DNA of 64,000 nucleotides from Bacillota bacterium. Its GTDB lineage: Bacteria > Bacillota > Limnochordia > Darwinibacteriales > DTU012. Shown here in pieces: positions 1 to 64,000 of this stretch. The position numbers were made by a program, and so were the translations under genes. Every line of letters begins with the position of its first letter. Within the stretch, counting starts at the first letter, position 1. The notes beneath the pieces are model-generated. The model worked only from the letters and a program-made list of their open reading frames with translations. It ran no database searches and was not told the DNA's origin. The DNA lies in assembly GCA_012520795.1 (NCBI GenBank), contig JAAYNP010000117.1:1-64000 (forward strand), written 5' to 3'.

Positions 1-195
1 ATGGAGAAAAACGGAGAGGCTCTCGTCAATCATTTGAAAAACATGCGGGAGGCGGTTTCAGGGATTAACCTTGATGAAGAAATGGCCGATATGATCCGGT
101 ACCAGCATGCCTATACCGCAGCTGCCCGAATCATGACGGCAATGGATCAAACTCTGGACATAATCGTTAATCGCCTTGGCCTCTTCGGCAGGTAG
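1..195 (+). CDS. flgK: Flagellar hook-associated protein FlgK, C-terminal end (partial)
   Basis: Only the last 64 codons are in the window; the gene begins upstream. The segment holds the typical C-terminal FlgK helix pattern: an LDEEMADMIRYQHAYTAAAR stretch followed by a second helix with a TLDIIVNRLG ending. This part of FlgK lies in the D0 coiled coil that packs into the hook-filament junction, outside the cell. FlgK is exported by the flagellar type III system. The following gene is flgL 14 bases on, as in most Bacillota late-flagellar operons, which supports the call. The methionine at base 1 is an internal residue, not a start. Confidence 0.9.
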   Translation: MEKNGEALVNHLKNMREAVSGINLDEEMADMIRYQHAYTAAARIMTAMDQTLDIIVNRLGLFGR

Positions 196-209
196 AAGGA
201 GGGTATCCA

Positions 210-1166
210 GTGCGGGTCACCAACAATACATTGATCAACAATATGATCAGGCATTTAAACCAAGGCTTGAGCCGACTTGATCGCTATCAGCAGCAGTTGG
301 CAAGCGGCAAGAAAGTGTTGAAGCCCTCTGATGATCCTGCCGGTGTGATCTCCATTATGGAACTCCGCTCTTCCCTTGTTGAGAATGAGCAGCTCTTAAA
401 GAATGTAGGCGGTGCCCTGTCATGGCTTGAGTCCATCGATACAGTACTCTGGTCAGCCACCAATGTGATGCACCGGGCCAAGGAACTGACGGTGTATGCC
501 GCCACAGACACGCTGAGCTCCGATGATCGCCAGGCAATCCGGAAGGAAATGGAACAGCTCTTTGACAATCTTCTGGAGTTGGCCAATTCCAGCCATGGCG
601 GCAAGCATCTCTTCGCCGGCCAAAAAAGCACTACGGTGCCGTTTAGACGGGCGAGTGACGATCCCGACGATCCCGGCTATTTCGTAATCGAATACCACGG
701 CGGGATTGCCGATGACGGCGCCGACTCATTGAAAGTGGAAATCAGCAGCAATAATGTAATTGATTTGAATATTATTCAAGCCCGGATTCCAGGCGGCGGA
801 GCACCCAGCGATGCCGAGGATCAGGTGTTCATGCCGATTTTTTCGGTTCTGTCGCAGATTATCAGTGATATCGAGCAAGACAATGTAGGCGCCCTGGGCG
901 GCCAGCGGTTGGGTGATCTGGAAAATGCGCTGGACAACCTACTGAGTGTCCGGGCTGAAGTGGGAGCCAAACTCAGCCGGGTTGAACTGGCTCATGAGCG
1001 CCTCAATGACCTGCATTTGAACCTTAACAAGATGCTTACCAATATCCAGGACATCGATGTGGCGGAAGCGATCATGAATCTCAAGAGCGAGGAAAACGGG
1101 TACAGGGCGGCTTTGGCTGTAGGCGCCCGGATCATTCAGCCGACTTTGGTGGATTTCCTCAAGTAG
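210..1166 (+). CDS. flgL: Flagellar hook-filament junction protein FlgL (HAP3)
   Basis: 318 residues. FlgL joins hook to filament, outside the cell, after type III export. The N-terminus (MRVTNNTLINNMIRHLNQGL, then QQLASGKKVLKPSDDPAG) is the conserved flagellin-type D0/D1 helix, and the C-terminus (about residues 245-318) has the matching helix ending in a GARIIQPTLVDFLK tail. The middle is the variable outer domain. The start is GTG, preceded by a GAAGGAGGG ribosome site at about 195-203. It sits between flgK and a DUF6470 gene, as in the flgK-flgL-yviE-fliW-csrA order of Bacillus subtilis. Length is normal for the family. Confidence 0.95.
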   Translation: MRVTNNTLINNMIRHLNQGLSRLDRYQQQLASGKKVLKPSDDPAGVISIMELRSSLVENEQLLKNVGGALSWLESIDTVLWSATNVMHRAKELTVYAATDTLSSDDRQAIRKEMEQLFDNLLELANSSHGGKHLFAGQKSTTVPFRRASDDPDDPGYFVIEYHGGIADDGADSLKVEISSNNVIDLNIIQARIPGGGAPSDAEDQVFMPIFSVLSQIISDIEQDNVGALGGQRLGDLENALDNLLSVRAEVGAKLSRVELAHERLNDLHLNLNKMLTNIQDIDVAEAIMNLKSEENGYRAALAVGARIIQPTLVDFLK

Positions 1167-1175
1167 GAGCTGGTT

Positions 1176-1685
1176 GTGATGCATCTTAGAATCAATTCCA
1201 GTTATCCACAGGTCAAGATCGGCTGTCAGCTGCCCAGGATTCAAATCCAACAGCAGTTGGGGCACTTCGAGTATCAATACGAAGGGCCAAGGATTTACAT
1301 AGATCAGCGGCAGCCCCGCAACGAGTTGGGAATGGGCGATCTGGACCACTTTAGGCGTACTGTGAGCTTGGCCGGCCGACAGGCTGCATTGGAAGGGATT
1401 GCCCGCTGGGCCCGAGAAGGTGATCGGTTTGCCCGGGAAATGACAACCCAGAATACAGTTGCCCGGCTGGCCAAGGAGCGAAGCTTTGAGGAAATCCCGG
1501 ATATCAATGTTGACAGTATGCCAAAGACGCGGCCTAAGATAACAACCATTTATGATTTGGAAATACGCTGGATCGACGGCGATACAGACATCGAGTTTAT
1601 GATCAGCAAGCCAAGGATTGAGCTTGTCAAAGGCAAAGTGGAAGTCAGTTTGGACAAGGGTAGTAAACTTGATCTAAAAGGGTGA
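1176..1685 (+). CDS. DUF6470 (YviE-type) flagellar-locus protein
   Basis: 169 residues, starting with GTG immediately followed by ATG (either may be used). The pattern, an N-terminal I-x-Q-x-x-x-x-I-G-like beta segment (RINSSYPQVKIGCQLPRIQI) then a charged helical middle and a beta-rich C-terminus, fits the DUF6470 family found next to fliW in Bacillota; B. subtilis YviE is the reference. Its biochemical role is not established. It has no signal peptide or membrane segment, so it is probably cytoplasmic. Position between flgL and fliW with gaps of 9 and 7 bases implies cotranscription with the flagellar operon. Confidence 0.7.
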   Translation: MMHLRINSSYPQVKIGCQLPRIQIQQQLGHFEYQYEGPRIYIDQRQPRNELGMGDLDHFRRTVSLAGRQAALEGIARWAREGDRFAREMTTQNTVARLAKERSFEEIPDINVDSMPKTRPKITTIYDLEIRWIDGDTDIEFMISKPRIELVKGKVEVSLDKGSKLDLKG

Positions 1686-1692
1686 CAAAAAA

Positions 1693-2157
1693 GTGAAAAT
1701 CGAAACAACGCGTTTTGGAACGATTGAGATCGACCCCGGACAGATTGTCGAATTTCCCGAAGGACTTCTCGGATTTGAAGAGTATCAGCGCTATGTGATC
1801 CTTGAGCAGCCCGATCGCGTTTTCAGTTTTTTGCAGTCTGTGGAAGCGCCGTGGCTCAGTTTCGTGGTGATGATTCCGGAGCTTTTGCGCAGCGATTATC
1901 ATGTCGAACTTGAGCCTCAGTTTGTCAAGGAGCTTGGTTTCGAAAACCCGGAAGAGGGCAAGGTTTTGGTTATTGTTACTGTCCCTGAGGATATAACAGA
2001 AATGACCGCCAATTTGCAGGCACCGATTGCGATCAATCTCAAAACAAAACTGGGAAAACAGATTGTCTTGATGGAAGGATCGTACAAGATCAGGCACAAC
2101 GTCCTGGCGGAACTGCAGCGCAATACCTACATGGCCACCAAAGCCGCTGCCGAGTAG
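1693..2157 (+). CDS. fliW: Flagellar assembly factor FliW
   Basis: 154 residues with GTG start. FliW is the cytoplasmic protein antagonist of CsrA: it binds either flagellin or CsrA and so couples flagellin translation to filament secretion. Visible family signatures are the N-terminal RFGTIEIDPGQIVEFPEGLLGFEEYQRYV region (first beta-barrel strands) and the VPEDITEMTANLQAPIAINL block near residue 105. csrA follows after 63 bases, the standard genetic partner. What is unusual is that the third partner, flagellin, is not next to csrA here. Confidence 0.95.
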   Translation: MKIETTRFGTIEIDPGQIVEFPEGLLGFEEYQRYVILEQPDRVFSFLQSVEAPWLSFVVMIPELLRSDYHVELEPQFVKELGFENPEEGKVLVIVTVPEDITEMTANLQAPIAINLKTKLGKQIVLMEGSYKIRHNVLAELQRNTYMATKAAAE

Positions 2158-2220
2158 GGATCCGGCTCTGAACTAATTCCGGCATATCCGGGAAAGCTAT
2201 AGTCCAGGGAGGGACACGCA

Positions 2221-2496
2221 ATGCTCGTTTTGACAAGGAAAGTGAATCAGAGCATCATGATCGGAGACCAGATCAAAGTGATTGTCGTCGATGTCCGGGG
2301 CGATCAGGTAAAGATCGGGATCGACGCACCAAAGGAGATTAGTGTCCATCGGGAAGAGATTTACAGTGAAATTCAAGATGAAAACAAGCGGGCTGTCTTG
2401 TCGAAAAACATCGATCTGAATCAGCTGGACAAGGTTCTCAAACCAGGAGAGAACCGCGGCGGCGATTTGGTTAATAAGTTTGATGAAGGACGGTGA
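2221..2496 (+). CDS. csrA: Carbon storage regulator / translational repressor CsrA
   Basis: 91 residues. CsrA is a small dimeric RNA-binding protein that blocks ribosome binding by occupying GGA motifs in leaders, including the flagellin leader in Bacillota. The diagnostic N-terminus [20 protein letters not shown] and the [17 protein letters not shown] core are intact. The family is usually 60-80 residues, so this one carries an extra hydrophilic tail (about residues 70-91). An AGGGAGGG ribosome site lies 6-13 bases upstream of the ATG. The 3' end overlaps flaG by 14 bases, suggesting translational coupling. Confidence 0.95.
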
Positions 2497-2866
2497 GCAG
2501 GTCGTGATTCGGACTGATCACACAATCAAGAGTCATACTCATGTGCAGTTCCCCAAGCTTGCCAATCAAGCCCCAGAGCAGACAGAGAACAAAAACGTTA
2601 GTGAATATGACCCGTTTGCGGATCAGATTCTCAGCGAAAAGGACTTGGAGAAGGTTGATGCGGCAATTGAATACCTGAACAAGACTATGCGCATCTTCGA
2701 TCGTAGTTTGGAATTCAGTATCCATGAGGATACCAACCGGATCATTGTCAGGGTAATCGACCGTTCAAGCGAGGAAGTGATTCGTGAGATTCCACCTGAA
2801 CGCATCCTGGACTTAGTTGCCGCATTGATGAGCATCGTTGGGTTGCTCGTTGATCAGCGGGTATAG
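2483..2866 (+). CDS. flaG: FlaG family flagellar protein
   Basis: About 127 residues from ATG 2483 (a TTG codon directly in front is an alternative start). The C-terminal two thirds match Fla[44 protein letters not shown] ends in the conserved IPPERIL-D motif. The N-terminal 40 residues are variable and hydrophilic. FlaG affects filament length in several bacteria, but its mechanism is not settled. It overlaps csrA and is 15 bases from fliS. In most Bacillota fliD lies between flaG and fliS; it is absent here. Confidence 0.9.
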
Positions 2867-2881
2867 GGGGTAGATCAATCC

Positions 2882-3250
2882 ATGAGTACACATGCGCTGC
2901 AGACTTACAAGCAGATACAGGTATCAACCGCATCGGAAGGCGAACTGATCTTGATGGTGTTTGATGGCGCAATCCGCTTTGCGAATCAAGCCATTCACTG
3001 CATCGAGCAGTCGGACCATGCTGGTGCGAACACCAACTTGTTAAAAGCCCAGGATATTATCTATGAGTTGATTATGGCTCTAGATCTGGAAACCGGCGAG
3101 ATTGCCCATAATCTGTACCGGTTGTACATGTATGTCAATCAGCTGTTGGTTCAGGGCAATGTCAGCAAAGACCCTGATGTGGTTCGGCAGGCGATCAACT
3201 TGATGACTGAGTTGAGGAATATGTGGCACGAGGTGGTGGGCCAGGTTTGA
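2882..3250 (+). CDS. fliS: Flagellar export chaperone FliS
   Basis: 122 residues, all helical. FliS binds the C-terminal D0 helix of newly made flagellin and keeps it unfolded for export. Family marks are YKQIQVSTASEGELILMVFDGAIRFANQAI at the N-terminus and the GNVSKDPDVVRQAINLMTELRNMWHEV C-terminal helices. The client flagellin is not encoded in this window, so it must be elsewhere if the flagellum is functional. The stop codon overlaps a TTG start of the next gene (TTGA). Confidence 0.95.
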   Translation: MSTHALQTYKQIQVSTASEGELILMVFDGAIRFANQAIHCIEQSDHAGANTNLLKAQDIIYELIMALDLETGEIAHNLYRLYMYVNQLLVQGNVSKDPDVVRQAINLMTELRNMWHEVVGQV

Positions 3251-3747
3251 CATCCGAGACCAGAGATCAGCTTGCTGAGCTGATCGGCTATTATCAGCAG
3301 TTGATTGGTCATTATCAAAGCATTGCCGAGTTCGGGCAGGATGAAGTGATACTGATTGACCAGGGCGATATGGAAGCGCTGATGACAATTCTCTGCGACA
3401 AAGAGAAGATCATGGCTGAAGTTGCCAAGTGCCAGGAAAAGATCGGGGCCATTCAGGATACATTTGTCAACCGGTATCAGCTGGAATCTTTTTCACTGAA
3501 CAAATTGAAGGCAGTTGTAGACAGCAGCAACCGTGATTTGCTGGAGAAACTGCGCAAAGTAATCAAGCAGTTGATCAAGGAACTGGAGATCCTCGAGCAG
3601 CAGGAGAAAATTCACGAATCGATGCTTAAAAGCTTTGCGGAGGAAGTCCAGAAGAAGCAAGCCCGCAAACAGGCCAAAGCTGGGGCAAAGGCCTACGAGA
3701 AGATTATCGAGCCCAAACCCGACAATGATATCGATCTGAAGCGTTGA
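3247..3747 (+). CDS. FliT/FlgN-like flagellar chaperone (probable)
   Basis: About 166 residues if it begins at TTG 3247, which overlaps the fliS stop and has a GAGGTGG ribosome site 8-14 bases upstream; an upstream in-frame ATG at 3223 lies inside fliS. The protein is almost entirely helical and highly charged, with long coiled-coil segments (residues about 60-150) and a Lys/Arg-rich tail. No diagnostic motif is visible, so the assignment rests on size, helix content and position after fliS, where B. subtilis has fliT. FlgN for FlgK/FlgL is an alternative. Confidence 0.6.
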   Translation: MTSETRDQLAELIGYYQQLIGHYQSIAEFGQDEVILIDQGDMEALMTILCDKEKIMAEVAKCQEKIGAIQDTFVNRYQLESFSLNKLKAVVDSSNRDLLEKLRKVIKQLIKELEILEQQEKIHESMLKSFAEEVQKKQARKQAKAGAKAYEKIIEPKPDNDIDLKR

Positions 3748-3791
3748 ACCTTGCTTAAATGTCATAAATTACTACTGGTCTAGCAAATTTC

Positions 3792-3821
3792 TTGACAAAT
3801 CTTGATCGGTTGTGCTAGGGT
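3792..3821 (+). promoter_or_regulatory. Sigma-A type promoter of the cold-shock gene
   Basis: TTGACA at 3792-3797, then 18 bases, then an extended -10 (TGC followed by TAGGGT at 3816-3821). This gives a leader of roughly 45 bases before the cold-shock start, short compared with the long cspA leader of E. coli. It separates the flagellar operon from the next transcription unit. Confidence 0.55.
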
Positions 3822-3873
3822 ATAAGTAACCGGTTTTAAGAGCCGGCAAGAATCATTAGGAGGAATGTATTTA

Positions 3874-4071
3874 ATGCAAGGCAGAGTAAAATGGTTTAAC
3901 GCTGAGAAGGGTTATGGATTCATTGAGCGTGAAGACGGCGGGGATGTATTTGTACACTTCTCAGCAATCCAGGAGGATGGATTCAAAACCCTGGAAGAAG
4001 GACAGGCAGTAGAGTTTGACATCATCGAAGGCGAGCGCGGGCCACAGGCCGCAAATGTTGTGAAAATCTAA
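3874..4071 (+). CDS. Cold-shock protein (CspA family)
   Basis: 65 residues from ATG 3874. An in-frame ATG nine bases earlier sits only 1 base after the TAGGAGG ribosome site (3857-3863), whereas 3874 has ideal spacing. This is a single OB-fold nucleic-acid-binding domain with intact RNP1 (KGYGFIE) and RNP2 (DVFVHFS) motifs, which bind single-stranded RNA and melt secondary structure. Length is typical. It is a monocistronic unit: its own promoter is upstream and a hairpin terminator follows within 15 bases. Confidence 0.95.
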
Positions 4072-4082
4072 CAGGTGCAGAT

Positions 4083-4108
4083 AAGAACCAAGGCAACTTG
4101 GTTCTTTT
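4083..4108 (+). terminator. Rho-independent terminator after the cold-shock gene
   Basis: A 9-bp perfect stem (AGAACCAAG / CTTGGTTCT) with a GCAA loop, followed by a short T run. It ends the cold-shock transcript. Confidence 0.85.
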
Positions 4109-4146
4109 AGTTATCGAGAATATTGTGGGGAGGAATCCGCCAGAGG

Positions 4147-4177
4147 AGGATTTTTTTGGGGCTGCTGGAATTATAAT
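4147..4177 (+). promoter_or_regulatory. Candidate sigma-H-like or sigma-A promoter of hpf
   Basis: AGGATTT at 4147-4153 and GAATTAT beginning at 4168, 14 bases apart, resemble the AGGAWWW / GAATWW arrangement of sigma-H promoters. B. subtilis hpf (yvyD) is known to be controlled by sigma-B and sigma-H. A TATAAT at 4172-4177 overlaps but lacks a good -35, so which sigma factor reads it is undecided. Confidence 0.3.
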
Positions 4178-4208
4178 AATAGAGATGAATTAAAGGGGAG
4201 TGATAGAT

Positions 4209-4781
4209 ATGGCCGCAATGAAGATTGTTGTCAAAGGTAAGAATCTCGAAATTACTCCTGCTTTACGTGCTTATGCTGAGAAGAAGATCCGCAAGTTTGA
4301 GAAGTTTTTTGCGTACGGTAATGAAGATCACCAGTCGGTTGCTGTGATGATGATGCGTACCGAGCGTGAAGTTCATATTGCCGAACTGACCATTGAGTAT
4401 AGAGGTTTGTTCCTGCGCGGCGAAGGCCGCACGGTAGACATGTATAACTCCATCGACGAAGCGGTTGATCGCATTGAGCGCCAGTGGAACAAATTCAAGA
4501 CCAAAATCCAAAAGCGCTTCCAGGGCCCAAAAATCAGTGAACTGGCATCTCCGGCGAACGGAGGCTTAAGTGCCGGCGGTGCTGTCAACCGCAATCGTGA
4601 TTTTCGGATTGTCAAAATCAAGCGCTTTGCCTACAAACCGATGGATGTCGAGGAAGCAATCATGCAGATGGAACTTTTGGGGCATGACTTCTTCGTTTTT
4701 GCCAATGCGGAAGATGACCAGATCAATGTCGTCTATAAACGCAGTGACGGCAACTATGGCTTGATTGAACCGGAGTTTTAG
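4209..4781 (+). CDS. hpf: Ribosome hibernation promoting factor, long form (HPF)
   Basis: 190 residues from ATG 4209, which is 8 bases after AAAGGGGAG; an upstream GTG at 4200 overlaps that site and is less likely. The N-terminal domain (residues 1-100, KNLEITPALRAYAEKKIRKFEKFF) binds the 30S decoding region. The C-terminal domain (about 130-190, IVKIKRFAYKPMDVEEAIMQ) dimerises, forming inactive 100S ribosomes, as expected for the long form of Bacillota. A low-complexity linker joins them. It directly precedes an unrecognised gene and secA; hpf upstream of secA-prfB is the usual Bacillota order. Confidence 0.95.
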   Translation: MAAMKIVVKGKNLEITPALRAYAEKKIRKFEKFFAYGNEDHQSVAVMMMRTEREVHIAELTIEYRGLFLRGEGRTVDMYNSIDEAVDRIERQWNKFKTKIQKRFQGPKISELASPANGGLSAGGAVNRNRDFRIVKIKRFAYKPMDVEEAIMQMELLGHDFFVFANAEDDQINVVYKRSDGNYGLIEPEF

Positions 4782-4808
4782 AATGCAGCTTGGAAAGTAG
4801 GATAGGGC

Positions 4809-5936
4809 ATGAGTTCTTCTGTGACCTTAGTAATATTTGAGGGTGGGAGAATCGAAAGCGAGCTGGAAGAATTAATGCGCCAGGTCCGGAAAGCCATCGT
4901 GATTGATCAGATCGTAAAGGCTCAGGCAGGGGGATTCGAACAGATCATTGTAGTGACCTCCTACAAAGATTTGGCAGAAGCGGCGGCAAGATTCGCAGTA
5001 CAAGTTGACTATCAGCCTCAGGTGACAGAGGAGTTCCATTTCGGTGAACAACTGCTCAAAATCATAACCCAAAGGAAGATAGCAAAGGCTTTGTACATGG
5101 GGGGAGCGGCGGCTCCCCTCATTTCTGCCCAGGAACTGCGTTATATCCGGACTTTATTGGAGAATCACAATCACGTGGTTACAGCCAACAATTACTTCTC
5201 TGCAGATCTGGTGGGGTTTGCGCCCGCTTCCGCTCTTGCCGCGGCTTCGCTGCCGCGGATTGACAACACATTGCCGCAGCTGTTGGTCGGCGAGGCCAAT
5301 CTCAAATTCATCCCGCTGCAGCGTTCTTTGGGGCTGCATTTTGATCTAGATACGCCCGCTGATCTGCTGGTCTTGGCCAATCACCCCGGAGTAGGTCCGC
5401 ACACCAAACAGGCAATTATTGAGGCAGATCCTGATCTGAAGCAGTGCCGGGCGATCAAACAGGTGATGCAGGACTATCAAGCGGATTTGGTAGTATACGG
5501 GCGGGTCAATTCCTCATTGTTCCAGCTGCTGGATCAGGTTACTCACTGCCGGATCCGCCTCTATTCGGAGGAGAGGGGGCTTAAGGCACTGGGCCGCGAT
5601 ATGAGGGGTGAAGCCCGATCCCTGCTTGGTGAGATGATCACCGCTTATGGATATGAACGGTTTTTCAATTTTTTGAGCCAGATTTGCCGGGGCGCAGTGA
5701 TCGACTCCCGGATCCTCTTTGCCCATTGGCAGTGGGATTTGACACAAACCGATCGGTTCTATTCGGACCTTGGCATGATTGACCGGATCACCCATCCTGG
5801 GTTACGGGAGTTTACAGCTGCAGCCCACGGTGCATCAATCCCGGTTATGCTGGGAGGACATTCGCTAGTCACAGGTGGGTTATGGGCTTTGCTCGATGCA
5901 AGTTACATCGAAAGGCAGAATGCAGCACCGGTGTAG
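4809..5936 (+). CDS. Unrecognised protein with a nucleotidyltransferase-like (GT-A) N-terminal half
   Basis: 375 residues, soluble, no signal peptide. I do not recognise the family with confidence. The first 200 residues look like a Rossmann-type alpha/beta domain of the MobA/CofC nucleotidyltransferase type: IVIDQIVKAQAGGFEQIIVVTSYKDL resembles the lead helix-strand pair, and LGLHFDLDTPADLLVLANHP resembles the DIDTPEDL motif that follows the active site in such enzymes. The usual N-terminal GG-x-x-x-R-M nucleotide loop is weak (FEGGRIES), and this may be a degenerate or divergent member. Residues 200-375 form a second alpha/beta region with GEARSLLGEMI and a Gly-rich HGASIPVMLGGHSLVTGGLW end. 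It lies between hpf and secA with 27- and 20-base gaps, so it is likely cotranscribed. Confidence 0.5.
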   Translation: MSSSVTLVIFEGGRIESELEELMRQVRKAIVIDQIVKAQAGGFEQIIVVTSYKDLAEAAARFAVQVDYQPQVTEEFHFGEQLLKIITQRKIAKALYMGGAAAPLISAQELRYIRTLLENHNHVVTANNYFSADLVGFAPASALAAASLPRIDNTLPQLLVGEANLKFIPLQRSLGLHFDLDTPADLLVLANHPGVGPHTKQAIIEADPDLKQCRAIKQVMQDYQADLVVYGRVNSSLFQLLDQVTHCRIRLYSEERGLKALGRDMRGEARSLLGEMITAYGYERFFNFLSQICRGAVIDSRILFAHWQWDLTQTDRFYSDLGMIDRITHPGLREFTAAAHGASIPVMLGGHSLVTGGLWALLDASYIERQNAAPV

Positions 5937-5956
5937 ATCAGAAAGGATGACGAAGG

Positions 5957-8467
5957 ATGCTTGGTAAGTTAAAAAACATTTTCGACAGCAACAAACGGGA
6001 ACTGGCGCGCCTGGCAGCAGTCGTGGTCAAGATCAACAGCCTGGAGCCGGATTTTGAGGCGCTGACCGATGCAGAGCTGACAGCCAAGACGATGGAGTTC
6101 AGGCAGCGTTTAAGTGCCGGTGAGACCCTGGATCAACTGCTGCCTGAAGCATTTGCAGCGGTAAGGGAGGCGGCTAAGCGCACCCTCGGCCAGCGTCATT
6201 TCGATGTCCAGCTTATGGGCGGTATTGTCCTCCATGAAGGCCGGATTGCGGAAATGAAAACTGGTGAAGGAAAGACTTTGGCTGCGACTTTGCCTGCATA
6301 TTTGAATGCCCTGGCCGGAAAAGGCGTGCATATAGTGACTGTCAACGACTACCTGGCCCGGCGTGACGCAGAGTGGATGGGCCAGATTTACCGGTTTTTG
6401 GGCATGTCGGTAGGCGTAATCGTCCACGGCCTGGATTTCAAGGAGCGTTTCGAATCTTACCGGTGTGACATCACCTATGGAACAAACAACGAATTTGGTT
6501 TCGATTACCTCAGGGACAACATGGTGAGGGATCCGGAACTGTTGGTGCAGCGGGAATTGTACTACGCCATCATAGACGAGGTGGATTCGATCTTGATCGA
6601 TGAAGCCCGCACTCCATTGATTATCTCGGGAACAGCTGAAGATTCCAGCAGCCACTACCAGAACTTTTCCCGGATTGTGCCCAGGCTTAGGCAGGAAGAG
6701 GATTATACCGTTGACGAAAAAGCCCGTACAGTGGCCATGACTGAGACAGGTGTGGCCAAGGTTGAAAAAATGCTCGGCATTGACAATCTCTTTAATGATC
6801 GCAATTTTTCCCTTAACCATTACTTGATCCAGGCGCTTAAAGCTCACACTCTCTTTAGGCGGGATCGGGACTACGTGGTCAAGGACGGTGAAGTGATCAT
6901 TGTTGATGAGTTCACTGGGAGGCTGATGCCCGGCAGGCGCTATTCAGACGGGCTGCACCAGGCCATCGAGGCCAAGGAAAATGTGAAAGTCGCCCAGGAA
7001 AGCCAAACCTTGGCTTCCATCACATTCCAGAATTACTTCCGGATGTATGAAAAACTGGCTGGAATGACAGGTACGGCCGCTACAGAAGAGGAGGAATTCC
7101 GCAAGATCTACGGCATGGATGTGGTTGTAATTCCTACCAACAGGCCAATGATCCGTGTGGATCACCCTGATTTGGTCTACAAAACCGAAGCGGCCAAATT
7201 CCGGGCTGTTGTCGGGGAAATCGAGGAGAAATACAAGAAAGGGCAGCCTGTTTTGGTGGGGACCATATCGATCGAGAAATCAGAAGTGTTAAGCCAAATG
7301 CTGCAGAAGATTGGTATACCGCATCAGGTCCTCAATGCCAAGCACCACGAAAGGGAAGCGGAGATCGTCAAGGACGCCGGCCAGCGGGGGGTGGTCACAA
7401 TTGCCACGAACATGGCCGGGCGGGGGACCGACATTGTCCTGGGCGAAGGAATTGCTGAACTCGGCGGGCTGCATGTGATCGGTACTGAGCGCCATGAATC
7501 GCGGCGGATCGACAACCAGCTCCGGGGGCGTTCCGGCCGCCAGGGAGATCCCGGTTCTTCCCGGTTTTACGTATCGCTGGAAGATGATCTGATGCGCCTG
7601 TTTGGCAGCGACCGCATTAGTGGGCTGATGGACCGCCTTGGCTGGGAAGAAGACCAGCCGATCGAAAACATGCAGATCACCAGAGCGATTGAAAACGCCC
7701 AAAAGAAGGTGGAGCACCGCAATTTCGAGATCCGCCGCCAGGTGTTGGAGTACGACAATATCCTCAACCAGCAGCGGGAGATTATCTACCAACAGCGCCG
7801 GCAGGTATTGTTGGGCACCGACATCCAGGAATACATCCAGAATATCTTCGCCAATACCTTCAGGCATATTGCCAATGAATATGTTGGCGAGAAGATTGCT
7901 GCGGAGGAATGGAACCTGGATGGCCTAATCGCCCGCTATCAAGATGTGACCGCCAGGCTGCTGCCTTTTACGCCGCAAGAGCTTGCCGCAATGAGTGCGG
8001 ACGAGATGGCTGCCAACCTGGCAGAACAGGCGCTTGAGGCGTATGCCGAAAGAGAGAAAGAGTATGGCCCCGAGGCTATGCGCAGGATCGAGTACTTGGT
8101 CCTGCTTCAGACGATTGATGCCAAATGGATGGAGCATCTGCGGGAGATGGATGGGCTCCGGGAAGGTATTGGCCTCAGAGCCTACGGACAGCAGGATCCG
8201 CTGATGGAATACCGGTTTGAAGCCTATCAGATGTTTAATGCCATGATTCAAAGTATCCAGGAAGACTGTATCAGAATGCTGTTCAGGGTACGCCTGGTTG
8301 AGCGTGGGGAAGCGGAACAGGAAGCCCAGAGGCGGATGCGCCAGGTGACCACCAACCGGGATCAAGGCAGCGAGCCGCCGCAGCCCAGGACGGTTACGAA
8401 AATAGGCCGCAACGATCCCTGTCCCTGCGGCAGCGGCAAGAAATACAAGAAGTGCTGCGGCAAGTAG
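5957..8467 (+). CDS. secA: Preprotein translocase ATPase SecA
   Basis: 836 residues, full length. SecA drives proteins through SecYEG at the inner face of the plasma membrane. Walker A is MKTGEGKT (about residues 99-106) and the DEAD-type box is [17 protein letters not shown]. The helicase motif [14 protein letters not shown] and the helical scaffold/wing regions are present. The C-terminus has a SEC-C zinc motif, [15 protein letters not shown], which binds SecB or ribosomes in other bacteria. The ATG is 7 bases downstream of a purine-rich GAAAGGATGACGAAGG stretch. prfB follows, as in many Bacillota. Confidence 0.98.
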
Positions 8468-8481
8468 AAGGAGTGAAGAGA

Positions 8482-9595
8482 GTGCTGTATGATATCAAAG
8501 AAATCACAGATCAGATTCAGCAGCTGAAAGCCAAAATCGATGAATTGAGGGATTATCTTTGAGGTCGGTCAAAAACGCAGCGAGGTGGAGAAACTCAACA
8601 GCCTCATGGCTGAGCCCGGGTTCTGGGACCAGCATGAGGCAGCCCAAAAACACGTGCAGGCTGTCAAGCGCCTGAAGGGAATCCTGGAAAATTGGGGCCA
8701 GGTCGAGGCGCAGCTTGATGATGTGCTCGTCCTTCTGGAATTGGTTGTTGAAGAACCGGATCCGCAGCTTGCAGACGAACTGCTTACCGGTGTCAAGTCT
8801 CTGCGGACGAGGGTTGAGCAGTTGGAGCTGAGCACGCTGCTTAACGGTGAATATGATCAGAACAACGCCATCTTGACGATCCACCCCGGGGCCGGCGGTA
8901 CGGAAAGCCAAGATTGGGCGGAGATGCTGTTAAGGATGTATACCCGCTGGGCGGAAGCCCGTGGTTACCAGGTGGAAATACTTGATTTGCTCGCAGGCGA
9001 TGAAGCGGGAATCAAGAGTGTGACTCTTTTAATCAGTGGGCTCAATGCCTTTGGCTATCTGCAGGCCGAAAAGGGGGTCCACAGGCTGGTGCGGATTTCG
9101 CCGTTCGATGCTTCCGGCAGAAGGCATACTTCTTTTGCATCGGTGGAAGTGATGCCGGAAATAGATGATCAGGTCGAGTTGGAAATCGATCCGGCGGATC
9201 TGCGTATTGACACTTACCGGGCCAGCGGCGCCGGGGGGCAGCATGTGAATAAAACAGAATCGGCAATCAGGATCACCCACATACCCACCGGAATTGCGGT
9301 TCAGTGTCAAACCGAGAGGTCTCAGCATCAGAATCGAGAATCAGCTATGAAAATTCTCCGGGCCCGCCTCGTGGAACGGAAACTCGAGGAACAGCAGGAG
9401 AAAGTAGCCAAGATCAAGGGAGAACAGCGGGAAATTGCCTGGGGTAACCAGATCCGTTCCTATGTTTTCTGCCCCTATACCATGGTCAAGGATCACCGCA
9501 CCAATGCTGAGACCGGTGATGTGAATGCAGTCATCGATGGTGAACTTGACCAGTTCATTGAGGCATATCTGAAAACCAAAGCCAGGGACCAATAG
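8482..9595 (+). CDS. prfB: Peptide chain release factor 2 (RF2), expressed by programmed +1 frameshift
   Basis: Two overlapping frames form one protein. The first runs from GTG 8482 to an in-frame TGA at 8560-8562 (26 codons, MLYDIKEITDQIQQLKAKID). A +1 shift at CTT (8557-8559) continues in the main frame to 9595, about 371 residues in total. RF2 recognises UGA and UAA; the SPF tripeptide (SPFDASGRRHTSFASVEV) and the GGQ loop (GAGGQHVNKTESAIRI) are both intact. The shift makes RF2 autoregulate its own level. Annotating only the second frame from an internal codon would lose the N-terminal helix. Confidence 0.95.
8547..8562 (+). other. Programmed +1 frameshift site of prfB
   Basis: GAGGGATTATCTTTGAG: an internal Shine-Dalgarno-like AGGGA, then TAT, the slippery CTT and an in-frame TGA, in the same register as the E. 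coli site (AGG GGG TAT CTT TGA). After the shift, reading resumes with GAG GTC GGT. When RF2 is scarce, slow reading of UGA favours the shift. Confidence 0.9.
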
Positions 9596-9637
9596 AGCCC
9601 CTGGGCGGCAGAGAAGCTATTTCAGGGAGTTGGAACT

Positions 9638-10342
9638 GTGCGTACAAAGGCCAAAGGTTGGCTGGCTGCAGCCATCCTGATCACTATAGCGGCAGTGCTT
9701 GTGGTTCCATATTATCTGCTGCCGCGAACCGCCGCCCGGATCATTGGCTCCGTGCTTCGAACTGAGTTGGGCGGCACTGTGGAGGTCAGTGTCGGGACCA
9801 ACTTTGGTTGGGAACTGGTTTTTGGCCGGTTTCCGGCCGTTGAGATTGCCGGTGCCCAGTGGACTTTGGACGGGCTGCCGATCGACTGCTTCAGCCTGCG
9901 CGGCCGTAACGTCCAGGTTGACCTGTCAAGCTTGGTGAGAAACGGCCGGTTCGCCTATTTGAGCGCCGCAGATCTGCAGGTTGAGTTGAGGATTACCGAA
10001 AAGGGGCTGAACCAGTATTTTTGGGAAAAGATTGACCCGGAGCGCAGATTCCGGATCGATCTTGCCCGGGGCAGGGCTTTCCTCCACGGCGAGCTCGAAC
10101 TGTGGCAGACTCGCTGGAATGTGAGCCTGATATGTGAGTGCAGGATCAGCAAGCCGGCAGTGATTGTTATGGTTCCTGTCGAGTTCATGGTTTTCGACAC
10201 AAGGGTTCCCGATATATTGCTCGAAATAATAAACGAGAATTACCGGTTTCAGTTCAACCTGGGCCGGCTGCCGATTCCCATCAATCTGGAATCAATTGAA
10301 TTATTTGATGAGTATTTGGTACTTCATGGAAGTGGGGCGTAA
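9638..10342 (+). CDS. DUF2993 (LmeA-type) membrane-anchored protein
   Basis: 234 residues, GTG start. One N-terminal membrane helix (about residues 8-29, WLAAAILITIAAVLVVPYYL) is followed by an extracytoplasmic beta-rich domain resembling DUF2993 (GTVEVSVGTNFGWELVFGRF, then IAGAQWTLDGLPIDCFSLRG). Mycobacterial LmeA of this family binds phospholipid and takes part in lipoglycan mannan synthesis; by analogy this could be a lipid-binding envelope protein, but that is inference. It is separated by 2 bases from the next membrane gene and probably cotranscribed with the csaB-tagA envelope-polymer group. Confidence 0.65.
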   Translation: MRTKAKGWLAAAILITIAAVLVVPYYLLPRTAARIIGSVLRTELGGTVEVSVGTNFGWELVFGRFPAVEIAGAQWTLDGLPIDCFSLRGRNVQVDLSSLVRNGRFAYLSAADLQVELRITEKGLNQYFWEKIDPERRFRIDLARGRAFLHGELELWQTRWNVSLICECRISKPAVIVMVPVEFMVFDTRVPDILLEIINENYRFQFNLGRLPIPINLESIELFDEYLVLHGSGA

Positions 10343-10344
10343 AA

Positions 10345-12066
10345 GTGGGGCTGGATAAAATGAAGCGGTTCCTGGCAATAGTTTTGGTATTGGCGCTGGC
10401 GTCGGCCGCGTTTATTGCCGTTCAGCGCCTGGGAATCGAACAGCAGAACAAGACGGTGGAACTTGTTGTTGATTTCCATGCTTTCAGCCAGTTTACCGGC
10501 GATAGTTTTCCAGCTGCAGCAATGCTGGAGGATTTAAAGCAGCTGGGAATCGAGAGTGCTGCCGTGCGGGAATGGACTCTGGGAGAAAGGACGGCCTTTG
10601 GCCATGCCGGACCGGACTTTTCATTATACAAGCCGGCAGATTGGCCTTTGCTGCTGGCTGAGCCGGTTGGCTTCAATCCAGAGGAGATTGATTTGATTGT
10701 TACGGCCGGAATGCGCCCAGTACTGCGGCTGGCCCCTAATCAACTGCTGCCGTTGACGGTTCAGGAGAAACTGTCGGGGCTGACACCTCATCTAGTGATC
10801 CCTGTGGGGGATGGGGCAGATGGCTTTCCCGACAGGCTTGGCGAGGTCAAAGTAACTTTAGCTGCCGCAGGGGCCAGGATTGGAATAGTTGAATTCATGC
10901 CGCCTAAGGGCATAAGCCAAGTGGCATCAGCAGATACCGGGATTCGGGTTCATGAGATTACCGGCAGAGAAATGGCGGTGTTGACCAAGGATCGGGCCCT
11001 CTCCCGTTATCTCAGGGCAGTGCGGGAGCGCAACGTGCGCATATTGTACATTCACCCGTTTCCAGGCGAAAACGGCTGGGAGCTGACTGCAGCCATGCTC
11101 ACAGAGCTCAGTTCGATGCTCACAGCCAACGGGTTTCAGATTGGGGCTGCGGCCCCATATCCAGAATGGCAGCCTTCCCGGTTCCAGCTTTGGATCGTCA
11201 GCCTGGGCATCCTTGCCGGAGCCGGCTTGTTGTGCCTGTTCTGGGTGAGAATCCCGGATAAGCTGCTGACAGCATTGTTCCTGCTTGCCAGTGCGCTTGG
11301 GGGAGGTTTGCTGCTGGTTGACACCCTGTTCATGCAGCAGGTGTTTGCGTTAATGGCGGCCATAGTGTTTCCCGTTTTGGCGGTTGCCGGCTGCGGTCAG
11401 GGCCGGAGAGTGGCGTGGACTTACCTGAAGTGCACCTTATGGTCAGCGGCAGGCTTGGTTTTGATAATCGGAATCTTGAGCGGGACACCGTTCTTGATTA
11501 AGCTTGTAGAATTCCGTGGGGTCAAGCTGATGCATTTGGCCCCCGTCGCCTTGGTGTTTGTGATGGGGCTGTTAGGTGACGAACTGCCCCTAAGTTCGTA
11601 TCAGCAGGCAAAGCGGATCGCTTCCAGGTACTACCACGCTTCTGTACCTGTGAAATACCTGCTGTGTTTGGCTTTCGCCGCCATGGTGGGAGCTGTCTAT
11701 CTTTTGCGCACCGCCAATTTTGTTCTGCCTATACCCCAGTTAGAACTTGCAGTGCGGGAAGGCCTGGAGCGGCTGCTGCTTGTCCGGCCCCGGTTCAAGG
11801 AGATCTTGATTGGGCATCCGGCTTTGGTGGCCCTGCTGGCTTCCAGAAAGCGCCACCCGCTTTTGATGAGCCTGGCGGTAATTGGGCAGCTGTCGCTGGT
11901 AAACACATTTACCCACATTCATACACCGATCATCATCAGTGTCCTGCGGACAGTTTGTGGACTAATCATTGGTTACGCTGTAGGCCTGCTGGTGTGGGCC
12001 GGTTACCAAAGGTTGAAGAGGAGAATGGCTGATGATTCTCGTTTCCGGATATTACGGTTGCCATAA
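10345..12066 (+). CDS. DUF5693 family polytopic membrane protein
   Basis: 573 residues, GTG start. It has an N-terminal signal-anchor helix (residues about 7-25), an extracytoplasmic domain of about 260 residues with an alternating alpha/beta pattern (SAAVREWTLGERTAFGH, LIVTAGMRPVLRLAPN, RNVRILYIHPFPGENGWEL), then about eight membrane helices from residue 285 on. The combination matches the DUF5693 family that sits beside csaB in many Bacillota. The extracytoplasmic part resembles a TIM-barrel-like fold, but I cannot name a reaction. The 3' end overlaps csaB by 35 bases, so the two are translationally linked. A role in envelope polymer modification is inferred from context only. Confidence 0.7.
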   Translation: MGLDKMKRFLAIVLVLALASAAFIAVQRLGIEQQNKTVELVVDFHAFSQFTGDSFPAAAMLEDLKQLGIESAAVREWTLGERTAFGHAGPDFSLYKPADWPLLLAEPVGFNPEEIDLIVTAGMRPVLRLAPNQLLPLTVQEKLSGLTPHLVIPVGDGADGFPDRLGEVKVTLAAAGARIGIVEFMPPKGISQVASADTGIRVHEITGREMAVLTKDRALSRYLRAVRERNVRILYIHPFPGENGWELTAAMLTELSSMLTANGFQIGAAAPYPEWQPSRFQLWIVSLGILAGAGLLCLFWVRIPDKLLTALFLLASALGGGLLLVDTLFMQQVFALMAAIVFPVLAVAGCGQGRRVAWTYLKCTLWSAAGLVLIIGILSGTPFLIKLVEFRGVKLMHLAPVALVFVMGLLGDELPLSSYQQAKRIASRYYHASVPVKYLLCLAFAAMVGAVYLLRTANFVLPIPQLELAVREGLERLLLVRPRFKEILIGHPALVALLASRKRHPLLMSLAVIGQLSLVNTFTHIHTPIIISVLRTVCGLIIGYAVGLLVWAGYQRLKRRMADDSRFRILRLP

Positions 12067-13069
12067 CAGCGGCGATGAGGCAATTCTGGCGGCTCTCTGC
12101 CAAGACCTTGCGGCGTTGGGCGTTTCCAACAATGAAATCACAGTCCTCTCCGGCGATCCGGCTCATACTGAGAGTACACACCACGTTGCTGCCATTTCCC
12201 GCTTCAATCCGCTGGCCATGATTGATGCCATGGGCCACAGCCGGATTTTAATCAGCGGCGGCGGGTCTCTTTTGCAGGATGCCACCAGTTGGCGAACCAT
12301 CCCCTATTATTTGACGATCATTAAAACAGCTGTAGCTCTAGGACTGAAGGTAGTGATCTACGGGCAGGGCATCGGCCCCGTGAAAAACCGCCTCTATCAG
12401 CGCTGGATCGCTGATGTTTTCAACCAGGCTGATGGCATTGCGGTACGGGATTCAGACAGCGCCCAGCTTTTGCAGAAGTGGGGTTTGGATACAGGCAGGC
12501 TGTTAATCACCGCTGATCCTGTTTTTAGCTTGGAGCATCGGCATGACGGCCCAGAGAACCCCACTGGATCCGGAATTACCATCAATCTGAGGCCTTACCG
12601 TCATTGGGAACGTGACTATCCCCACTGGATCAGTCTCATCAAGAGCTGGCTTTCAGCCTGGCAAACACCGGTCCGCTTTGCTGCCCTGGGGCCCGGCGAT
12701 CGGCAAATCGGGTTGATGCTTGCCCGGGCTATCCCGAAGCTTGAGGTGATTGCTGCAGAAGACTGGCGTTCTGCTCTCCACTTAATGGGGCAGACTGAGG
12801 TCTCTGTCTCAATGCGCCTGCATGGAATGATCTTTGCTGCCCTTGGCGGCAGTCTGCCGATTGGAATTGATTATGATCCCAAGGTAAAGGTACTTGGTTC
12901 ACAGCTGCAAGTCCCTGTTTGCCCCGCTGTACCGGATATCCGTTTAACGAAAGCCATTGGCCGGCTTTTGGCAGATCCCCAACCCCAGCGCAAGAATCTG
13001 GCCCGCCGGGTGGAGGAGCTTCGGAGGCGCAGTGAGCAAAACCGCGCTCTGATTAGTACCGTGCTATAG
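12032..13069 (+). CDS. csaB: Polysaccharide pyruvyl transferase CsaB
   Basis: 345 residues. CsaB-type enzymes add ketal-linked pyruvate from phosphoenolpyruvate to secondary cell-wall polymers, creating the anchor for S-layer homology domains. Visible marks are the N-terminal GYYGCHNSGDEAIL motif, ILISGGGSLLQD, VVIYGQGIGPVKN and the C-terminal SMRLHGMIFAALGG block, all typical of the GT-B-like pyruvyl transferase family. It overlaps the DUF5693 gene and precedes tagA. No SLH-domain protein is in this window, so its target cannot be seen here. Confidence 0.93.
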   Translation: MILVSGYYGCHNSGDEAILAALCQDLAALGVSNNEITVLSGDPAHTESTHHVAAISRFNPLAMIDAMGHSRILISGGGSLLQDATSWRTIPYYLTIIKTAVALGLKVVIYGQGIGPVKNRLYQRWIADVFNQADGIAVRDSDSAQLLQKWGLDTGRLLITADPVFSLEHRHDGPENPTGSGITINLRPYRHWERDYPHWISLIKSWLSAWQTPVRFAALGPGDRQIGLMLARAIPKLEVIAAEDWRSALHLMGQTEVSVSMRLHGMIFAALGGSLPIGIDYDPKVKVLGSQLQVPVCPAVPDIRLTKAIGRLLADPQPQRKNLARRVEELRRRSEQNRALISTVL

Positions 13070-13098
13070 CCGCAGCTTGCCGTTATTGGAGGACGAAC

Positions 13099-13836
13099 AT
13101 GAAGAGCAATGTTTTGGGAGTAAAAATCGATGGGGTTACCATGCAGGAGGCAGTGCACAGGATTGCCGGAATGATCGGGCAGTCAAAGCCCCATCTCGTG
13201 GTTACAGCCAATTCGGAGATGGTAATGATGGCCAACCGGGATCCCCTGCTGTACGAGATTATTGAGCGGGCAGACTTGGTGGTGCCGGACAGTATTGGTG
13301 TGATCTGGGCCAGCAAAGCGCTCAGGCAGCCTTTGCCCGAGCGTGTGCCTGGTATCGAACTGATGCAGGCTTTACTGGAACAAAGCGCAGTTCATCAATG
13401 GCGCGTTTTCCTTCTGGGGGCGGAACCCGGAATTGCCGAGCAGGCTGCAGAAGCCATAACAGCTGAATACAAAGGCATTAATATTGTCGGCACTCATCAT
13501 GGCTTTTTTGCCCAGTCTGAACTGCAGGCAGTGCTTGAGAAGATCAAAGCAGCCAAGCCCCACCTGCTGTTCATTGCCCTGGGCGTACCCAAGCAGGAGA
13601 AGTTTGCCGCAGCCCATTTGGCCAATCTGGGTGTACCGGTCGCCTTGGGGGTTGGCGGCAGTTTTCAGGTTTTGGCAGGTGTCGTGCGCCGGGCGCCCCT
13701 CTGGATGCGTAAGATGGGATTGGAATGGCTCTACCGGCTGCTTCGTCAGCCTGCCCGGATCAGCAGAGCCGTAGTGCTGCCCCAGTTTGTCCTCTGGGTG
13801 CTGTTGGAAAGGTTTCTGTCAGGAGGTCGGGGATAG
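13099..13836 (+). CDS. tagA: WecG/TagA/CpsF family glycosyltransferase
   Basis: 245 residues. This GT26 family transfers N-acetylmannosamine (or a related sugar) from UDP to a lipid-linked GlcNAc on the inner membrane face, the committed step of wall teichoic acid or enterobacterial common antigen linkage units. Family marks are VVTANSEMVMMANRDPLLYEI, the DSIGVIWASKALRQPLPERVPG region with the catalytic-base Asp, and LLFIALGVPKQEKF. The ATG has a GGAGGACGAAC leader. Its stop abuts the next start with no gap. The exact sugar and polymer are not determinable here; symbol given by family. Confidence 0.9.
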   Translation: MKSNVLGVKIDGVTMQEAVHRIAGMIGQSKPHLVVTANSEMVMMANRDPLLYEIIERADLVVPDSIGVIWASKALRQPLPERVPGIELMQALLEQSAVHQWRVFLLGAEPGIAEQAAEAITAEYKGINIVGTHHGFFAQSELQAVLEKIKAAKPHLLFIALGVPKQEKFAAAHLANLGVPVALGVGGSFQVLAGVVRRAPLWMRKMGLEWLYRLLRQPARISRAVVLPQFVLWVLLERFLSGGRG

Positions 13837-14685
13837 ATGCGGAAGCGGAAAGTTTTCCAAAAAATCCGAGAGTACCTCGGGGTGCTGATTGGTGTTGCCA
13901 TCACCGCCTTCGGGTTGACATGGTTTCTAATCCCGGGACGGATCGCCGCAGGGGGTGTGAGCGGGCTGGCCACTGTGGGCTATCACTTGTTCGGCCTTCC
14001 GGTTGGAATGACCATGCTGGTTTTGAACATCCCCCTGTTTATTGCCAGCATCACCATTATAGGGGCGGTATACGGGGCGAAGACCTTCATCGGCACCATA
14101 GTCCTTTCTGTCTTGATTGATCTGTTCCAGCCGTGGGCTGCCCCTTTGACGTCTGATCCCCTTCTGGCGGCTGTTTATGGTGGAGTGATAACCGGAATTG
14201 GCCTGGGGTTCACTTTCCGTTCCGGCGGCAGCACCGGTGGGACGGATATGGCAGCCCAGCTCGTAGCCAGGTTTCTTCCTACCACTGTCGGCAGGGCGCT
14301 CTTGTTTGTCGACGGCTTTGTGATCGTCTTGGCCGGCTTTGCGTTCGGCCCGGAACTGGCCTTGTATGCTTTACTGTCTGTCTTTGTGAGCACCAAGACC
14401 ATTGATTTGGTCCAGGAGGGCCAGAGCTATGCCAAAGCGGCCTACATCATTTCAGACCATTCGGACAAGGTCGGTGACATGATCCTGAACACCCTGGAAC
14501 GGGGAGCTACCGCTTTGGCCGGCCGCGGTGTTTATACAGATACTGACCGGGAAGTTCTGTTTGTAATTGTATCCCGTTCGGAAATCCGCACTCTGTGCCG
14601 GCTGGTAAGTGAGATCGATCCCCATGCTTTTATTGTGATCAGTGACGTGCATGAAGTCTTAGGCGAAGGCTTCAAGAAATTGTAA
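13837..14685 (+). CDS. YitT family (DUF2179) membrane protein
   Basis: 282 residues starting on the base after the tagA stop. There are five to six membrane helices in the first 190 residues (LGVLIGVAITAFGLTWFLIPG, a Gly-rich FRSGGSTGGTDMAAQL motif typical of YitT proteins). A C-terminal cytoplasmic DUF2179 domain (about 195-282: VLFVIVSRSEIRTLCRLVSEIDPHAFIVISDVHEVLGEGF) follows. Transport substrate is unknown for most members. It closes the 9.6-14.7 kb group; a separate promoter starts the next unit. Confidence 0.9.
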   Translation: MRKRKVFQKIREYLGVLIGVAITAFGLTWFLIPGRIAAGGVSGLATVGYHLFGLPVGMTMLVLNIPLFIASITIIGAVYGAKTFIGTIVLSVLIDLFQPWAAPLTSDPLLAAVYGGVITGIGLGFTFRSGGSTGGTDMAAQLVARFLPTTVGRALLFVDGFVIVLAGFAFGPELALYALLSVFVSTKTIDLVQEGQSYAKAAYIISDHSDKVGDMILNTLERGATALAGRGVYTDTDREVLFVIVSRSEIRTLCRLVSEIDPHAFIVISDVHEVLGEGFKKL

Positions 14686-14715
14686 CGGTTGCGAGCTATT
14701 GCCAGCTCAGGATCC

Positions 14716-14744
14716 TTGTATCTCAGCGGGGATTGCTCTATAAT
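14716..14744 (+). promoter_or_regulatory. Sigma-A promoter of the FtsX-domain/M23 gene
   Basis: TTGTAT at 14716-14721, 17 bases, then a perfect TATAAT at 14739-14744. Transcription should begin near 14751, just before the palindrome at 14761-14778, placing that palindrome in the early transcribed region. Confidence 0.75.
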
Positions 14745-14760
14745 GGGATTGTCCTTTACG

Positions 14761-14778
14761 ATAACTAACATAAGTTAG
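14761..14778 (+). promoter_or_regulatory. 18-bp palindromic element, copy 1 (candidate operator)
   Basis: ATAACTAACATAAGTTAG, with CTAAC / GTTAG arms around ATAA. It lies about 10 bases after the predicted transcription start and before the AAAGGAG ribosome site. The identical 18-mer occurs on the opposite strand at 33587-33604, in front of the porin-like gene. A common repressor or activator site is the simplest reading; the protein that would bind it is unknown. Confidence 0.5.
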
Positions 14779-14794
14779 CGAAAGGAGCTAAATC

Positions 14795-16414
14795 ATGAAA
14801 CGCAAAAAGGACATCCCAGTGCTGGCGGTTTACGCCTTGGTTGGGTTGGTTTTAGCAGGTTGTGTGATTACAGTACAGGATTTAACCAACCGGGTCCTTG
14901 AACAAAGCATGATCCGGGTATTTGTCAGCGGAAACGAGCAGGCGCAAGAGGTAGCTGCCCAAATCCGGGATCGTAAAGGGATTGTCAAGATGCAGGTGGT
15001 AGAGCAGGACCAAGCGGCGGCTGAGTTCGAAGCGGCATTGGGCTATGCTTGGCCTGGAGCGGATCCTTTGCCTGAATATATTGACGCCGTTGTGGAGCCG
15101 GCGGATGCAGCTGCGGTGGTGGATGCTCTGGAGGCAGATCCCGGCATTGAATACGTGGCATATCATCGGGAGCAGATTGAACAGCTTGCCGGGCTTGCCT
15201 TGGCATTGCGCCGCGCTTATGGGCTGCTGCTTTTACTGACGATTGTGGCCGCATTGATGTTGGCAGGCAAAGTGATTGCCATCTGCCGCACTGCCCCGGC
15301 CACATCCGTAGCAGTTACCGGTCTGTTGGTCTTGGTTGCGCTTGGGTTGTTCAATGGTCAGGCTGCCCATGCCCAAACCGCCACCGAGTTGAAACAGGTT
15401 TACCGGGAGGTGCAGGCGGAACTTGCCAAGCTGCAGAAAGAGTATGCAGAGCTGGAAAAGGAAGCTGCCGGGCTTGCAGTAGAGGTTGAGGCAGGAGAGA
15501 AAAGCAGTGCCAAGATCCAGTCTGAGCTGGAGCAGGCCCGCTTGGCTTTGAGCCAAACCTTGGACCAGATCAGCGGGGTGGAATTACAGCTTGACAGGCT
15601 CAAGCAGAACGGGCAAAGTGAAGCCCGGCATTACGGACAAAGTGTTTCCCAGCTGCAGAAGACGGCTGGCCTGGCAGCCAGAGGCCGAGTAGAGCACGAA
15701 GCCAAAGCCAGCCTGTTCCTAGACTATTTGCTCTATGCCAGCGGAAAGGCCTATACCCAGGCCGCTGAAAAGTGGGCCGGCAGCCAAAATTGGCAGCGGC
15801 AGCTAGAACAAGAATTGGCAGAACTGCAACAGGAACGGCAGCAGTTGGACAGTGCGCTGCGGCAGCTGAAGCAGGAGCTGAATCAAATCAACCAAGAACT
15901 GATGTTGAACAGTCAGCAGTTGACCGAGGTACGGCAAGGGCTCAAAGCTGTCCAGCGAATGATCTATACACAGGAAAGCAAAGCCTGGCACGGAAGAAGG
16001 AACCTTCAGCAGCAGCTGGGGTTCACTGATTTTGGATGGCCCCTTGCGGTCAGAGGTGTAGTATCCTCAGACTATGGCTCACGGCAGCATCCAATCTTTA
16101 ATGAAGAGCGTTTTCATACCGGTGTTGATCTGCCTTGTGAAATTGGAACTCCTATTAAGGCGGCAGCAGCCGGCACAGTCGTGCTCAGCGAAGACAACAA
16201 CGGCTATGGCCTGACAGTGGTAATCGACCATGGTGGAGGTGTAAGCACCCTTTACGCCCATGCCTCAAAACTGCTGGTGAATGCGGGAGACAGGGTTCAA
16301 GCAGGCGAAACAATTGCCCTTGCAGGCTCAACTGGCCTCAGCACAGGCCCGCACCTGCATTTCGAAGTGCGTCAGGATCAGCAGCATGTCGATCCCTGGA
16401 TTTGGTTGAGTTAA
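14795..16414 (+). CDS. FtsX-like domain fused to coiled-coil M23 peptidase (EnvC-like)
   Basis: 539 residues. Residues 8-27 are a membrane helix. Residues about 38-130 resemble the FtsX extracytoplasmic domain (SMIRVFVSGNEQAQEVAAQI, EAALGYAWPG, ADPGIEYVAYHREQIEQL), and 139-165 match FtsX helix 2. A second hydrophobic stretch (170-190) ends in an A-H-A|Q signal-peptidase-like site at 191-194. Residues about 197-410 are a long coiled coil as in EnvC, and 420-539 are an M23 metallopeptidase domain with zinc/catalytic residues in H441-T-G-V-D445 and L-H-F-E-V near 520. In FtsEX systems, ATP hydrolysis by FtsE moves FtsX, which activates EnvC or a CwlO-type hydrolase. Here FtsX helices 3-4 and ftsE are missing, and sensor domain and hydrolase are one polypeptide. 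Followed by ctpA. Confidence 0.8.
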   Translation: MKRKKDIPVLAVYALVGLVLAGCVITVQDLTNRVLEQSMIRVFVSGNEQAQEVAAQIRDRKGIVKMQVVEQDQAAAEFEAALGYAWPGADPLPEYIDAVVEPADAAAVVDALEADPGIEYVAYHREQIEQLAGLALALRRAYGLLLLLTIVAALMLAGKVIAICRTAPATSVAVTGLLVLVALGLFNGQAAHAQTATELKQVYREVQAELAKLQKEYAELEKEAAGLAVEVEAGEKSSAKIQSELEQARLALSQTLDQISGVELQLDRLKQNGQSEARHYGQSVSQLQKTAGLAARGRVEHEAKASLFLDYLLYASGKAYTQAAEKWAGSQNWQRQLEQELAELQQERQQLDSALRQLKQELNQINQELMLNSQQLTEVRQGLKAVQRMIYTQESKAWHGRRNLQQQLGFTDFGWPLAVRGVVSSDYGSRQHPIFNEERFHTGVDLPCEIGTPIKAAAAGTVVLSEDNNGYGLTVVIDHGGGVSTLYAHASKLLVNAGDRVQAGETIALAGSTGLSTGPHLHFEVRQDQQHVDPWIWLS

Positions 16415-16521
16415 TGGATCGTGATTGCAGGACTTTTATCTCAACAATGAGAATTGATACAAGGCAGCACCGTAATATTGATTGGGCAGTTGAATAGAAT
16501 TGGTAGTAAAGGGGTGGCCCC

Positions 16522-17724
16522 ATGAAACGCAGGATTCTAATCCTGGGCACAGCGTTGGCACTATTGGTTGCAGCTTTTGCGTATGGCTCAGTACTCTCCA
16601 GTGTTGGGGGAGTTGAACAAAAAGCAGGCAGCACGGACCTGGATCATCTGCTGGAAGTTGTGTCTTTGGTCAGGTTCAGTTTTTACAAACCGGTTAATGT
16701 GGCGGATCTGCTCAGCGCCTATGCCCGAACTGGAAATATCACGGGGATGCTGGCGGAAGCCCTTGAAGATCCCTATACGCGGCTGATGGACCAGAATGCT
16801 TATGAAAGCCTGATCAGTGATACCAGTGGTGTTTTCGGTGGCATCGGGATTGTGATCGGCATCCGTGACGAGCTGCTGACCATTGTTTCTCCCATTAAGG
16901 GCACACCCGGTGAACGGGCTGGGCTGCGGGGCAGCGATCAGATTATCCGGATTGGCGAGCGCAGTACCGAGTTCATGACTACCGAAGAGGCTGCCAGCCT
17001 GATGCGGGGAGAACCGGGAACGGAAGTAACGATCACCATCCGCCGCGATGAAGAGGAATTTGACGTGACCATTGTCCGGGACATCATTAATGTCATGTCA
17101 ATTGAAGAAGTGAAAATGGTTCAGCCGGGAATCGGATACATCCGTCTGGCATCTTTTTCTGATCGTACACACGATGAATTGGTGGCAGCTTTGGACCAGC
17201 TGGAGGCTGGGGGTATGCAGGGCCTCATTCTTGACCTGCGGTTCAATCCCGGCGGCCCCTTGGGCGCAGCGATCGAGGTCGCCGATGAATTCATAGCCAG
17301 CGGGCCGATTGTTCATCTTGAAGATCGCAATGGTGACCGGGCAAGCTGGGAGGCGGTGGAAGCCGGGACAAGAAAGCCCGTTCCTATGGTGATTTTGGTT
17401 AACGGTTCAAGTGCCAGTGCCTCGGAAATTGTCGCCGGAGCACTGCGGGATCACGGCTTGGCAGTCCTTGTGGGAACAACAACATTCGGTAAAGGCCTAG
17501 TCCAATCAGTGATTCCGCTGCGTGACGGAGGGGCGCTCAGCCTGACGGCACAAGTTTATTTGACTGCCTGGGGCCATGATATCAACGAATCAGGGATTGA
17601 GCCCGATTATGAGCTGGAAATCAGCGACGAGGAGATGGAAGCCATCTTCCTTGGCGAAGCGGAAGTGGATCGGCAGTTGGACAAAGCTGTTGAAATCATC
17701 GCCGCTCAGATTGGTGGAGAATAA
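16522..17724 (+). CDS. ctpA: S41 family C-terminal processing peptidase CtpA
   Basis: 400 residues. It has an N-terminal signal/anchor helix (ILILGTALALLVAAFAYG), a PDZ domain (about residues 105-180, GVFGGIGIVIGIRDELLTIV) and the S41 protease core. The catalytic serine is in VNGSSASASEIVAGAL and the lysine in TTFGKGLVQ. Ctp proteases act outside the cytoplasmic membrane on envelope proteins, in several bacteria degrading or activating peptidoglycan hydrolases. Location directly after an EnvC-like M23 gene is conserved in Bacillota and proteobacteria. A terminator follows 4 bases after the stop. Confidence 0.95.
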   Translation: MKRRILILGTALALLVAAFAYGSVLSSVGGVEQKAGSTDLDHLLEVVSLVRFSFYKPVNVADLLSAYARTGNITGMLAEALEDPYTRLMDQNAYESLISDTSGVFGGIGIVIGIRDELLTIVSPIKGTPGERAGLRGSDQIIRIGERSTEFMTTEEAASLMRGEPGTEVTITIRRDEEEFDVTIVRDIINVMSIEEVKMVQPGIGYIRLASFSDRTHDELVAALDQLEAGGMQGLILDLRFNPGGPLGAAIEVADEFIASGPIVHLEDRNGDRASWEAVEAGTRKPVPMVILVNGSSASASEIVAGALRDHGLAVLVGTTTFGKGLVQSVIPLRDGGALSLTAQVYLTAWGHDINESGIEPDYELEISDEEMEAIFLGEAEVDRQLDKAVEIIAAQIGGE

Positions 17725-17728
17725 GTGC

Positions 17729-17750
17729 AAACCCCGGCCTCCGGGGTTTT
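17729..17750 (+). terminator. Rho-independent terminator after ctpA
   Basis: A 9-bp perfect stem (AAACCCCGG / CCGGGGTTT) with a CCT loop. The T tract is short, so partial read-through into the next gene, whose start lies only about 20 bases further on, is likely. Confidence 0.75.
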
Positions 17751-17771
17751 ATCTAAATGGAGGTTGGACTT

Positions 17772-19025
17772 GTGGGTAACTTGCCAAAGGTAATTGCTTT
17801 ATTGTTCAGGATGCTGCCTTTGATTCTATTGGATCCAGTCTATCTTATGCTCCTTTTGTTTTTGGGTTCGATAGTCTACAGTCAATACCGGCGGGTTTAC
17901 CTGATGCAGCAGCGGTTGTTTGGGCTCAACAGGGGCACTCCATGGAAAGAGACTGCGGTCAGCTTTGGCTATGGATTGCTGGGGGGCATTGCCGCCAGCG
18001 TTGTTTTTGTCATGCTGGGAATCACCTTGTCCAGTTCAGGAATCCTGTTTGTTTGGTTAACAGCTTTATTGCTGATGCTGTTCAATCCCCGGTTCATGTG
18101 TTTTGCCTATGCAGGGGGAATTGTAAGCCTTGTGCATTTGGTCTTCGGAGTCCCCAAGATTAATGTCACATCGATAATGGGCCTGGTGGGCGTGCTGCAC
18201 TTGGTAGAAGCTTTGTTGATCTTCTTAAACGGGCACCGCAACGCCATGCCTGTTTATATCCAGGATAGTGAGGGCAAGGTCGTGGGTGGGTTCAGCATGC
18301 AGCGGTTTTGGCCCCTGCCCTTCGTTGCCGTCCTGGCTAGTGTGGAGCCCATTTCAGCGCTGGAATCGGCAATTAGCATGCCTGACTGGTGGCCGCTTTT
18401 GCGTCCGGAGATTCTGATCCCGGCCGGCTTGACTCTGGTGTTCAGGATGTCACCAATTTTCGCCGGGCTGGGGTACAGCGATATTGCAATGTCCAGCCTT
18501 CCAGAATCCAAAGCCGCCTATGCAGCCCGGAACCTGTTTTTCTACAGCATAGCCCTTTTGGGCCTGACTTTTCTGGCGGACCGCTATCCTTATTTGAAGC
18601 TGATTCCCGTTTTGTTCGCTCCCTTGGGCCACGAATTTGTGATTCGCTTCGGGCAGCAGCGGGAGAAAAACCGGGCTTCGGTTTTCACCTACAACAACGG
18701 TGTAATGGTCCTGGATATTTACCCGAATTCGCCTGCGGCAATAATGGGCTTGTCAAGGGGGGATGTGATCCTGCAGATCAATGATATCAGCATTACCAGC
18801 CCGCAGCAGTTGATTTCCGAAATCGGCCCGTGGATCATTGATCCCATCCTTACTGTCCAGAATGTGATCGAAAAACGCCCGCCGCGCCAGATTAAGTTTA
18901 AAGGCAAGATTCCTCCCCTGGGGTTCATTCCGGTGCCGCAGCCGAACCAGTCGGTATACATGGTGATGCGCGAGACATGGCTGCTGCGCACCCTCAAGCA
19001 GTGGTGGCGGAATCTGAAGAGGTGA
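17772..19025 (+). CDS. PDZ-domain polytopic membrane protein (MinJ-like)
   Basis: 417 residues from GTG 17772, which has a TGGAGG site 8 bases upstream; an in-frame ATG at 17757 overlaps that site. About eight membrane helices in the first 290 residues are followed by a cytoplasmic or periplasmic PDZ domain (about 310-385: GVMVLDIYPNSPAAIMGLSRG, VILQINDISITSPQQL). PDZ membrane proteins downstream of ctpA are common in Bacillota; MinJ of B. subtilis links DivIVA to the Min system. Equivalence to MinJ is only by architecture and position, so no symbol is given. Confidence 0.7.
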   Translation: MGNLPKVIALLFRMLPLILLDPVYLMLLLFLGSIVYSQYRRVYLMQQRLFGLNRGTPWKETAVSFGYGLLGGIAASVVFVMLGITLSSSGILFVWLTALLLMLFNPRFMCFAYAGGIVSLVHLVFGVPKINVTSIMGLVGVLHLVEALLIFLNGHRNAMPVYIQDSEGKVVGGFSMQRFWPLPFVAVLASVEPISALESAISMPDWWPLLRPEILIPAGLTLVFRMSPIFAGLGYSDIAMSSLPESKAAYAARNLFFYSIALLGLTFLADRYPYLKLIPVLFAPLGHEFVIRFGQQREKNRASVFTYNNGVMVLDIYPNSPAAIMGLSRGDVILQINDISITSPQQLISEIGPWIIDPILTVQNVIEKRPPRQIKFKGKIPPLGFIPVPQPNQSVYMVMRETWLLRTLKQWWRNLKR

Positions 19026-19030
19026 GCCTG

Positions 19031-20557
19031 ATGCAGCAAAAACCATTGGTTAGACAATATCAGCTGAGAATTGCCTTGATTCTGGCGTGCTGCTGTTTAA
19101 GCATCACGTTGGTCTGGTTTTCCTTGCATAAGCTGGCTGCCGGTGTGGACTCCCCGGAAAAAACAGATGTCGGGCAGCCAGAAGTTGGGCAGGAGGGCGA
19201 GGATCCTTTTTTGGCCTTTGTGGACAAGCTTTCCTTTGTGGGGGAGCATTTGGATCAACAGGGTTATCTGCTCTTGGAAAGCTTGACTGACTCAACCAAG
19301 AACCTGGCGAAACACCTGATTGTTCCCACCAGTCCAGATCTGGAATTCACCGAGCTGATTACAGGCATTGCAGCGGAATTGGAGTTCCGCTATGGGTGGC
19401 CTGTGCGGATTGAATACCTCGCTGACGAGATTTCAGCCTGCATGGTGCTGAGGGTGCATGATCTGCCGGGCTGTGAAGCCGGCGTTCAAACTGCTGATGC
19501 CAAACCGGCAATCGATCAGCTGGACGAGAACAACAGCCTTCAACTGTGGATCAAACAGCTTTCTCCCGCTGATCAAAGAGGCGGCCTCAGGCCTAAGCTG
19601 GCGCTTGTGATCGATGACTGGGGCTACTCTTCCAGCTACACCGAATCATTCTTGCAGTACCCGTTTCCGCTTACTGTGGCGATCATCCCCCATTTGGCCG
19701 AATCATCCCGCCTGGCCCAACTGGCTTTCGCCAGCGGCCACGAAGTGATCCTCCATCAGCCGATGGAAGCCCTCAATGCCTATGTGGAACTTGGCGAAGG
19801 CGGGATTCTGGCATCAATGGGCGCTGACGAGATCAGGGAGCTTTTGGAAGCAAATATAGATCACCTGCCGATGATCGCCGGCGTTAATAACCATATGGGA
19901 TCGAAAGTCACTACAGATCCGGAGGTTATGGCCATCATACTGGAGATGCTCAAATCCAAGGGCTTGTATTTTCTGGACAGCTATACAACACCCTTGTCTA
20001 CAGCCGGCACAGTTGCTTCCAAGGTGGGGATTCCTTATGCAGTGAACAGCCTGTTTATCGACAATGTTAATGAAGTGGAAGCAGTAAAAACGCAGCTTAG
20101 GCGGATTATCCAGCAGGCGGGCCGCACCGGGTCAGCTGTCGCGATTGGCCACGTCCGTTCGGCAACAGTAGCTGCCGTCTGGGAGATGATTCCCGAGATT
20201 GTGGCTGCCGGGATTGACTTGGTACCGGTATCGCAGGTGCTGATCTACCCGGAACCGCAGGCAGAACCGGCGGAGGAACTGGCTGAGGAGCCAATTGAGG
20301 AACCGGCGGAGGAACTGGCTGAGGAACCGTCTGAGGCAGCTGCTGATGAACTGGCCACTATGGAAACCCGGGCTGAACTCGAACCGGATGCTCCTGCAAG
20401 CCCAGGCGGATCAGTGCAGGAGGAACCTGATCCGGCAGGGGACGATCGATACGTAAACGGTGTACCAAATGAACAGGAATATGAACAGGAAAATGAACGG
20501 CAGGGAGAGCAATTGGATGATTCCCCGGAGATCGGTGACGATGCGGCTGATTACTGA
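19031..20557 (+). CDS. Divergent polysaccharide deacetylase (YibQ/DUF610 family) with acidic repeat tail
   Basis: 508 residues from ATG 19031 (behind GAAGAGGTGAG; an upstream in-frame ATG lies inside the preceding gene). One N-terminal membrane helix, then a linker, then a polysaccharide-deacetylase-like barrel (about residues 180-400: [66 protein letters not shown]). The D-D and H-x-x-M-x residues resemble family PF04748, which sits beside envC in E. coli (yibQ). The last 90 residues are acidic and repetitive ([10 protein letters not shown] units), perhaps a wall-spanning spacer. Its substrate is unknown. It overlaps the convergent pyrophosphatase by 7 bases. Confidence 0.8.
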
Positions 20558-21042
20558 TTGTTTGCGCTGCGGTAACTGGCGATGGCTTCTTCAATGACTT
20601 CACTGGCTGTCTGGCGCGGATGCCAGCTGCCGGTCCTGGTTTTCTTTTTCTCCAATTCTTTGTAAACCTGGAAAAAGTGGGTCACTTCGTGGAGCAGGTG
20701 TTCCGGCACATCATGGAGATCGTTGACCCAGTTCCATTGGGGATCCCGCACGGGTACACAAAGGATTTTTTTGTCGGGCCCCTTTTCGTCCCACATGTCA
20801 AACACTCCCACAGGCTTGGAGCGGATCATGCATCCTGGAAATGTGGCTTCACCCACCAGTACCAGGGCATCGAGGGGGTCGCCGTCTTCCGCCAGGGTTT
20901 CCGGGATGAATCCGTAGTCCGCAGGGTAATGGACTGCGGAGAAAAGCATCCGATCCAGGTAGAACAAGCCGTCTTCAGGGTTGTACTCATATTTGTTGCG
21001 GCTGCCCTTTGGGATTTCCACCATGACAAGGATTTCCTTCAT
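20551..21042 (-). CDS. ppa: Inorganic pyrophosphatase, family I
   Basis: 163 residues. It hydrolyses pyrophosphate in the cytoplasm with Mg2+. Active-site signatures: [13 protein letters not shown] at the N-terminus, and the Asp cluster [10 protein letters not shown] with [14 protein letters not shown] further on. Family I is typical of diderm bacteria; many Bacilli use family II instead. It is transcribed divergently from uvrB (135 bases apart) and converges on the deacetylase gene. Confidence 0.95.
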
Positions 21043-21066
21043 GTATTCTCATCCTTTCATCTATGG

Positions 21067-21072
21067 TATAAT
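21067..21072 (+). promoter_or_regulatory. Extended -10 promoter of uvrB
   Basis: TATGGTATAAT: a perfect TATAAT with the TG extension, 106 bases before the uvrB start. No good -35 is visible, as is common for extended -10 promoters. It lies immediately in front of the divergently transcribed ppa start. Confidence 0.55.
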
Positions 21073-21119
21073 AGCAATTGCTTCAGTAAGTATTTCAAGA
21101 AGGAAAATGAAAATTCATG

Positions 21120-21148
21120 CGGACATATGTACGGAGAACGCATGTCCG
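21120..21148 (+). promoter_or_regulatory. Two tandem LexA (SOS) box-like sites upstream of uvrB
   Basis: CGGACATATGTACG (21120-21133) and AGAACGCATGTCCG (21135-21148). The Gram-positive SOS consensus is CGAAC-N4-GTTCG; each site departs from it at two of the ten arm positions. uvrBA is a LexA target in B. subtilis, so LexA repression of this uvrBAC operon is likely. Both boxes lie about 40 bases or more after the -10, in the leader, so they would act by roadblock. Confidence 0.55.
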
Positions 21149-21177
21149 GCTTCGTCGGGCAGGAAAGAGGGGAAACG

Positions 21178-23169
21178 ATGGAATCAAGGCCATTTCATGT
21201 TACGGCACCATTTGAGCCTGCCGGGGATCAGCCGCAGGCCATTGCCAAACTGGCCGAAGGCATCAAAGGCGGCTTGCGGGCCCAGACTTTGCTCGGGGTT
21301 ACCGGTTCGGGGAAAACTTATACCATGGCCAAGGTAATTGAGGCTGCGCAAAAGCCAACGCTGGTGATTGCCCATAACAAGACCTTGGCTGCCCAGCTGT
21401 GCAATGAATTCCGGGAGTTTTTTCTCCACAATGCGGTGCACTATTTTGTCAGCTATTACGATTATTACCAGCCGGAGGCCTATGTACCCCAAAGCGACAC
21501 CTATATTGAAAAAGACGCTTCGATCAATGATGAGATTGACCGGCTACGCCACGCAGCAACCAGTGCGCTGCTGCAGCGCCGCGATGTAGTTATTGTTGCC
21601 AGTGTTTCCTGTATCTATGGCTTGGGTTCTCCGGAGGATTACATTGGCCTCACTTTGTCCCTGAAAAGTGGCGAATTCCGGGACCGGGACCATATCCTGC
21701 GCCGCCTGGTGGGGATCCAGTATGACCGCAACGACATCGGTTTTCAACGGGGAACCTTCAGGGTGCGGGGTGATGTGATTGAGATTATCCCGGCCTACAG
21801 CGACAATGTTGTCCGGATAGAGCTGTTTGGTGACGAGGTGGAGCGGATTCTGGAATTGGACCCCATTACAGGGGAAGTGCTGGCGGAAAATGAAGAAATC
21901 ATGATCTATCCCGCTTCCCACTTCGTAACGTCAAAGAAGAAACTGAAACGGGCGATCAAGTCCATTGAGCTGGAGCTTGAGGAACAGTTGCAGAAGCTGA
22001 AGGCAGAAAACAAACTTCTGGAAGCCCAGCGGTTGGAGCAGCGGACCCGCTATGATCTGGAGATGCTGACCCAGATGGGTTATTGTCAGGGGATCGAAAA
22101 CTACTCCCGCCACCTCTCGGGCCGGGCTTCCGGGGAAATGCCTTCCACTCTTCTGGATTATTTCCCCAAGGACTTCCTCTTATTTATTGACGAATCGCAT
22201 GTGACCATTCCCCAGATACGGGGCATGTACCACGGGGATCGGTCACGGAAGGAAACCTTGGTGAAATACGGGTTCCGCCTGCCGTCGGCACTGGATAACC
22301 GGCCGCTGACTTTTCCCGAGTTTGAGGGCCATATCAATCAGGTGATCTTTGTATCGGCGACACCCGGGCCATACGAAATCGAGCATGAACAGCAGCGGGT
22401 GGAACAGATCTTAAGGCCTACGGGCTTGGTGGATCCCGAGATTGCTGTCCGCCCGGTTAAGGGCCAGATCGACGACCTTTTGGATGAAATTGAGAAGACC
22501 GTTGCCCGCAATGAGCGGGTCTTGGTCACCACTCTGACCAAGAAAATGGCGGAAGACTTAACAGATTACCTGGCGGACGTGGGGATTAAGGTGCGCTATC
22601 TCCACTCGGACATTGAGACTCTGGACCGGGTGGAGATTTTAAGGGATCTCCGCACAGGCGAATTTGATGTCCTGGTCGGCATCAACCTGCTGCGGGAAGG
22701 CCTGGATCTGCCGGAAGTATCTTTGGTGGCAATCCTGGATGCGGACAAGGAGGGTTTTCTCCGTTCAGAACGATCATTGATTCAGACCATCGGGCGGGCC
22801 GCCCGGAATGTCAACGGCCGGGTGGTGATGTACGCCGACACCATCACCAAATCGATGGAAATCGCCATTTCTGAGACGAATCGCCGCCGCAGGCTGCAGA
22901 TGGAGTACAATGCAAAGCATGGAATCACTCCCCAGACAATCCAGAAAGAAGTCAAAGATATTGTCCAGGCTGTCCGGGCAGCGGAAGACAGCCCTGATTA
23001 CCAGGTGGATCTGGTGCCGGACAAAGCCACGTTAAAAGAGATTGCCAGCCACATTAAAGATTTGGAAAAGCAGATGTTCCAGGCCGCAAATGAACTGGAG
23101 TTTGAGCTCGCGGCCCAGCTTAGAGATCGGATCAAAGAATTGCGTCAGGAAGCGGGGTTAACCGATTGA
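21178..23169 (+). CDS. uvrB: Excinuclease ABC subunit UvrB
   Basis: 663 residues from ATG 21178 (after GAGGGGAAACG); the frame is open upstream but that part contains the leader and SOS boxes. UvrB verifies DNA damage handed over by UvrA and recruits UvrC. Visible: Walker [13 protein letters not shown], the beta-hairpin [24 protein letters not shown] box [11 protein letters not shown], helicase motifs [18 protein letters not shown] and QTIGRAARN, and the C-terminal UvrC-binding UVR helix pair at about 625-660. Its stop overlaps the uvrA TTG start. Confidence 0.98.
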
Positions 23170-26018
23170 GTCTGGATAAGATTATCATCAAGGGAGCAAG
23201 GCAGCATAATTTGAAGAGCATAGATGTGGAGATTCCCAGGGATAAACTGGTCGTGATTACTGGTCTGTCCGGCTCGGGGAAATCATCATTGGCTTTTGAT
23301 ACCATATACGCCGAAGGCCAACGGCGCTACGTTGAATCCCTGTCCGCCTATGCCCGCCAGTTTCTGGGGCAGATGGACAAGCCGGATGTCGATTCCATAG
23401 AAGGACTGTCGCCGGCCATTTCAATAGACCAGCGCTCAACGAGCCGCAACCCCCGCTCCACTGTGGGGACGATCACCGAGGTCTACGATTACCTGCGCCT
23501 GCTGTATGCGAGGGTGGGCAAGCCTCACTGCCCCAACTGCGGCAAGCCGATCAGCCGCCAGTCAATACAGCAGATCGTCGATCAGCTCCTTTCTCTGGCG
23601 GAAGGCACTCGGCTGCAGATCCTGGCACCGGTGATCAGGGGCCGCAAAGGTGAACACCGCAAGGTTTTGGAAGGCATCCGCAAGGACGGGTTTGTCCGGA
23701 TCCGGGTTGACGGGGAACCGCGTGAAGTAACCGATGAGTTTGATTTGGACAAAAACAAGAAGCATACGATTGAGATCGTTGTTGACCGGATTATCATCCG
23801 CCCGAACATTACAACTAGGCTCACCGATTCAATCGAGACAGCTCTCCGTTACGGCAGCGGAGTGGTTGTGGTCGATGTAATCGGCCGGGAAGAACTGCTG
23901 TTCAGTGAGAATTTCGCCTGTGCCGACTGCGGCATCTCCATGGAAGAGCTGACCCCGAGGATGTTTTCTTTCAACAGCCCATACGGAGCCTGCCCCGCCT
24001 GTGACGGGCTGGGCCGCAAGCTGGAGTTGGACCCCGACTTGATTCTCGATAGGGATTTGTCGATCAATTCCGGGGCTTTGATCCCATGGCGCGGCAGCAA
24101 GAGCCAGTGGCTTGCGTCCATTTTGGCTGCTGTCTGCAGAGAATACGGCATTGATCCTGATCAGCCCCTTAAAGCCCTTTCCAAAGAAAGCATAGGTCTT
24201 CTCCTCAACGGTGCGGCAAAGCCGGTCCATTTCGAATATACCAACCGCCACGGCAGGAAGCGGATCTATGAGGCAGCCTACGAAGGCCTGATTCCATACC
24301 TCAACCGGCGCTACAGGGAAAGCTCTTCCGATTGGGTCCGGCAGGAATTGGAACAGTACATGAGTGAACGGGAGTGTGCCACCTGCCAAGGCAGAAGGCT
24401 CCGGCCTGAAGTGCTGGCTGTCACCGTTGGTGGCCTGAACATCATGGAGGTGTCGGCATTACCCGTATGCGGCAGCTTGGATTTCTTCGGAAAGCTGAAG
24501 CTGGCGCCGCGGGATCAGCTGATTGCCAATCAGGTCCTGAAGGAAATCAGTGAAAGATTGAGCTTCCTGAACAACGTAGGTTTGGGTTATCTCACTTTGG
24601 ACCGGGCGGCCGCCACGCTGTCCGGCGGCGAGTCACAGCGGATCCGTTTGGCGACTCAGATTGGCTCAAGCCTCATGGGTGTGCTGTACATTCTGGATGA
24701 GCCGAGCATCGGTCTGCACCAGCGGGATAACAAACGGCTGTTGGATGCCTTGAAACGGCTGCGGGATCTCGGCAATACGCTCATTGTTGTTGAGCATGAT
24801 CACGAGACGATGCAGGCGGCGGATTGGATCATCGACATCGGCCCCGGCGCGGGGGCCAACGGGGGCCAGATTGTGGCCACCGGTGATTATGCTGCCATTT
24901 GCCGGGCTGAGGAATCCCTGACCGGGCAGTATTTGTCCGGAAAACGGCAGATTCCAGTCCCCAGAGTCAGGCGCAAGCCGAACGGCAAGACGGTGAAGGT
25001 GATTGGAGCGAGAGAAAACAACCTCCGCAGTATTGATGTGGAGGTTCCCCTGGGGATGTTTATCTGTGTCACCGGTGTATCCGGTTCGGGCAAGAGCACC
25101 TTGGTCAATGAGATTCTCTACAAACGGCTCGCGCATGAGCTGCACCGCAGCTCGGAAAGACCGGGCGCCCATGATCAGGTTGAAGGAATCGAATACCTTG
25201 ATAAAGTGATCAATATTGATCAATCGCCGATTGGCAGGACACCCCGTTCAAACCCTGCTACTTACACCGGAGCCTTCGACGGGATCCGGGAGCTGTATGC
25301 CATGACTCCTGAGGCAAAAATCCGGGGCTACAAGCCCGGCCGGTTTTCCTTCAATGTCAAGGGAGGCCGCTGCGAGGCCTGCCGCGGTGACGGGATTATC
25401 AAGATCGAGATGCATTTTTTGCCGGATGTGTATGTACCATGTGAAGTGTGCAAAGGCAAACGCTATAACCGGGAAACACTGGAAGTCCGCTATAAGAGCA
25501 AATCTATTGCGGATGTATTGGAAATGACTGTGGATGAAGCGGTGAGTTTTTTTGAGCCGATCCCCAAGGTTTATCGCAAACTGAATACCCTTAAGGATGT
25601 GGGTTTAGGGTATATCAGGCTTGGCCAGCCGGCGACCCAACTGTCGGGTGGAGAAGCTCAGCGGGTGAAGCTGGCGACGGAACTCAGCCGCCGCAGCAAC
25701 GGCAGGACGCTTTACATCCTTGACGAGCCTACCACCGGCCTTCATTTTGAAGATATCCGCAGGCTTTTACAGGTGCTGCAGCGGTTGGTGGACAGCGGCG
25801 ATACAGTGTTGGTGATTGAACACAACCTGGATGTGATCAAGACTGCCGACTTTATCATCGATCTTGGCCCGGAAGGGGGAAATGGCGGCGGTACTGTAGT
25901 GGCCACCGGGACTCCGGAAGAGGTTGCCGGACATCCCCATTCATATACCGGCCAGTTTTTGAAACCACTTCTGCAAAAGCACAGAGAGGAGAGCTATGAA
26001 CTTACAAGAGAAGCTTAA
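23166..26018 (+). CDS. uvrA: Excinuclease ABC subunit UvrA
   Basis: 950 residues, TTG start overlapping the uvrB stop. A dimeric ABC-type ATPase that finds bulky DNA lesions. Two nucleotide-binding sites are present (Walker [13 protein letters not shown] and [12 protein letters not shown]; signatures [12 protein letters not shown] and [12 protein letters not shown]). Zinc-finger cysteine pairs are CPNCGKP, CADCG/CPACDG and [17 protein letters not shown]. Full length and canonical. It overlaps uvrC by 23 bases, so uvrBAC forms one tightly packed operon. Confidence 0.98.
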
Positions 26019-27834
26019 GCACTTGCCCGCAAAACCGGGAGTCTATCTTATGAAGGCAAAAGACGGCCAGATTCTCTATGTGGGCAAGGCTGTGAATTTG
26101 CGCAATCGAGTGAGATCATACTTCCAAAAGAAGAAACACCCATCGCCCCGCATCCGCCTGTTGGTGGAACAGGTGGCGGATCTAGAATATATTGTCACCG
26201 ATTCCGAGCTTGAGGCCCTAATTCTGGAAAACAACCTGATCAAGGAGCACTCGCCTTGGTTTAATGTCCGGTTAAAGGATGACAAGACCTATCCATACAT
26301 TAAAGTCACAGTCAATGAAGACTTCCCCCGGGTGCTTTTGGTGCGGAAAAGGTTAAAGGACGGAGCCCGCTATTACGGGCCTTACACCAATGCGGCAGCA
26401 GTGCGGGATACGATTAGGGTGCTGCAGAGGCTGTTTCAGATCCGCACCTGCGGCAAAGAGATCCAAGAAGGCCAACAGGACCGGCCTTGCCTGAATTATC
26501 ATATCGGGCGCTGTGCCGGGCCTTGTGCCCGCTTGATCAGCAAAGCTGATTACCAGGGCATTGTGGATGAAGTGTGCCTGTTTCTGGAAGGCAGGCATGA
26601 ACGGTTGATTCCCAGCTTGAAGGCGAGGATGATGCAGGCCAGCGCTGAACTGAAGTTCGAACAGGCTGCCAGGCTCCGGGACCGAATCGCCAGTTTGGAG
26701 CAGATTGTGGCCAGACAGAAAATTGTTGCCCCTCAGGAAATCGACCAGGATCTGTTCGGGCTTGCCCGGGACGAAGATTTGGCTTGCGCCCAGGTTTTCT
26801 TCGTCCGGGGAGGGAAACTGATTGGCCGGGAGCATTTCATCCTCGACTGCAGCCTTGACGATTCCTCCAGCGAAATCTTGACGGCCTTTATCAAGCAGTA
26901 TTACACGGACCAAGCCATGATTCCCAAAGAAGTGCTCACCAGTGGAGAGTTGACTGAAACAGATCTGTTAAGTCGGTGGCTGAGCGAACTGCGGGGCAGC
27001 AAAGTGTACTTCCATCATCCGAAGCGGGGTGCAAAGAAGGCACTAATCGATATGGTTACCGCCAATGCTCAGGAGGTGCTGGACGTGCTCCGGTCCCGGG
27101 AGGAACAGAAGGCGAAGGCCATTACCAGGGGGTTGTGGGAACTGGCGCACCTGGTGGGGCTGGAAGAGCCGCCTCGGCGCATTGAAGCTTTCGATATCTC
27201 CAATATCCAAAGCAGCCACATAGTAGCCTCGATGGTGGTGATGATTGACGGCACTGCGGCCAAGGATCACTACCGGCGCTTCAAGATCCAGTCAGTGGAA
27301 AGCGCCCCCAACGATTACCTGGCCATGCAGGAAGTAATCCGCCGCCGTTTCACCAGGGGGCTGCGGGAACAGCAGGGGGAAATGGAGACAACATCCTTCA
27401 GCGACTTTCCCGACCTGGTCTTGATCGACGGCGGCAAAGGGCAGTTGAGTTCAGCCGCTGCCGCCCGGGATGAACTGGGGCTGACGATTCCCTTTATCAG
27501 CCTGGCGGAACGGAATGAGGAAGTGTATCTTGAAGGCAAGGCCGCTCCCGTGATCCTGCCGCCGGAATCCCAGGGATTGCACCTGGTCCAGCGGATCCGG
27601 GATGAAGCGCACCGCTTCGCCCTGGCCTATCATCGGCAATTGAGGGGTAAGGATGGGCGGAAATCGATCCTGGATCAAATTCCCGGTGTGGGGCCCAAAC
27701 GCAAAAAAGCGCTGCTGAAGCATTTCGGCAGCGTCAAAAAGATTAGAGCGGCAACCGTGGAACAGCTGCAGGATGTGGAGGGCATCGACCGGAAGCTGGC
27801 GGAGGAGATTTACCAGTATATGCATGAAGAGTGA
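25996..27834 (+). CDS. uvrC: Excinuclease ABC subunit UvrC
   Basis: 612 residues. It makes the two incisions around a lesion. Domains in order: GIY-YIG nuclease (residues 10-95, [20 protein letters not shown]), Cys-rich region ([26 protein letters not shown]), UVR helices (about 200-235), RNase H-like 5' nuclease ([34 protein letters not shown]) and a C-terminal tandem helix-hairpin-helix ([19 protein letters not shown]). All are intact. A strong terminator follows. Confidence 0.98.
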
Positions 27835-27858
27835 AAGGCAGTTGCTTAAAAAAACATC

Positions 27859-27891
27859 GGCGCTCTTTTAAGCTGCAAAAGAGCGCCTTTT
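27859..27891 (+). terminator. Strong terminator of uvrBAC (may serve both strands)
   Basis: An 11-bp perfect stem GGCGCTCTTTT / AAAAGAGCGCC with a 7-base loop and a T run. The A-rich 5' side means it could also stop the convergent minus-strand transcript from 28.6 kb. Confidence 0.9.
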
Positions 27892-27901
27892 CATTCTGCC
27901 G

Positions 27902-28651
27902 TTAAAACTTGTAGCTGACTCCAATCTGGAGCCCGCCTGAGGTAAAGGTGTTTCTGTTGATCGTGAAGCCATCCGAAACCTCAATCTCATGTACGGTCGT
28001 CCTGGTTCCTCCATACTCTGCCCGGATCACCCAGCGATCATTGAGGTCGTATTCGGCAGTCACAAGATAACCGTATTTTGAGCCGCCGGTGTCTTTGATG
28101 TAGCCCTTGACGCGATAACTCCAATTATACCACGGCGCAGCCTGGATCAGTGCCTTCACTGTCACTTTGTCCAAGACGTAGAAATTCACTTGTGATGCTG
28201 CTATGAATCCGCTGCCTTCCAGCCACACATAGTTGATCAGCTCGCCGTTTTGCTCGACCAGGTTTTTGAAGAAATTGTGGACAAAATGATAACCGATACC
28301 TCCATAAATGCTCATCGGGTCATCCTGGAAAAACTGGTAGAGCAGTACGGCCTGAGTATAATCGGCTGATAGAGAAGCATTCTCTGCCAAGGTGGGATTG
28401 CTGGTTTTGGGGGCGTTCCCCAATGCGTGATCAATCAACAGGACCAGATCAGACGTTGGCTCTACCTTACCTTTGATCGCCAATTCCCATGTGCTGATGG
28501 TTTGCGGCTCACCATTGTCGAAGAGATGATCGAAGTGTATGGTATTGAGATGGAAATCAGCACCAAAGGTGGTATTGTAGTTGTTCTGGGCTGATCCCGC
28601 GTTTGCCATCAAAAACAGGCCTGCGATTAGACAGATAACGATTTTCTTCAT
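27902..28651 (-). CDS. Secreted beta-barrel-like protein, putative outer-membrane protein
   Basis: 249 residues, family not recognised. The N-terminus is a classical signal peptide (MKKIVICLIAGLFLMANAGSAQ, cleavage after GSA). The mature part alternates short amphipathic strands with turns (YGGIGYHFVHNFF, YLVTAEYDLNDRWVIRAEYG) and ends GGLQIGVSYKF. A terminal phenylalanine with alternating hydrophobics is the C-terminal beta-signal of outer-membrane barrels read by BamA. That is unusual for monoderm Bacillota. It starts 20 bases after the subtilase gene and has its own AAGGAGG site, so it is probably cotranscribed. Confidence 0.6.
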   Translation of the reverse strand: MKKIVICLIAGLFLMANAGSAQNNYNTTFGADFHLNTIHFDHLFDNGEPQTISTWELAIKGKVEPTSDLVLLIDHALGNAPKTSNPTLAENASLSADYTQAVLLYQFFQDDPMSIYGGIGYHFVHNFFKNLVEQNGELINYVWLEGSGFIAASQVNFYVLDKVTVKALIQAAPWYNWSYRVKGYIKDTGGSKYGYLVTAEYDLNDRWVIRAEYGGTRTTVHEIEVSDGFTINRNTFTSGGLQIGVSYKF

Positions 28652-28671
28652 TGTTTAACCTCCTTGCGACC

Positions 28672-30528
28672 TTACTGAAAGATATCTAAACGAATGTCCA
28701 AGTCAACAATATGCTGCCCGAGTTCGACCAGGACCTCTGACTGGTAATACCACTCTCCAATATTGACAGCTTGATCTTGATTGCTGTCAATATGCGCCGC
28801 AACCTGGTACAAACCGGGGGGCAGAAGCCGTTGGAAATGCCGGTCTTGATCAAATTCCGCTTGATGGACGGCTCCTGTGGTGTGATCGATAAAACAGAGA
28901 ACTGCACTGCTGAGGGGTGTTTCGGTGATGGCAGCATATGCATTTACTATGCGCTGGTACGGTTGAGCCGGATCAAGCACGATCCCCGTATTCCATAATA
29001 GATCTTCTACTTCTGATTTGGTTATATTGGGGTAGGTGCTTTTCACAAGCGCCGCAATGCCCGCTATGTGCGGCGCGGCCATTGACGTTCCCCGGGCAAA
29101 GCTGTAACCCCCGGCACTGGGGCCGACCAGATCGGTACTGTAGATTGCCGGTTCGGATTCGGTATGGGAACCTCCCGGGGCAAACAGGGCGACCCCGTCC
29201 TTGGCCGAGAATTCTGCAATCTGGTGTTCGTATGTGGTGGCACCGGCAGCAATCACCTCAGGATACCCCGCCGGGTATACGAGCTGATTGTCATTGCCGG
29301 CTGATGCTACCATGATGATCCCGGCAACGTCAGCTTCCCGGATCTTTTCGTAAAGCGGATGCTGATCCGGGTTTCTGAGACTGACACCCAGGCTCATGTT
29401 GATGATGTCGACATCCAGATCGATCGCCTTTTGAATTCCCGCGATAACATTGCTGAGGGCCCCTCTGTTGTTTTCATCAAGGACGACAATGGGAATAATC
29501 TCTACATTGATGCCCCAGGCAACTCCCGCAACTCCCTCAGCATTGTCTGTGGTGGCACCGATAATCCCGATTACATGGGTTCCGTGGCTGTAGGGGGCTT
29601 GGGTGATCCTGCCGGGGTAGTCGCTGACATCCCGGCTTTGTCTGACCACGTTGTAAGCTTCTTCCAAGTTCAGGTTCTGCTGCAGATCTGGATGGCCGGT
29701 ATCCACCAGGGTATCCAATACCGCGATCCGAACCTTGGCGCCGCTTCCTACCTGCGGCCAGGCAAAGGGCAGGTAGACAGCTGCCAGGTTCCACTGGTGT
29801 GCATATCCCGGATCGTTCGGCGAGATGATCAACTGCTCTTCTGCCGCCGCGGCAGCCAGGGGGTAAACGGGATAGTTGATCCCGGCAGTTTTGACCAGGG
29901 GATGAGCTGCTGCTGAACTGGCAAACTCCTCAATGGTCAGTTTTTCTGGTTTCCGATAGACGATGATTCCCGCTTCCGGATAGAGTGTGAAGCCGTCTGC
30001 CTCAATTGCCCTGCCAATTTCACGGGCAACAGCCTCACTATATGTATATGGCTCCACAATGACTTCGGCTAACTCCTCCTGGGGTTCAAACCAGGCCGGT
30101 TCAAAAGCTGCATCACAGCAAGCCTCCAGACTGACGGGGGGAACTTCCGGAAGCGCATAATCTATCCTACCCGCCACCAGGCTGTATCCTTCATTCTCGG
30201 GCGAGAGTTCGATCAGCAGTGAAAGCTCTTTGTCTACGCCCAGCTTGATTGTGCCGTGATACGGTTGGAAGTATGCATACTCCACCGCAAGCTTCACGCT
30301 TTTCAGTGCCGTCCGCAGCGTAATAGAAAAGCGCCCGTCCATGCCGGAACGAATCGCAAAGTTCTTAGGCCCTGCAGTGATGGCAATCTGTGCGTCGGCA
30401 ATGGGGACCTGGGCATCTTTAACGTAGATAACGCCGTCAATCTTATACTCTCTTGTCTGAGAACTACCGATGCACCCCATTAGCAGGGCCAAAACCGCCA
30501 GCAGTATCTTGAACCGCATCTTGTGCAT
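28672..30528 (-). CDS. Subtilisin-like (S8) serine peptidase, predicted lipoprotein
   Basis: About 618 residues from the ATG at 30528 (behind GGAGG); a further in-frame start at 30555 has no ribosome site. The signal peptide ends in an LMGC lipobox (C at about residue 19), so it is likely lipid-anchored outside the plasma membrane. An N-terminal carboxypeptidase-regulatory-like beta domain is followed by a propeptide-like region. The S8 catalytic domain has Asp in AVLDTLVDTGHPDL, His in YSHGTHVIGIIGA and Ser in RGTSMAAPHIAGIAALV. A small beta domain forms the C-terminus. The substrate is unknown. It is the first gene of a two-gene minus-strand unit with the barrel-like protein. Confidence 0.85.
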   Translation of the reverse strand: MHKMRFKILLAVLALLMGCIGSSQTREYKIDGVIYVKDAQVPIADAQIAITAGPKNFAIRSGMDGRFSITLRTALKSVKLAVEYAYFQPYHGTIKLGVDKELSLLIELSPENEGYSLVAGRIDYALPEVPPVSLEACCDAAFEPAWFEPQEELAEVIVEPYTYSEAVAREIGRAIEADGFTLYPEAGIIVYRKPEKLTIEEFASSAAAHPLVKTAGINYPVYPLAAAAAEEQLIISPNDPGYAHQWNLAAVYLPFAWPQVGSGAKVRIAVLDTLVDTGHPDLQQNLNLEEAYNVVRQSRDVSDYPGRITQAPYSHGTHVIGIIGATTDNAEGVAGVAWGINVEIIPIVVLDENNRGALSNVIAGIQKAIDLDVDIINMSLGVSLRNPDQHPLYEKIREADVAGIIMVASAGNDNQLVYPAGYPEVIAAGATTYEHQIAEFSAKDGVALFAPGGSHTESEPAIYSTDLVGPSAGGYSFARGTSMAAPHIAGIAALVKSTYPNITKSEVEDLLWNTGIVLDPAQPYQRIVNAYAAITETPLSSAVLCFIDHTTGAVHQAEFDQDRHFQRLLPPGLYQVAAHIDSNQDQAVNIGEWYYQSEVLVELGQHIVDLDIRLDIFQ

Positions 30529-30631
30529 GGTTTTACCTCCGCTGCATGCTATCAAATATATTCGCTGTTAGGGCATTAATCCCTGTTGGCATCGAAAATA
30601 AAGCTTCGGTTAAAAATATTTAAGACAGACC

Positions 30632-30660
30632 TTGACAAAATCAATATGTGGATTTATATA
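30632..30660 (+). promoter_or_regulatory. Sigma-A promoter of the DUF2089 operon
   Basis: TTGACA (30632-30637), 17 bases, TATATA (30655-30660). Transcription should start near 30668, about 50 bases before the first gene. The A+T-rich stretch in front may act as an UP element. Confidence 0.65.
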
Positions 30661-30715
30661 ATTAAGATAGGTGACTGATATAAAGTTGAGATCTTAAATA
30701 TGTTAAGGAGGTGGT

Positions 30716-31087
30716 TTGATTTTGGAAAGATTGTTGGTTAGTAAATGCCCTGTTTGCGGAAATCGAATGGATATCATCAAACTTCACTGCAAGAGCTGCG
30801 ATACCACTTTGGCGGGACGCTTTGCCCCATGCAAATTCTGCCAACTTACCACCGAACAGCAGCAGTTTGTGGAGGTGTTTTTGGCATCCCGGGGCAACAT
30901 TAAAGAGGTGGAACGGCTTTTGGGAATGTCTTACCCGACAGTCCGCAGCAGGCTGGATCAGGTTATTGAGTCTCTCGGTTACCGGGTTGAGCATCAAGAG
31001 GCCGATTCACACCGCAAGGAGATCCTCAAGGCCCTTAACGAAGGCGAGATTACGGCTGAAGAAGCCATCAAGCTGTTAAAGAAGTAG
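30716..31087 (+). CDS. DUF2089 family zinc-ribbon/helix-turn-helix protein
   Basis: Up to 123 residues; two TTG codons (30716 and 30722) compete, the second better spaced from AAGGAGGTGG. The N-terminus has four Cys in two CPVCG/CKSC and one CKFC pattern (zinc ribbon), followed by a helix-turn-helix (EQQQFVEVFLASRGNIKEVERLLGMSYPTVRSRLDQVIESLG). The C-terminus (EILKALNEGEITAEEAIKLLKK) is a short helical pair like that opening the next two proteins. The family is predicted to bind DNA, probably regulating its own operon; this is inference. Confidence 0.8.
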   Translation: MILERLLVSKCPVCGNRMDIIKLHCKSCDTTLAGRFAPCKFCQLTTEQQQFVEVFLASRGNIKEVERLLGMSYPTVRSRLDQVIESLGYRVEHQEADSHRKEILKALNEGEITAEEAIKLLKK

Positions 31088-31102
31088 GGAGGTAAAAGGA
31101 CT

Positions 31103-32272
31103 ATGTATGAAGAGCGGTTGTTGATTCTGAAAATGGTTGAATCAGGCAAGATTACAGCCCAAGAAGCTGTTGAGCTGCTTGAAGCTTTGGAGGAAGAGGC
31201 TCCAAGGCAGGCGAAATCCGACGATGTCTGGCGCAGGATTGAAAAGCAAAGCGAAGAATTGGCCAGGAAGATTGAGCGGGCGGCGGAGCGGTTCAGCCAG
31301 TCGGTGGAGGCGAGACTGGAGGATTCGGGAATACCGGAACAGCTGGGGAATATCCAGCGCTGGTTTACGAAGCTCCCGTTTTTGAGCGGGATGGCCAATG
31401 AAACCCATGAGTTTACCGAGGAAGTGGAGGGCAGTTTTGCGCAAGGCTTGGCGGAAATACCAGTATCCCTGCGGACTCTCAACGGTTCCATCGTCGTTGA
31501 GGGCTGGGAAGGGGAAGGTTACAAACTGGTAGTCACCCAAAGGGTCCGGGCAAAAGACCGGGAAACGGCACTTGAAAAAGTAACCCAGGTTGAACTGCCG
31601 CAGGCAGGTTCAGTGGTTGACAAGCTTGAGGCCAATGTCCAAGAGCGGGGGGATACCAGCATCTCTTTTCATCTTTCTCTACCCCGCAAAGGCCCATACA
31701 GGCTGGTTCTGAATTCGACAAATGGCCGCTGTCAGGTGGCGAATCTTCTGGCGAAGATGATCGATGTTGATACCCTCAACGGTTCCGCAGCCATCAAGCA
31801 GACGAAAGCAGAAAAAATGCACATCTGGACCGGTAACGGTTCAAACAACCTCGACTTTGTGGAAGCGGAACAGATTCAACAGCGGACGGCCAACGGCTCG
31901 ATTCAGTTTACCGGCAGCTGCCGCATGATCGCCTGTGATTCGACCAACGGCAGTGTCCGGGTATCCCCACTGGCTTTCGGCCATGAGCTCAGTGAACTGG
32001 ACATCAAAACAGTGAACAGTTCAGTGCAGTGTATGCTGCCTCAGATGCCTGATTTGCAGGTTAGACTGGATGCTTCAACCTCCGTTGGCCGGGTGAGAGT
32101 GGGCTTGGCCAACTTTGCAGTTCAATCGGAGCACAAAGACGGCGGAATGCATAAGGTAGTGGGAGCGATCAGCGGGCAGTCCGGCCCTGGTAAAGAGATT
32201 GCAATCCGGGCCCGTGTCGGCTGCGGCTCAATACTTGTCGGACATGAGAGGGATAACCATGGCATTCAGTAA
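31103..32272 (+). CDS. DUF4097 beta-strand repeat protein with YvlB/LiaX-type N-terminal helices
   Basis: 389 residues, no signal peptide. Residues 1-35 (MYEERLLILKMVESGKITAQ EAVELL) form the same helical pair as in its neighbours. A coiled-coil region (45-110) leads to a DUF4097-type beta-solenoid with repeated short strands and N-G-S turns (LNGSIVVEG, LNGSAAIKQ, GNGSNNLDF, ANGSIQFTG, TNGSVRVSP). Such proteins are linked to envelope-stress responses in Bacillota (YvlB, LiaX). Its biochemical role is unknown. It overlaps the next gene by 14 bases. Confidence 0.75.
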   Translation: MYEERLLILKMVESGKITAQEAVELLEALEEEAPRQAKSDDVWRRIEKQSEELARKIERAAERFSQSVEARLEDSGIPEQLGNIQRWFTKLPFLSGMANETHEFTEEVEGSFAQGLAEIPVSLRTLNGSIVVEGWEGEGYKLVVTQRVRAKDRETALEKVTQVELPQAGSVVDKLEANVQERGDTSISFHLSLPRKGPYRLVLNSTNGRCQVANLLAKMIDVDTLNGSAAIKQTKAEKMHIWTGNGSNNLDFVEAEQIQQRTANGSIQFTGSCRMIACDSTNGSVRVSPLAFGHELSELDIKTVNSSVQCMLPQMPDLQVRLDASTSVGRVRVGLANFAVQSEHKDGGMHKVVGAISGQSGPGKEIAIRARVGCGSILVGHERDNHGIQ

Positions 32273-32606
32273 AGAGCAGATCCAGATCCTGGAGATGTTG
32301 AAGGCGGGCAAAATCAGTGTTGAAGAAAGCGTCAAGCTGCTGGAAGCGGTGGATTCGGCTGGCTATGCCGGCCAACCCAAGGCCACCAAGGTGGTTGTTG
32401 CAATTTTTGAACATGGAGAAGAGACGACCAACTTGAGAATTCCCGTGAACCTGGCCAAGGTATTCTGGAAGTTCGTACCAAAGGATATTCAGGCCCAGAT
32501 TGATCTGCAGCTGATCCTGGATCAGATCGAAGCAGGAGCCATCGGCGAGATTATCGAAATAGAGCAGACAGCGCAAAACCGGATTATTAACATCAGCCTC
32601 ATCTGA
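32259..32606 (+). CDS. Small protein with YvlB/LiaX-type N-terminal helical domain
   Basis: 115 residues from ATG 32259. Residues 1-30 (KEQIQILEMLKAGKISVEES) repeat the helical module of the two preceding proteins. The rest (KATKVVVAIFEHGEETTNLRIPVNLAKVFWKFVPKD) is an alpha/beta segment found in many DUF4097-associated proteins. No catalytic motif is seen. The three genes share this module and are tightly spaced, so they probably work together, perhaps by helix-helix pairing. Function unknown. Confidence 0.7.
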   Translation: MAFSKEQIQILEMLKAGKISVEESVKLLEAVDSAGYAGQPKATKVVVAIFEHGEETTNLRIPVNLAKVFWKFVPKDIQAQIDLQLILDQIEAGAIGEIIEIEQTAQNRIINISLI

Positions 32607-32662
32607 GGCGGTGTTGACGGGTGTTGATGCCGCTGGCAAAGATCAGGGCGAAGGGGATCGGA

Positions 32663-33463
32663 ATGATTAGACTTGTTGCAGTGGATATTGACGACACACT
32701 GATGGACAGCCGCCGCAGCATACCACAGGCCAATCTCGACGCAATCGGGCGCATCCGCAGGCTCGGCGTGGAGGTTGTGCTGGTGACAGGGAGGATGTAC
32801 TGCCGGGCTTTGCCCTACGCGCGGATGCTGGAGCTGGCTCCGGAACAGATTATGATCAGCTACAATGGGGCGCTGTTGAAAAGAATCAACGGTGAAGAGA
32901 TTTCCCACACTCCACTGGAGCCCGGGATTGCCCTGGAGCTTGTCAGGTACCTGCAAACCAGGGGTCTGACCATCCAGGCCTACCATGATGATCAGCTGTT
33001 TGTGGAGAAGATCGATGCCAATGTTGAGTACTATATGCGCATGTCCGGAGCTGAAGCTCACCCTGTCGGCGATTTATACCGTTTTGTCGCCGACAGCAAC
33101 CGGGCTTGGACGAAAATGCTGGCGGTTGGCGCTGAGGATCAGGTGGCTGTTGAGATTGGCCTGGCACAGAACCGTTTTGGTGCTGCGGCACAGATTACCC
33201 AGTCCAAAAAGCGTTATATTGAGATTACTCATCCCGATGCCACTAAAGGCAAGGCTTTGGCCTATCTGGCTGCCCGGCTGGGGTACAGCCGCGATGAAGT
33301 GCTGGCCATTGGTGACGGCGGCAATGATCTGGAGATGATCCAGTGGGCAGGCATCGGTGTGGCCATGGGTAATGCATCGGCAGCCGTGCAAGCTGTCGCG
33401 GACTTTGTCACCAAAACCCATGATCAGGCGGGAGTGGCTTACGTACTTGACCGCTTTATTTAA
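32663..33463 (+). CDS. Cof-type HAD superfamily phosphatase
   Basis: 266 residues from ATG 32663, behind GAAGGGGATCGG; an in-frame start 42 bases upstream is less well placed. HAD motifs: I, AVDIDDTLMDS; II, LVTGRMYCRAL; III, Lys in GKALAYLA; IV, IGDGGNDLEMIQWAGIGVAMGNA. An alpha/beta cap (type C2b) lies in the middle. Members dephosphorylate sugar phosphates, nucleotides or cofactors (for example FMN or PLP); the substrate here is unknown. It follows the DUF2089 operon after 56 bases and may be its last gene. Confidence 0.9.
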   Translation: MIRLVAVDIDDTLMDSRRSIPQANLDAIGRIRRLGVEVVLVTGRMYCRALPYARMLELAPEQIMISYNGALLKRINGEEISHTPLEPGIALELVRYLQTRGLTIQAYHDDQLFVEKIDANVEYYMRMSGAEAHPVGDLYRFVADSNRAWTKMLAVGAEDQVAVEIGLAQNRFGAAAQITQSKKRYIEITHPDATKGKALAYLAARLGYSRDEVLAIGDGGNDLEMIQWAGIGVAMGNASAAVQAVADFVTKTHDQAGVAYVLDRFI

Positions 33464-33570
33464 TACCGCCGTTTTTGCAGAAAGTGCCATTGCTGGGAAC
33501 AACTTCATATAGGGTTTAGCAGGACTTATGATGCATAAATAGAATAACTAAAGCGAAGTTGTATTGCAGT

Positions 33571-33598
33571 TTGCATTACAGCGAAACTAACTTATGTT
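33571..33598 (+). promoter_or_regulatory. Candidate promoter of the porin-like gene
   Basis: TTGCAT (33571-33576), 16 bases, TATGTT (33593-33598). The -10 lies inside the palindrome at 33587-33604, so a protein bound there would directly block RNA polymerase. Confidence 0.4.
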
Positions 33599-33604
33599 AG
33601 TTAT
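33587..33604 (-). promoter_or_regulatory. 18-bp palindromic element, copy 2 (candidate operator)
   Basis: Reads ATAACTAACATAAGTTAG on the minus strand, identical over 18 bases to 14761-14778. Here the palindrome is longer: AACTAAC / GTTAGTT, 7-bp perfect arms. A further half copy, ATAACTAA, occurs at 33544-33551. Sharing with the envelope hydrolase gene suggests one regulon. Confidence 0.5.
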
Positions 33605-33639
33605 GGTTGTCTGTTCACAGTATTCCCATGGCAAGATAG

Positions 33640-33800
33640 GAAAGGAGGTGACAGTTCCCCCAAGGCGACACAGCCGGGGAATATTGGGACGGCGGCAGCC
33701 AAGCCACGCCAAGTCGCTGCAGGAGACGTGCCAGTTAGACTATCCGAAGGAATCCGGCAACAGAGGGAACATGGATACTCGTTGGAACGATTCCTTCATT
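33640..33800 (+). promoter_or_regulatory. Putative structured leader RNA upstream of the porin-like gene
   Basis: Three local stems are visible: TTCCCC 33655-33660 with GGGGAA 33676-33681, extended inward by GGC/GCC; GCAGC 33695-33699 with GCTGC 33716-33720; and a 9-bp perfect GAAGGAATC 33746-33754 with GATTCCTTC 33789-33797, closing a loop with CAAC/GTTG. It matches no riboswitch class I can recall (TPP, SAM, cobalamin, c-di-GMP, lysine, T-box checked by motif). Alternatives are a remnant of a mobile RNA or a chance fold. Confidence 0.35.
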
Positions 33801-33890
33801 CGAAGCAGTGAAGCTCAAAAATAATAGATTGTCCAGAATCTGTAGCCTGAACAGAAGCATGAGTTAAACAGATTAAGGGGGAAAATCCGA

Positions 33891-35261
33891 ATGAAGAAGT
33901 CAATAATGGTTATAGCATTAGTGCTTGTATTGGCAGTTTCCGGTTCAGTGTTTGCGGCCGGAATCAAATTTGACGGTTCGTTGAAATCAAATCTCGAGTG
34001 GTACAGAGATTTGGAGGGTAACATTGAAACCCGCCCATCTTCAGAACTGCGCCTGAACTTCGGTTTGGACACAGCCAACGAAAAGACCAGGGCTGTTGTG
34101 GAGTTTGGCATCGGCGACAAGAACAGCAATGGCCTGGATCTGGAACTGGATCCCAGCAACCTGTCCTTGAAAAAAGCTTATATCGAAACCGACGGCCCAT
34201 TCTGGTACGGCGGGCCTGAAGCAACAACCCGCTTCGGCAGCCTGGATATCGACTACGGCCCATTCAGTGTAGTCAAGGGTCAGTACGGTATCAGTGTGAG
34301 CAACATGAACGTTGGGCCCGTAACCCTTAAGGGATTCTACGGTATCCCCAGCGAAGAGCAGAGGTCAATTAAAGGCCTCCGGGCTGACATGTTCATGGAC
34401 AACATTGCTGCCGGTGCAGTAGTAGTCCACGACTGGGATGCAGTGCATCTAGCAGTAGATGGTGCAATCCGCCCGATGCATGATCTGATTCTTGGCGCTT
34501 CCGTTGCCACTGAATTCGATCTGACTGAAGAAGCTGAAGCCGCGGATGAAGGTGAAGGTGAAGGTGAAGCTGAAGAAGCAGGAGCACTGCGGTATATACT
34601 GGCAGTAGGAGCTCAGTACCAGGTAATGGATAACTTGAGTGTCCGCGGCGGATACAAAGTCATTTCTGAAGATTGGCAGCCTGAATACCTGGCAGACAAA
34701 GCCCCGAGAGCTGCTGACGACCGCGGCCAAAACTGGATTCATGAGGGCGAACGCCGGAACAGCGGTTTCTATGTCAATATCGCTACCAACCAGGCTGGCA
34801 TCCAGCTGACTGCCGACTACGATCAAATCTTTGACGAGGCAGTCCTTACCGCAGCAACCGATGTAGAAGGTTACAAAGTCAACGTTGAAACAGTAATGGC
34901 AGTTGGCGGCGAAGAAGGCATCAAGACCGAAAGCGCAGATCTGGGAATCGAAAAAGCATTCGCAGTAATTGACGGCTTGGATGTCACAGCCAACTACAAC
35001 GGCAAATGGACACCGGCTTCAGGGCTGGTCCACACTGTCGGCGCCAAGACCAAACTGGGCTTGCTCCCTGCAATTGACGGCCTTGAAGTAAACAGCGAAG
35101 TGACAGTTTCCGATACTGAAACTATTGGTTACGCAGTTGGAGCATCCTTCAACGCACCAAACGGCATCGGCGTGAGCATCAAGCATGTCGGCGGCGCGTT
35201 TGCCGACGAATCGATCCAAACCGGTACTACTGCCAAGGCAGGAATCTCAGTCAAATTCTAG
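33891..35261 (+). CDS. Porin-like secreted beta-barrel protein, putative outer-membrane porin
   Basis: 456 residues. Signal peptide (SIMVIALVLVLAVSGSVFA, cleaved after VFA). The mature protein is rich in alternating strands with aromatic belts and turns (TRAVVEFGIGDKN, TTRFGSLDIDYGPFSVVKGQ, VGPVTLKGFYGIPSEE, LSVRGGYKVIS) and ends KAGISVKF, a terminal-phenylalanine beta-signal. An acidic loop near residues 205-225 is almost only Glu/Ala/Gly. Codon use is smooth and GC-rich, suggesting high expression. It resembles porin-like proteins of diderm Bacillota but no conserved SLH domain is present, unlike OmpM. It has a long leader and a strong terminator. Confidence 0.65.
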   Translation: MKKSIMVIALVLVLAVSGSVFAAGIKFDGSLKSNLEWYRDLEGNIETRPSSELRLNFGLDTANEKTRAVVEFGIGDKNSNGLDLELDPSNLSLKKAYIETDGPFWYGGPEATTRFGSLDIDYGPFSVVKGQYGISVSNMNVGPVTLKGFYGIPSEEQRSIKGLRADMFMDNIAAGAVVVHDWDAVHLAVDGAIRPMHDLILGASVATEFDLTEEAEAADEGEGEGEAEEAGALRYILAVGAQYQVMDNLSVRGGYKVISEDWQPEYLADKAPRAADDRGQNWIHEGERRNSGFYVNIATNQAGIQLTADYDQIFDEAVLTAATDVEGYKVNVETVMAVGGEEGIKTESADLGIEKAFAVIDGLDVTANYNGKWTPASGLVHTVGAKTKLGLLPAIDGLEVNSEVTVSDTETIGYAVGASFNAPNGIGVSIKHVGGAFADESIQTGTTAKAGISVKF

Positions 35262-35284
35262 CCTGAAACCTGGTTACCTTGTCA

Positions 35285-35316
35285 TAAAGCGGCCTGTTGA
35301 TACAGGCCGCTTTATC
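35285..35316 (+). terminator. Rho-independent terminator of the porin-like gene
   Basis: A 12-bp perfect stem AAAGCGGCCTGT / ACAGGCCGCTTT, loop TGAT, extended by a flanking AT pair. The T tract is short (TTTAT). Confidence 0.8.
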
Positions 35317-35716
35317 GATTGCAGCTGTTTTGAAATATGCGCCAGCTAAAGCAGGAATCCAGCGAATCGTGGTGAATATTAATTGCGAGTGTGCCCAATG
35401 GTGTCATGGGCTTTAATGACTCTTTAAAAATATATTAATGAAAAGAAGGATATTTATTTTGGTTGTGGAATAGTCAGAGTAAGAGAGATACTCGAGTGTT
35501 GTATGTTTCAGCAGATAAAATGTCGGTTTTTGCAGGATATTCATGTGGATTTTCAGTTGGCTTCAAGGCAGTGTTTGTGATCTCTCTACTGACAATGGAA
35601 AAGTAAAATAGAATTGAATAGTTGGTAGGAGGTGTTTTGCAGGTAGCAATTTTTAGCCAGTCACACAATTGAATCCCATAAGCCAAGCGCTAAATTTATA
35701 TAGAGGAGGGTAATTA
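35317..35716. other. 400-base A+T-rich gene-free stretch
   Basis: No convincing gene on either strand. A 70-codon minus-strand frame (35474-35686) has no ribosome site and no recognisable motif. A small imperfect hairpin (GCCCAATG-GTGT-CATGGGC, about 35396-35414) is followed by T-rich sequence. The base composition is clearly lower in G+C than the flanks and this continues into the next coding region. An AGAGGAGGG ribosome site (35702-35710) precedes the ABC gene. Confidence 0.6.
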
Positions 35717-36877
35717 ATGGCCAGGGTATTGCTAAACAGTGTTACCAAGCGTTTTGGTAATGTAATAGCAGTAAATGATGTAGATTTGGAAGTTAGAGAT
35801 AAAGAGTTTGTAGTATTGGTAGGCCCGTCTGGGTGTGGAAAAACAACAACTTTGCGGATGATTGCAGGACTGGAAGAGATTACTAAAGGGACAATCTCTA
35901 TTGGAGATACTGTTGTTAATGACATTCCTCCAAAAGACAGAGACATTGCTATGGTGTTCCAAAACTATGCCTTGTATCCTCATATGGATGTTTATAATAA
36001 CATGGCTTTTGGCTTGAAGCTGCGCAAGTTCCCTAAAACTGAAATCGATCGCCGTGTTAAGGAAGCAGCACGGATGTTGGGTATTGAAAACCTGCTTGAT
36101 AGAAAACCGAAACAGCTATCCGGTGGTCAGCGCCAGCGTGTTGCCGTAGGCCGGGCGGTTGTTCGTGAACCAAAAGTATTTCTGATGGACGAGCCTCTGT
36201 CCAACCTTGACGCCAAACTCAGGGTGCAGATGAGGGCCGAGCTGAGCAAGCTGCATCAAAGGCTGCAGGCCACAATCATCTATGTAACACACGACCAGAT
36301 TGAAGCCATGACCATGGGAGACCGGATTGTGGTTATGCGCGACGGCATCATCCAACAGGTTGCCAGCCCGCTCGTAATCTACAATCATCCAAATAACGCG
36401 TTTGTAGCCGGGTTTATCGGCAGCCCGCCGATGAACTTCATTAATATGATCCTGACCCGTGAAGATGATCGCTACTTCGTAGAGACGATCGAGGGCAGAG
36501 TCAGACTGGAAATTCCACGTGAACGTGTTCCTTACTTCGAGAATCTCGATGCTTACGTTGAAAAGGAAGTAGTCTTTGGGATCCGCCCAGAAGACATTGA
36601 AGACTATAACGTATTCAGAGTGCAATACGGCGAAGCGGTAGATTCAATGATGAATTCCTTCACCGCAATGGTGGACGTGATTGAACCGATGGGTGCTGAA
36701 ACATATCTCTACCTGTCACTTGATGAGGAAATCCCACAATTGATTGCCCGCGTTGATGCCGGAACCACGGCCGTCAGCGGCGAGCAGCATAAAGTGGCAA
36801 TCAACATGAACAAATGCCAGTTGTTTGATAAAGAAACCGAAAAAACACTGCGCAAAGAGGATGTACGCCTAAGATAG
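35717..36877 (+). CDS. Sugar ABC transporter ATP-binding protein (MsmX/UgpC type)
   Basis: 386 residues. Walker [19 protein letters not shown]-loop [17 protein letters not shown], signature [14 protein letters not shown], Walker [18 protein letters not shown]-loop [14 protein letters not shown], then a C-terminal regulatory TOBE/OB domain (about 240-386). This subfamily powers several carbohydrate importers. No permease or binding protein is adjacent, so it may be a shared ATPase like MsmX of B. subtilis. The first 300 bases are markedly more A+T-rich than the remainder. A terminator follows. Confidence 0.92.
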
Positions 36878-36905
36878 GTTTTCCTAGGTTCAGGAATGAG
36901 ATCAC

Positions 36906-36934
36906 AAGAGGGACGCTGGCAGCGCCCCTCTTTT
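36906..36934 (+). terminator. Terminator after the ABC ATPase
   Basis: Stem AGAGGG-A-CGCT / AGCG-C-CCCTCT with GGC loop, one mismatch in the middle, then TTTT. It separates this gene from the convergent XRE regulator. Confidence 0.75.
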
Positions 36935-36978
36935 ACTATGCAACCAAATATTCAAACCGGTGTGTTGATCAGGCAGGC

Positions 36979-37680
36979 TCAGCGGTTGAATTTGTCGAAG
37001 ATCTTCTGAAACTGGGCTCCCAACTGGATCGATTGGATAAACATGGCCAGATAAGCGCTGCGCACGGGATCCGTTTCGTACCTCAACTCGTTGGCCAGAT
37101 AAAGCTCCAGTTCCTGGACATTTCCGATGGGCTCCGCTAGCTCTTTAAGCCGTTCCAGGGCGCCCTCATACGCCTCGACGTAATCCAACTGCTGATAAAC
37201 GAAGCAAAGCTGGTTTAAGAACAGCATCCTCCAGATCGAATCAAACAGCTTGAGCGCCTTTTGCAAGACAGCTTCCGCCTGTGGATATTTTTTCTTAAAA
37301 GTGAGTACCCTAGCAGTTAGGTAATAAAGCTCAGGGTTTGGTGGCAATTGGCAGTCCAGGTCATTGTTAGTTAGCAGGGAATTTGTTAGCTGTTCTAGAA
37401 ATATAACCGTAGGTGTTTTCGGAAGCTGTGCCAGGTATTGCCTGCAGATGTCGGGGTGGAGAAGGGCCGCTTTGGCCTTGGCCAGTATCGTATAATCACC
37501 GACCAATTCGGCAACTGTTGTATCGAGTTTGCGTGCGATTTTGGAAAGCGTGTCGAGAGAGGGTTGAATGCGCCCCCGTTCGATCTGACTGATATAGCTG
37601 CGGGTCCAGTCTCCCTTTGCCAAAGCTTCCTGGCTCAGTTTCATTTTTTTTCTGCGCAGCTGGATATTGTCGCCGATCAT
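36979..37680 (-). CDS. XRE-family regulator with C-terminal TPR-like domain
   Basis: 233 residues from the ATG at 37680; an in-frame start 132 bases upstream lies in promoter-like sequence. Residues 1-60 are a helix-turn-helix (NIQLRRKKMKLSQEALAKGD, SYISQIERGRIQPSLDTLSK IARKL). Residues 75-233 are helical pairs reminiscent of tetratricopeptide repeats (PELYYLTARVLTFKKKYPQAEAVL), as in PlcR/Rgg-like regulators that bind peptides. No peptide gene is seen nearby. Divergent from mazEF; the 193-base gap between them holds promoters and an inverted repeat. Confidence 0.8.
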   Translation of the reverse strand: MIGDNIQLRRKKMKLSQEALAKGDWTRSYISQIERGRIQPSLDTLSKIARKLDTTVAELVGDYTILAKAKAALLHPDICRQYLAQLPKTPTVIFLEQLTNSLLTNNDLDCQLPPNPELYYLTARVLTFKKKYPQAEAVLQKALKLFDSIWRMLFLNQLCFVYQQLDYVEAYEGALERLKELAEPIGNVQELELYLANELRYETDPVRSAYLAMFIQSIQLGAQFQKIFDKFNR

Positions 37681-37719
37681 CGCATAACACCTTCTTTTAA
37701 GAAAATTGTCATATCCCAA

Positions 37720-37764
37720 AAATATGGAAATTAGAAATCTCTCTATGAATAGATTACCATATTT
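37720..37764. repeat. Inverted repeat between the XRE regulator and mazEF
   Basis: AAATATGG (37720-37727) and CCATATTT (37757-37764), 8-bp perfect arms 29 bases apart. It may be an operator for the XRE protein, controlling itself or the mazEF promoter just downstream. Confidence 0.35.
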
Positions 37765-37791
37765 CGTGGATAAGTGCAATTTTTCCATACA

Positions 37792-37821
37792 TTGACAAAT
37801 CATTTTCTGCAAAATTATAAT
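37792..37821 (+). promoter_or_regulatory. Sigma-A promoter of mazEF
   Basis: TTGACA (37792-37797), 18 bases, TATAAT (37816-37821): both hexamers perfect, one of the strongest promoters in the window. Confidence 0.8.
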
Positions 37822-37873
37822 GGAGTTACCCTTTGGTCAAGGAAATGCTGGTCATTATTCTGTCAAGAGGTGA

Positions 37874-38149
37874 ATGGTTTTGGCCCAAAAAAAGCGTATA
37901 GTGGTCTGTGTACCCAACAAGCTGTTGAAGGAAGTGGATCAGGTAGTGCGGGAAGGGAACGGCAACCGCAGCCAGTTTATCCGGGAGGCCGTCCAAATGT
38001 ATATTCTACACAGGAAGCGAGTTGCCCTGCGCGAACAGCTGAAAAAGGGATATCAAACAATGGCAGCCATAAACCTGCTCTTGGCTGAAGAAGGAACTGA
38101 TGAGCAGCTGCTTGACCAGTACGAAAGTCAGTTGGCGGAGGCTGAATAA
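37874..38149 (+). CDS. mazE: Ribbon-helix-helix antitoxin (MazE / EndoAI type)
   Basis: 91 residues from ATG 37874; a TTG two codons later (37880) is better spaced from AGAGGTG. The N-terminus [20 protein letters not shown] followed by [15 protein letters not shown] is a CopG-type ribbon-helix-helix DNA-binding domain, as in B. subtilis EndoAI. The C-terminal helical tail (about 55-91) would wrap the toxin. Toxin gene starts 1 base after the stop. Antitoxin plus complex normally autorepress. Confidence 0.88.
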
Positions 38150-38150
38150 T

Positions 38151-38507
38151 GTGCAGCAGACGGTAAAGCGAGGGGATATCTTCTATGCCAACCTCAATCC
38201 GGTCATCGGCTCGGAACAGGGCGGCGTCAGGCCAGTTTTGATCATCCAGAACAATATCGGCAACAAGTACAGCCCGACCACGATCATTGCCGCGATTACG
38301 TCGAAAATCAAAAAGGCCAAGCTGCCGACTCACATAGAGCTGCCGGCTGCTGAGTTTAACCTGGACAAAGACTCAGTTATTCTCCTGGAGCAGCTGCGGA
38401 CCATTGACAAACGGCGCTTGAAGGAGAAAATAGCCCATTTGGATGAAGAAATCATGAGCGAAATCGATCGGGCCATTATGATCAGCCTGGGCTTGGTCGA
38501 ATTGTAA
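38151..38507 (+). CDS. mazF: mRNA interferase MazF / EndoA toxin
   Basis: 118 residues from GTG 38151. It cleaves mRNA at short ACA- or UAC-like sites in the cytoplasm. Family marks: [26 protein letters not shown] at the N-terminus with the catalytic Arg and Thr region ([22 protein letters not shown]) and [13 protein letters not shown]. All are intact, so the toxin should be active. It is of the EndoA subtype widespread in Bacillota. Its antitoxin gene lies 1 base upstream and a terminator follows. Confidence 0.93.
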
Positions 38508-38540
38508 AGCACTCATCTATGTTGAGTGTTTTTCTTTTTT
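38507..38540 (+). terminator. Terminator of mazEF
   Basis: CACTCA / TGAGTG stem (6 bp plus weak extension), 7-base loop, followed by two T runs (TTTTT C TTTTTT). Confidence 0.75.
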
Positions 38541-38555
38541 GGGGGAGGTACAGCC

Positions 38556-39263
38556 ATGAATCCGTTGATTGGTATTACCTGCAGCCACCAATGGGAGGAG
38601 CCCAGGCGGTTTTATGTCCATACTGCCTACGTCCAGGCAGTTGCCGCCGCGGGCGGCATCCCGGTGCTTGTTCCTTATCAGGATGATTCCTGCTTGGAAG
38701 CGATTCTGGGGCAAATCGCCGGGTTATTGGTTCCCGGAGGCAGTGATCTTGATTCAAGCCATTTTAACCAGGAATTGCATCCAAAAAGCGGTATAATTGA
38801 TCCTTGGAGGGACTGTTTGGATCTGGCCATGATCCGGGGCGCCCTGGCCCGAGAGCTTCCAATCCTGGCAGTCTGCCGCGGCTCCCAGGTGCTAAACGTG
38901 GCCTGCGGCGGAAGTTTGATCCAAGATATTGAAAGCCAGATCCAGGAGCCGATCAAGCATCAGCAGCAGGCACCGGCGTGGTACCCCACCCATGAAGTGG
39001 CGATCGAGGCCGGCAGCCTGTTGGCCCGGATTTTCGAAACTACTTCACTGAGGGTCAATTCCTTCCATCACCAGGCGCTGGATCAGATTGCTTCCGGTTT
39101 CCGGGTTTCAGCCGCCGCCGGCGATGGAGTGGTGGAGGCCATTGAAAGCGTCAACCACAGGTTTGTACTGGGGGTGCAGTGGCACCCTGAGTTAATGATC
39201 AACGGCGATCCCGCTATGGGCAAGCTGTTTGTTCATTTCGTGGGAGCTGCAAAGGAGCGCTAG
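38556..39263 (+). CDS. Gamma-glutamyl-gamma-aminobutyrate hydrolase family protein (peptidase C26)
   Basis: 235 residues from ATG 38556 behind GGGGGAGG. A class I glutamine-amidotransferase fold acting as a hydrolase of gamma-glutamyl bonds. Nucleophile Cys in AVCRGSQVLNVACGG, oxyanion loop GLLVPGGSDLDSSHF, catalytic His/Glu in GVQWHPELM; all three are present. The PuuD subfamily cleaves gamma-glutamyl-GABA; the precise substrate here is not known. It is next to an asparaginase, suggesting amino-acid catabolism. Confidence 0.9.
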   Translation: MNPLIGITCSHQWEEPRRFYVHTAYVQAVAAAGGIPVLVPYQDDSCLEAILGQIAGLLVPGGSDLDSSHFNQELHPKSGIIDPWRDCLDLAMIRGALARELPILAVCRGSQVLNVACGGSLIQDIESQIQEPIKHQQQAPAWYPTHEVAIEAGSLLARIFETTSLRVNSFHHQALDQIASGFRVSAAAGDGVVEAIESVNHRFVLGVQWHPELMINGDPAMGKLFVHFVGAAKER

Positions 39264-39291
39264 GGATGCCGGCAGAAAACGGAGGTAGCAT

Positions 39292-40314
39292 ATGGCAAGC
39301 ATTGTGGCAAGAGTGTATCGGAACCAGATGGGGGAGAGTGTGCATTATGGCGATTGGGTGATTGTCGATCCTGACGGGGCGATCATCGCCAGCCAGGGTA
39401 ATCCGCAGTTAAAGGCTTATTTCCGTTCCGCCGCCAAACCTATCCAGGCTTTGCCTGTCGTGGAGCAGGGGGCTTGTGATTGCTTTGGTTTCAGTGATCC
39501 GGAGCTGGCGGTCATGTGTGCGTCCCACGACGGGGAACCGCAGCATCTGGCTGCAGTTTCGTCCATCTTGGCCAAGATCGGGCTTGACTACAATGCGCTT
39601 CAGTGTGGGATTCACCCTCCGCGGGAACCGCACCTGTATCAAGTGTTAATCCGCACCGGGGCAGAGCCGCACGAACTGCACAACAACTGTTCCGGCAAAC
39701 ATGCTGGAATGCTAGCTTTATGTGTTTATCACGGCTGGGATCGCGAAAGCTACCGGTCCCCGGATCATCCTCTGCAGCAGATGCTTTTGACATATATCAG
39801 CGAGTTTTGTGATGCTGCCGGGGACAAAATAACCTTGGGTACCGACGGCTGCGGCGTCCCCGTGTATGGCCTGTCCATAACTCAAATGGCCTTGGCATGG
39901 GCCCGCTTGGCTGATCCCCGCCGGTTTCCGCCGCAGCGGCGCGCAGCGGTGAAACGGATTGTGCGTGCCATGAGCAGCCATCCCCACATGGTGGCAGGGA
40001 CAAACCGGTTGTGCACAATCCTGATGAGGGCTTTCGCCAGTTATGGTTTAGCGGCCAAGTCAGGTGCGGAAGCGGTGTACTGCATTGCGCTGCCGGATCG
40101 CGGCTGGGGCCTGGCTTTGAAAATAGCCGACGGCAGCAGCCGGGCTGTGGCCCCGGTGGTGCTTGCCATTTTGGAACATCTGGGCTATAGTGGTGACAGG
40201 CATGTTTTGGGCCGGTATCATCCGTCAGTAATCCGCAATCACCATCAACAGCCTGTCGGTGAGATTGTGCCTGATCTGTCTGAAGCTAAATTTGAAAGGG
40301 TAATCAACCAGTGA
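39292..40314 (+). CDS. Asparaginase (L-asparaginase II family, PF06089)
   Basis: 340 residues. N-terminal VYRNQMGESVHYGDWVIVDPDG, then FRSAAKPIQALPVVEQGA, MCASHDGEPQH and NNCSGKHAGMLAL are typical of the rhizobial AnsA/thermolabile-type asparaginase family. It would release ammonia and aspartate from asparagine, with no signal peptide, so in the cytoplasm. Its end overlaps tsaE by 4 bases, linking it transcriptionally to the tRNA-modification cluster. Confidence 0.85.
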   Translation: MASIVARVYRNQMGESVHYGDWVIVDPDGAIIASQGNPQLKAYFRSAAKPIQALPVVEQGACDCFGFSDPELAVMCASHDGEPQHLAAVSSILAKIGLDYNALQCGIHPPREPHLYQVLIRTGAEPHELHNNCSGKHAGMLALCVYHGWDRESYRSPDHPLQQMLLTYISEFCDAAGDKITLGTDGCGVPVYGLSITQMALAWARLADPRRFPPQRRAAVKRIVRAMSSHPHMVAGTNRLCTILMRAFASYGLAAKSGAEAVYCIALPDRGWGLALKIADGSSRAVAPVVLAILEHLGYSGDRHVLGRYHPSVIRNHHQQPVGEIVPDLSEAKFERVINQ

Positions 40315-40775
40315 AATATCTTGCAGAATCCCCCCAGGACACTAAGGAATTTGGCATGGCCCTGGCCAGGCTGCTTCAGCCCGGGGACTTAATCAGCCTC
40401 GAGGGCGAGCTGGGCGCAGGCAAAACGCAGGTGGCCAAGGGAATCGGTGCCGGGCTGGGCATATTGGAAACCACAATCACCAGCCCCAGCTTTACGCTGA
40501 TTAATCAATATGAAGGCCAATACCCTGTATACCATTTTGACGTGTACCGGATCGAGCCCTCCAGCCTGGAGGATCTTGGCTATGAAGAATACTTCTTTGG
40601 CAACCGGATTTGCCTGGTGGAGTGGGGCAACCGGATTCGGGAATACCTGCCCGCAGAATACCTGCAGATCGTCATCAGGGAGACAGCCCCTCAACAGCGG
40701 GAGCTGATCCTCACCGCCCATGGGGAGCGCTATCGAAGACTGTTATCCCAGCTGAGAGTGGTGGTCCAGGCATGA
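40311..40775 (+). CDS. tsaE: tRNA t6A biosynthesis ATPase TsaE
   Basis: 154 residues, GTG start overlapping the previous stop. TsaE is a P-loop ATPase that regenerates the TsaB-TsaD complex making N6-threonylcarbamoyladenosine at tRNA position 37. Walker A is GELGAGKTQVAKGIGAGL; the conserved SPSFTLINQYEG switch and the HFDVYRIEPSSLEDLGYEEYFFG region are present. First gene of the tsaE-tsaB-rimI-tsaD set. Confidence 0.95.
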   Translation: MKYLAESPQDTKEFGMALARLLQPGDLISLEGELGAGKTQVAKGIGAGLGILETTITSPSFTLINQYEGQYPVYHFDVYRIEPSSLEDLGYEEYFFGNRICLVEWGNRIREYLPAEYLQIVIRETAPQQRELILTAHGERYRRLLSQLRVVVQA

Positions 40776-41464
40776 TCATTCTGGGAATTGACACTTCGAC
40801 AAGTATGGGTGGTGCCGCGGTTGTCAGCAGCGAGGGCTTGGCGGCCGAGTATTTGCTCCGGATTCACAACGGCCATTCCGAGCGGATCATCCCCGCTGTG
40901 GAAAGAGCCCTGGCCGATTCAGGCATATGGCTGCCTGATGTCGATGCCTTTGCAGTGGTTACCGGCCCCGGATCGTTTACCGGGATTCGTGTTGGGCTGG
41001 CGACCGTCAAAGGTTTCGCTTACAGCCTTGGCAAACCGATCATCCCTGTAACGGCCATGGAAGCGCTGGCCTGGCAGTTCCGGGCCTATCCCCATTTGAT
41101 CTATCCAATTATTGATGCCCGGCGCAGTGAGGTTTTCACCCAGCCGTTTCTCGAAGGTGCACCGGTCAAAGCAGCGTCCAACTGTAAAATCAGTGACCTG
41201 GTTCTGGAGTTGGCTTCCCATTCCAGGCCGGTTTTGCTTGTGGGCCAAGGTGCGCTTCAGCACCGGGAACACCTGGCCGGGTTGGAGCATGCTGTTTTTC
41301 CCCCAAACGAGCAGGCAGTGCTGCGGCCAAGCAGTGTTGCCGGACTTGGGCTGCACTTGCTTGGGCAGGGAAGAGAACAGGACTGGTATCAGGTGCTGCC
41401 GTTTTATATGCGCAAAAGCAGCGCAGAGTATCAATTTGGTTCAACGGAGAGGAATCATGGATGA
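40772..41464 (+). CDS. tsaB: tRNA t6A biosynthesis subunit TsaB
   Basis: 230 residues from ATG 40772 (ATGA overlap with tsaE). ASKHA-fold partner of TsaD: N-terminal ILGIDTSTSMGGAAVVSSEG, then AVVTGPGSFTGIRVGLATVKGFA. It lacks the metal-binding histidines of TsaD, as expected of the scaffold subunit. Overlaps rimI by 8 bases. Confidence 0.95.
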   Translation: MIILGIDTSTSMGGAAVVSSEGLAAEYLLRIHNGHSERIIPAVERALADSGIWLPDVDAFAVVTGPGSFTGIRVGLATVKGFAYSLGKPIIPVTAMEALAWQFRAYPHLIYPIIDARRSEVFTQPFLEGAPVKAASNCKISDLVLELASHSRPVLLVGQGALQHREHLAGLEHAVFPPNEQAVLRPSSVAGLGLHLLGQGREQDWYQVLPFYMRKSSAEYQFGSTERNHG

Positions 41465-41951
41465 CGGATTGTGGATCGATGTCATGAATGTGAGTGACAT
41501 TCCCGGCGTGCAGGTGATTGAGCGCCATTCGTTCCCTACGCCCTGGTCGATGCGGGCTTTTGTTTCCGAGATTACTGAGAACGATTGTGCTCATTATTTT
41601 GTAATGCGCAATGGCAGGCAGGTAGTGGGCTATGTGGGAATGTGGCTGATCCTGGACGAAGGCCACATTACGAATATTGCAGTCCATCCTTCCTGGCGCC
41701 GCCGGGGAATCGGCACGCGGCTGCTTAAGGCCATCGCCGCCCATGCCTACCGCCTGGGCGCCAGACGGATGACATTGGAAGTACGCCGTTCCAACTATAA
41801 AGCCCAGGCATTGTACGAAAAGTTTGGTTACAGTGTTGTCGGCGTCCGGCCTAAGTATTACCTGGATGATGGGGAAGATGCACTGATTATGTGGAAGGAA
41901 CTGAATCAAGATGAATACCAAGCCGTTTCTGACATTGGGAATAGAGACTAG
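41457..41951 (+). CDS. rimI: Ribosomal protein alanine N-acetyltransferase RimI
   Basis: 164 residues from ATG 41457 (behind CGGAGAGGA). GNAT fold: GYVGMWLILDEGHITNIAVHPSWRRRGIGTRLLKA carries the acetyl-CoA loop (RRRGIGT), and ALYEKFGYSVVGVRPKYY the terminal motif. RimI acetylates the N-terminus of ribosomal protein S18 and is usually encoded inside the tsa cluster. It overlaps tsaD by 41 bases. Confidence 0.93.
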   Translation: MDDGLWIDVMNVSDIPGVQVIERHSFPTPWSMRAFVSEITENDCAHYFVMRNGRQVVGYVGMWLILDEGHITNIAVHPSWRRRGIGTRLLKAIAAHAYRLGARRMTLEVRRSNYKAQALYEKFGYSVVGVRPKYYLDDGEDALIMWKELNQDEYQAVSDIGNRD

Positions 41952-42930
41952 CTGTGATGAGACAGCGGCAGCGGTGGTTGCCGACGGCACAAGGATCTTG
42001 TCAAACGTGATTGCCTCGCAGGTGGACTTGCATCAGCGTTTTGGCGGTGTGGTCCCGGAAATAGCAGCCCGTAAGCATATCGAGGCGGTTTTCCCGGTTA
42101 TCGACAAAGCTCTGGATGATGCAGGCACTACCTTAACAGAGATAGGCCTGATCGCCGTAACCTATGGCCCGGGATTGGTCGGGGCGCTTTTGGTGGGGCT
42201 GCAGGCGGCAAAATCACTGGCGTTTGCCTTGGGCAAGCCGTTGGTCGGCATCAACCATATTGAAGGCCATATTTATGCCAATGTCTTGGCCAATCCGGAG
42301 TTGAAACCTCCTTTTGTCTGCCTTACCGCTTCCGGAGGCCATACAGATTTGCTGTATGTGCCCGAGTTTGGCCGCTATGAGGTTTTGGGGCGCACCAGGG
42401 ACGATGCGGCAGGGGAAGCCTTTGACAAGATTGCCCGGGTGCTGGGCCTGCCTTATCCCGGAGGGCCGCAGATCAGCCGGCTGGCGGAGACGGGAAACCG
42501 GGAGGCAATCAGTTTCCCCCGGGGGTTGGGGAATGAAAACACCTTTGACTTCAGTTTCAGCGGGTTGAAAACCGCAGCCTTGAATTATATCAATCATGCC
42601 CGCCAAACCGGTGCAGAGATTAACCTGGAGGACTTTGCCGCCAGTTACCAGTGGGCAATAGTCGACGTTTTAGCGGCGAAGCTGATCCGTGCCGCTCAGT
42701 TCCAAAGAGTCAGTCAGGTGATCTTGTCCGGGGGGGTGGCAGCCAACAGGAGCCTGCGCCATGAGACAGCGCAGTTGGCTAAGGCATTGAAGATTGAAGT
42801 TTGCTTCCCTCCGCCGGAGCTGTGTACGGATAATGCTGCCATGATCGGAAGCGCCGGGCATTTCAAACACTTGGCTGGCCATGCTCATGGCTGGGATCTG
42901 AATGCTGTCCCCCAGCTGCAGCTGGCCTGA
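41911..42930 (+). CDS. tsaD: tRNA threonylcarbamoyltransferase TsaD
   Basis: 339 residues. The catalytic subunit that transfers the threonylcarbamoyl group to A37 of ANN-decoding tRNAs. N-terminal LGIETSCDETAAAVV, metal-binding HIEGHIYANVL histidines, VCLTASGGHTDLLY, and the C-terminal LSGGVAANRSLRHE and CTDNAAMIGSAG motifs are complete. Essential in most bacteria. Last gene of the asparaginase-tsa operon; no strong terminator is seen before groES. Confidence 0.97.
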   Translation: MNTKPFLTLGIETSCDETAAAVVADGTRILSNVIASQVDLHQRFGGVVPEIAARKHIEAVFPVIDKALDDAGTTLTEIGLIAVTYGPGLVGALLVGLQAAKSLAFALGKPLVGINHIEGHIYANVLANPELKPPFVCLTASGGHTDLLYVPEFGRYEVLGRTRDDAAGEAFDKIARVLGLPYPGGPQISRLAETGNREAISFPRGLGNENTFDFSFSGLKTAALNYINHARQTGAEINLEDFAASYQWAIVDVLAAKLIRAAQFQRVSQVILSGGVAANRSLRHETAQLAKALKIEVCFPPPELCTDNAAMIGSAGHFKHLAGHAHGWDLNAVPQLQLA

Positions 42931-43069
42931 TGGGGCTGTGATTAGGAACCGGATTGTTTTACTGTAAACAAATATGTTAGCATTAGGCCATGCGAGCGAG
43001 GAAATTAAAGATAATTGCACAAGGATGGCAGCAAATGACTTTTACGTTATTTTTTGGGCTGAGAACATA

Positions 43070-43099
43070 TTTGCATTTGAAAAAGTGGTTTTATATCAT
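43070..43099 (+). promoter_or_regulatory. Sigma-A promoter of groESL
   Basis: TTGCAT (43070-43075), 18 bases, TATCAT (43094-43099). The predicted transcription start falls immediately in front of the CIRCE element. Confidence 0.6.
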
Positions 43100-43108
43100 A
43101 GGTATAGG

Positions 43109-43135
43109 TTAGCACTCGCCTTTATCGAGTGCTAA
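43109..43135 (+). promoter_or_regulatory. CIRCE element (HrcA operator)
   Basis: TTAGCACTC at 43109-43117, 9 spacer bases, GAGTGCTAA at 43127-43135: a perfect match to the CIRCE consensus. HrcA repressor binds it and is released on heat stress; a DNA-located brake on groESL. Confidence 0.97.
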
Positions 43136-43178
43136 CAAATGTTAGAGAGCATGTTATAACAAAAGGAGGTACTCACGA

Positions 43179-43466
43179 ATGAATCTCAAACCATTAGGTG
43201 ACCGAGTAATACTTAAAGTATTAGAGGCAGAAGAAAAAACCGCCAGCGGAATCTTCCTGCCGGACAATGCCAAGGAGAAGCCGCAGCAGGGAAAGGTTTT
43301 GGCAGTTGGCCCTGGCAAATACAATGACGAGGGTGAACTGATTAAGGTACAGGTTAAAGAAGGCGATGTGGTTATTTTTGCCAAGTACGCCGGAACAGAG
43401 GTTAAGTACCAGGGCGAAGAGTATCTGATTGTGAAAGAATCTGACTTATTGGCAGTAGTAGGTTAA
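43179..43466 (+). CDS. groES: Co-chaperonin GroES
   Basis: 95 residues. Lid of the GroEL folding chamber. [20 protein letters not shown], mobile loop [16 protein letters not shown], and the C-terminal [14 protein letters not shown] are all canonical. AAAGGAGGT ribosome site 8 bases upstream. CIRCE-controlled, cotranscribed with groEL after a 24-base gap. Confidence 0.98.
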
Positions 43467-43484
43467 CTAAGTAAAGGAAGGTGA

Positions 43485-45110
<1,626 letters not shown>

Positions 45111-45161
45111 CAGGTCATGGGCCTGCAGCTTAGGCCGGCGCAGTGGATATGGCAGTTACTA

Positions 45162-45195
45162 AAAGGGAATCCTGTCAGAAACAGGATTCCCTTTC
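45162..45195 (+). terminator. Terminator of groESL
   Basis: A 14-bp perfect stem AAAGGGAATCCTGT / ACAGGATTCCCTTT with a 5-base loop. The T run is cut after three T and one C by the start of the intron remnant at 45196. Confidence 0.9.
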
Positions 45196-45702
45196 GTGTG
45201 CCCGGCATGTCTACCGAGTCGATGGGTTGAAAGAAACCCTATCGCCCAACCAGCGGGAAGATAACCAGCAGGCAAGGGTGCCACTGGCAACAGTGGGGTG
45301 GGCTTACGGTAAACCGCACCAAAACGCACTCGTAACCATGGGAGGAATGTGGAACAGCTAGTAATAGGCCTGAATCGCTTCCTTCGGGGATGGATTCCAT
45401 ATTTCCAGCTAGCCAACTGCAAAGTTACTTCGGGAAGTCATGGGATGGATCCGCAGAAGCGATTACTAGAAAATCTCCATGTATCGCTGGCGCAATTCGG
45501 CCAGTCCTCTGCTGAGTCTAGCTCTGCCCAACAGTTGGTTCAGGGAGATTGGACTTTTGGACCTAACGAAGTACAGTGTTGGTATTGTGTCGCAGTTCTA
45601 TGAACGGCGGTAGATTCTTCAGGAGTGGTGTACGCGGCCCGTACGCACCGTTCTGTGAGAGGAAAGCCGCTAGGCTGATCACCTAGCGGCTACCTACTCG
45701 AT
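45196..45702 (+). mobile_element. Internally deleted group II intron (class C-like) after the groESL terminator
   Basis: It begins with the group II 5' end GTGTGCCCGGCATG exactly at the base of the terminator hairpin, the target of bacterial class IIC introns. About 100 bases of domain I follow, then a fragment of the reverse transcriptase/maturase C-terminus. The 3' end has a domain V-like hairpin (GTACG / CGTACG with ACCGTTCTGTGAGAGG) and a domain VI stem (GCCGCTAGG / CCTAGCGGC) ending CTACTCGAT. Most of the usual 1.8-2 kb is missing, so it cannot move by itself. The 3' limit is approximate. Confidence 0.8.
45352..45606 (+). pseudogene. Remnant of the intron-encoded maturase (C-terminal end, frameshifted)
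   Basis: One frame gives GLNRFLRGWIPYFQLANCKV, the conserved maturase X-domain motif. A second frame from about 45488 gives LPNSWFREIGLLDLTKY, matching the extreme C-terminus of such proteins, then a stop near 45606. A frameshift and an internal deletion lie between, and the reverse transcriptase domain is absent. Non-functional. Confidence 0.75.
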
Positions 45703-45737
45703 TTACCTTTTAGATCCTTTTAAAGGAAATGGTTCTC

Positions 45738-45765
45738 TTGGCAGCGAACTATAATTAGTTATAAA
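45738..45765 (+). promoter_or_regulatory. Candidate promoter of hpt-guaA
   Basis: TTGGCA (45738-45743), 16 bases, TATAAA (45760-45765). It sits just after the intron remnant and would start transcription near 45772, which excludes the ATG at 45766 as translation start. Confidence 0.45.
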
Positions 45766-45792
45766 ATGAAAAAGAATGGAGTACCCCGAATA

Positions 45793-46347
45793 ATGGAGAT
45801 GGATTCGATTCAGGAAATACTGTTAACAGAATCACAAATTGCCGCCCGCGTTCAGCAGTTGGGCAAGGAAATCTCCCGGGATTATCAAGGCAAAGACCTG
45901 GTCCTGGTTGGCATCCTGAAAGGCGCAATCTGCTTTTTTTCAGATTTGATGCGGCAGGTCAAGATTCCGGTCAACATAGATTTCATGGCGGTATCCAGCT
46001 ACGGCAGCGCATCGCAGACATCCGGCGTGGTGAAAATCCTGAAAGACTTGGACATGGCCATCGAAGGGCGCCATGTGCTGATTGTGGAGGATATTGTTGA
46101 TACCGGATTGACCTTGAATTACCTGAAGACCAACCTCTTGTCCCGCAATCCTGCAAGCCTTAAAGTTGTTGCCCTTTTGGACAAACCAGACAGAAGGCTG
46201 ATCGATATCCACGCAGATTACTTGGGCTTTTCGATTCCGGATCATTTTGTGGTGGGATATGGCATTGATTATGCGGAACAGTATCGTTCCCTGCCCTTCG
46301 TTGCCATTCTCGATCCCGCAGCTTACCAAAGCGAAGTCAAGGAGTGA
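45793..46347 (+). CDS. hpt: Hypoxanthine phosphoribosyltransferase
   Basis: 184 residues from ATG 45793 (an earlier in-frame ATG at 45766 overlaps the -10 box). Salvages hypoxanthine and guanine to IMP and GMP using PRPP. The PRPP loop is VLIVEDIVDTGLTL; LVGILKGAICFFSDLMRQV and the C-terminal VGYGIDYAEQYRSLPFVAIL are typical. In Bacilli it usually lies between tilS and ftsH; here it is paired with guaA (9-base gap), a purine-focused unit. Confidence 0.95.
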   Translation: MEMDSIQEILLTESQIAARVQQLGKEISRDYQGKDLVLVGILKGAICFFSDLMRQVKIPVNIDFMAVSSYGSASQTSGVVKILKDLDMAIEGRHVLIVEDIVDTGLTLNYLKTNLLSRNPASLKVVALLDKPDRRLIDIHADYLGFSIPDHFVVGYGIDYAEQYRSLPFVAILDPAAYQSEVKE

Positions 46348-46356
46348 ATTTGCTTC

Positions 46357-47619
46357 ATGGAAACCATTGTGATTATTGACCTGGGAACCAATTACAGCCA
46401 AGAGGTGGCGCGGATGGTCCGATCCTGCCGGGTTTACAGTGAAATTGTCCCGGGGAACACATCCGCAGCATCGCTTAAGGGCAAGAACCTGGTTGGGATC
46501 ATCGTCGTTGGGACAAGCCCGGGTGAGGATCCGCAGGCACTGGGCCTGGATCCTGAAATCTCCAAGCTTGGGGTTCCCCTCCTGGCTCTGTCTGCATCGA
46601 AAAAGCATGATGCCAAAACCACCATGAAGCATGTGGAAGATTTTTTGGCCAAAGAATGCCGTACCGGCCAGGACTGGACAATGCAGCTGTTTGTTGATAC
46701 AATGGTTGAAACCATCCGCAGGCAGGTGGGAGAAAAGCGGCTGGTCTGCGGGCTGAGCGGAGGTATCGATTCTGCTGTTGCCGCAATGCTGGTGCATAAG
46801 GCTGTAGGCAGGCAGTTGACCTGTATTTTTGTTGATCATGGGTTTATGCGCCAGAATGAGGCGGAAGAGGTCATCGAGACTTACAGTGAATATGATTTGA
46901 ACTTGATTGCAGTTGACGCCCGGGACAGGTTTTTGGCGAAAATCAAGGGCGTTGCCGATCCGGAACAAAAACGGAAACTGATCGGTGCCGAATTCATCAG
47001 GGTTTTTGAGGAAGAAGCCCGTAAACTCGGAGATGTGGATTTTCTTGTGCAGGGAACCGTGTATCCCGATGTGATTGAAAGCGGCTTGGGCAAGCACGGG
47101 GTCATCAAATCCCATCACAATGTAGGCGGCCTGCCGGAAAACCTCAAGTTTGAGCTGGTTGAGCCGCTGCGGCAGCTGTTCAAGGATGAAGTGCGGCAAG
47201 CTGCCGCGATACTCGGTTTGCCGGAAACAATCATTCAGCGCCATCCTTTTCCCGGGCCGGGGCTGGCGATCCGGATTATTGGTGAAGTCACACCGGCCAA
47301 ACTGGAGATCTTGCGGAAAGCGGATCATATCTTTATCGATGAGCTGAGAAAATCCGGGTGGTATCCACAGGTTTGGCAGGCTTTTGCCGTTTTGACAGAT
47401 ATCAGGACCGTCGGAGTGAAAGATGCGGAGCGTACTTATGATTATACTGTTGCTTTAAGGGCGGTCCACAGTACCGATGGAATGACAGCTCGGTGGGTTA
47501 GGCTCCCCTATGAACTGTTGGAGCTGGCCAGCGCCAGGATACTGGCGGAGGTTGGTGGGGTGAACCGGGTGGTGTATGATCTCAGTGCCAAACCTCCGGC
47601 AACAATTGAATGGGAATAG
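46357..47619 (+). CDS. guaA: GMP synthase with degenerate, truncated glutaminase domain
   Basis: 420 residues; GuaA is normally about 510-520. Converts XMP to GMP with ATP and ammonia. Residues 1-100 keep the first strands of the class I amidotransferase domain (METIVIIDLGTNYSQEVARM, RVYSEIVPG), but where GICYG holds the nucleophilic Cys this protein reads ALSAS (77-81). It then jumps straight to the linker DWTMQLF (107), so the segment with the catalytic His and Glu is gone. The ATP-pyrophosphatase part (SGGIDS, 134-139) and dimerisation domain with the C-terminal KPPATIEWE are intact. Predicted to use free ammonia or a glutaminase in trans. The frame is open with no stops, so this is not recent decay. 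Confidence 0.9.
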   Translation: METIVIIDLGTNYSQEVARMVRSCRVYSEIVPGNTSAASLKGKNLVGIIVVGTSPGEDPQALGLDPEISKLGVPLLALSASKKHDAKTTMKHVEDFLAKECRTGQDWTMQLFVDTMVETIRRQVGEKRLVCGLSGGIDSAVAAMLVHKAVGRQLTCIFVDHGFMRQNEAEEVIETYSEYDLNLIAVDARDRFLAKIKGVADPEQKRKLIGAEFIRVFEEEARKLGDVDFLVQGTVYPDVIESGLGKHGVIKSHHNVGGLPENLKFELVEPLRQLFKDEVRQAAAILGLPETIIQRHPFPGPGLAIRIIGEVTPAKLEILRKADHIFIDELRKSGWYPQVWQAFAVLTDIRTVGVKDAERTYDYTVALRAVHSTDGMTARWVRLPYELLELASARILAEVGGVNRVVYDLSAKPPATIEWE

Positions 47620-47629
47620 GTGAGTGGGC

Positions 47630-48832
47630 ATGAATTTACGGACGCCGCGTGGTGTGAAAGATTTTCTGCCTTTGGAGGCCAAGTGGAAACTTGAGTTGGA
47701 ACAGAAAATCCGCAGTGCCTTTCACAGTTGGGGATATCAGGAAGTGATTTCCCCTACTTTTGAATATTCCGATCTGTTTGCCTTGGGCAGCCAGGATCAG
47801 CGCCAGGCATACCGGTTTTTTGATCAGAACGGCGACCTGTTGGTCTTGCGCCCGGATCTGACCACCCCGATTGCCCGGATCGTAGCCACCAGGCTCAAGG
47901 ATGAAGCAAAGCCCCTGCGGCTTGCCTACATAGCCAATGTTTTTCGCTACGATGAGGTTCAGGTTGGGTTTCAGCGCGAGTTCTACCAGGCTGGAGTTGA
48001 ACTGTTAGGTTCGAGCGCGGCCGCAGCCGACGCCGAAGCAGCAGCTTTGGCCGCCACCATTTTCAATGAGGTAGGGGTTGCCGATTTCAAACTGGATCTC
48101 GGGCATACGGGATACATTCAAGGGATCCTTGCAGAATGCAAATCCCAGAGCATCAGGCAGAAAATTTGGCAGCTGCTTTTGAAGAAGGACTTGGTCGGCC
48201 TTAAGGATGTGGTTACCTCCGGCGGCCTGCCGGATTCCATCAAGGGACTGCTGCTGAAACTGCCCCGTTTTCGCGGTGGGGAAGCTCTGCTGGATCAGGC
48301 ATATTCAAGCGCCCCCAACCAGCTTGCCCGTGAAGCGGTTGCCAATCTGCAAAAGATTTATCAATATCTCAGCGAGTACGGCCTTGGCTCACAGGTTGAG
48401 ATTGACTTAAGCATGGTCAAATCATTAGGGTACTACACTGGAATGGTCCTGGAGGGGTATGTCCCCCGGGTCGGATTTACCCTCTGCAGCGGCGGGCGTT
48501 ATGACCAGCTGAGCCGGCGCTTTGACAGCCATCTGCCGGCTGTTGGTTTTGCCCTTGGCTTGGAGCGGTTGATGCTGGTACTGGAGCTGCAGGGTCAGCG
48601 GCCCAAACAGGAAGCTCATGGTGTTTTTGTGCTGCCCCATTCCTGGCCCCGCGCCTTGAAATATGCTGCTCAAGAACGGGAGCAGGGAACCAGGGTTGAG
48701 GTGGATACGGAAGGCCGTACCGAAGCAGAGGCATTGGCCTATGCCCGGCTGCGGCGCTTCGCCCGAGTGGTGGTTGCGGGCGATACAGCAATCACCGAAC
48801 TGCCTCTTGCTGAGGAGGGTCAATCATGCTGA
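47630..48832 (+). CDS. hisZ: ATP phosphoribosyltransferase regulatory subunit HisZ
   Basis: 400 residues from ATG 47630 (behind AGGTGAG; a GTG 6 bases earlier is possible). A class II histidyl-tRNA-synthetase-like protein (TPRGVKDFLPLEAKWKLELE, LRPDLTTPIARIVATRL, FQREFYQAGVELLGS) lacking a tRNA-binding C-terminal domain. It activates the short-form HisG in a hetero-octamer and mediates histidine feedback. The partner hisG follows with a 7-base overlap and is indeed the short form. Separated by 10 bases from guaA. Confidence 0.93.
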   Translation: MNLRTPRGVKDFLPLEAKWKLELEQKIRSAFHSWGYQEVISPTFEYSDLFALGSQDQRQAYRFFDQNGDLLVLRPDLTTPIARIVATRLKDEAKPLRLAYIANVFRYDEVQVGFQREFYQAGVELLGSSAAAADAEAAALAATIFNEVGVADFKLDLGHTGYIQGILAECKSQSIRQKIWQLLLKKDLVGLKDVVTSGGLPDSIKGLLLKLPRFRGGEALLDQAYSSAPNQLAREAVANLQKIYQYLSEYGLGSQVEIDLSMVKSLGYYTGMVLEGYVPRVGFTLCSGGRYDQLSRRFDSHLPAVGFALGLERLMLVLELQGQRPKQEAHGVFVLPHSWPRALKYAAQEREQGTRVEVDTEGRTEAEALAYARLRRFARVVVAGDTAITELPLAEEGQSC

Positions 48833-49455
48833 GAATTGCTGTTGCCAAAGGAAGGCTGCTGGATTCATTCCTCATACTCCTTGCCAAAGCGGGCTATGAT
48901 TGCGATTCTGTATTCCAGGCATCTCGCAAACTGATTGTTGATATTGGACAGGCGGATCTCCGCTTTATTCTCGCCAAACCGGCTGATGTCCCCACATATG
49001 TCGAGTACGGGGCTGCCGATTTGGGAGTTGTAGGCAAGGATATCCTCGTTGAAAGCGACAGGAATGTGGCAGAGCTGCTTGATCTAAAATACGGGTTGTG
49101 TCGGCTGGTGGTGGCGGTGCCAAAAGATTCAGGCATATGCAGGGTGCAGGAACTGGATTTCAACAGCCGAGTTACCAGCAAGTACCCCCGGATTGCTGAG
49201 GAGTACTTCAACAGTCTTGGAATTCAAGTGGAAATCATCCCCCTTGCCGGCTCGATAGAACTTGGCCCGATGGTGGGGTTGAGCGAGGCAATTGTGGATA
49301 TTACCGAAACCGGCCGTACATTGGCGGAGAACGGGCTGGTGATCATCGATACGATCATGGAAAGCACAGCAAGGCTGGTAGCCAACGGCATCAGCCTCAA
49401 GACCCAGAGAGAAGCCATAGCTGCACTGGCCGGTGTTTTGGAAGAGGTGGTCTGA
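48826..49455 (+). CDS. hisG: ATP phosphoribosyltransferase HisG, short form
   Basis: 209 residues. First enzyme of histidine synthesis, joining ATP and PRPP. MLRIAVAKGRLLDSFLILL, then LAKPADVPTYVEYGAADLGVVGKDIL and the PRPP-binding VDITETGRTLAENGL. It lacks the C-terminal ACT-like domain of long HisG, so it depends on HisZ. Its stop shares one base with the hisD start. Confidence 0.96.
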   Translation: MLRIAVAKGRLLDSFLILLAKAGYDCDSVFQASRKLIVDIGQADLRFILAKPADVPTYVEYGAADLGVVGKDILVESDRNVAELLDLKYGLCRLVVAVPKDSGICRVQELDFNSRVTSKYPRIAEEYFNSLGIQVEIIPLAGSIELGPMVGLSEAIVDITETGRTLAENGLVIIDTIMESTARLVANGISLKTQREAIAALAGVLEEVV

Positions 49456-50813
49456 TGCGGATAGTCAATGTGAAAGATTATGAGTCCCTTGAGGAAGTCA
49501 GGCGGCTTATTACCAGGCCTCATCTGGATCAGGTTGAGGTCAGCGAGGCAGCACTGGAGCGTACCAAACAGATCTTCGGCACAGCTTTGTCTCCCCGGGA
49601 ATCGGTAGCCCGGATTCTGGCCGATATCGAAAACGAAGGCGATCAGGGCCTTTTGCGGTACATAGCTAGAATTGACGGGCAGGATTTGACCGCCGGTGAG
49701 CTGTTTGCCGCCGAAGCGGAATTTGCCAAGGCTGAAGCCGTAGTCAGCCCTGAGTTTAAGACTGCATTGGCCACGGCTGTAGAGAATGTCCGCAGGTACC
49801 ATCAAAGGCAAGTGGAACAGAGTTGGTTCACTCCGGAAGCCGACGGCGTAATCCTTGGCCAGAAAGTGACGCCCCTGGAGCGGGTAGGTATTTATGTACC
49901 TGGAGGAAACGCTCCTTTAATCTCCACAGTAGTGATGAGTGCGATCCCAGCCCAGGTGGCGGGAGTTGCGGAGATCATCATGGCCACCCCCTTAAGGGGC
50001 GGGGTTCTCGATCCTCACCTTCTGGTTGCCGCCAAACACTGCGGAGTCAATGCTGTGCTTAAAGCCGGAGGGGCTCAGGCCATTGCCGCCCTTGCCTTTG
50101 GCACCGAAACAGTGCCCAGGGTCGATAAAATCGTGGGGCCGGGCAACCTCTATGTGAGCCTGGCCAAAAAAATGGTCTACGGCAGAGTGGGCATTGAAGC
50201 TATTGCCGGCCCCAGCGAAATCTTAGTCATTGCCGATGATTCAGCTCCCCCTGCTTACGTGGCGGCGGACTTATTGTCCCAGGCTGAACACGATTGGGAA
50301 GCCTCAGCCGCTTTGATCACGCCAAGCTGCCGATTGGCGCAGCAGGTCGTAGCTGAGCTGGGAAGACAGCTGAACGATCTCAGCACAGCGGATATTGCCG
50401 CTGCCGCCCTGGAACGCTGGGGGCTGATTGTCATAACTGAAGACTTGGATCAGGCAGTGGAGCTTGCCAATGTCTTTGCTCCGGAACACCTGGAACTGCT
50501 TGTGGAATCCCCGTGGGATTATCTTGGCAGAATCAAGCATGCCGGTGCCATCTTTTTGGGCAGGCATGCTACCGAGCCGATTGGGGACTATATCGCCGGG
50601 CCGAACCATATTCTGCCCACCAACGGGACAGCCCGGTTCTCATCGCCCTTAACCACCCATGACTTTGTCAAGCGTTCGAGTGTGATCTACTATACCCCGG
50701 CCGGGCTGCGCAAATATGGAGCGCAGGCAGTGGAACTTGCCGGCCGGGAGGGTTTGGCAGCCCATGCCCGGGCGATTCAGATCCGGCTAAATGATCTTAA
50801 AGAGGGTGAGTAA
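49455..50813 (+). CDS. hisD: Histidinol dehydrogenase
   Basis: 452 residues, somewhat longer than the typical 430. Zinc enzyme for the last two oxidations of the pathway. VPGGNAPLISTVVMSAIPAQVAGV, GGAQAIAALAFGTETVPRVDKIVGPGNLYV, AGPSEILVIADDSA, DLLSQAEHDWEAS and HFV-like region FSSPLTTHDFVKRSSVI are complete. The longer N-terminus (about 25 extra residues) is ordinary in sequence. Confidence 0.97.
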   Translation: MRIVNVKDYESLEEVRRLITRPHLDQVEVSEAALERTKQIFGTALSPRESVARILADIENEGDQGLLRYIARIDGQDLTAGELFAAEAEFAKAEAVVSPEFKTALATAVENVRRYHQRQVEQSWFTPEADGVILGQKVTPLERVGIYVPGGNAPLISTVVMSAIPAQVAGVAEIIMATPLRGGVLDPHLLVAAKHCGVNAVLKAGGAQAIAALAFGTETVPRVDKIVGPGNLYVSLAKKMVYGRVGIEAIAGPSEILVIADDSAPPAYVAADLLSQAEHDWEASAALITPSCRLAQQVVAELGRQLNDLSTADIAAAALERWGLIVITEDLDQAVELANVFAPEHLELLVESPWDYLGRIKHAGAIFLGRHATEPIGDYIAGPNHILPTNGTARFSSPLTTHDFVKRSSVIYYTPAGLRKYGAQAVELAGREGLAAHARAIQIRLNDLKEGE

Positions 50814-50814
50814 G

Positions 50815-51408
50815 ATGAATAAGCAGGAGCGCAGCGCCAGCGTATGCCGTACCACAAAAGAGACGGAAATCACCGTCAGCCTGGCCCTTGACGGTTCGGG
50901 GAAGGCTCAAGCAACCTCCGGTATCGGTTTTCTGGATCACATGCTGGACACACTAGCCCGGCACAGTGGTTTTGACTTGACGGTCAGCTGCAGGGGTGAT
51001 TTGGGGGTGGACGGTCATCATACCGTTGAGGATATCGGCATTTGCCTAGGCCAAGCGCTGCGGAAGTGTATCGGCGATGGAACCGGCATTGCCCGCTACG
51101 GAAGCGCGATCATCCCCATGGACGAGGCTTTGGCCCAGGTGGTTGTCGATCTCTGCGGGCGCAGTTTTTTGGCTCACAATCTCAAGTTCCCCCAGGAGCG
51201 GGTAGGCGATTTTGACAGCTGCCTGGTTGAAGAATTCCTGCGGGCCTATGCTGTCAATGCCGGGATCACGGTCCACGTCAGGCAGCTGGCGGGGTTTAAC
51301 AGCCACCATCTAATCGAAGCATGCTTCAAAGCGCTGGCCCATGCCCTGAACCAAGCCGTTATAGTAGTCGATCAGGACATCCTGTCCACCAAAGGTACGC
51401 TGTTTTAG
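50815..51408 (+). CDS. hisB: Imidazoleglycerol-phosphate dehydratase
   Basis: 197 residues from ATG 50815, one base after the hisD stop, behind GAGGGTGAG. Monofunctional dehydratase with paired manganese-binding motifs: GFLDHMLDTLARHSGFDL, DGHHTVEDIGICLGQAL, FNSHHLIEACFKALAHAL. It uses the product of HisHF, yet the next gene is hisA rather than hisH. Confidence 0.97.
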   Translation: MNKQERSASVCRTTKETEITVSLALDGSGKAQATSGIGFLDHMLDTLARHSGFDLTVSCRGDLGVDGHHTVEDIGICLGQALRKCIGDGTGIARYGSAIIPMDEALAQVVVDLCGRSFLAHNLKFPQERVGDFDSCLVEEFLRAYAVNAGITVHVRQLAGFNSHHLIEACFKALAHALNQAVIVVDQDILSTKGTLF

Positions 51409-51421
51409 GAGCGAGGCGGCT

Positions 51422-52144
51422 ATGCTGATCATACCTGCAATTGATCTGATTGATGGAAAGTGTGTCCGTCTCCAGCAGGGAGATTACGGGAAAAAGACAG
51501 TGTACAGTTCAAACCCGGCTGAAGTTGCCCGGGAGTTTGCCCAAGCAGGGGCAGAGTTGCTTCACATTGTCGATCTGGATGGGGCCCGCGCAGGGCACCC
51601 CCAAAACCTCGAGGTGGTTAAGGAGATTGTTCGGACAGTCCCCATCGCCATTGAACTTGGGGGCGGTTTGCGGGATTTGGCTGCTGTGGAAGCGGCCTTT
51701 GCTGCGGGAGCCGCCAGGGTTGTGCTGGGGACAGCAGTATTGTCTGAGCCGGACTGGTTCTTGGAAGCCACAGCAAGATACAGCGACAGGGTTGTTGTAG
51801 GGATTGACGCCCGCGACGGCAAAGTGGCGGTACACGGCTGGCAAACAGCCACAGATATCCCGGCTTTGGATTTGGCTTTGAGGATGAAAGAACTTGGCAT
51901 CAATGAGATTATCTATACGGATATTGCCAGGGACGGGATGTTGAACGGGCCAAACCTTGACGCCCTCAAGCAGCTTGGCCGGGCTCAGATCAAAATTGTG
52001 GCTTCTGGCGGGGTGGCATCCCTGGATGATATCCGAAATCTGTGCCGGTTGGCCGCTTATGGGGTTTATGCCGCAATTGTCGGCAAAGCCCTCTATACCA
52101 AACAGATTGAGCTGGCTGAAGCCATCAGGGTGGCACGATCATAG
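51422..52144 (+). CDS. hisA: ProFAR isomerase HisA
   Basis: 240 residues, (beta/alpha)8 barrel. MLIIPAIDLIDGKCVRLQQG, HIVDLDGARAGHPQNLEVV and GVASLDDIRNLC with phosphate-binding Gly residues are typical. Isomerises ProFAR to PRFAR, the substrate of the HisHF synthase. HisF is a close paralogue; the DL-D-GA signature and the second Asp in IYTDIARDGML assign it to HisA. 13 bases after hisB, 9 before hisIE. Confidence 0.95.
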   Translation: MLIIPAIDLIDGKCVRLQQGDYGKKTVYSSNPAEVAREFAQAGAELLHIVDLDGARAGHPQNLEVVKEIVRTVPIAIELGGGLRDLAAVEAAFAAGAARVVLGTAVLSEPDWFLEATARYSDRVVVGIDARDGKVAVHGWQTATDIPALDLALRMKELGINEIIYTDIARDGMLNGPNLDALKQLGRAQIKIVASGGVASLDDIRNLCRLAAYGVYAAIVGKALYTKQIELAEAIRVARS

Positions 52145-52153
52145 CACGGGGTG

Positions 52154-52819
52154 ATGGAGATGGAACAGAAGCTGAAGTTTGACCGCGATGGGCTGATTCC
52201 CGTGATTATCCAGGACCGGGACAGTCAAGTTTTGATGCTGGCCTACATGAACCAGGAGGCTCTTGACCGGACCTTGGCTACAGGCTATACCTGGTTCTAC
52301 AGTCGCAGCCGGCAAAGGCTGTGGCAAAAGGGTGAAACCTCAGGGCATCGGCAGCGGGTCGCTGCCATAACCGCTGATTGTGATCATGATACCCTGTTGG
52401 TTACTGTGGAGCAGATTGGGCCCGGGGCCTGCCACGAAGGCTATGAATCCTGCTTTCATTATCCAATCAAAGAAGGGGATTTGCAGGCAGATGAAGCCGG
52501 TGTACCTGCTCCGGTATTTGATCCAAAAGCGGCCTACGGCCCGCAGATTCTGCATCAGCTCTATGAGCTGATTAGCGAACGCCGGCAGCACCCAAAGGAA
52601 GGTTCATATACAAATTACCTTTTTGATCAAGGCATTGACAAGATCTTGAAGAAAATGGGCGAAGAGGCGGCGGAGGTGATCATTGCCGCCAAAAACCAGG
52701 CTCCGGATCAGCTGGTTTACGAGGTGAGCGATCTGCTGTACCATTTGCTTGTGTTGTTGGTGGAAAAGCAGATCAGTCCGAAGCAGATCTGGCAGGAGCT
52801 GGAAGCCCGCAGGAAGTAG
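52154..52819 (+). CDS. hisI: Bifunctional phosphoribosyl-AMP cyclohydrolase / phosphoribosyl-ATP pyrophosphatase HisIE
   Basis: 221 residues from ATG 52154. Residues 1-115 are HisI ([57 protein letters not shown] with zinc Cys and Asp). Residues 120-221 are HisE ([46 protein letters not shown]). These do steps 2 and 3. Last gene of the operon; a terminator follows. Confidence 0.95.
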
Positions 52820-52825
52820 AAAAGC

Positions 52826-52864
52826 AAGGGCTGCCCGGAGAGGCGGTTCCGGACAGCCTTTTGG
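52826..52864. terminator. Terminator between hisIE and the convergent SleB-like gene
   Basis: AAGGGCTG-CCCGG pairs with CCGG-ACAGCCTT with one bulge, followed by TTTT; probably serves the his transcript and perhaps the minus-strand gene. Confidence 0.75.
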
Positions 52865-52866
52865 GA

Positions 52867-53673
52867 TTACCTGAAGAAACTGTGATTGCCGATCCTGATT
52901 TTCAGCGGGTCTTTGTACCACTGTTCCCACACCCAGGGGACTTTGCCCCCTGACCACTGGGGCACAGTACCGTGGGCAAAAAACCCTGTCGCCCCATGGG
53001 TGGGATCCCAACCGGCCAACGCGTGCCTTACTGCATTTTTGGCCGGTTGTTTTGCCGGCTGATTGATCGTTCCGTTCTTGATCGGCTCGTATTGGTAGTA
53101 GTGGATGCCGTTGAGGGTGGTCACTTCATAAATCACATCCGCAACCGTGTTTGGGTATCGGGAGTCCAAAACCCGGTTGAGGACAGTTGCAGCCACTGCT
53201 ACCTGGCCCATATATATCTCACCTTTCGCTTCAGCATGGACCAGCCTGGCGAAGAGATCGAGTTCAGTAAAAGAAAGATTGGGCACCATCGCCACGTTTT
53301 GAATCGTTGGGCCTTGGACCATGACCTGAATTGTCACCGGCTTGTACCACTGTTTGGTCACACGCATGGTGTAGATGCCGTCCTTAAGGTTGTCCACTTC
53401 ATAGACACCGTCTTTGATCGGCACAATGCAGCCGCCGATTTCAACTTTGCCGGACTGGAGCTTGGCTTCCGGAAACCCGGCATCATAAACTTCGCCGGCC
53501 AAACTGCCGTATGTGGGTCCGGGGGACTCGTGGTCATTGTGGCCGGCATCAGGTTCGCCCGTATGTTCATCTGGCGGCGTCAGGCTCGGCACGCCCATGA
53601 GTGAACAGCCTGAGATCAAGATTGCCGGGATCAGTATGAAGAGTAATAAGCGCTTCTTTCCCAAAAAACTCAC
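52867..53673 (-). CDS. SleB/CwlJ-type cell wall hydrolase, predicted lipoprotein
   Basis: 268 residues, GTG start. Signal peptide with a lipobox (ILISGC, Cys near residue 23). After a Pro/Glu-rich linker there is a small beta domain (about 55-135, carboxypeptidase-regulatory-like: GSLAGEVYDAGFPEAKLQSG). The hydrolase_2 domain follows (about 140-268: LFARLVHAEAKGEIYMGQVAVAATVLNRVLD, with the catalytic Glu in HAEAKGE). SleB and CwlJ are lytic transglycosylases that open the spore cortex, but the family also occurs in vegetative cells. Fusion to a lipoprotein anchor and beta domain is not the B. subtilis SleB layout. Divergent from pcrA. Confidence 0.85.
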   Translation of the reverse strand: MSFLGKKRLLLFILIPAILISGCSLMGVPSLTPPDEHTGEPDAGHNDHESPGPTYGSLAGEVYDAGFPEAKLQSGKVEIGGCIVPIKDGVYEVDNLKDGIYTMRVTKQWYKPVTIQVMVQGPTIQNVAMVPNLSFTELDLFARLVHAEAKGEIYMGQVAVAATVLNRVLDSRYPNTVADVIYEVTTLNGIHYYQYEPIKNGTINQPAKQPAKNAVRHALAGWDPTHGATGFFAHGTVPQWSGGKVPWVWEQWYKDPLKIRIGNHSFFR

Positions 53674-53828
53674 TTCCTTCCAAAGCTGTAAAAAGTTATA
53701 ATCTAAAGTCTACATTTCGGGTTTGCCCAGCTAAACCCTGCTGGGGATTGTTGGCAGCAGACTCCAGCGGAGCTTGGGCAAGGGTGTTGTGGACAGGTAT
53801 GAAAATAGTCCTCAGAAAGGGGCATGAC

Positions 53829-55958
53829 ATGGATTTTCTTGAAGCTCTCAACCCGCGCCAAAAAGAAGCCGTGACTCATGGCGACGGGCCTCTGTTGGTG
53901 ATTGCCGGAGCCGGTAGCGGTAAGACCAGAGTACTTGCTTACCGGGTCGCCTACTTGATCAGAGCGGGAAAGGCCAGGCCGGACCAGATTCTGGCAGTTA
54001 CATTTACAAACAAGGCAGCCCAGGAAATGCAGGACCGGGTTGCTCAGTTGATCGGGGGCATCGCCAAGGGCGTCTGGGCCAGTACGTTTCATTCCGCCTG
54101 TGTCCGGATTCTGCGGGTTCACGCTGAAGCGATCGGATACAGTGGAAACTTCCAGATCTTTGACACCGCCGATCAATTGGTCGTGGCGAAGGAAGCCCTC
54201 CAGGAGTTGAACCTGGATCCGAAGCACTTTGAACCCAAGGCAATCCTGGCAAGCATCAGCAATGCCAAGAATGAGCTTATCGGCCCGTCCGATTTCGACG
54301 CCATGGCAGCGGATTACTGGCAGCGCCAGGTGAGCCGTGTTTACCGGCTGTACCAGGAGAAACTGGCCTGGGCAAACGGCTTTGATTTTGACGATTTGAT
54401 TATGCAAACCGTGCATTTATTCCGTACTCATCCCAATGTGCTCCAATCCTACCAGGAACGGTTCCGCTATGTCCTGGTCGATGAATATCAGGACACGAAT
54501 CATGCCCAGTACGTGCTGGTCAGCCTTTTGGTAGCCCAGCATCGCAACCTGTGTGTCGTCGGCGATGATGACCAGTCGATCTACGGTTTCCGCGGGGCTG
54601 ACATCCGCAACATCCTCGATTTCGAGCAGGATTTTCCCAATACCAAAGTGATCAGGCTGGAACAGAATTACCGGTCAACCCAGAACATCCTTGATGCAGC
54701 CAACAACGTTATCGCCAACAACATTGGGCGCAAGGGGAAGAACTTGTTTACTGAGAACGGCCCCGGTGAGAAATTGAGATTCTGCCAAGCCTACGATGAA
54801 CGCCAGGAAGCGGCCTTTGCGGCCAATACGATTGCCAAGGAAGTTGAATGGGGCCAAAGGCAGTACCAGGATTTTACAATCCTGTACCGGGCCCATGCCC
54901 AATCCCGCAGTTTTGAAGAGGAATTCGTCCGGCAGGGGATCCCCTACCGGATTGTGGCCGGTTTGCGGTTTTACGAACGGAAGGAAATCAAAGATCTTTT
55001 GGCATATCTGCGGCTGTTGGCCAATCCCATGGACAACTACAGCTTCAAGCGGGTTATCAATGTTCCCAAGCGTGGGATCGGCCCCGGTACCATTGCCAAA
55101 CTGGAAGATTTTGCCCAATCGCAAAGCTTAAGCCTGCTCCAGGCAGTTGATCGGATTGGCGAGGCAGCTGCGCTTTCCGAACGGTACAAGCGGATGCTGG
55201 CAGCGTTTGGGGAGCTTTACCACAAGTGGCGGCGGGATTTGGCGGCCGAGCCGGTGAGTGAGATCGTATCCACGATCCTGGAGGATACGGGATACCGGCA
55301 GATGCTTAGCGCGGAACGGACGATTGAGGCAGAGGCAAGATTGGAAAACCTCAGCGAGTTTATGAGCGTGGCCCGGCAGTTCGATCAGGATGAGGGCAAT
55401 AACGGCCTGGAAGAGTTTTTGGAGCAGATCGCCCTCATGTCTGAGGTGGACAACTATGATCAGGAGGCCAATGCCGTCAGCCTGATGACACTGCATGCCG
55501 CCAAAGGCCTGGAATTCCCCGTGGTATTCCTGGTGGGGATGGAAGACGGTGTCTTTCCCAGTGCCCGTTCGATTTGGGAGCCGGGGCAGCTTGAGGAAGA
55601 GCGGCGTCTGGCTTATGTGGGCTTGACCAGGGCAAAGGAACAGGTATACCTTACTTGTGCCTACCGGCGCATGCTGTTCGGTACGACCAGTGAGAATCCT
55701 GTATCGATGTTTGTTAAAGAGATACCGGAATCGGTGCTTGAACGGGCAGACGATCATCCGCCCCGGCTGGCGCAGGCTGAAACCCACGGCTTTGTTCCCG
55801 AGGGCCGTGAAGTTTACCAGGTTGGCGACTGGATCTATCACCAACATTTTGGCGAAGGGATTATTGTGGAAGTCCGGAACGATGTGATCAAAGTCAACTT
55901 CGCGGACAACAAGACAAAGCTGTTGGTGGCTGGCATGGCCCCAATTGAAAAAATGTAA
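53829..55958 (+). CDS. pcrA: ATP-dependent DNA helicase PcrA/UvrD
   Basis: 709 residues from ATG 53829 behind AGAAAGGGGC. Superfamily 1A 3'-5' helicase used in repair and plasmid replication. Motifs: Ia/I AGAGSGKTRVLAYRVAYLI, II VLVDEYQDTNHAQYVLV, III DDDQSIYGFRGAD, IV RLEQNYRSTQNIL, V LMTLHAAKGLEFPVVFLVGMEDG, VI EERRLAYVGLTRAKEQVYL. The C-terminal SH3/Tudor-like domain (about 655-709, YQVGDWIYHQHFGEGIIVEV) binds RNA polymerase. In most Bacillota ligA follows pcrA directly; here about 7 kb with arg genes lies between. Confidence 0.97.
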   Translation: MDFLEALNPRQKEAVTHGDGPLLVIAGAGSGKTRVLAYRVAYLIRAGKARPDQILAVTFTNKAAQEMQDRVAQLIGGIAKGVWASTFHSACVRILRVHAEAIGYSGNFQIFDTADQLVVAKEALQELNLDPKHFEPKAILASISNAKNELIGPSDFDAMAADYWQRQVSRVYRLYQEKLAWANGFDFDDLIMQTVHLFRTHPNVLQSYQERFRYVLVDEYQDTNHAQYVLVSLLVAQHRNLCVVGDDDQSIYGFRGADIRNILDFEQDFPNTKVIRLEQNYRSTQNILDAANNVIANNIGRKGKNLFTENGPGEKLRFCQAYDERQEAAFAANTIAKEVEWGQRQYQDFTILYRAHAQSRSFEEEFVRQGIPYRIVAGLRFYERKEIKDLLAYLRLLANPMDNYSFKRVINVPKRGIGPGTIAKLEDFAQSQSLSLLQAVDRIGEAAALSERYKRMLAAFGELYHKWRRDLAAEPVSEIVSTILEDTGYRQMLSAERTIEAEARLENLSEFMSVARQFDQDEGNNGLEEFLEQIALMSEVDNYDQEANAVSLMTLHAAKGLEFPVVFLVGMEDGVFPSARSIWEPGQLEEERRLAYVGLTRAKEQVYLTCAYRRMLFGTTSENPVSMFVKEIPESVLERADDHPPRLAQAETHGFVPEGREVYQVGDWIYHQHFGEGIIVEVRNDVIKVNFADNKTKLLVAGMAPIEKM

Positions 55959-55969
55959 GCTGATCAAGC

Positions 55970-56001
55970 AGGCGCCCTGCCGGCAGGCGGGGCGCCTTTT
56001 T
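55970..56001 (+). terminator. Terminator of pcrA
   Basis: AGGCGCCC / GGGCGCCT stem with an inner TGCC / GGCA pairing, then TTTTT. An intron 5' end begins at 56003 right after it. Confidence 0.85.
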
Positions 56002-56002
56002 G

Positions 56003-56128
56003 GTGTGCCCGGCATGTCTACTGAGCCGGTTGTAAGAAACCCTATCGCCCAACCAGCGGGAAGATAACCAGCAGGCAAGGGCGCCACTGGCAACAGTGAG
56101 GTCTGAAGGAAGTCGAACCAGCCTGCAG
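56003..56128 (+). mobile_element. Group II intron 5' fragment after the pcrA terminator
   Basis: Starts with the same GTGTGCCCGGCATGTCTAC as 45196 and stays about 90% identical for some 98 bases (to about 56100), covering the start of domain I, then diverges. It likewise abuts a terminator hairpin. No maturase or domain V/VI is present. A second insertion of the same intron family, reduced to its head. The 3' limit is uncertain. Confidence 0.75.
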
Positions 56129-56212
56129 AAAAATGGGGGTTTATACATATTCATCACCTTTAAACATCGCTCAGTTTTTACCAGCATTTTACAAAAATCT
56201 CAAAAATAGATG

Positions 56213-56242
56213 TTGCAATTATATACACCACGGTGGTATAAT
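56213..56242 (+). promoter_or_regulatory. Promoter of the arg operon
   Basis: TTGCAA (56213-56218), 18 bases, TATAAT (56237-56242). A small palindrome ACCAC-G-GTGGT (about 56227-56237) overlaps the spacer and -10 edge and could be an operator. It does not match the ArgR box consensus well. Confidence 0.6.
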
Positions 56243-56297
56243 TATCCCAATATATGCGAGCCATGGACTTGTGGCCGGCACAAGGAGAGTGAACTGG

Positions 56298-57335
56298 TTG
56301 ATTAAAGCAGGTATTGCCGGGGCTTCCGGATATACGGGCGGGGAGCTGATCAGGCTGCTCCATGGGCATCCCGATGTGGAATTGACGGTTCTTTCGTCCA
56401 GGACGTACAGCGGCAAAAGCGTTGGCGAAGTCTTCAGTTCCCTAAGGGGGCTTGATTATCAGTTCGAAGAACTGGCGCCGGAGGAAATCGTGGCAGAAAC
56501 AGATGTCATTTTTGTGGCTGCGCCTCATGGAGTCGCCATGGGATATGCGCCGTTGGCCAAGGCTGCGGGGAAGAAAATGATCGATCTCGGGCCGGATTTC
56601 AGGTTCAAGGATATTTCCGTATATGAGCAGTGGTATAAAATACCCCACAGCTGTCCGCACCTGTTGGCAGAAGCAGTCTACGGGCTGCCGGAGGTGCACC
56701 GATCCGCGATTGCCAAGGCAAGCATCATTGGCAACCCGGGGTGCTATCCCACCAGCATCATTCTGGCTTTAGCCCCTCTCTTACAGGCAGGTGTGCTTGA
56801 CGGCAGCTTGATTATCGCCGATTCGAAGTCCGGTGTCAGTGGGGCTGGCAGAAAAGCCGATGCCGGCTACAACTTCTGCGAGTTGACACAGGAGGTGCGC
56901 CCTTACGGGGTGCTGCAGCACAGGCATGTGCCTGAAATAGAACAAGAATTGTCGCTGTTAGCCGGGGCGAGTGTCAAGACACTGTTCACGCCTCACCTTG
57001 TCCCTGTCATCCGGGGAATAGTCAGCACTGTGTATGCCAGAATCAAACCTGGGTATTCCCGGGAGTCTCTGGGGGATCTGTTCGCGCAGTATTATCGAGG
57101 TGAGCCTTTCATCAGGCTCTTGGGCGCAGGCAGCCACCCCGGCACCAAGGCGGTTGCCGGCTCCAATTATTGTGATATTTCCCTTGATTTCGATCCAACT
57201 GCGTCAACGGCGGTTGTCGCTACTGCCATAGACAATTTGGGCAAGGGAGCAGCATCCCAGGCTGTACAGTGCATGAACATCATGTTTGGCCTCGATGAGG
57301 CTGTGGGAATAGCCGGGTTTCCCCTGTTTCCGTAG
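56298..57335 (+). CDS. argC: N-acetyl-gamma-glutamyl-phosphate reductase
   Basis: 345 residues from TTG 56298, 10 bases after AAGGAG; the frame is open upstream through the promoter but no better start exists. Catalyses the third step of arginine synthesis with NADPH. N-terminal Rossmann motif IKAGIAGASGYTGGELIRLL, catalytic Cys in GNPGCYPTSIILAL, then SGVSGAGRKAD and HRHVPEIEQEL. First gene of argCJBD-(carB)-argF. Confidence 0.96.
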   Translation: MIKAGIAGASGYTGGELIRLLHGHPDVELTVLSSRTYSGKSVGEVFSSLRGLDYQFEELAPEEIVAETDVIFVAAPHGVAMGYAPLAKAAGKKMIDLGPDFRFKDISVYEQWYKIPHSCPHLLAEAVYGLPEVHRSAIAKASIIGNPGCYPTSIILALAPLLQAGVLDGSLIIADSKSGVSGAGRKADAGYNFCELTQEVRPYGVLQHRHVPEIEQELSLLAGASVKTLFTPHLVPVIRGIVSTVYARIKPGYSRESLGDLFAQYYRGEPFIRLLGAGSHPGTKAVAGSNYCDISLDFDPTASTAVVATAIDNLGKGAASQAVQCMNIMFGLDEAVGIAGFPLFP

Positions 57336-57376
57336 CCTTGACAGGAGCGGCCAGGACAGTTAAAGGGGGAGTTCAA

Positions 57377-58597
57377 ATGGCAGAGGACGTGATTGTACTT
57401 AAACAGGTGGGCAAGGGGATAACTGCCGCCAAAGGGTTTCGGGCAGCGGGCCTGCACTGTGGGATCAAGCGTACAAAAAAAGACTTGGCGCTTGTGGTAT
57501 CGGAAACTCCCGGCAGTGCTGCGGGAGTCTTCACGCAAAACCGGGTGAAAGCTGCTCCAGTGATCGTGTGCCAGGAGCGGGTCAAAGGCGGCATCCTCCA
57601 GGCAATCCTGATCTGCAGCGGCAATGCCAACGCCTGTACAGGGGAACAAGGTTTGGCGAATGCGTATGCCCTCACCCGGATGGTTGCCCGCCAGTTCGGC
57701 CTCTCTGAACAAGCGGTGGCAGCCACCTGTACCGGTGTGATCGGCGTGCAGCTGCCGATGGATGTTATTGAAGCCGGTATTCAGCAGATAGCAGAGGTGG
57801 TATCGGAGGACGGCTTTGCCGATGCAGCCGAGGCAATCATGACCACAGACACAGCGGTAAAACAGATTGCATATGAAGTTGAAATCGGCGGCTTAACGGT
57901 ACGGGTTGGCGGGATGGCCAAGGGGTCCGGCATGATTCACCCAAACATGGCCACCATGCTGGCGTTTATTACGACCGATGCGGTAATCAGCCCCCAGGTG
58001 CTGCAGACTGCGCTGTCAGCATCGGTGAACAAGTCGTTCAATATGATCACCGTCGATGGAGATACCAGCACCAACGACAGCGTCCTGGTTATTGCCAACG
58101 GAATGTCCGGCTGCCCGGAAATCAAGCCGGGGACCCCGGAATTTGCAGCCTTTTCCGCCGCTTTGGATGCAGTGTGCATTGAACTTGCCAAAATGATCGT
58201 AAGCGACGGCGAGGGAGCTTCCAAACTGATTGAAATCAATGTCTGCGGCGCCCGGTCAGATGCGGAAGCCTGCCTGGCCGCAAAAGCAATTGCCAGGTCC
58301 AACCTCGTCAAGACAGCGATCTTTGGCGAGGATGCAAACTGGGGCCGCATCGTCTGTGCCGCCGGCTACTCAGGGGCTGAGATCGATTCCGGCCGGATCG
58401 ATGTGAAGATCGGCAGTATCCAGATGTGCGAGCAGGGCGAAGGTTTGGCATTTGACGAGGAACTGGCGAAGGAAATCCTGCGGGAGCGGGAAGTCGTAAT
58501 TCAGGTTGGACTCAACCTTGGAACCGGAAAGGCCCGGGTGTGGACCTGTGATTTGACATATGACTACGTAAAGATCAACGCCAGCTACCGTTCGTAA
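57377..58597 (+). CDS. argJ: Bifunctional ornithine acetyltransferase / N-acetylglutamate synthase ArgJ
   Basis: 406 residues from ATG 57377 (behind AAAGGGGGAG). Ntn-type enzyme recycling the acetyl group; the proprotein cleaves itself at A-T in the motif GSGMIHPNMATMLAF (about residue 188), leaving the Thr nucleophile. Also FTQNRVKAAPVIVCQE and GNANACTGEQGLAN. Whether it has synthase activity as well as transferase activity cannot be told, though no separate argA is in the window. Operon gap to argC is 41 bases. Confidence 0.95.
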   Translation: MAEDVIVLKQVGKGITAAKGFRAAGLHCGIKRTKKDLALVVSETPGSAAGVFTQNRVKAAPVIVCQERVKGGILQAILICSGNANACTGEQGLANAYALTRMVARQFGLSEQAVAATCTGVIGVQLPMDVIEAGIQQIAEVVSEDGFADAAEAIMTTDTAVKQIAYEVEIGGLTVRVGGMAKGSGMIHPNMATMLAFITTDAVISPQVLQTALSASVNKSFNMITVDGDTSTNDSVLVIANGMSGCPEIKPGTPEFAAFSAALDAVCIELAKMIVSDGEGASKLIEINVCGARSDAEACLAAKAIARSNLVKTAIFGEDANWGRIVCAAGYSGAEIDSGRIDVKIGSIQMCEQGEGLAFDEELAKEILREREVVIQVGLNLGTGKARVWTCDLTYDYVKINASYRS

Positions 58598-58682
58598 GTT
58601 ATAACCGGCTGGAAATCCCCGGCCGGGTGTGATTGAAAGCGATGCGGCAGGCAGCAGCCGCAGGAATGGAGGTGAGCAATAC

Positions 58683-59600
58683 ATGGCAGGAATCAACAAC
58701 GGTGCAATGGATTTTGTCATTAAGAAGGCGGAGGTTTTGGTGGAAGCCCTCCCGTACATGCGGACGTTTGTCGGCAAGACATTTGTGATCAAGTACGGAG
58801 GAAGCGCCATGGAGGACGACGCTCTCAAAAAGTCGATCTGCCTCGATCTGGTACTTCTCAAGTACATCGGCATTCATCCGGTGATCGTCCACGGCGGGGG
58901 GCCGGAGATTACCCGGGCCATGGAGCGCCTGGGCAAGCAGTCTGTTTTTATCAACGGGCTGCGGGTTACGGATGCTGAGACGATGGAGATTGTCCAGATG
59001 GTGCTGGCAGGCAAGGTGAATAAAGAGATTGTGACGCTGTTGAACCAGCACGGCGGCAAGGCGGTGGGTCTTACCGGAAAAGACGGGGACTTGATTATTG
59101 CCCGGAAAAGGCCTCCCGAAGTATGTATCGACAAAAGCAGCGGAAAACCGAGGACTGTAGACCTGGGGTATGTGGGGGACATCGACCGGGTGGATACAGC
59201 CCTGTTGGGGACCCTCAGCCGGGAAGGGTATATTCCGGTACTGGCATCTATTGCCGTCGGCTATGACGATGAAAGCTACAATATCAATGCCGACTATGTA
59301 GCCAGTGAGGTCGCCCAGGCCTTGAAGGCCGAGAAACTGATCGTGCTTACAGATGTTGAGGGAATCTTCGCAGATCCTGACCGGGAAGATTCCATAGTAT
59401 CTTCTCTCACTGTAGACAGCGCTCGGCAGATGATCGCGGCAGGCCAGATCGACGGCGGCATGATACCAAAGGTCGAAGCCTGCATCCGGGCGGTTGAAAG
59501 CGGTGTGACCCGGACTCACATTATCGATGGACGGCTGCTTCACTCCATCCTGCTGGAGATTTTTACTGATGAAGGCATCGGCACTATGGTAATCCCTTAA
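58683..59600 (+). CDS. argB: Acetylglutamate kinase
   Basis: 305 residues from ATG 58683 behind GGAGGTGAG. Phosphorylates N-acetylglutamate. TFVIKYGGSAMED at the N-terminus, VHGGGPEITRAMERLGK, GLTGKDGDLI and NADYVASEVAQALKAEKLIVLTDVEG are canonical. The N-terminal helix (MDFVIKKAEVLVEALPYM) is the extension found in arginine-inhibited hexameric enzymes, suggesting feedback inhibition by arginine. Confidence 0.96.
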   Translation: MAGINNGAMDFVIKKAEVLVEALPYMRTFVGKTFVIKYGGSAMEDDALKKSICLDLVLLKYIGIHPVIVHGGGPEITRAMERLGKQSVFINGLRVTDAETMEIVQMVLAGKVNKEIVTLLNQHGGKAVGLTGKDGDLIIARKRPPEVCIDKSSGKPRTVDLGYVGDIDRVDTALLGTLSREGYIPVLASIAVGYDDESYNINADYVASEVAQALKAEKLIVLTDVEGIFADPDREDSIVSSLTVDSARQMIAAGQIDGGMIPKVEACIRAVESGVTRTHIIDGRLLHSILLEIFTDEGIGTMVIP

Positions 59601-59633
59601 GGCCGCTGGCCGAATAAGCGAGGAGGCTGACCT

Positions 59634-60839
59634 ATGGGAATTGGTGAGATAATCGCTATGACTGAAAAATACGTGATGAATACCTACTCAAGGATTCCGA
59701 TGGCCCCTGTAAAGGGTGTGGGGGCGCGGCTGATCGATGCCGAGGGCACGGAGTACCTGGACTTTGTCGCCGGGATTGCCGTCAACTCCACCGGGCATGG
59801 CCAGCCCAAAGTTGTAGAGGCGATCTGCCGGCAGGCTTCGGAACTGCTGCATGTTTCCAACCTCTACCACATCAAAGGCCAGGCTGAACTGGCACAGGTA
59901 CTGGTTGAAAATTCCTGCCTTGACAGGGTTTTCTTCTGCAACAGCGGGGCGGAGGCCGTCGAGGCGGCGATCAAACTTGCACGCCGGTACGCATACATAA
60001 CCAAAGGAGCCGGCCACTCTCAGGTTATAACAGCACTGGGCTCATTTCACGGCAGGACTCTGGGCGCGCTGACCGCAACAGGGCAGGCCAAGTATCACGA
60101 GGGGTTTGAACCGCTTGTTCCCGGGTTCACGTATGTACCGTTCAACGACTTGAGTGCCCTTGAGGAAGCAGTGACCGGCAAGACATGTGCAGTCATGCTT
60201 GAGCTGATCCAGGGCGAAGGAGGGGTCTATCCTGCTGATCCCGGCTATGTGGCCGGTGTGAGCCGCCTGTGCAAGCAGCACGGCCTGCTGCTGATCATTG
60301 ATGAAGTCCAGACAGGCACCGGCAGGACGGGGACGCTCTTTGCCTACCAGCAGTATGAAGGCCTTAAACCTGACATCGTCACCCTTGCCAAAGGGTTGGC
60401 GAGTGGTGTCCCCATTGGTGCCTGCATGGCGACTGAAGCAGTATCCAAAGGGTTTGAGCCCGGCAAGCATGCTTCCACTTTCGGAGGGAACCCTCTTGCC
60501 TGTGCAGCAGCTTTGGCGACGCTGGACGTGATCTTGAACGATGGAATCCTGGACAATGTGAAAAAAGTAGGCGCCTACCTTATGCAAAAGCTCCAGGAAT
60601 TAAAAGCGGAAGCAGGCGCTGTCGCGGAAATCAGAGGCCGCGGCCTAATGGTTGGCATCGAGCTGATCGGAGCCAATGCTGCAGCTGTAACAACTGCCTG
60701 CCGCGGCCGGGGGCTTTTGATTAACTCTGTGGGAGAGAAGACACTGCGGTTAGTGCCGCCGTTGATTATTCAAGAACCTGATGTGGATGAGGCGGTGGAT
60801 ATTCTTGGACGTGTCCTGCGGGAAATGCAAAAGCAGTAA
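59634..60839 (+). CDS. argD: Acetylornithine aminotransferase
   Basis: 401 residues from ATG 59634, 7 bases after AGGAGG. PLP-dependent class III aminotransferase: GIAVNSTGHGQPKVVEAI, FFCNSGAEAVEAAIKLAR, LGSFHGRTLGALTATGQAKY, LLIIDEVQTGTGRTGTLFAY and the PLP Lys in TLAKGLASGVPIGACM. Full length. Next in the operon is the carB relic. Confidence 0.95.
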   Translation: MGIGEIIAMTEKYVMNTYSRIPMAPVKGVGARLIDAEGTEYLDFVAGIAVNSTGHGQPKVVEAICRQASELLHVSNLYHIKGQAELAQVLVENSCLDRVFFCNSGAEAVEAAIKLARRYAYITKGAGHSQVITALGSFHGRTLGALTATGQAKYHEGFEPLVPGFTYVPFNDLSALEEAVTGKTCAVMLELIQGEGGVYPADPGYVAGVSRLCKQHGLLLIIDEVQTGTGRTGTLFAYQQYEGLKPDIVTLAKGLASGVPIGACMATEAVSKGFEPGKHASTFGGNPLACAAALATLDVILNDGILDNVKKVGAYLMQKLQELKAEAGAVAEIRGRGLMVGIELIGANAAAVTTACRGRGLLINSVGEKTLRLVPPLIIQEPDVDEAVDILGRVLREMQKQ

Positions 60840-60870
60840 GACCGGTGCCGCGAGAGGGAGGTGACGAGGT

Positions 60871-61948
60871 GTGCCGCTGAAGCAGGGGCTGCATACAGTG
60901 ATGGTAATAGGGTCCGGGCCGATCATTATCGGCCAGGCTGCAGAGTTTGACTATGCCGGGACCCAGGCCTAAATCGCCGGCCGTGCGGCAGGGGCTTCTG
61001 CCTGTTCTGAGCCTGTATTGGATTATGTGGTGACCAAGATTCCCGCTGGCCGTTTGGCAAGTTCAACTCGGCTGACAGGGTACTGGGTACGCAGATGAAG
61101 GCCACAGGCGAGGTGATGGCCATCGACAGCACATTTGAAGGCAGCCTGTTAAAAGCGGTTCGTTCGCTTGATTCGGGGCTGGATGGGCTTGCCATAGACG
61201 GTATGGAGCACTGGCCCGATGCACAGCTCGTCTCCAGGCTGCGGAAAGCCGACGATCAGCGCTTGTTTTGCATTGCAGAGGTGTTAAGGTGAGAGAATTG
61301 CTGGGATCGTAGATCTCGAGTCGGCACTTGTGGAGAAACTCAAGGGCCAACCCTTGGAGCTTCCTCTTGATGAAAAAACCGCCAATCTGCTGCGCCTGGC
61401 CAAACGCCAAGGCATTTCCGATTCCCGGCTGGCCAGTTTGGCGGACCTGCCTGAAGAGGAGTTCCGCAGGCCTGCGCCTGCCTGGTTCAGGAAAGGCCCT
61501 CATCTCAGTTTCCGACAAGGATAAAGAAGAGGTCGCATCGCTTGCGGCGGACCTGGTGCAGATGGGGTTTGAACTAATCGGTACCCATGACACAGCCAAC
61601 TACGTTAAAGAGCTGGGAATTCCGATTTCCTGTGCTCACAGCCCTGGCGAGGGTGTGCCCAATGTGGTTGATCTAATCCGCCAAGGCGAAGTTGGCTTGA
61701 TTGTTAACACCCCCACCAGGGGGCGCAGCCCGGAAACAAATGGTTTTAAGATCAGGCGTGCCGCCGTCGACTACCGTGTCCCATGCCTGACATCCCTCGA
61801 TACGGCACGGGCTGTGATCACCGTAATGAAGGCGCGGCGCGGCGGCAGATGCCCGGCGGTCCCCTCGCTTAACGAATATATAGGCGATTTTACCAGAACC
61901 AGGTTGGATAAACACTCAAAGGGAGTGATGGACTATGCTGAAGAATGA
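60871..61948 (+). pseudogene. carB: Decayed carB (carbamoyl-phosphate synthase large subunit) remnant
   Basis: Pieces of CarB remain in order over about 1.08 kb, against about 3.2 kb for an intact gene. A GTG start with ribosome site gives [20 protein letters not shown] and then a stop (60970). After a large deletion, [11 protein letters not shown] continues; a one-base loss follows, and the next frame gives [12 protein letters not shown] and VRSLDSGL to a stop. Next comes LRLAKRQGISDSRLASLADL and, after another large deletion, the allosteric MGS domain (GKALISVSDKDKEEVASLAA to 61948). Both ATP-grasp domains are gone. carA, normally just upstream, is absent. Its end overlaps the argF start by 14 bases. 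Confidence 0.9.
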
Positions 61949-62903
61949 TCCCCTTCTCACTGACGATCTCGGCCTTGGGATGCGGGGCAGGGATCTCCTC
62001 TGTGTACGGGATTTGTCCGTCGTGGAAATTTACAGGGTGTTTGAGGTTGCAGCGCTGTTAAAAAGAGAGCATAAGCAGGGGATACCACATAACCTGCTTG
62101 TGGGTAAAAGCCTCGGCATGATTTTCAGGAAGTCTTCCACCAGGACCAGGGTTTCATTCGAAGTCGGCATCTGGCAGCTGGGCGGCCATGGGCTGCATTT
62201 GAATGCCGGCGACATACAGCTTGGTAGGGGAGAGACTGTTGGCGATACTGCTGAGGTCCTCTCCAGGTATCTGGACGGGATCATGATCCGCACTTTTGGC
62301 CATGAGGAAGTGATCGAGCTGGCCAAGCATGCCTCGGTGCCGGTAATCAACGGATTGACTGATCTGTTTCACCCCTGCCAAGCGCTGGCGGACATGTTTA
62401 CCGCATACGAAAAGAGAGGGGAGCTTTCAGGGCTTAAGCTCGCATTTATCGGTGACGGCAACAACATGGCCAATTCACTTTTGTGTATCTGCGCCAAGCT
62501 GGGGGTGGACATGAGCCTGGCATGCCCCGCTGGTTACGAACCACCGCAATCAGTGGTTGAACTGGCGAAGTCGGATGCGGCCCTCACCGGTGCAAAGCTG
62601 CGGATCGTCCGGGATCCGATGGAAGCGGCACAAGACGCGGATATCGTATATACCGATGTTTGGGCCAGCATGGGGCAGGAACAGGAGAAGGCGGAGCGGG
62701 AAAAGAACTTCGCCAAATACCAGGTCAACGGCGAGCTGATGGCCGCTGCCAAGCCCGATGCCCTGGTCATGCACTGCCTCCCGGCCCATCGGGGCGAGGA
62801 GATCACGGATGACGTGATCGACGGGAGAAACTCCGTAGTATTTGACGAAGCCGAGAACAGGCTTCATGTTCAGAAAGCGATCATGCTGCTTTTGATGGCT
62901 TGA
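61935..62903 (+). CDS. argF: Ornithine carbamoyltransferase
   Basis: 322 residues; AGGGAG lies upstream of ATG 61935. Forms citrulline from ornithine and carbamoyl phosphate. Carbamoyl-phosphate loop STRTR in FRKSSTRTRVSFEV, HPCQALADM, ornithine site DVWASMGQE, and MHCLPAHRGEEITDDVI are intact. It needs carbamoyl phosphate although the neighbouring carB is broken, so that must come from elsewhere (a pyrimidine-linked synthase or carbamate kinase). Confidence 0.96.
   Translation: MLKNDPLLTDDLGLGMRGRDLLCVRDLSVVEIYRVFEVAALLKREHKQGIPHNLLVGKSLGMIFRKSSTRTRVSFEVGIWQLGGHGLHLNAGDIQLGRGETVGDTAEVLSRYLDGIMIRTFGHEEVIELAKHASVPVINGLTDLFHPCQALADMFTAYEKRGELSGLKLAFIGDGNNMANSLLCICAKLGVDMSLACPAGYEPPQSVVELAKSDAALTGAKLRIVRDPMEAAQDADIVYTDVWASMGQEQEKAEREKNFAKYQVNGELMAAAKPDALVMHCLPAHRGEEITDDVIDGRNSVVFDEAENRLHVQKAIMLLLMA

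Positions 62904-64000
<1,097 letters not shown>

Follow-up and report, generated by a model that had tools for sequence, protein, structure and literature searches.

The window analysed here, a 64,000-nucleotide stretch of DNA from a bacterium of the class Limnochordia (Bacillota), contains a gene that encodes the front half of FtsX, a signal-peptide-like segment, a coiled coil and an M23 peptidase in one protein. FtsEX is the textbook case of an ATP-driven force that acts through the membrane and switches on a wall hydrolase. The fused protein is probably a motorless derivative of this FtsEX-hydrolase system, in which the truncated FtsX (half-FtsX) would serve as an ATPase-free receptor and the fused precursor would be cut by signal peptidase. 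The fused gene, its parts and its two neighbours are the following:

13837-14685 (+), YitT-family membrane protein, neighbour of the fused gene
14780-14788 (+), GAAAGGAGC, Shine-Dalgarno-like motif preceding the fused gene (pairing energy -6.3 kcal/mol)
14795-16414 (+), fused gene (539 aa): half-FtsX, signal-peptide-like segment, coiled coil and M23 peptidase
14810-14890 (+), TM1, residues about 6-32 (hydropathy; predicted helix 2-36)
14906-15163 (+), FtsX extracellular domain with porter fold, residues about 38-123 (PF18075, AF2 model, Foldseek to FtsX)
15005-15076 (+), second helix and X-lobe segment DQAAAEFEAALGYAWPGADPLP, residues about 71-94, putative hydrolase-binding region (conservation; X-lobe role according to PMC7668044)
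15167-15292 (+), TM2, one long helix, residues 125-166
15302-15373 (+), former signal peptide of the M23 gene, residues 170-193, AHA↓Q194 ((-3,-1) rule; predicted signal peptidase I site after residue 193)
15380-16015 (+), EnvC-type coiled-coil hairpin, residues 196-407 (AF2 model, Foldseek to EnvC 8tzl and 6tpi)
15701-15745 (+), coiled-coil tip motif AKASLFLDYLLYASG, residues 303-317, expected X-lobe docking site (conservation peak, canonical-operon motif, EnvC interface)
16109-16396 (+), M23 peptidase domain, residues 439-534, with HTGVD, YAH and GPHLHFE intact
16522-17724 (+), S41 C-terminal processing peptidase (CtpA-like) with a PDZ domain, neighbour of the fused gene

The ORF at 14795-16414 (+) is a single frame without internal stops, and the motif GAAAGGAGC that precedes it is also present in two further genomes of the genus (G003 and G004). 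A profile search with FtsX_ECD (PF18075) recovered the fused protein above the cut-off (E 7.7e-7, 30.9 bits), and this is the sole match above the cut-off in the source genome, which is 99% complete. The NCBIfam model of FtsX (TIGR00439, 292 positions) is matched only over positions 34-189, which correspond to residues 18-161 (E 2.9e-10); the score reaches 39.8 of the 255 bits needed, and the protein does not qualify as a whole FtsX with four membrane helices. Moreover, a profile built from the half-FtsX sequences of the family finds the solved FtsX chains 8ymc, 8hd0, 8i6o and 6tpi (E 2e-8 to 3e-4), and the fold predicted for residues 1-168 (AF2, pLDDT 84) is closest, among PDB entries, to FtsX, with that of Pseudomonas aeruginosa first (E 2.6e-7) and those of Escherichia coli, Streptococcus pneumoniae and Mycobacterium tuberculosis among the other top solved structures. 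Profile search and structure prediction hence bear out the preliminary description of this DNA, which had seen FtsX in residues 1-165 up to the second helix. That description was also right in every point of the remaining anatomy, i.e., a signal segment with an AHA↓Q site, an EnvC coiled coil and an intact M23 domain. Peptidase_M23 covers residues 439-534 (E 6.5e-36), and each of the eight complete family members has intact HTGVD, YAH and GPHLHFE motifs for metal binding and catalysis. The PDB matches of the whole-protein AF2 model, which is of lower confidence, are led by EnvC (8tzl, 6tpi; Foldseek); this model is weak at the M23 domain and too weak to reveal docking. Despite the coiled-coil hairpin, the protein stays below the cut-off of the NCBIfam EnvC equivalog (79.3 of 270 bits).

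The distribution of the gene was followed in five genomes of the host genus (G000-G004) and, together with G005-G008, in nine genomes of the family. The survey of relatives proposed in the preliminary description located the fusion, end to end, in two other species (64% and 57% identity to the window protein), so that it is complete in three of the five genus genomes (G000, G003, G004). The other two (G001, G002) carry two adjacent genes in its place, and in three further genera (G005-G007) half-FtsX is likewise a gene of its own, followed by the M23 gene. The separate half-FtsX proteins have about 173-183 aa (stop-to-stop frames of 180-186 aa) and comprise only TM1, the extracellular domain and TM2, and they overlap the M23 gene by exactly 13 nt in all five unfused genomes. 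Separate or fused, half-FtsX is found in eight of the nine family genomes, which represent four genera, and an M23 gene adjoins it in all eight. The fused species split from the rest of the tree with a support of 100, and since they form one clade, one fusion event suffices. The motor parts and the gene boundary are indeed both gone, as had been noticed before, but they were not lost together: because unfused relatives already carry the half-FtsX gene, the fusion is not linked to the loss of FtsE and helices 3-4. Judged from these gene arrangements, motor loss came before the fusion and applies to the family as a whole rather than to the fused clade alone. The fusion is a later and smaller step, in which the 13-nt overlap was resolved into a single frame.

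The separate half-FtsX proteins share a conserved C-terminal Cys (C[AED][AS], in five loci). A functional role for this residue was rejected, since the overlapping M23 gene starts with ATGCG, which dictates the residue, so that it can be conserved without any function in the protein.

At the junction, the three fused species present AHA↓Q, VQA↓Q and AAA↓Q, i.e., (A/V)xA↓Q. All three have the hydrophobic core and the small residues at -3 and -1 typical of signal peptidase I substrates, and the core within residues 170-193 is short in each of them. The junction is also the fastest-changing part of the protein (23-35% identity; pN/pS 0.6-0.9 for residues 159-193). This pattern, a site that is kept while the rest changes freely, is more readily explained by a cleavable signal peptide than by a fixed third helix, and makes A193↓Q194 a probable cleavage site of signal peptidase I. 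The fusion might instead stay uncut. The former signal peptide would then remain in the membrane as a permanent TM3, giving a protein with three membrane helices whose hydrolase is covalently tethered to its own FtsX sensor. TM3 of FtsX likewise runs in-to-out, the frame has been preserved since the origin of the fused clade, and a covalent tether would account for the persistence of the fusion. Against a permanent helix speak the short core and the (A/V)xA↓Q site of all three species in a segment whose other positions are free, and we regard the uncut form as unlikely, though a serious alternative to cleavage.

The fused protein has no FtsX homology beyond TM2, neither a coupling helix nor TM3-4, in line with the earlier claim that helices 3-4 are missing. 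Aligned with full-length FtsX, half-FtsX lacks the N-terminal segment before TM1, the loop RRREI.IMK..GAT and TM3-4. The loop between TM2 and TM3 is the coupling helix, which binds FtsE (PMC7468199; PMC11139282), and it is absent from all eight half-FtsX proteins. What half-FtsX retains is TM1/TM2, which form the main dimer interface of FtsX (PMC11627006), the porter fold, and the X-lobe, the binding site of EnvC (PMC7668044). No other part of half-FtsX is as conserved as the X-lobe region (mean pairwise identity 0.56 vs. 0.33 overall); this region aligns with the region 145-171 of the E. coli protein, is about six residues shorter than in relatives, and contains an invariant F78 that aligns with E. 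coli F152. In the coiled coil, conservation peaks at the tip, residues 303-317 (0.5-0.56 vs. 0.26), whose motif AKASLFLDYLLYASG equals the motif found at the same place in canonical M23 proteins encoded next to FtsX. By its position, the tip matches the EnvC surface that faces the X-lobe and is the expected docking site. With these two peaks, the strongest constraint lies on both sides of the binding surface, while the motor side is gone.

This conservation bears on the idea that half-FtsX is a decaying relic on its way to loss and that only the M23 enzyme matters. Such a course would agree with the rest of the class, where FtsX and this M23 gene have been lost from the locus, and with the remaining family genome (G008), whose M23 protein has a shortened coil and where half-FtsX was not detected. 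However, half-FtsX persists in four genera (eight genomes), its X-lobe region is strongly conserved, and in the fused clade the pN/pS values of 0.31-0.47 for half-FtsX and 0.13-0.19 for M23, rough as they are with synonymous differences near saturation, indicate purifying selection; a mere relic is therefore improbable. The M23 gene of G008 lies at the same locus beside ctpA (L131:6-773), at a contig edge, with a coil cut to about 100 aa. The absence of half-FtsX from this assembly is uninformative, since the YitT gene is missing as well and the region may be unassembled. We also noticed that the shortened coil has no FtsX-binding tip, and a joint loss of receptor and docking site is possible in G008, where the contig ends.

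The absence of FtsE, supposed from the start, was found throughout the genus: none of its five genomes has a match above the TIGR02673 cut-off (best 223 vs. 264.85 bits). Those top FtsE-like matches that were examined sit in MacB/TolC-type or methionine-transporter-type operons. The preliminary description had reasoned that separate genes in close relatives together with a complete ftsEX pair elsewhere would speak for an artefactual fusion; the separate genes do exist, but neither a full FtsX nor a complete ftsEX was found in the source genome (99% complete). One could still imagine that half-FtsX borrows another ABC ATPase or a full permease, e.g., of MacB type, and that the system is still ATP-driven, considering the many FtsE-like ATPases of these genomes. 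Yet the top ones examined adjoin transporter genes of their own, and half-FtsX is missing the coupling helix, the FtsX site for FtsE (PMC7468199), which leaves no known docking site for an ATPase; we consider borrowing very improbable.

The absence of a complete FtsX extends beyond the genus. Among 73 genomes of the class, no full-length FtsX was seen, and FtsX_ECD exceeds the cut-off in the host family only; none of the genomes outside the family (G009-G072) has either. The other FtsX-model matches of the class, among those listed, cover only the permease part, starting at about position 91-172, and nearly all lie in frames of at least 380 aa, as expected for MacB-type permeases. Weak FtsX_ECD matches in two genomes (G027 and G031) were discarded as false, being located in chemotaxis-type loci. 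From these data, an entire class of Bacillota seems to have lost full FtsEX, which agrees with a published remark on Limnochorda: the class is diderm, and several division genes are reported missing from its type species (PMC11456536). In a sample of the phylum, FtsX_ECD occurs in 355 of 398 genomes, outside the family in frames of roughly 270-360 aa (among the matches listed), and the loci inspected have the order ftsE, ftsX and a coiled-coil M23 gene. When the half-FtsX profile was run against the phylum, family members ranked first and, among the matches listed, no frame shorter than 263 aa appeared outside the family. The order ftsE-ftsX-M23 is presumably ancestral to half-FtsX-M23. Since the latter preserves the ancestral order of ftsX and M23, the simpler reading is that the family kept both genes and the rest of the class lost them; horizontal acquisition of half-FtsX-M23 is possible. 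A phage origin was rejected, since phage records match only the coil/M23 end and, with the patterns used, no half-FtsX was found in viral contigs.

Where the two genes are separate, Shine-Dalgarno pairing at the M23 start is strong (-9.2 to -9.9 kcal/mol). This signal is gone in all three fused species, whose internal start candidates pair at -5.5 kcal/mol or weaker (in-gene median -3.2) and include no start common to the three. With no shared internal start and weak candidate pairing, the hydrolase most likely depends on the fused frame. An artefact of assembly, sequencing or annotation, or translation of M23 from an internal start, is suggested by the two genes of close relatives and by a GTG at codon 160 in G000 with a weak possible ribosome site (-5.5 kcal/mol), but we reject the former, since the frame is kept in three separate assemblies of three species at 57-64% identity, and the latter, for want of a shared start or a strong ribosome site, and give hardly any credit to either.

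We propose that the ancestor of the family lost ftsE and the ATPase-coupling parts of ftsX. Because the TM1/TM2 dimer interface and the X-lobe-bearing extracellular domain are retained, half-FtsX probably forms a membrane-bound dimer that grips the coiled-coil tip of the adjacent, active M23 endopeptidase, presumably with a role in division. It would keep the enzyme at the inner membrane, and neither binding nor release would need ATP. Within the genus, one clade would then have turned the 13-nt overlap into a single reading frame giving one precursor, which would pass out through TM1 and in through TM2, with the old signal peptide leading the coil and M23 out. A cut by signal peptidase I at A193↓Q194 would leave half-FtsX and hydrolase in a 1:1 ratio at the same spot. 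This ratio is in tension with the EnvC complex, where the hydrolase sits between two FtsX domains, with two FtsX per hydrolase (PMC7668044).

According to the preliminary description, a division hydrolase may be held and released here in a new, ATP-independent manner. With the FtsE-contacting parts of FtsX missing and no detectable FtsE in the genus, the proposal fits in outline, although the loss precedes the fusion and is family-wide. The E. coli FtsX-EnvC complex is largely autoinhibited or inactive without ATP-bound FtsE (PMC11139282), and by analogy the motorless half-FtsX may serve more to store or position the enzyme than to activate it. More tentatively, the half-FtsX dimer could be a passive ATP-free switch or timer, with the extracellular half of FtsX as a separable regulator; its gates might be half-FtsX assembly, the state of the membrane or, for the fused precursor, signal peptidase cleavage. 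As the M23 domain has its own catalytic motifs, an amidase may not be needed.

The closest known system is FtsEX-EnvC of E. coli, P. aeruginosa and Vibrio cholerae, which likewise combines the TM1, extracellular domain and TM2 of an FtsX bearing an X-lobe with a partner made of a coiled-coil hairpin and a LytM/M23 fold, and which provides the best structural matches of the fused protein. Unlike it, the fused system is encoded by one gene and has no FtsE, coupling helix or TM3-4. Furthermore, E. coli EnvC is degenerate and acts through amidases (PMC11627006), whereas the M23 domain of the fused protein keeps its catalytic motifs. The ftsE-ftsX-M23 operons of other Bacillota (six loci) also place a coiled-coil M23 gene, with the same tip motif, after ftsX, but their FtsX is full-length (about 300 aa) and ftsE lies upstream. 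In FtsEX-PcsB of S. pneumoniae and FtsEX-RipC of M. tuberculosis, the extracellular domain of FtsX controls a catalytic coiled-coil hydrolase (PMC11627006). The FtsX domains of these systems are among the best fold matches of half-FtsX; they differ in using a hydrolase from outside the M23 family and in including the FtsE ATPase. The arrangement is a new variant of the FtsEX-hydrolase system, of which we found no earlier description: a literature search on truncated FtsX, fusion and FtsE independence returned no such arrangement among the hits listed, many subscription papers being outside its reach.

A lineage that lacks the ATP-facing parts and keeps those that grip the enzyme is a natural separation-of-function experiment, and makes it testable whether the extracellular domain of FtsX alone holds, localises or activates a hydrolase. 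The natural fusion is also an argument for a partnership between FtsX and the neighbouring M23 hydrolase.

As for the context of the gene, outside the family the YitT gene is followed by the ctpA-like gene within about 80-350 bp (11 loci with both genes together), and in the host genus half-FtsX and M23 fill about 1.84 kb between the two. Elsewhere in the window, the gene at 33891-35261 (+) encodes a 456-aa protein with a signal-peptide-like start and a beta-rich N-terminal part that looks porin-like by eye; it has no Pfam match at E 1e-4. An outer-membrane beta-barrel protein (PF13505) is encoded at 27902-28651 (-), adjoining a subtilase gene on the same strand (28672-30555), and suggests a diderm cell in the Bacillota.
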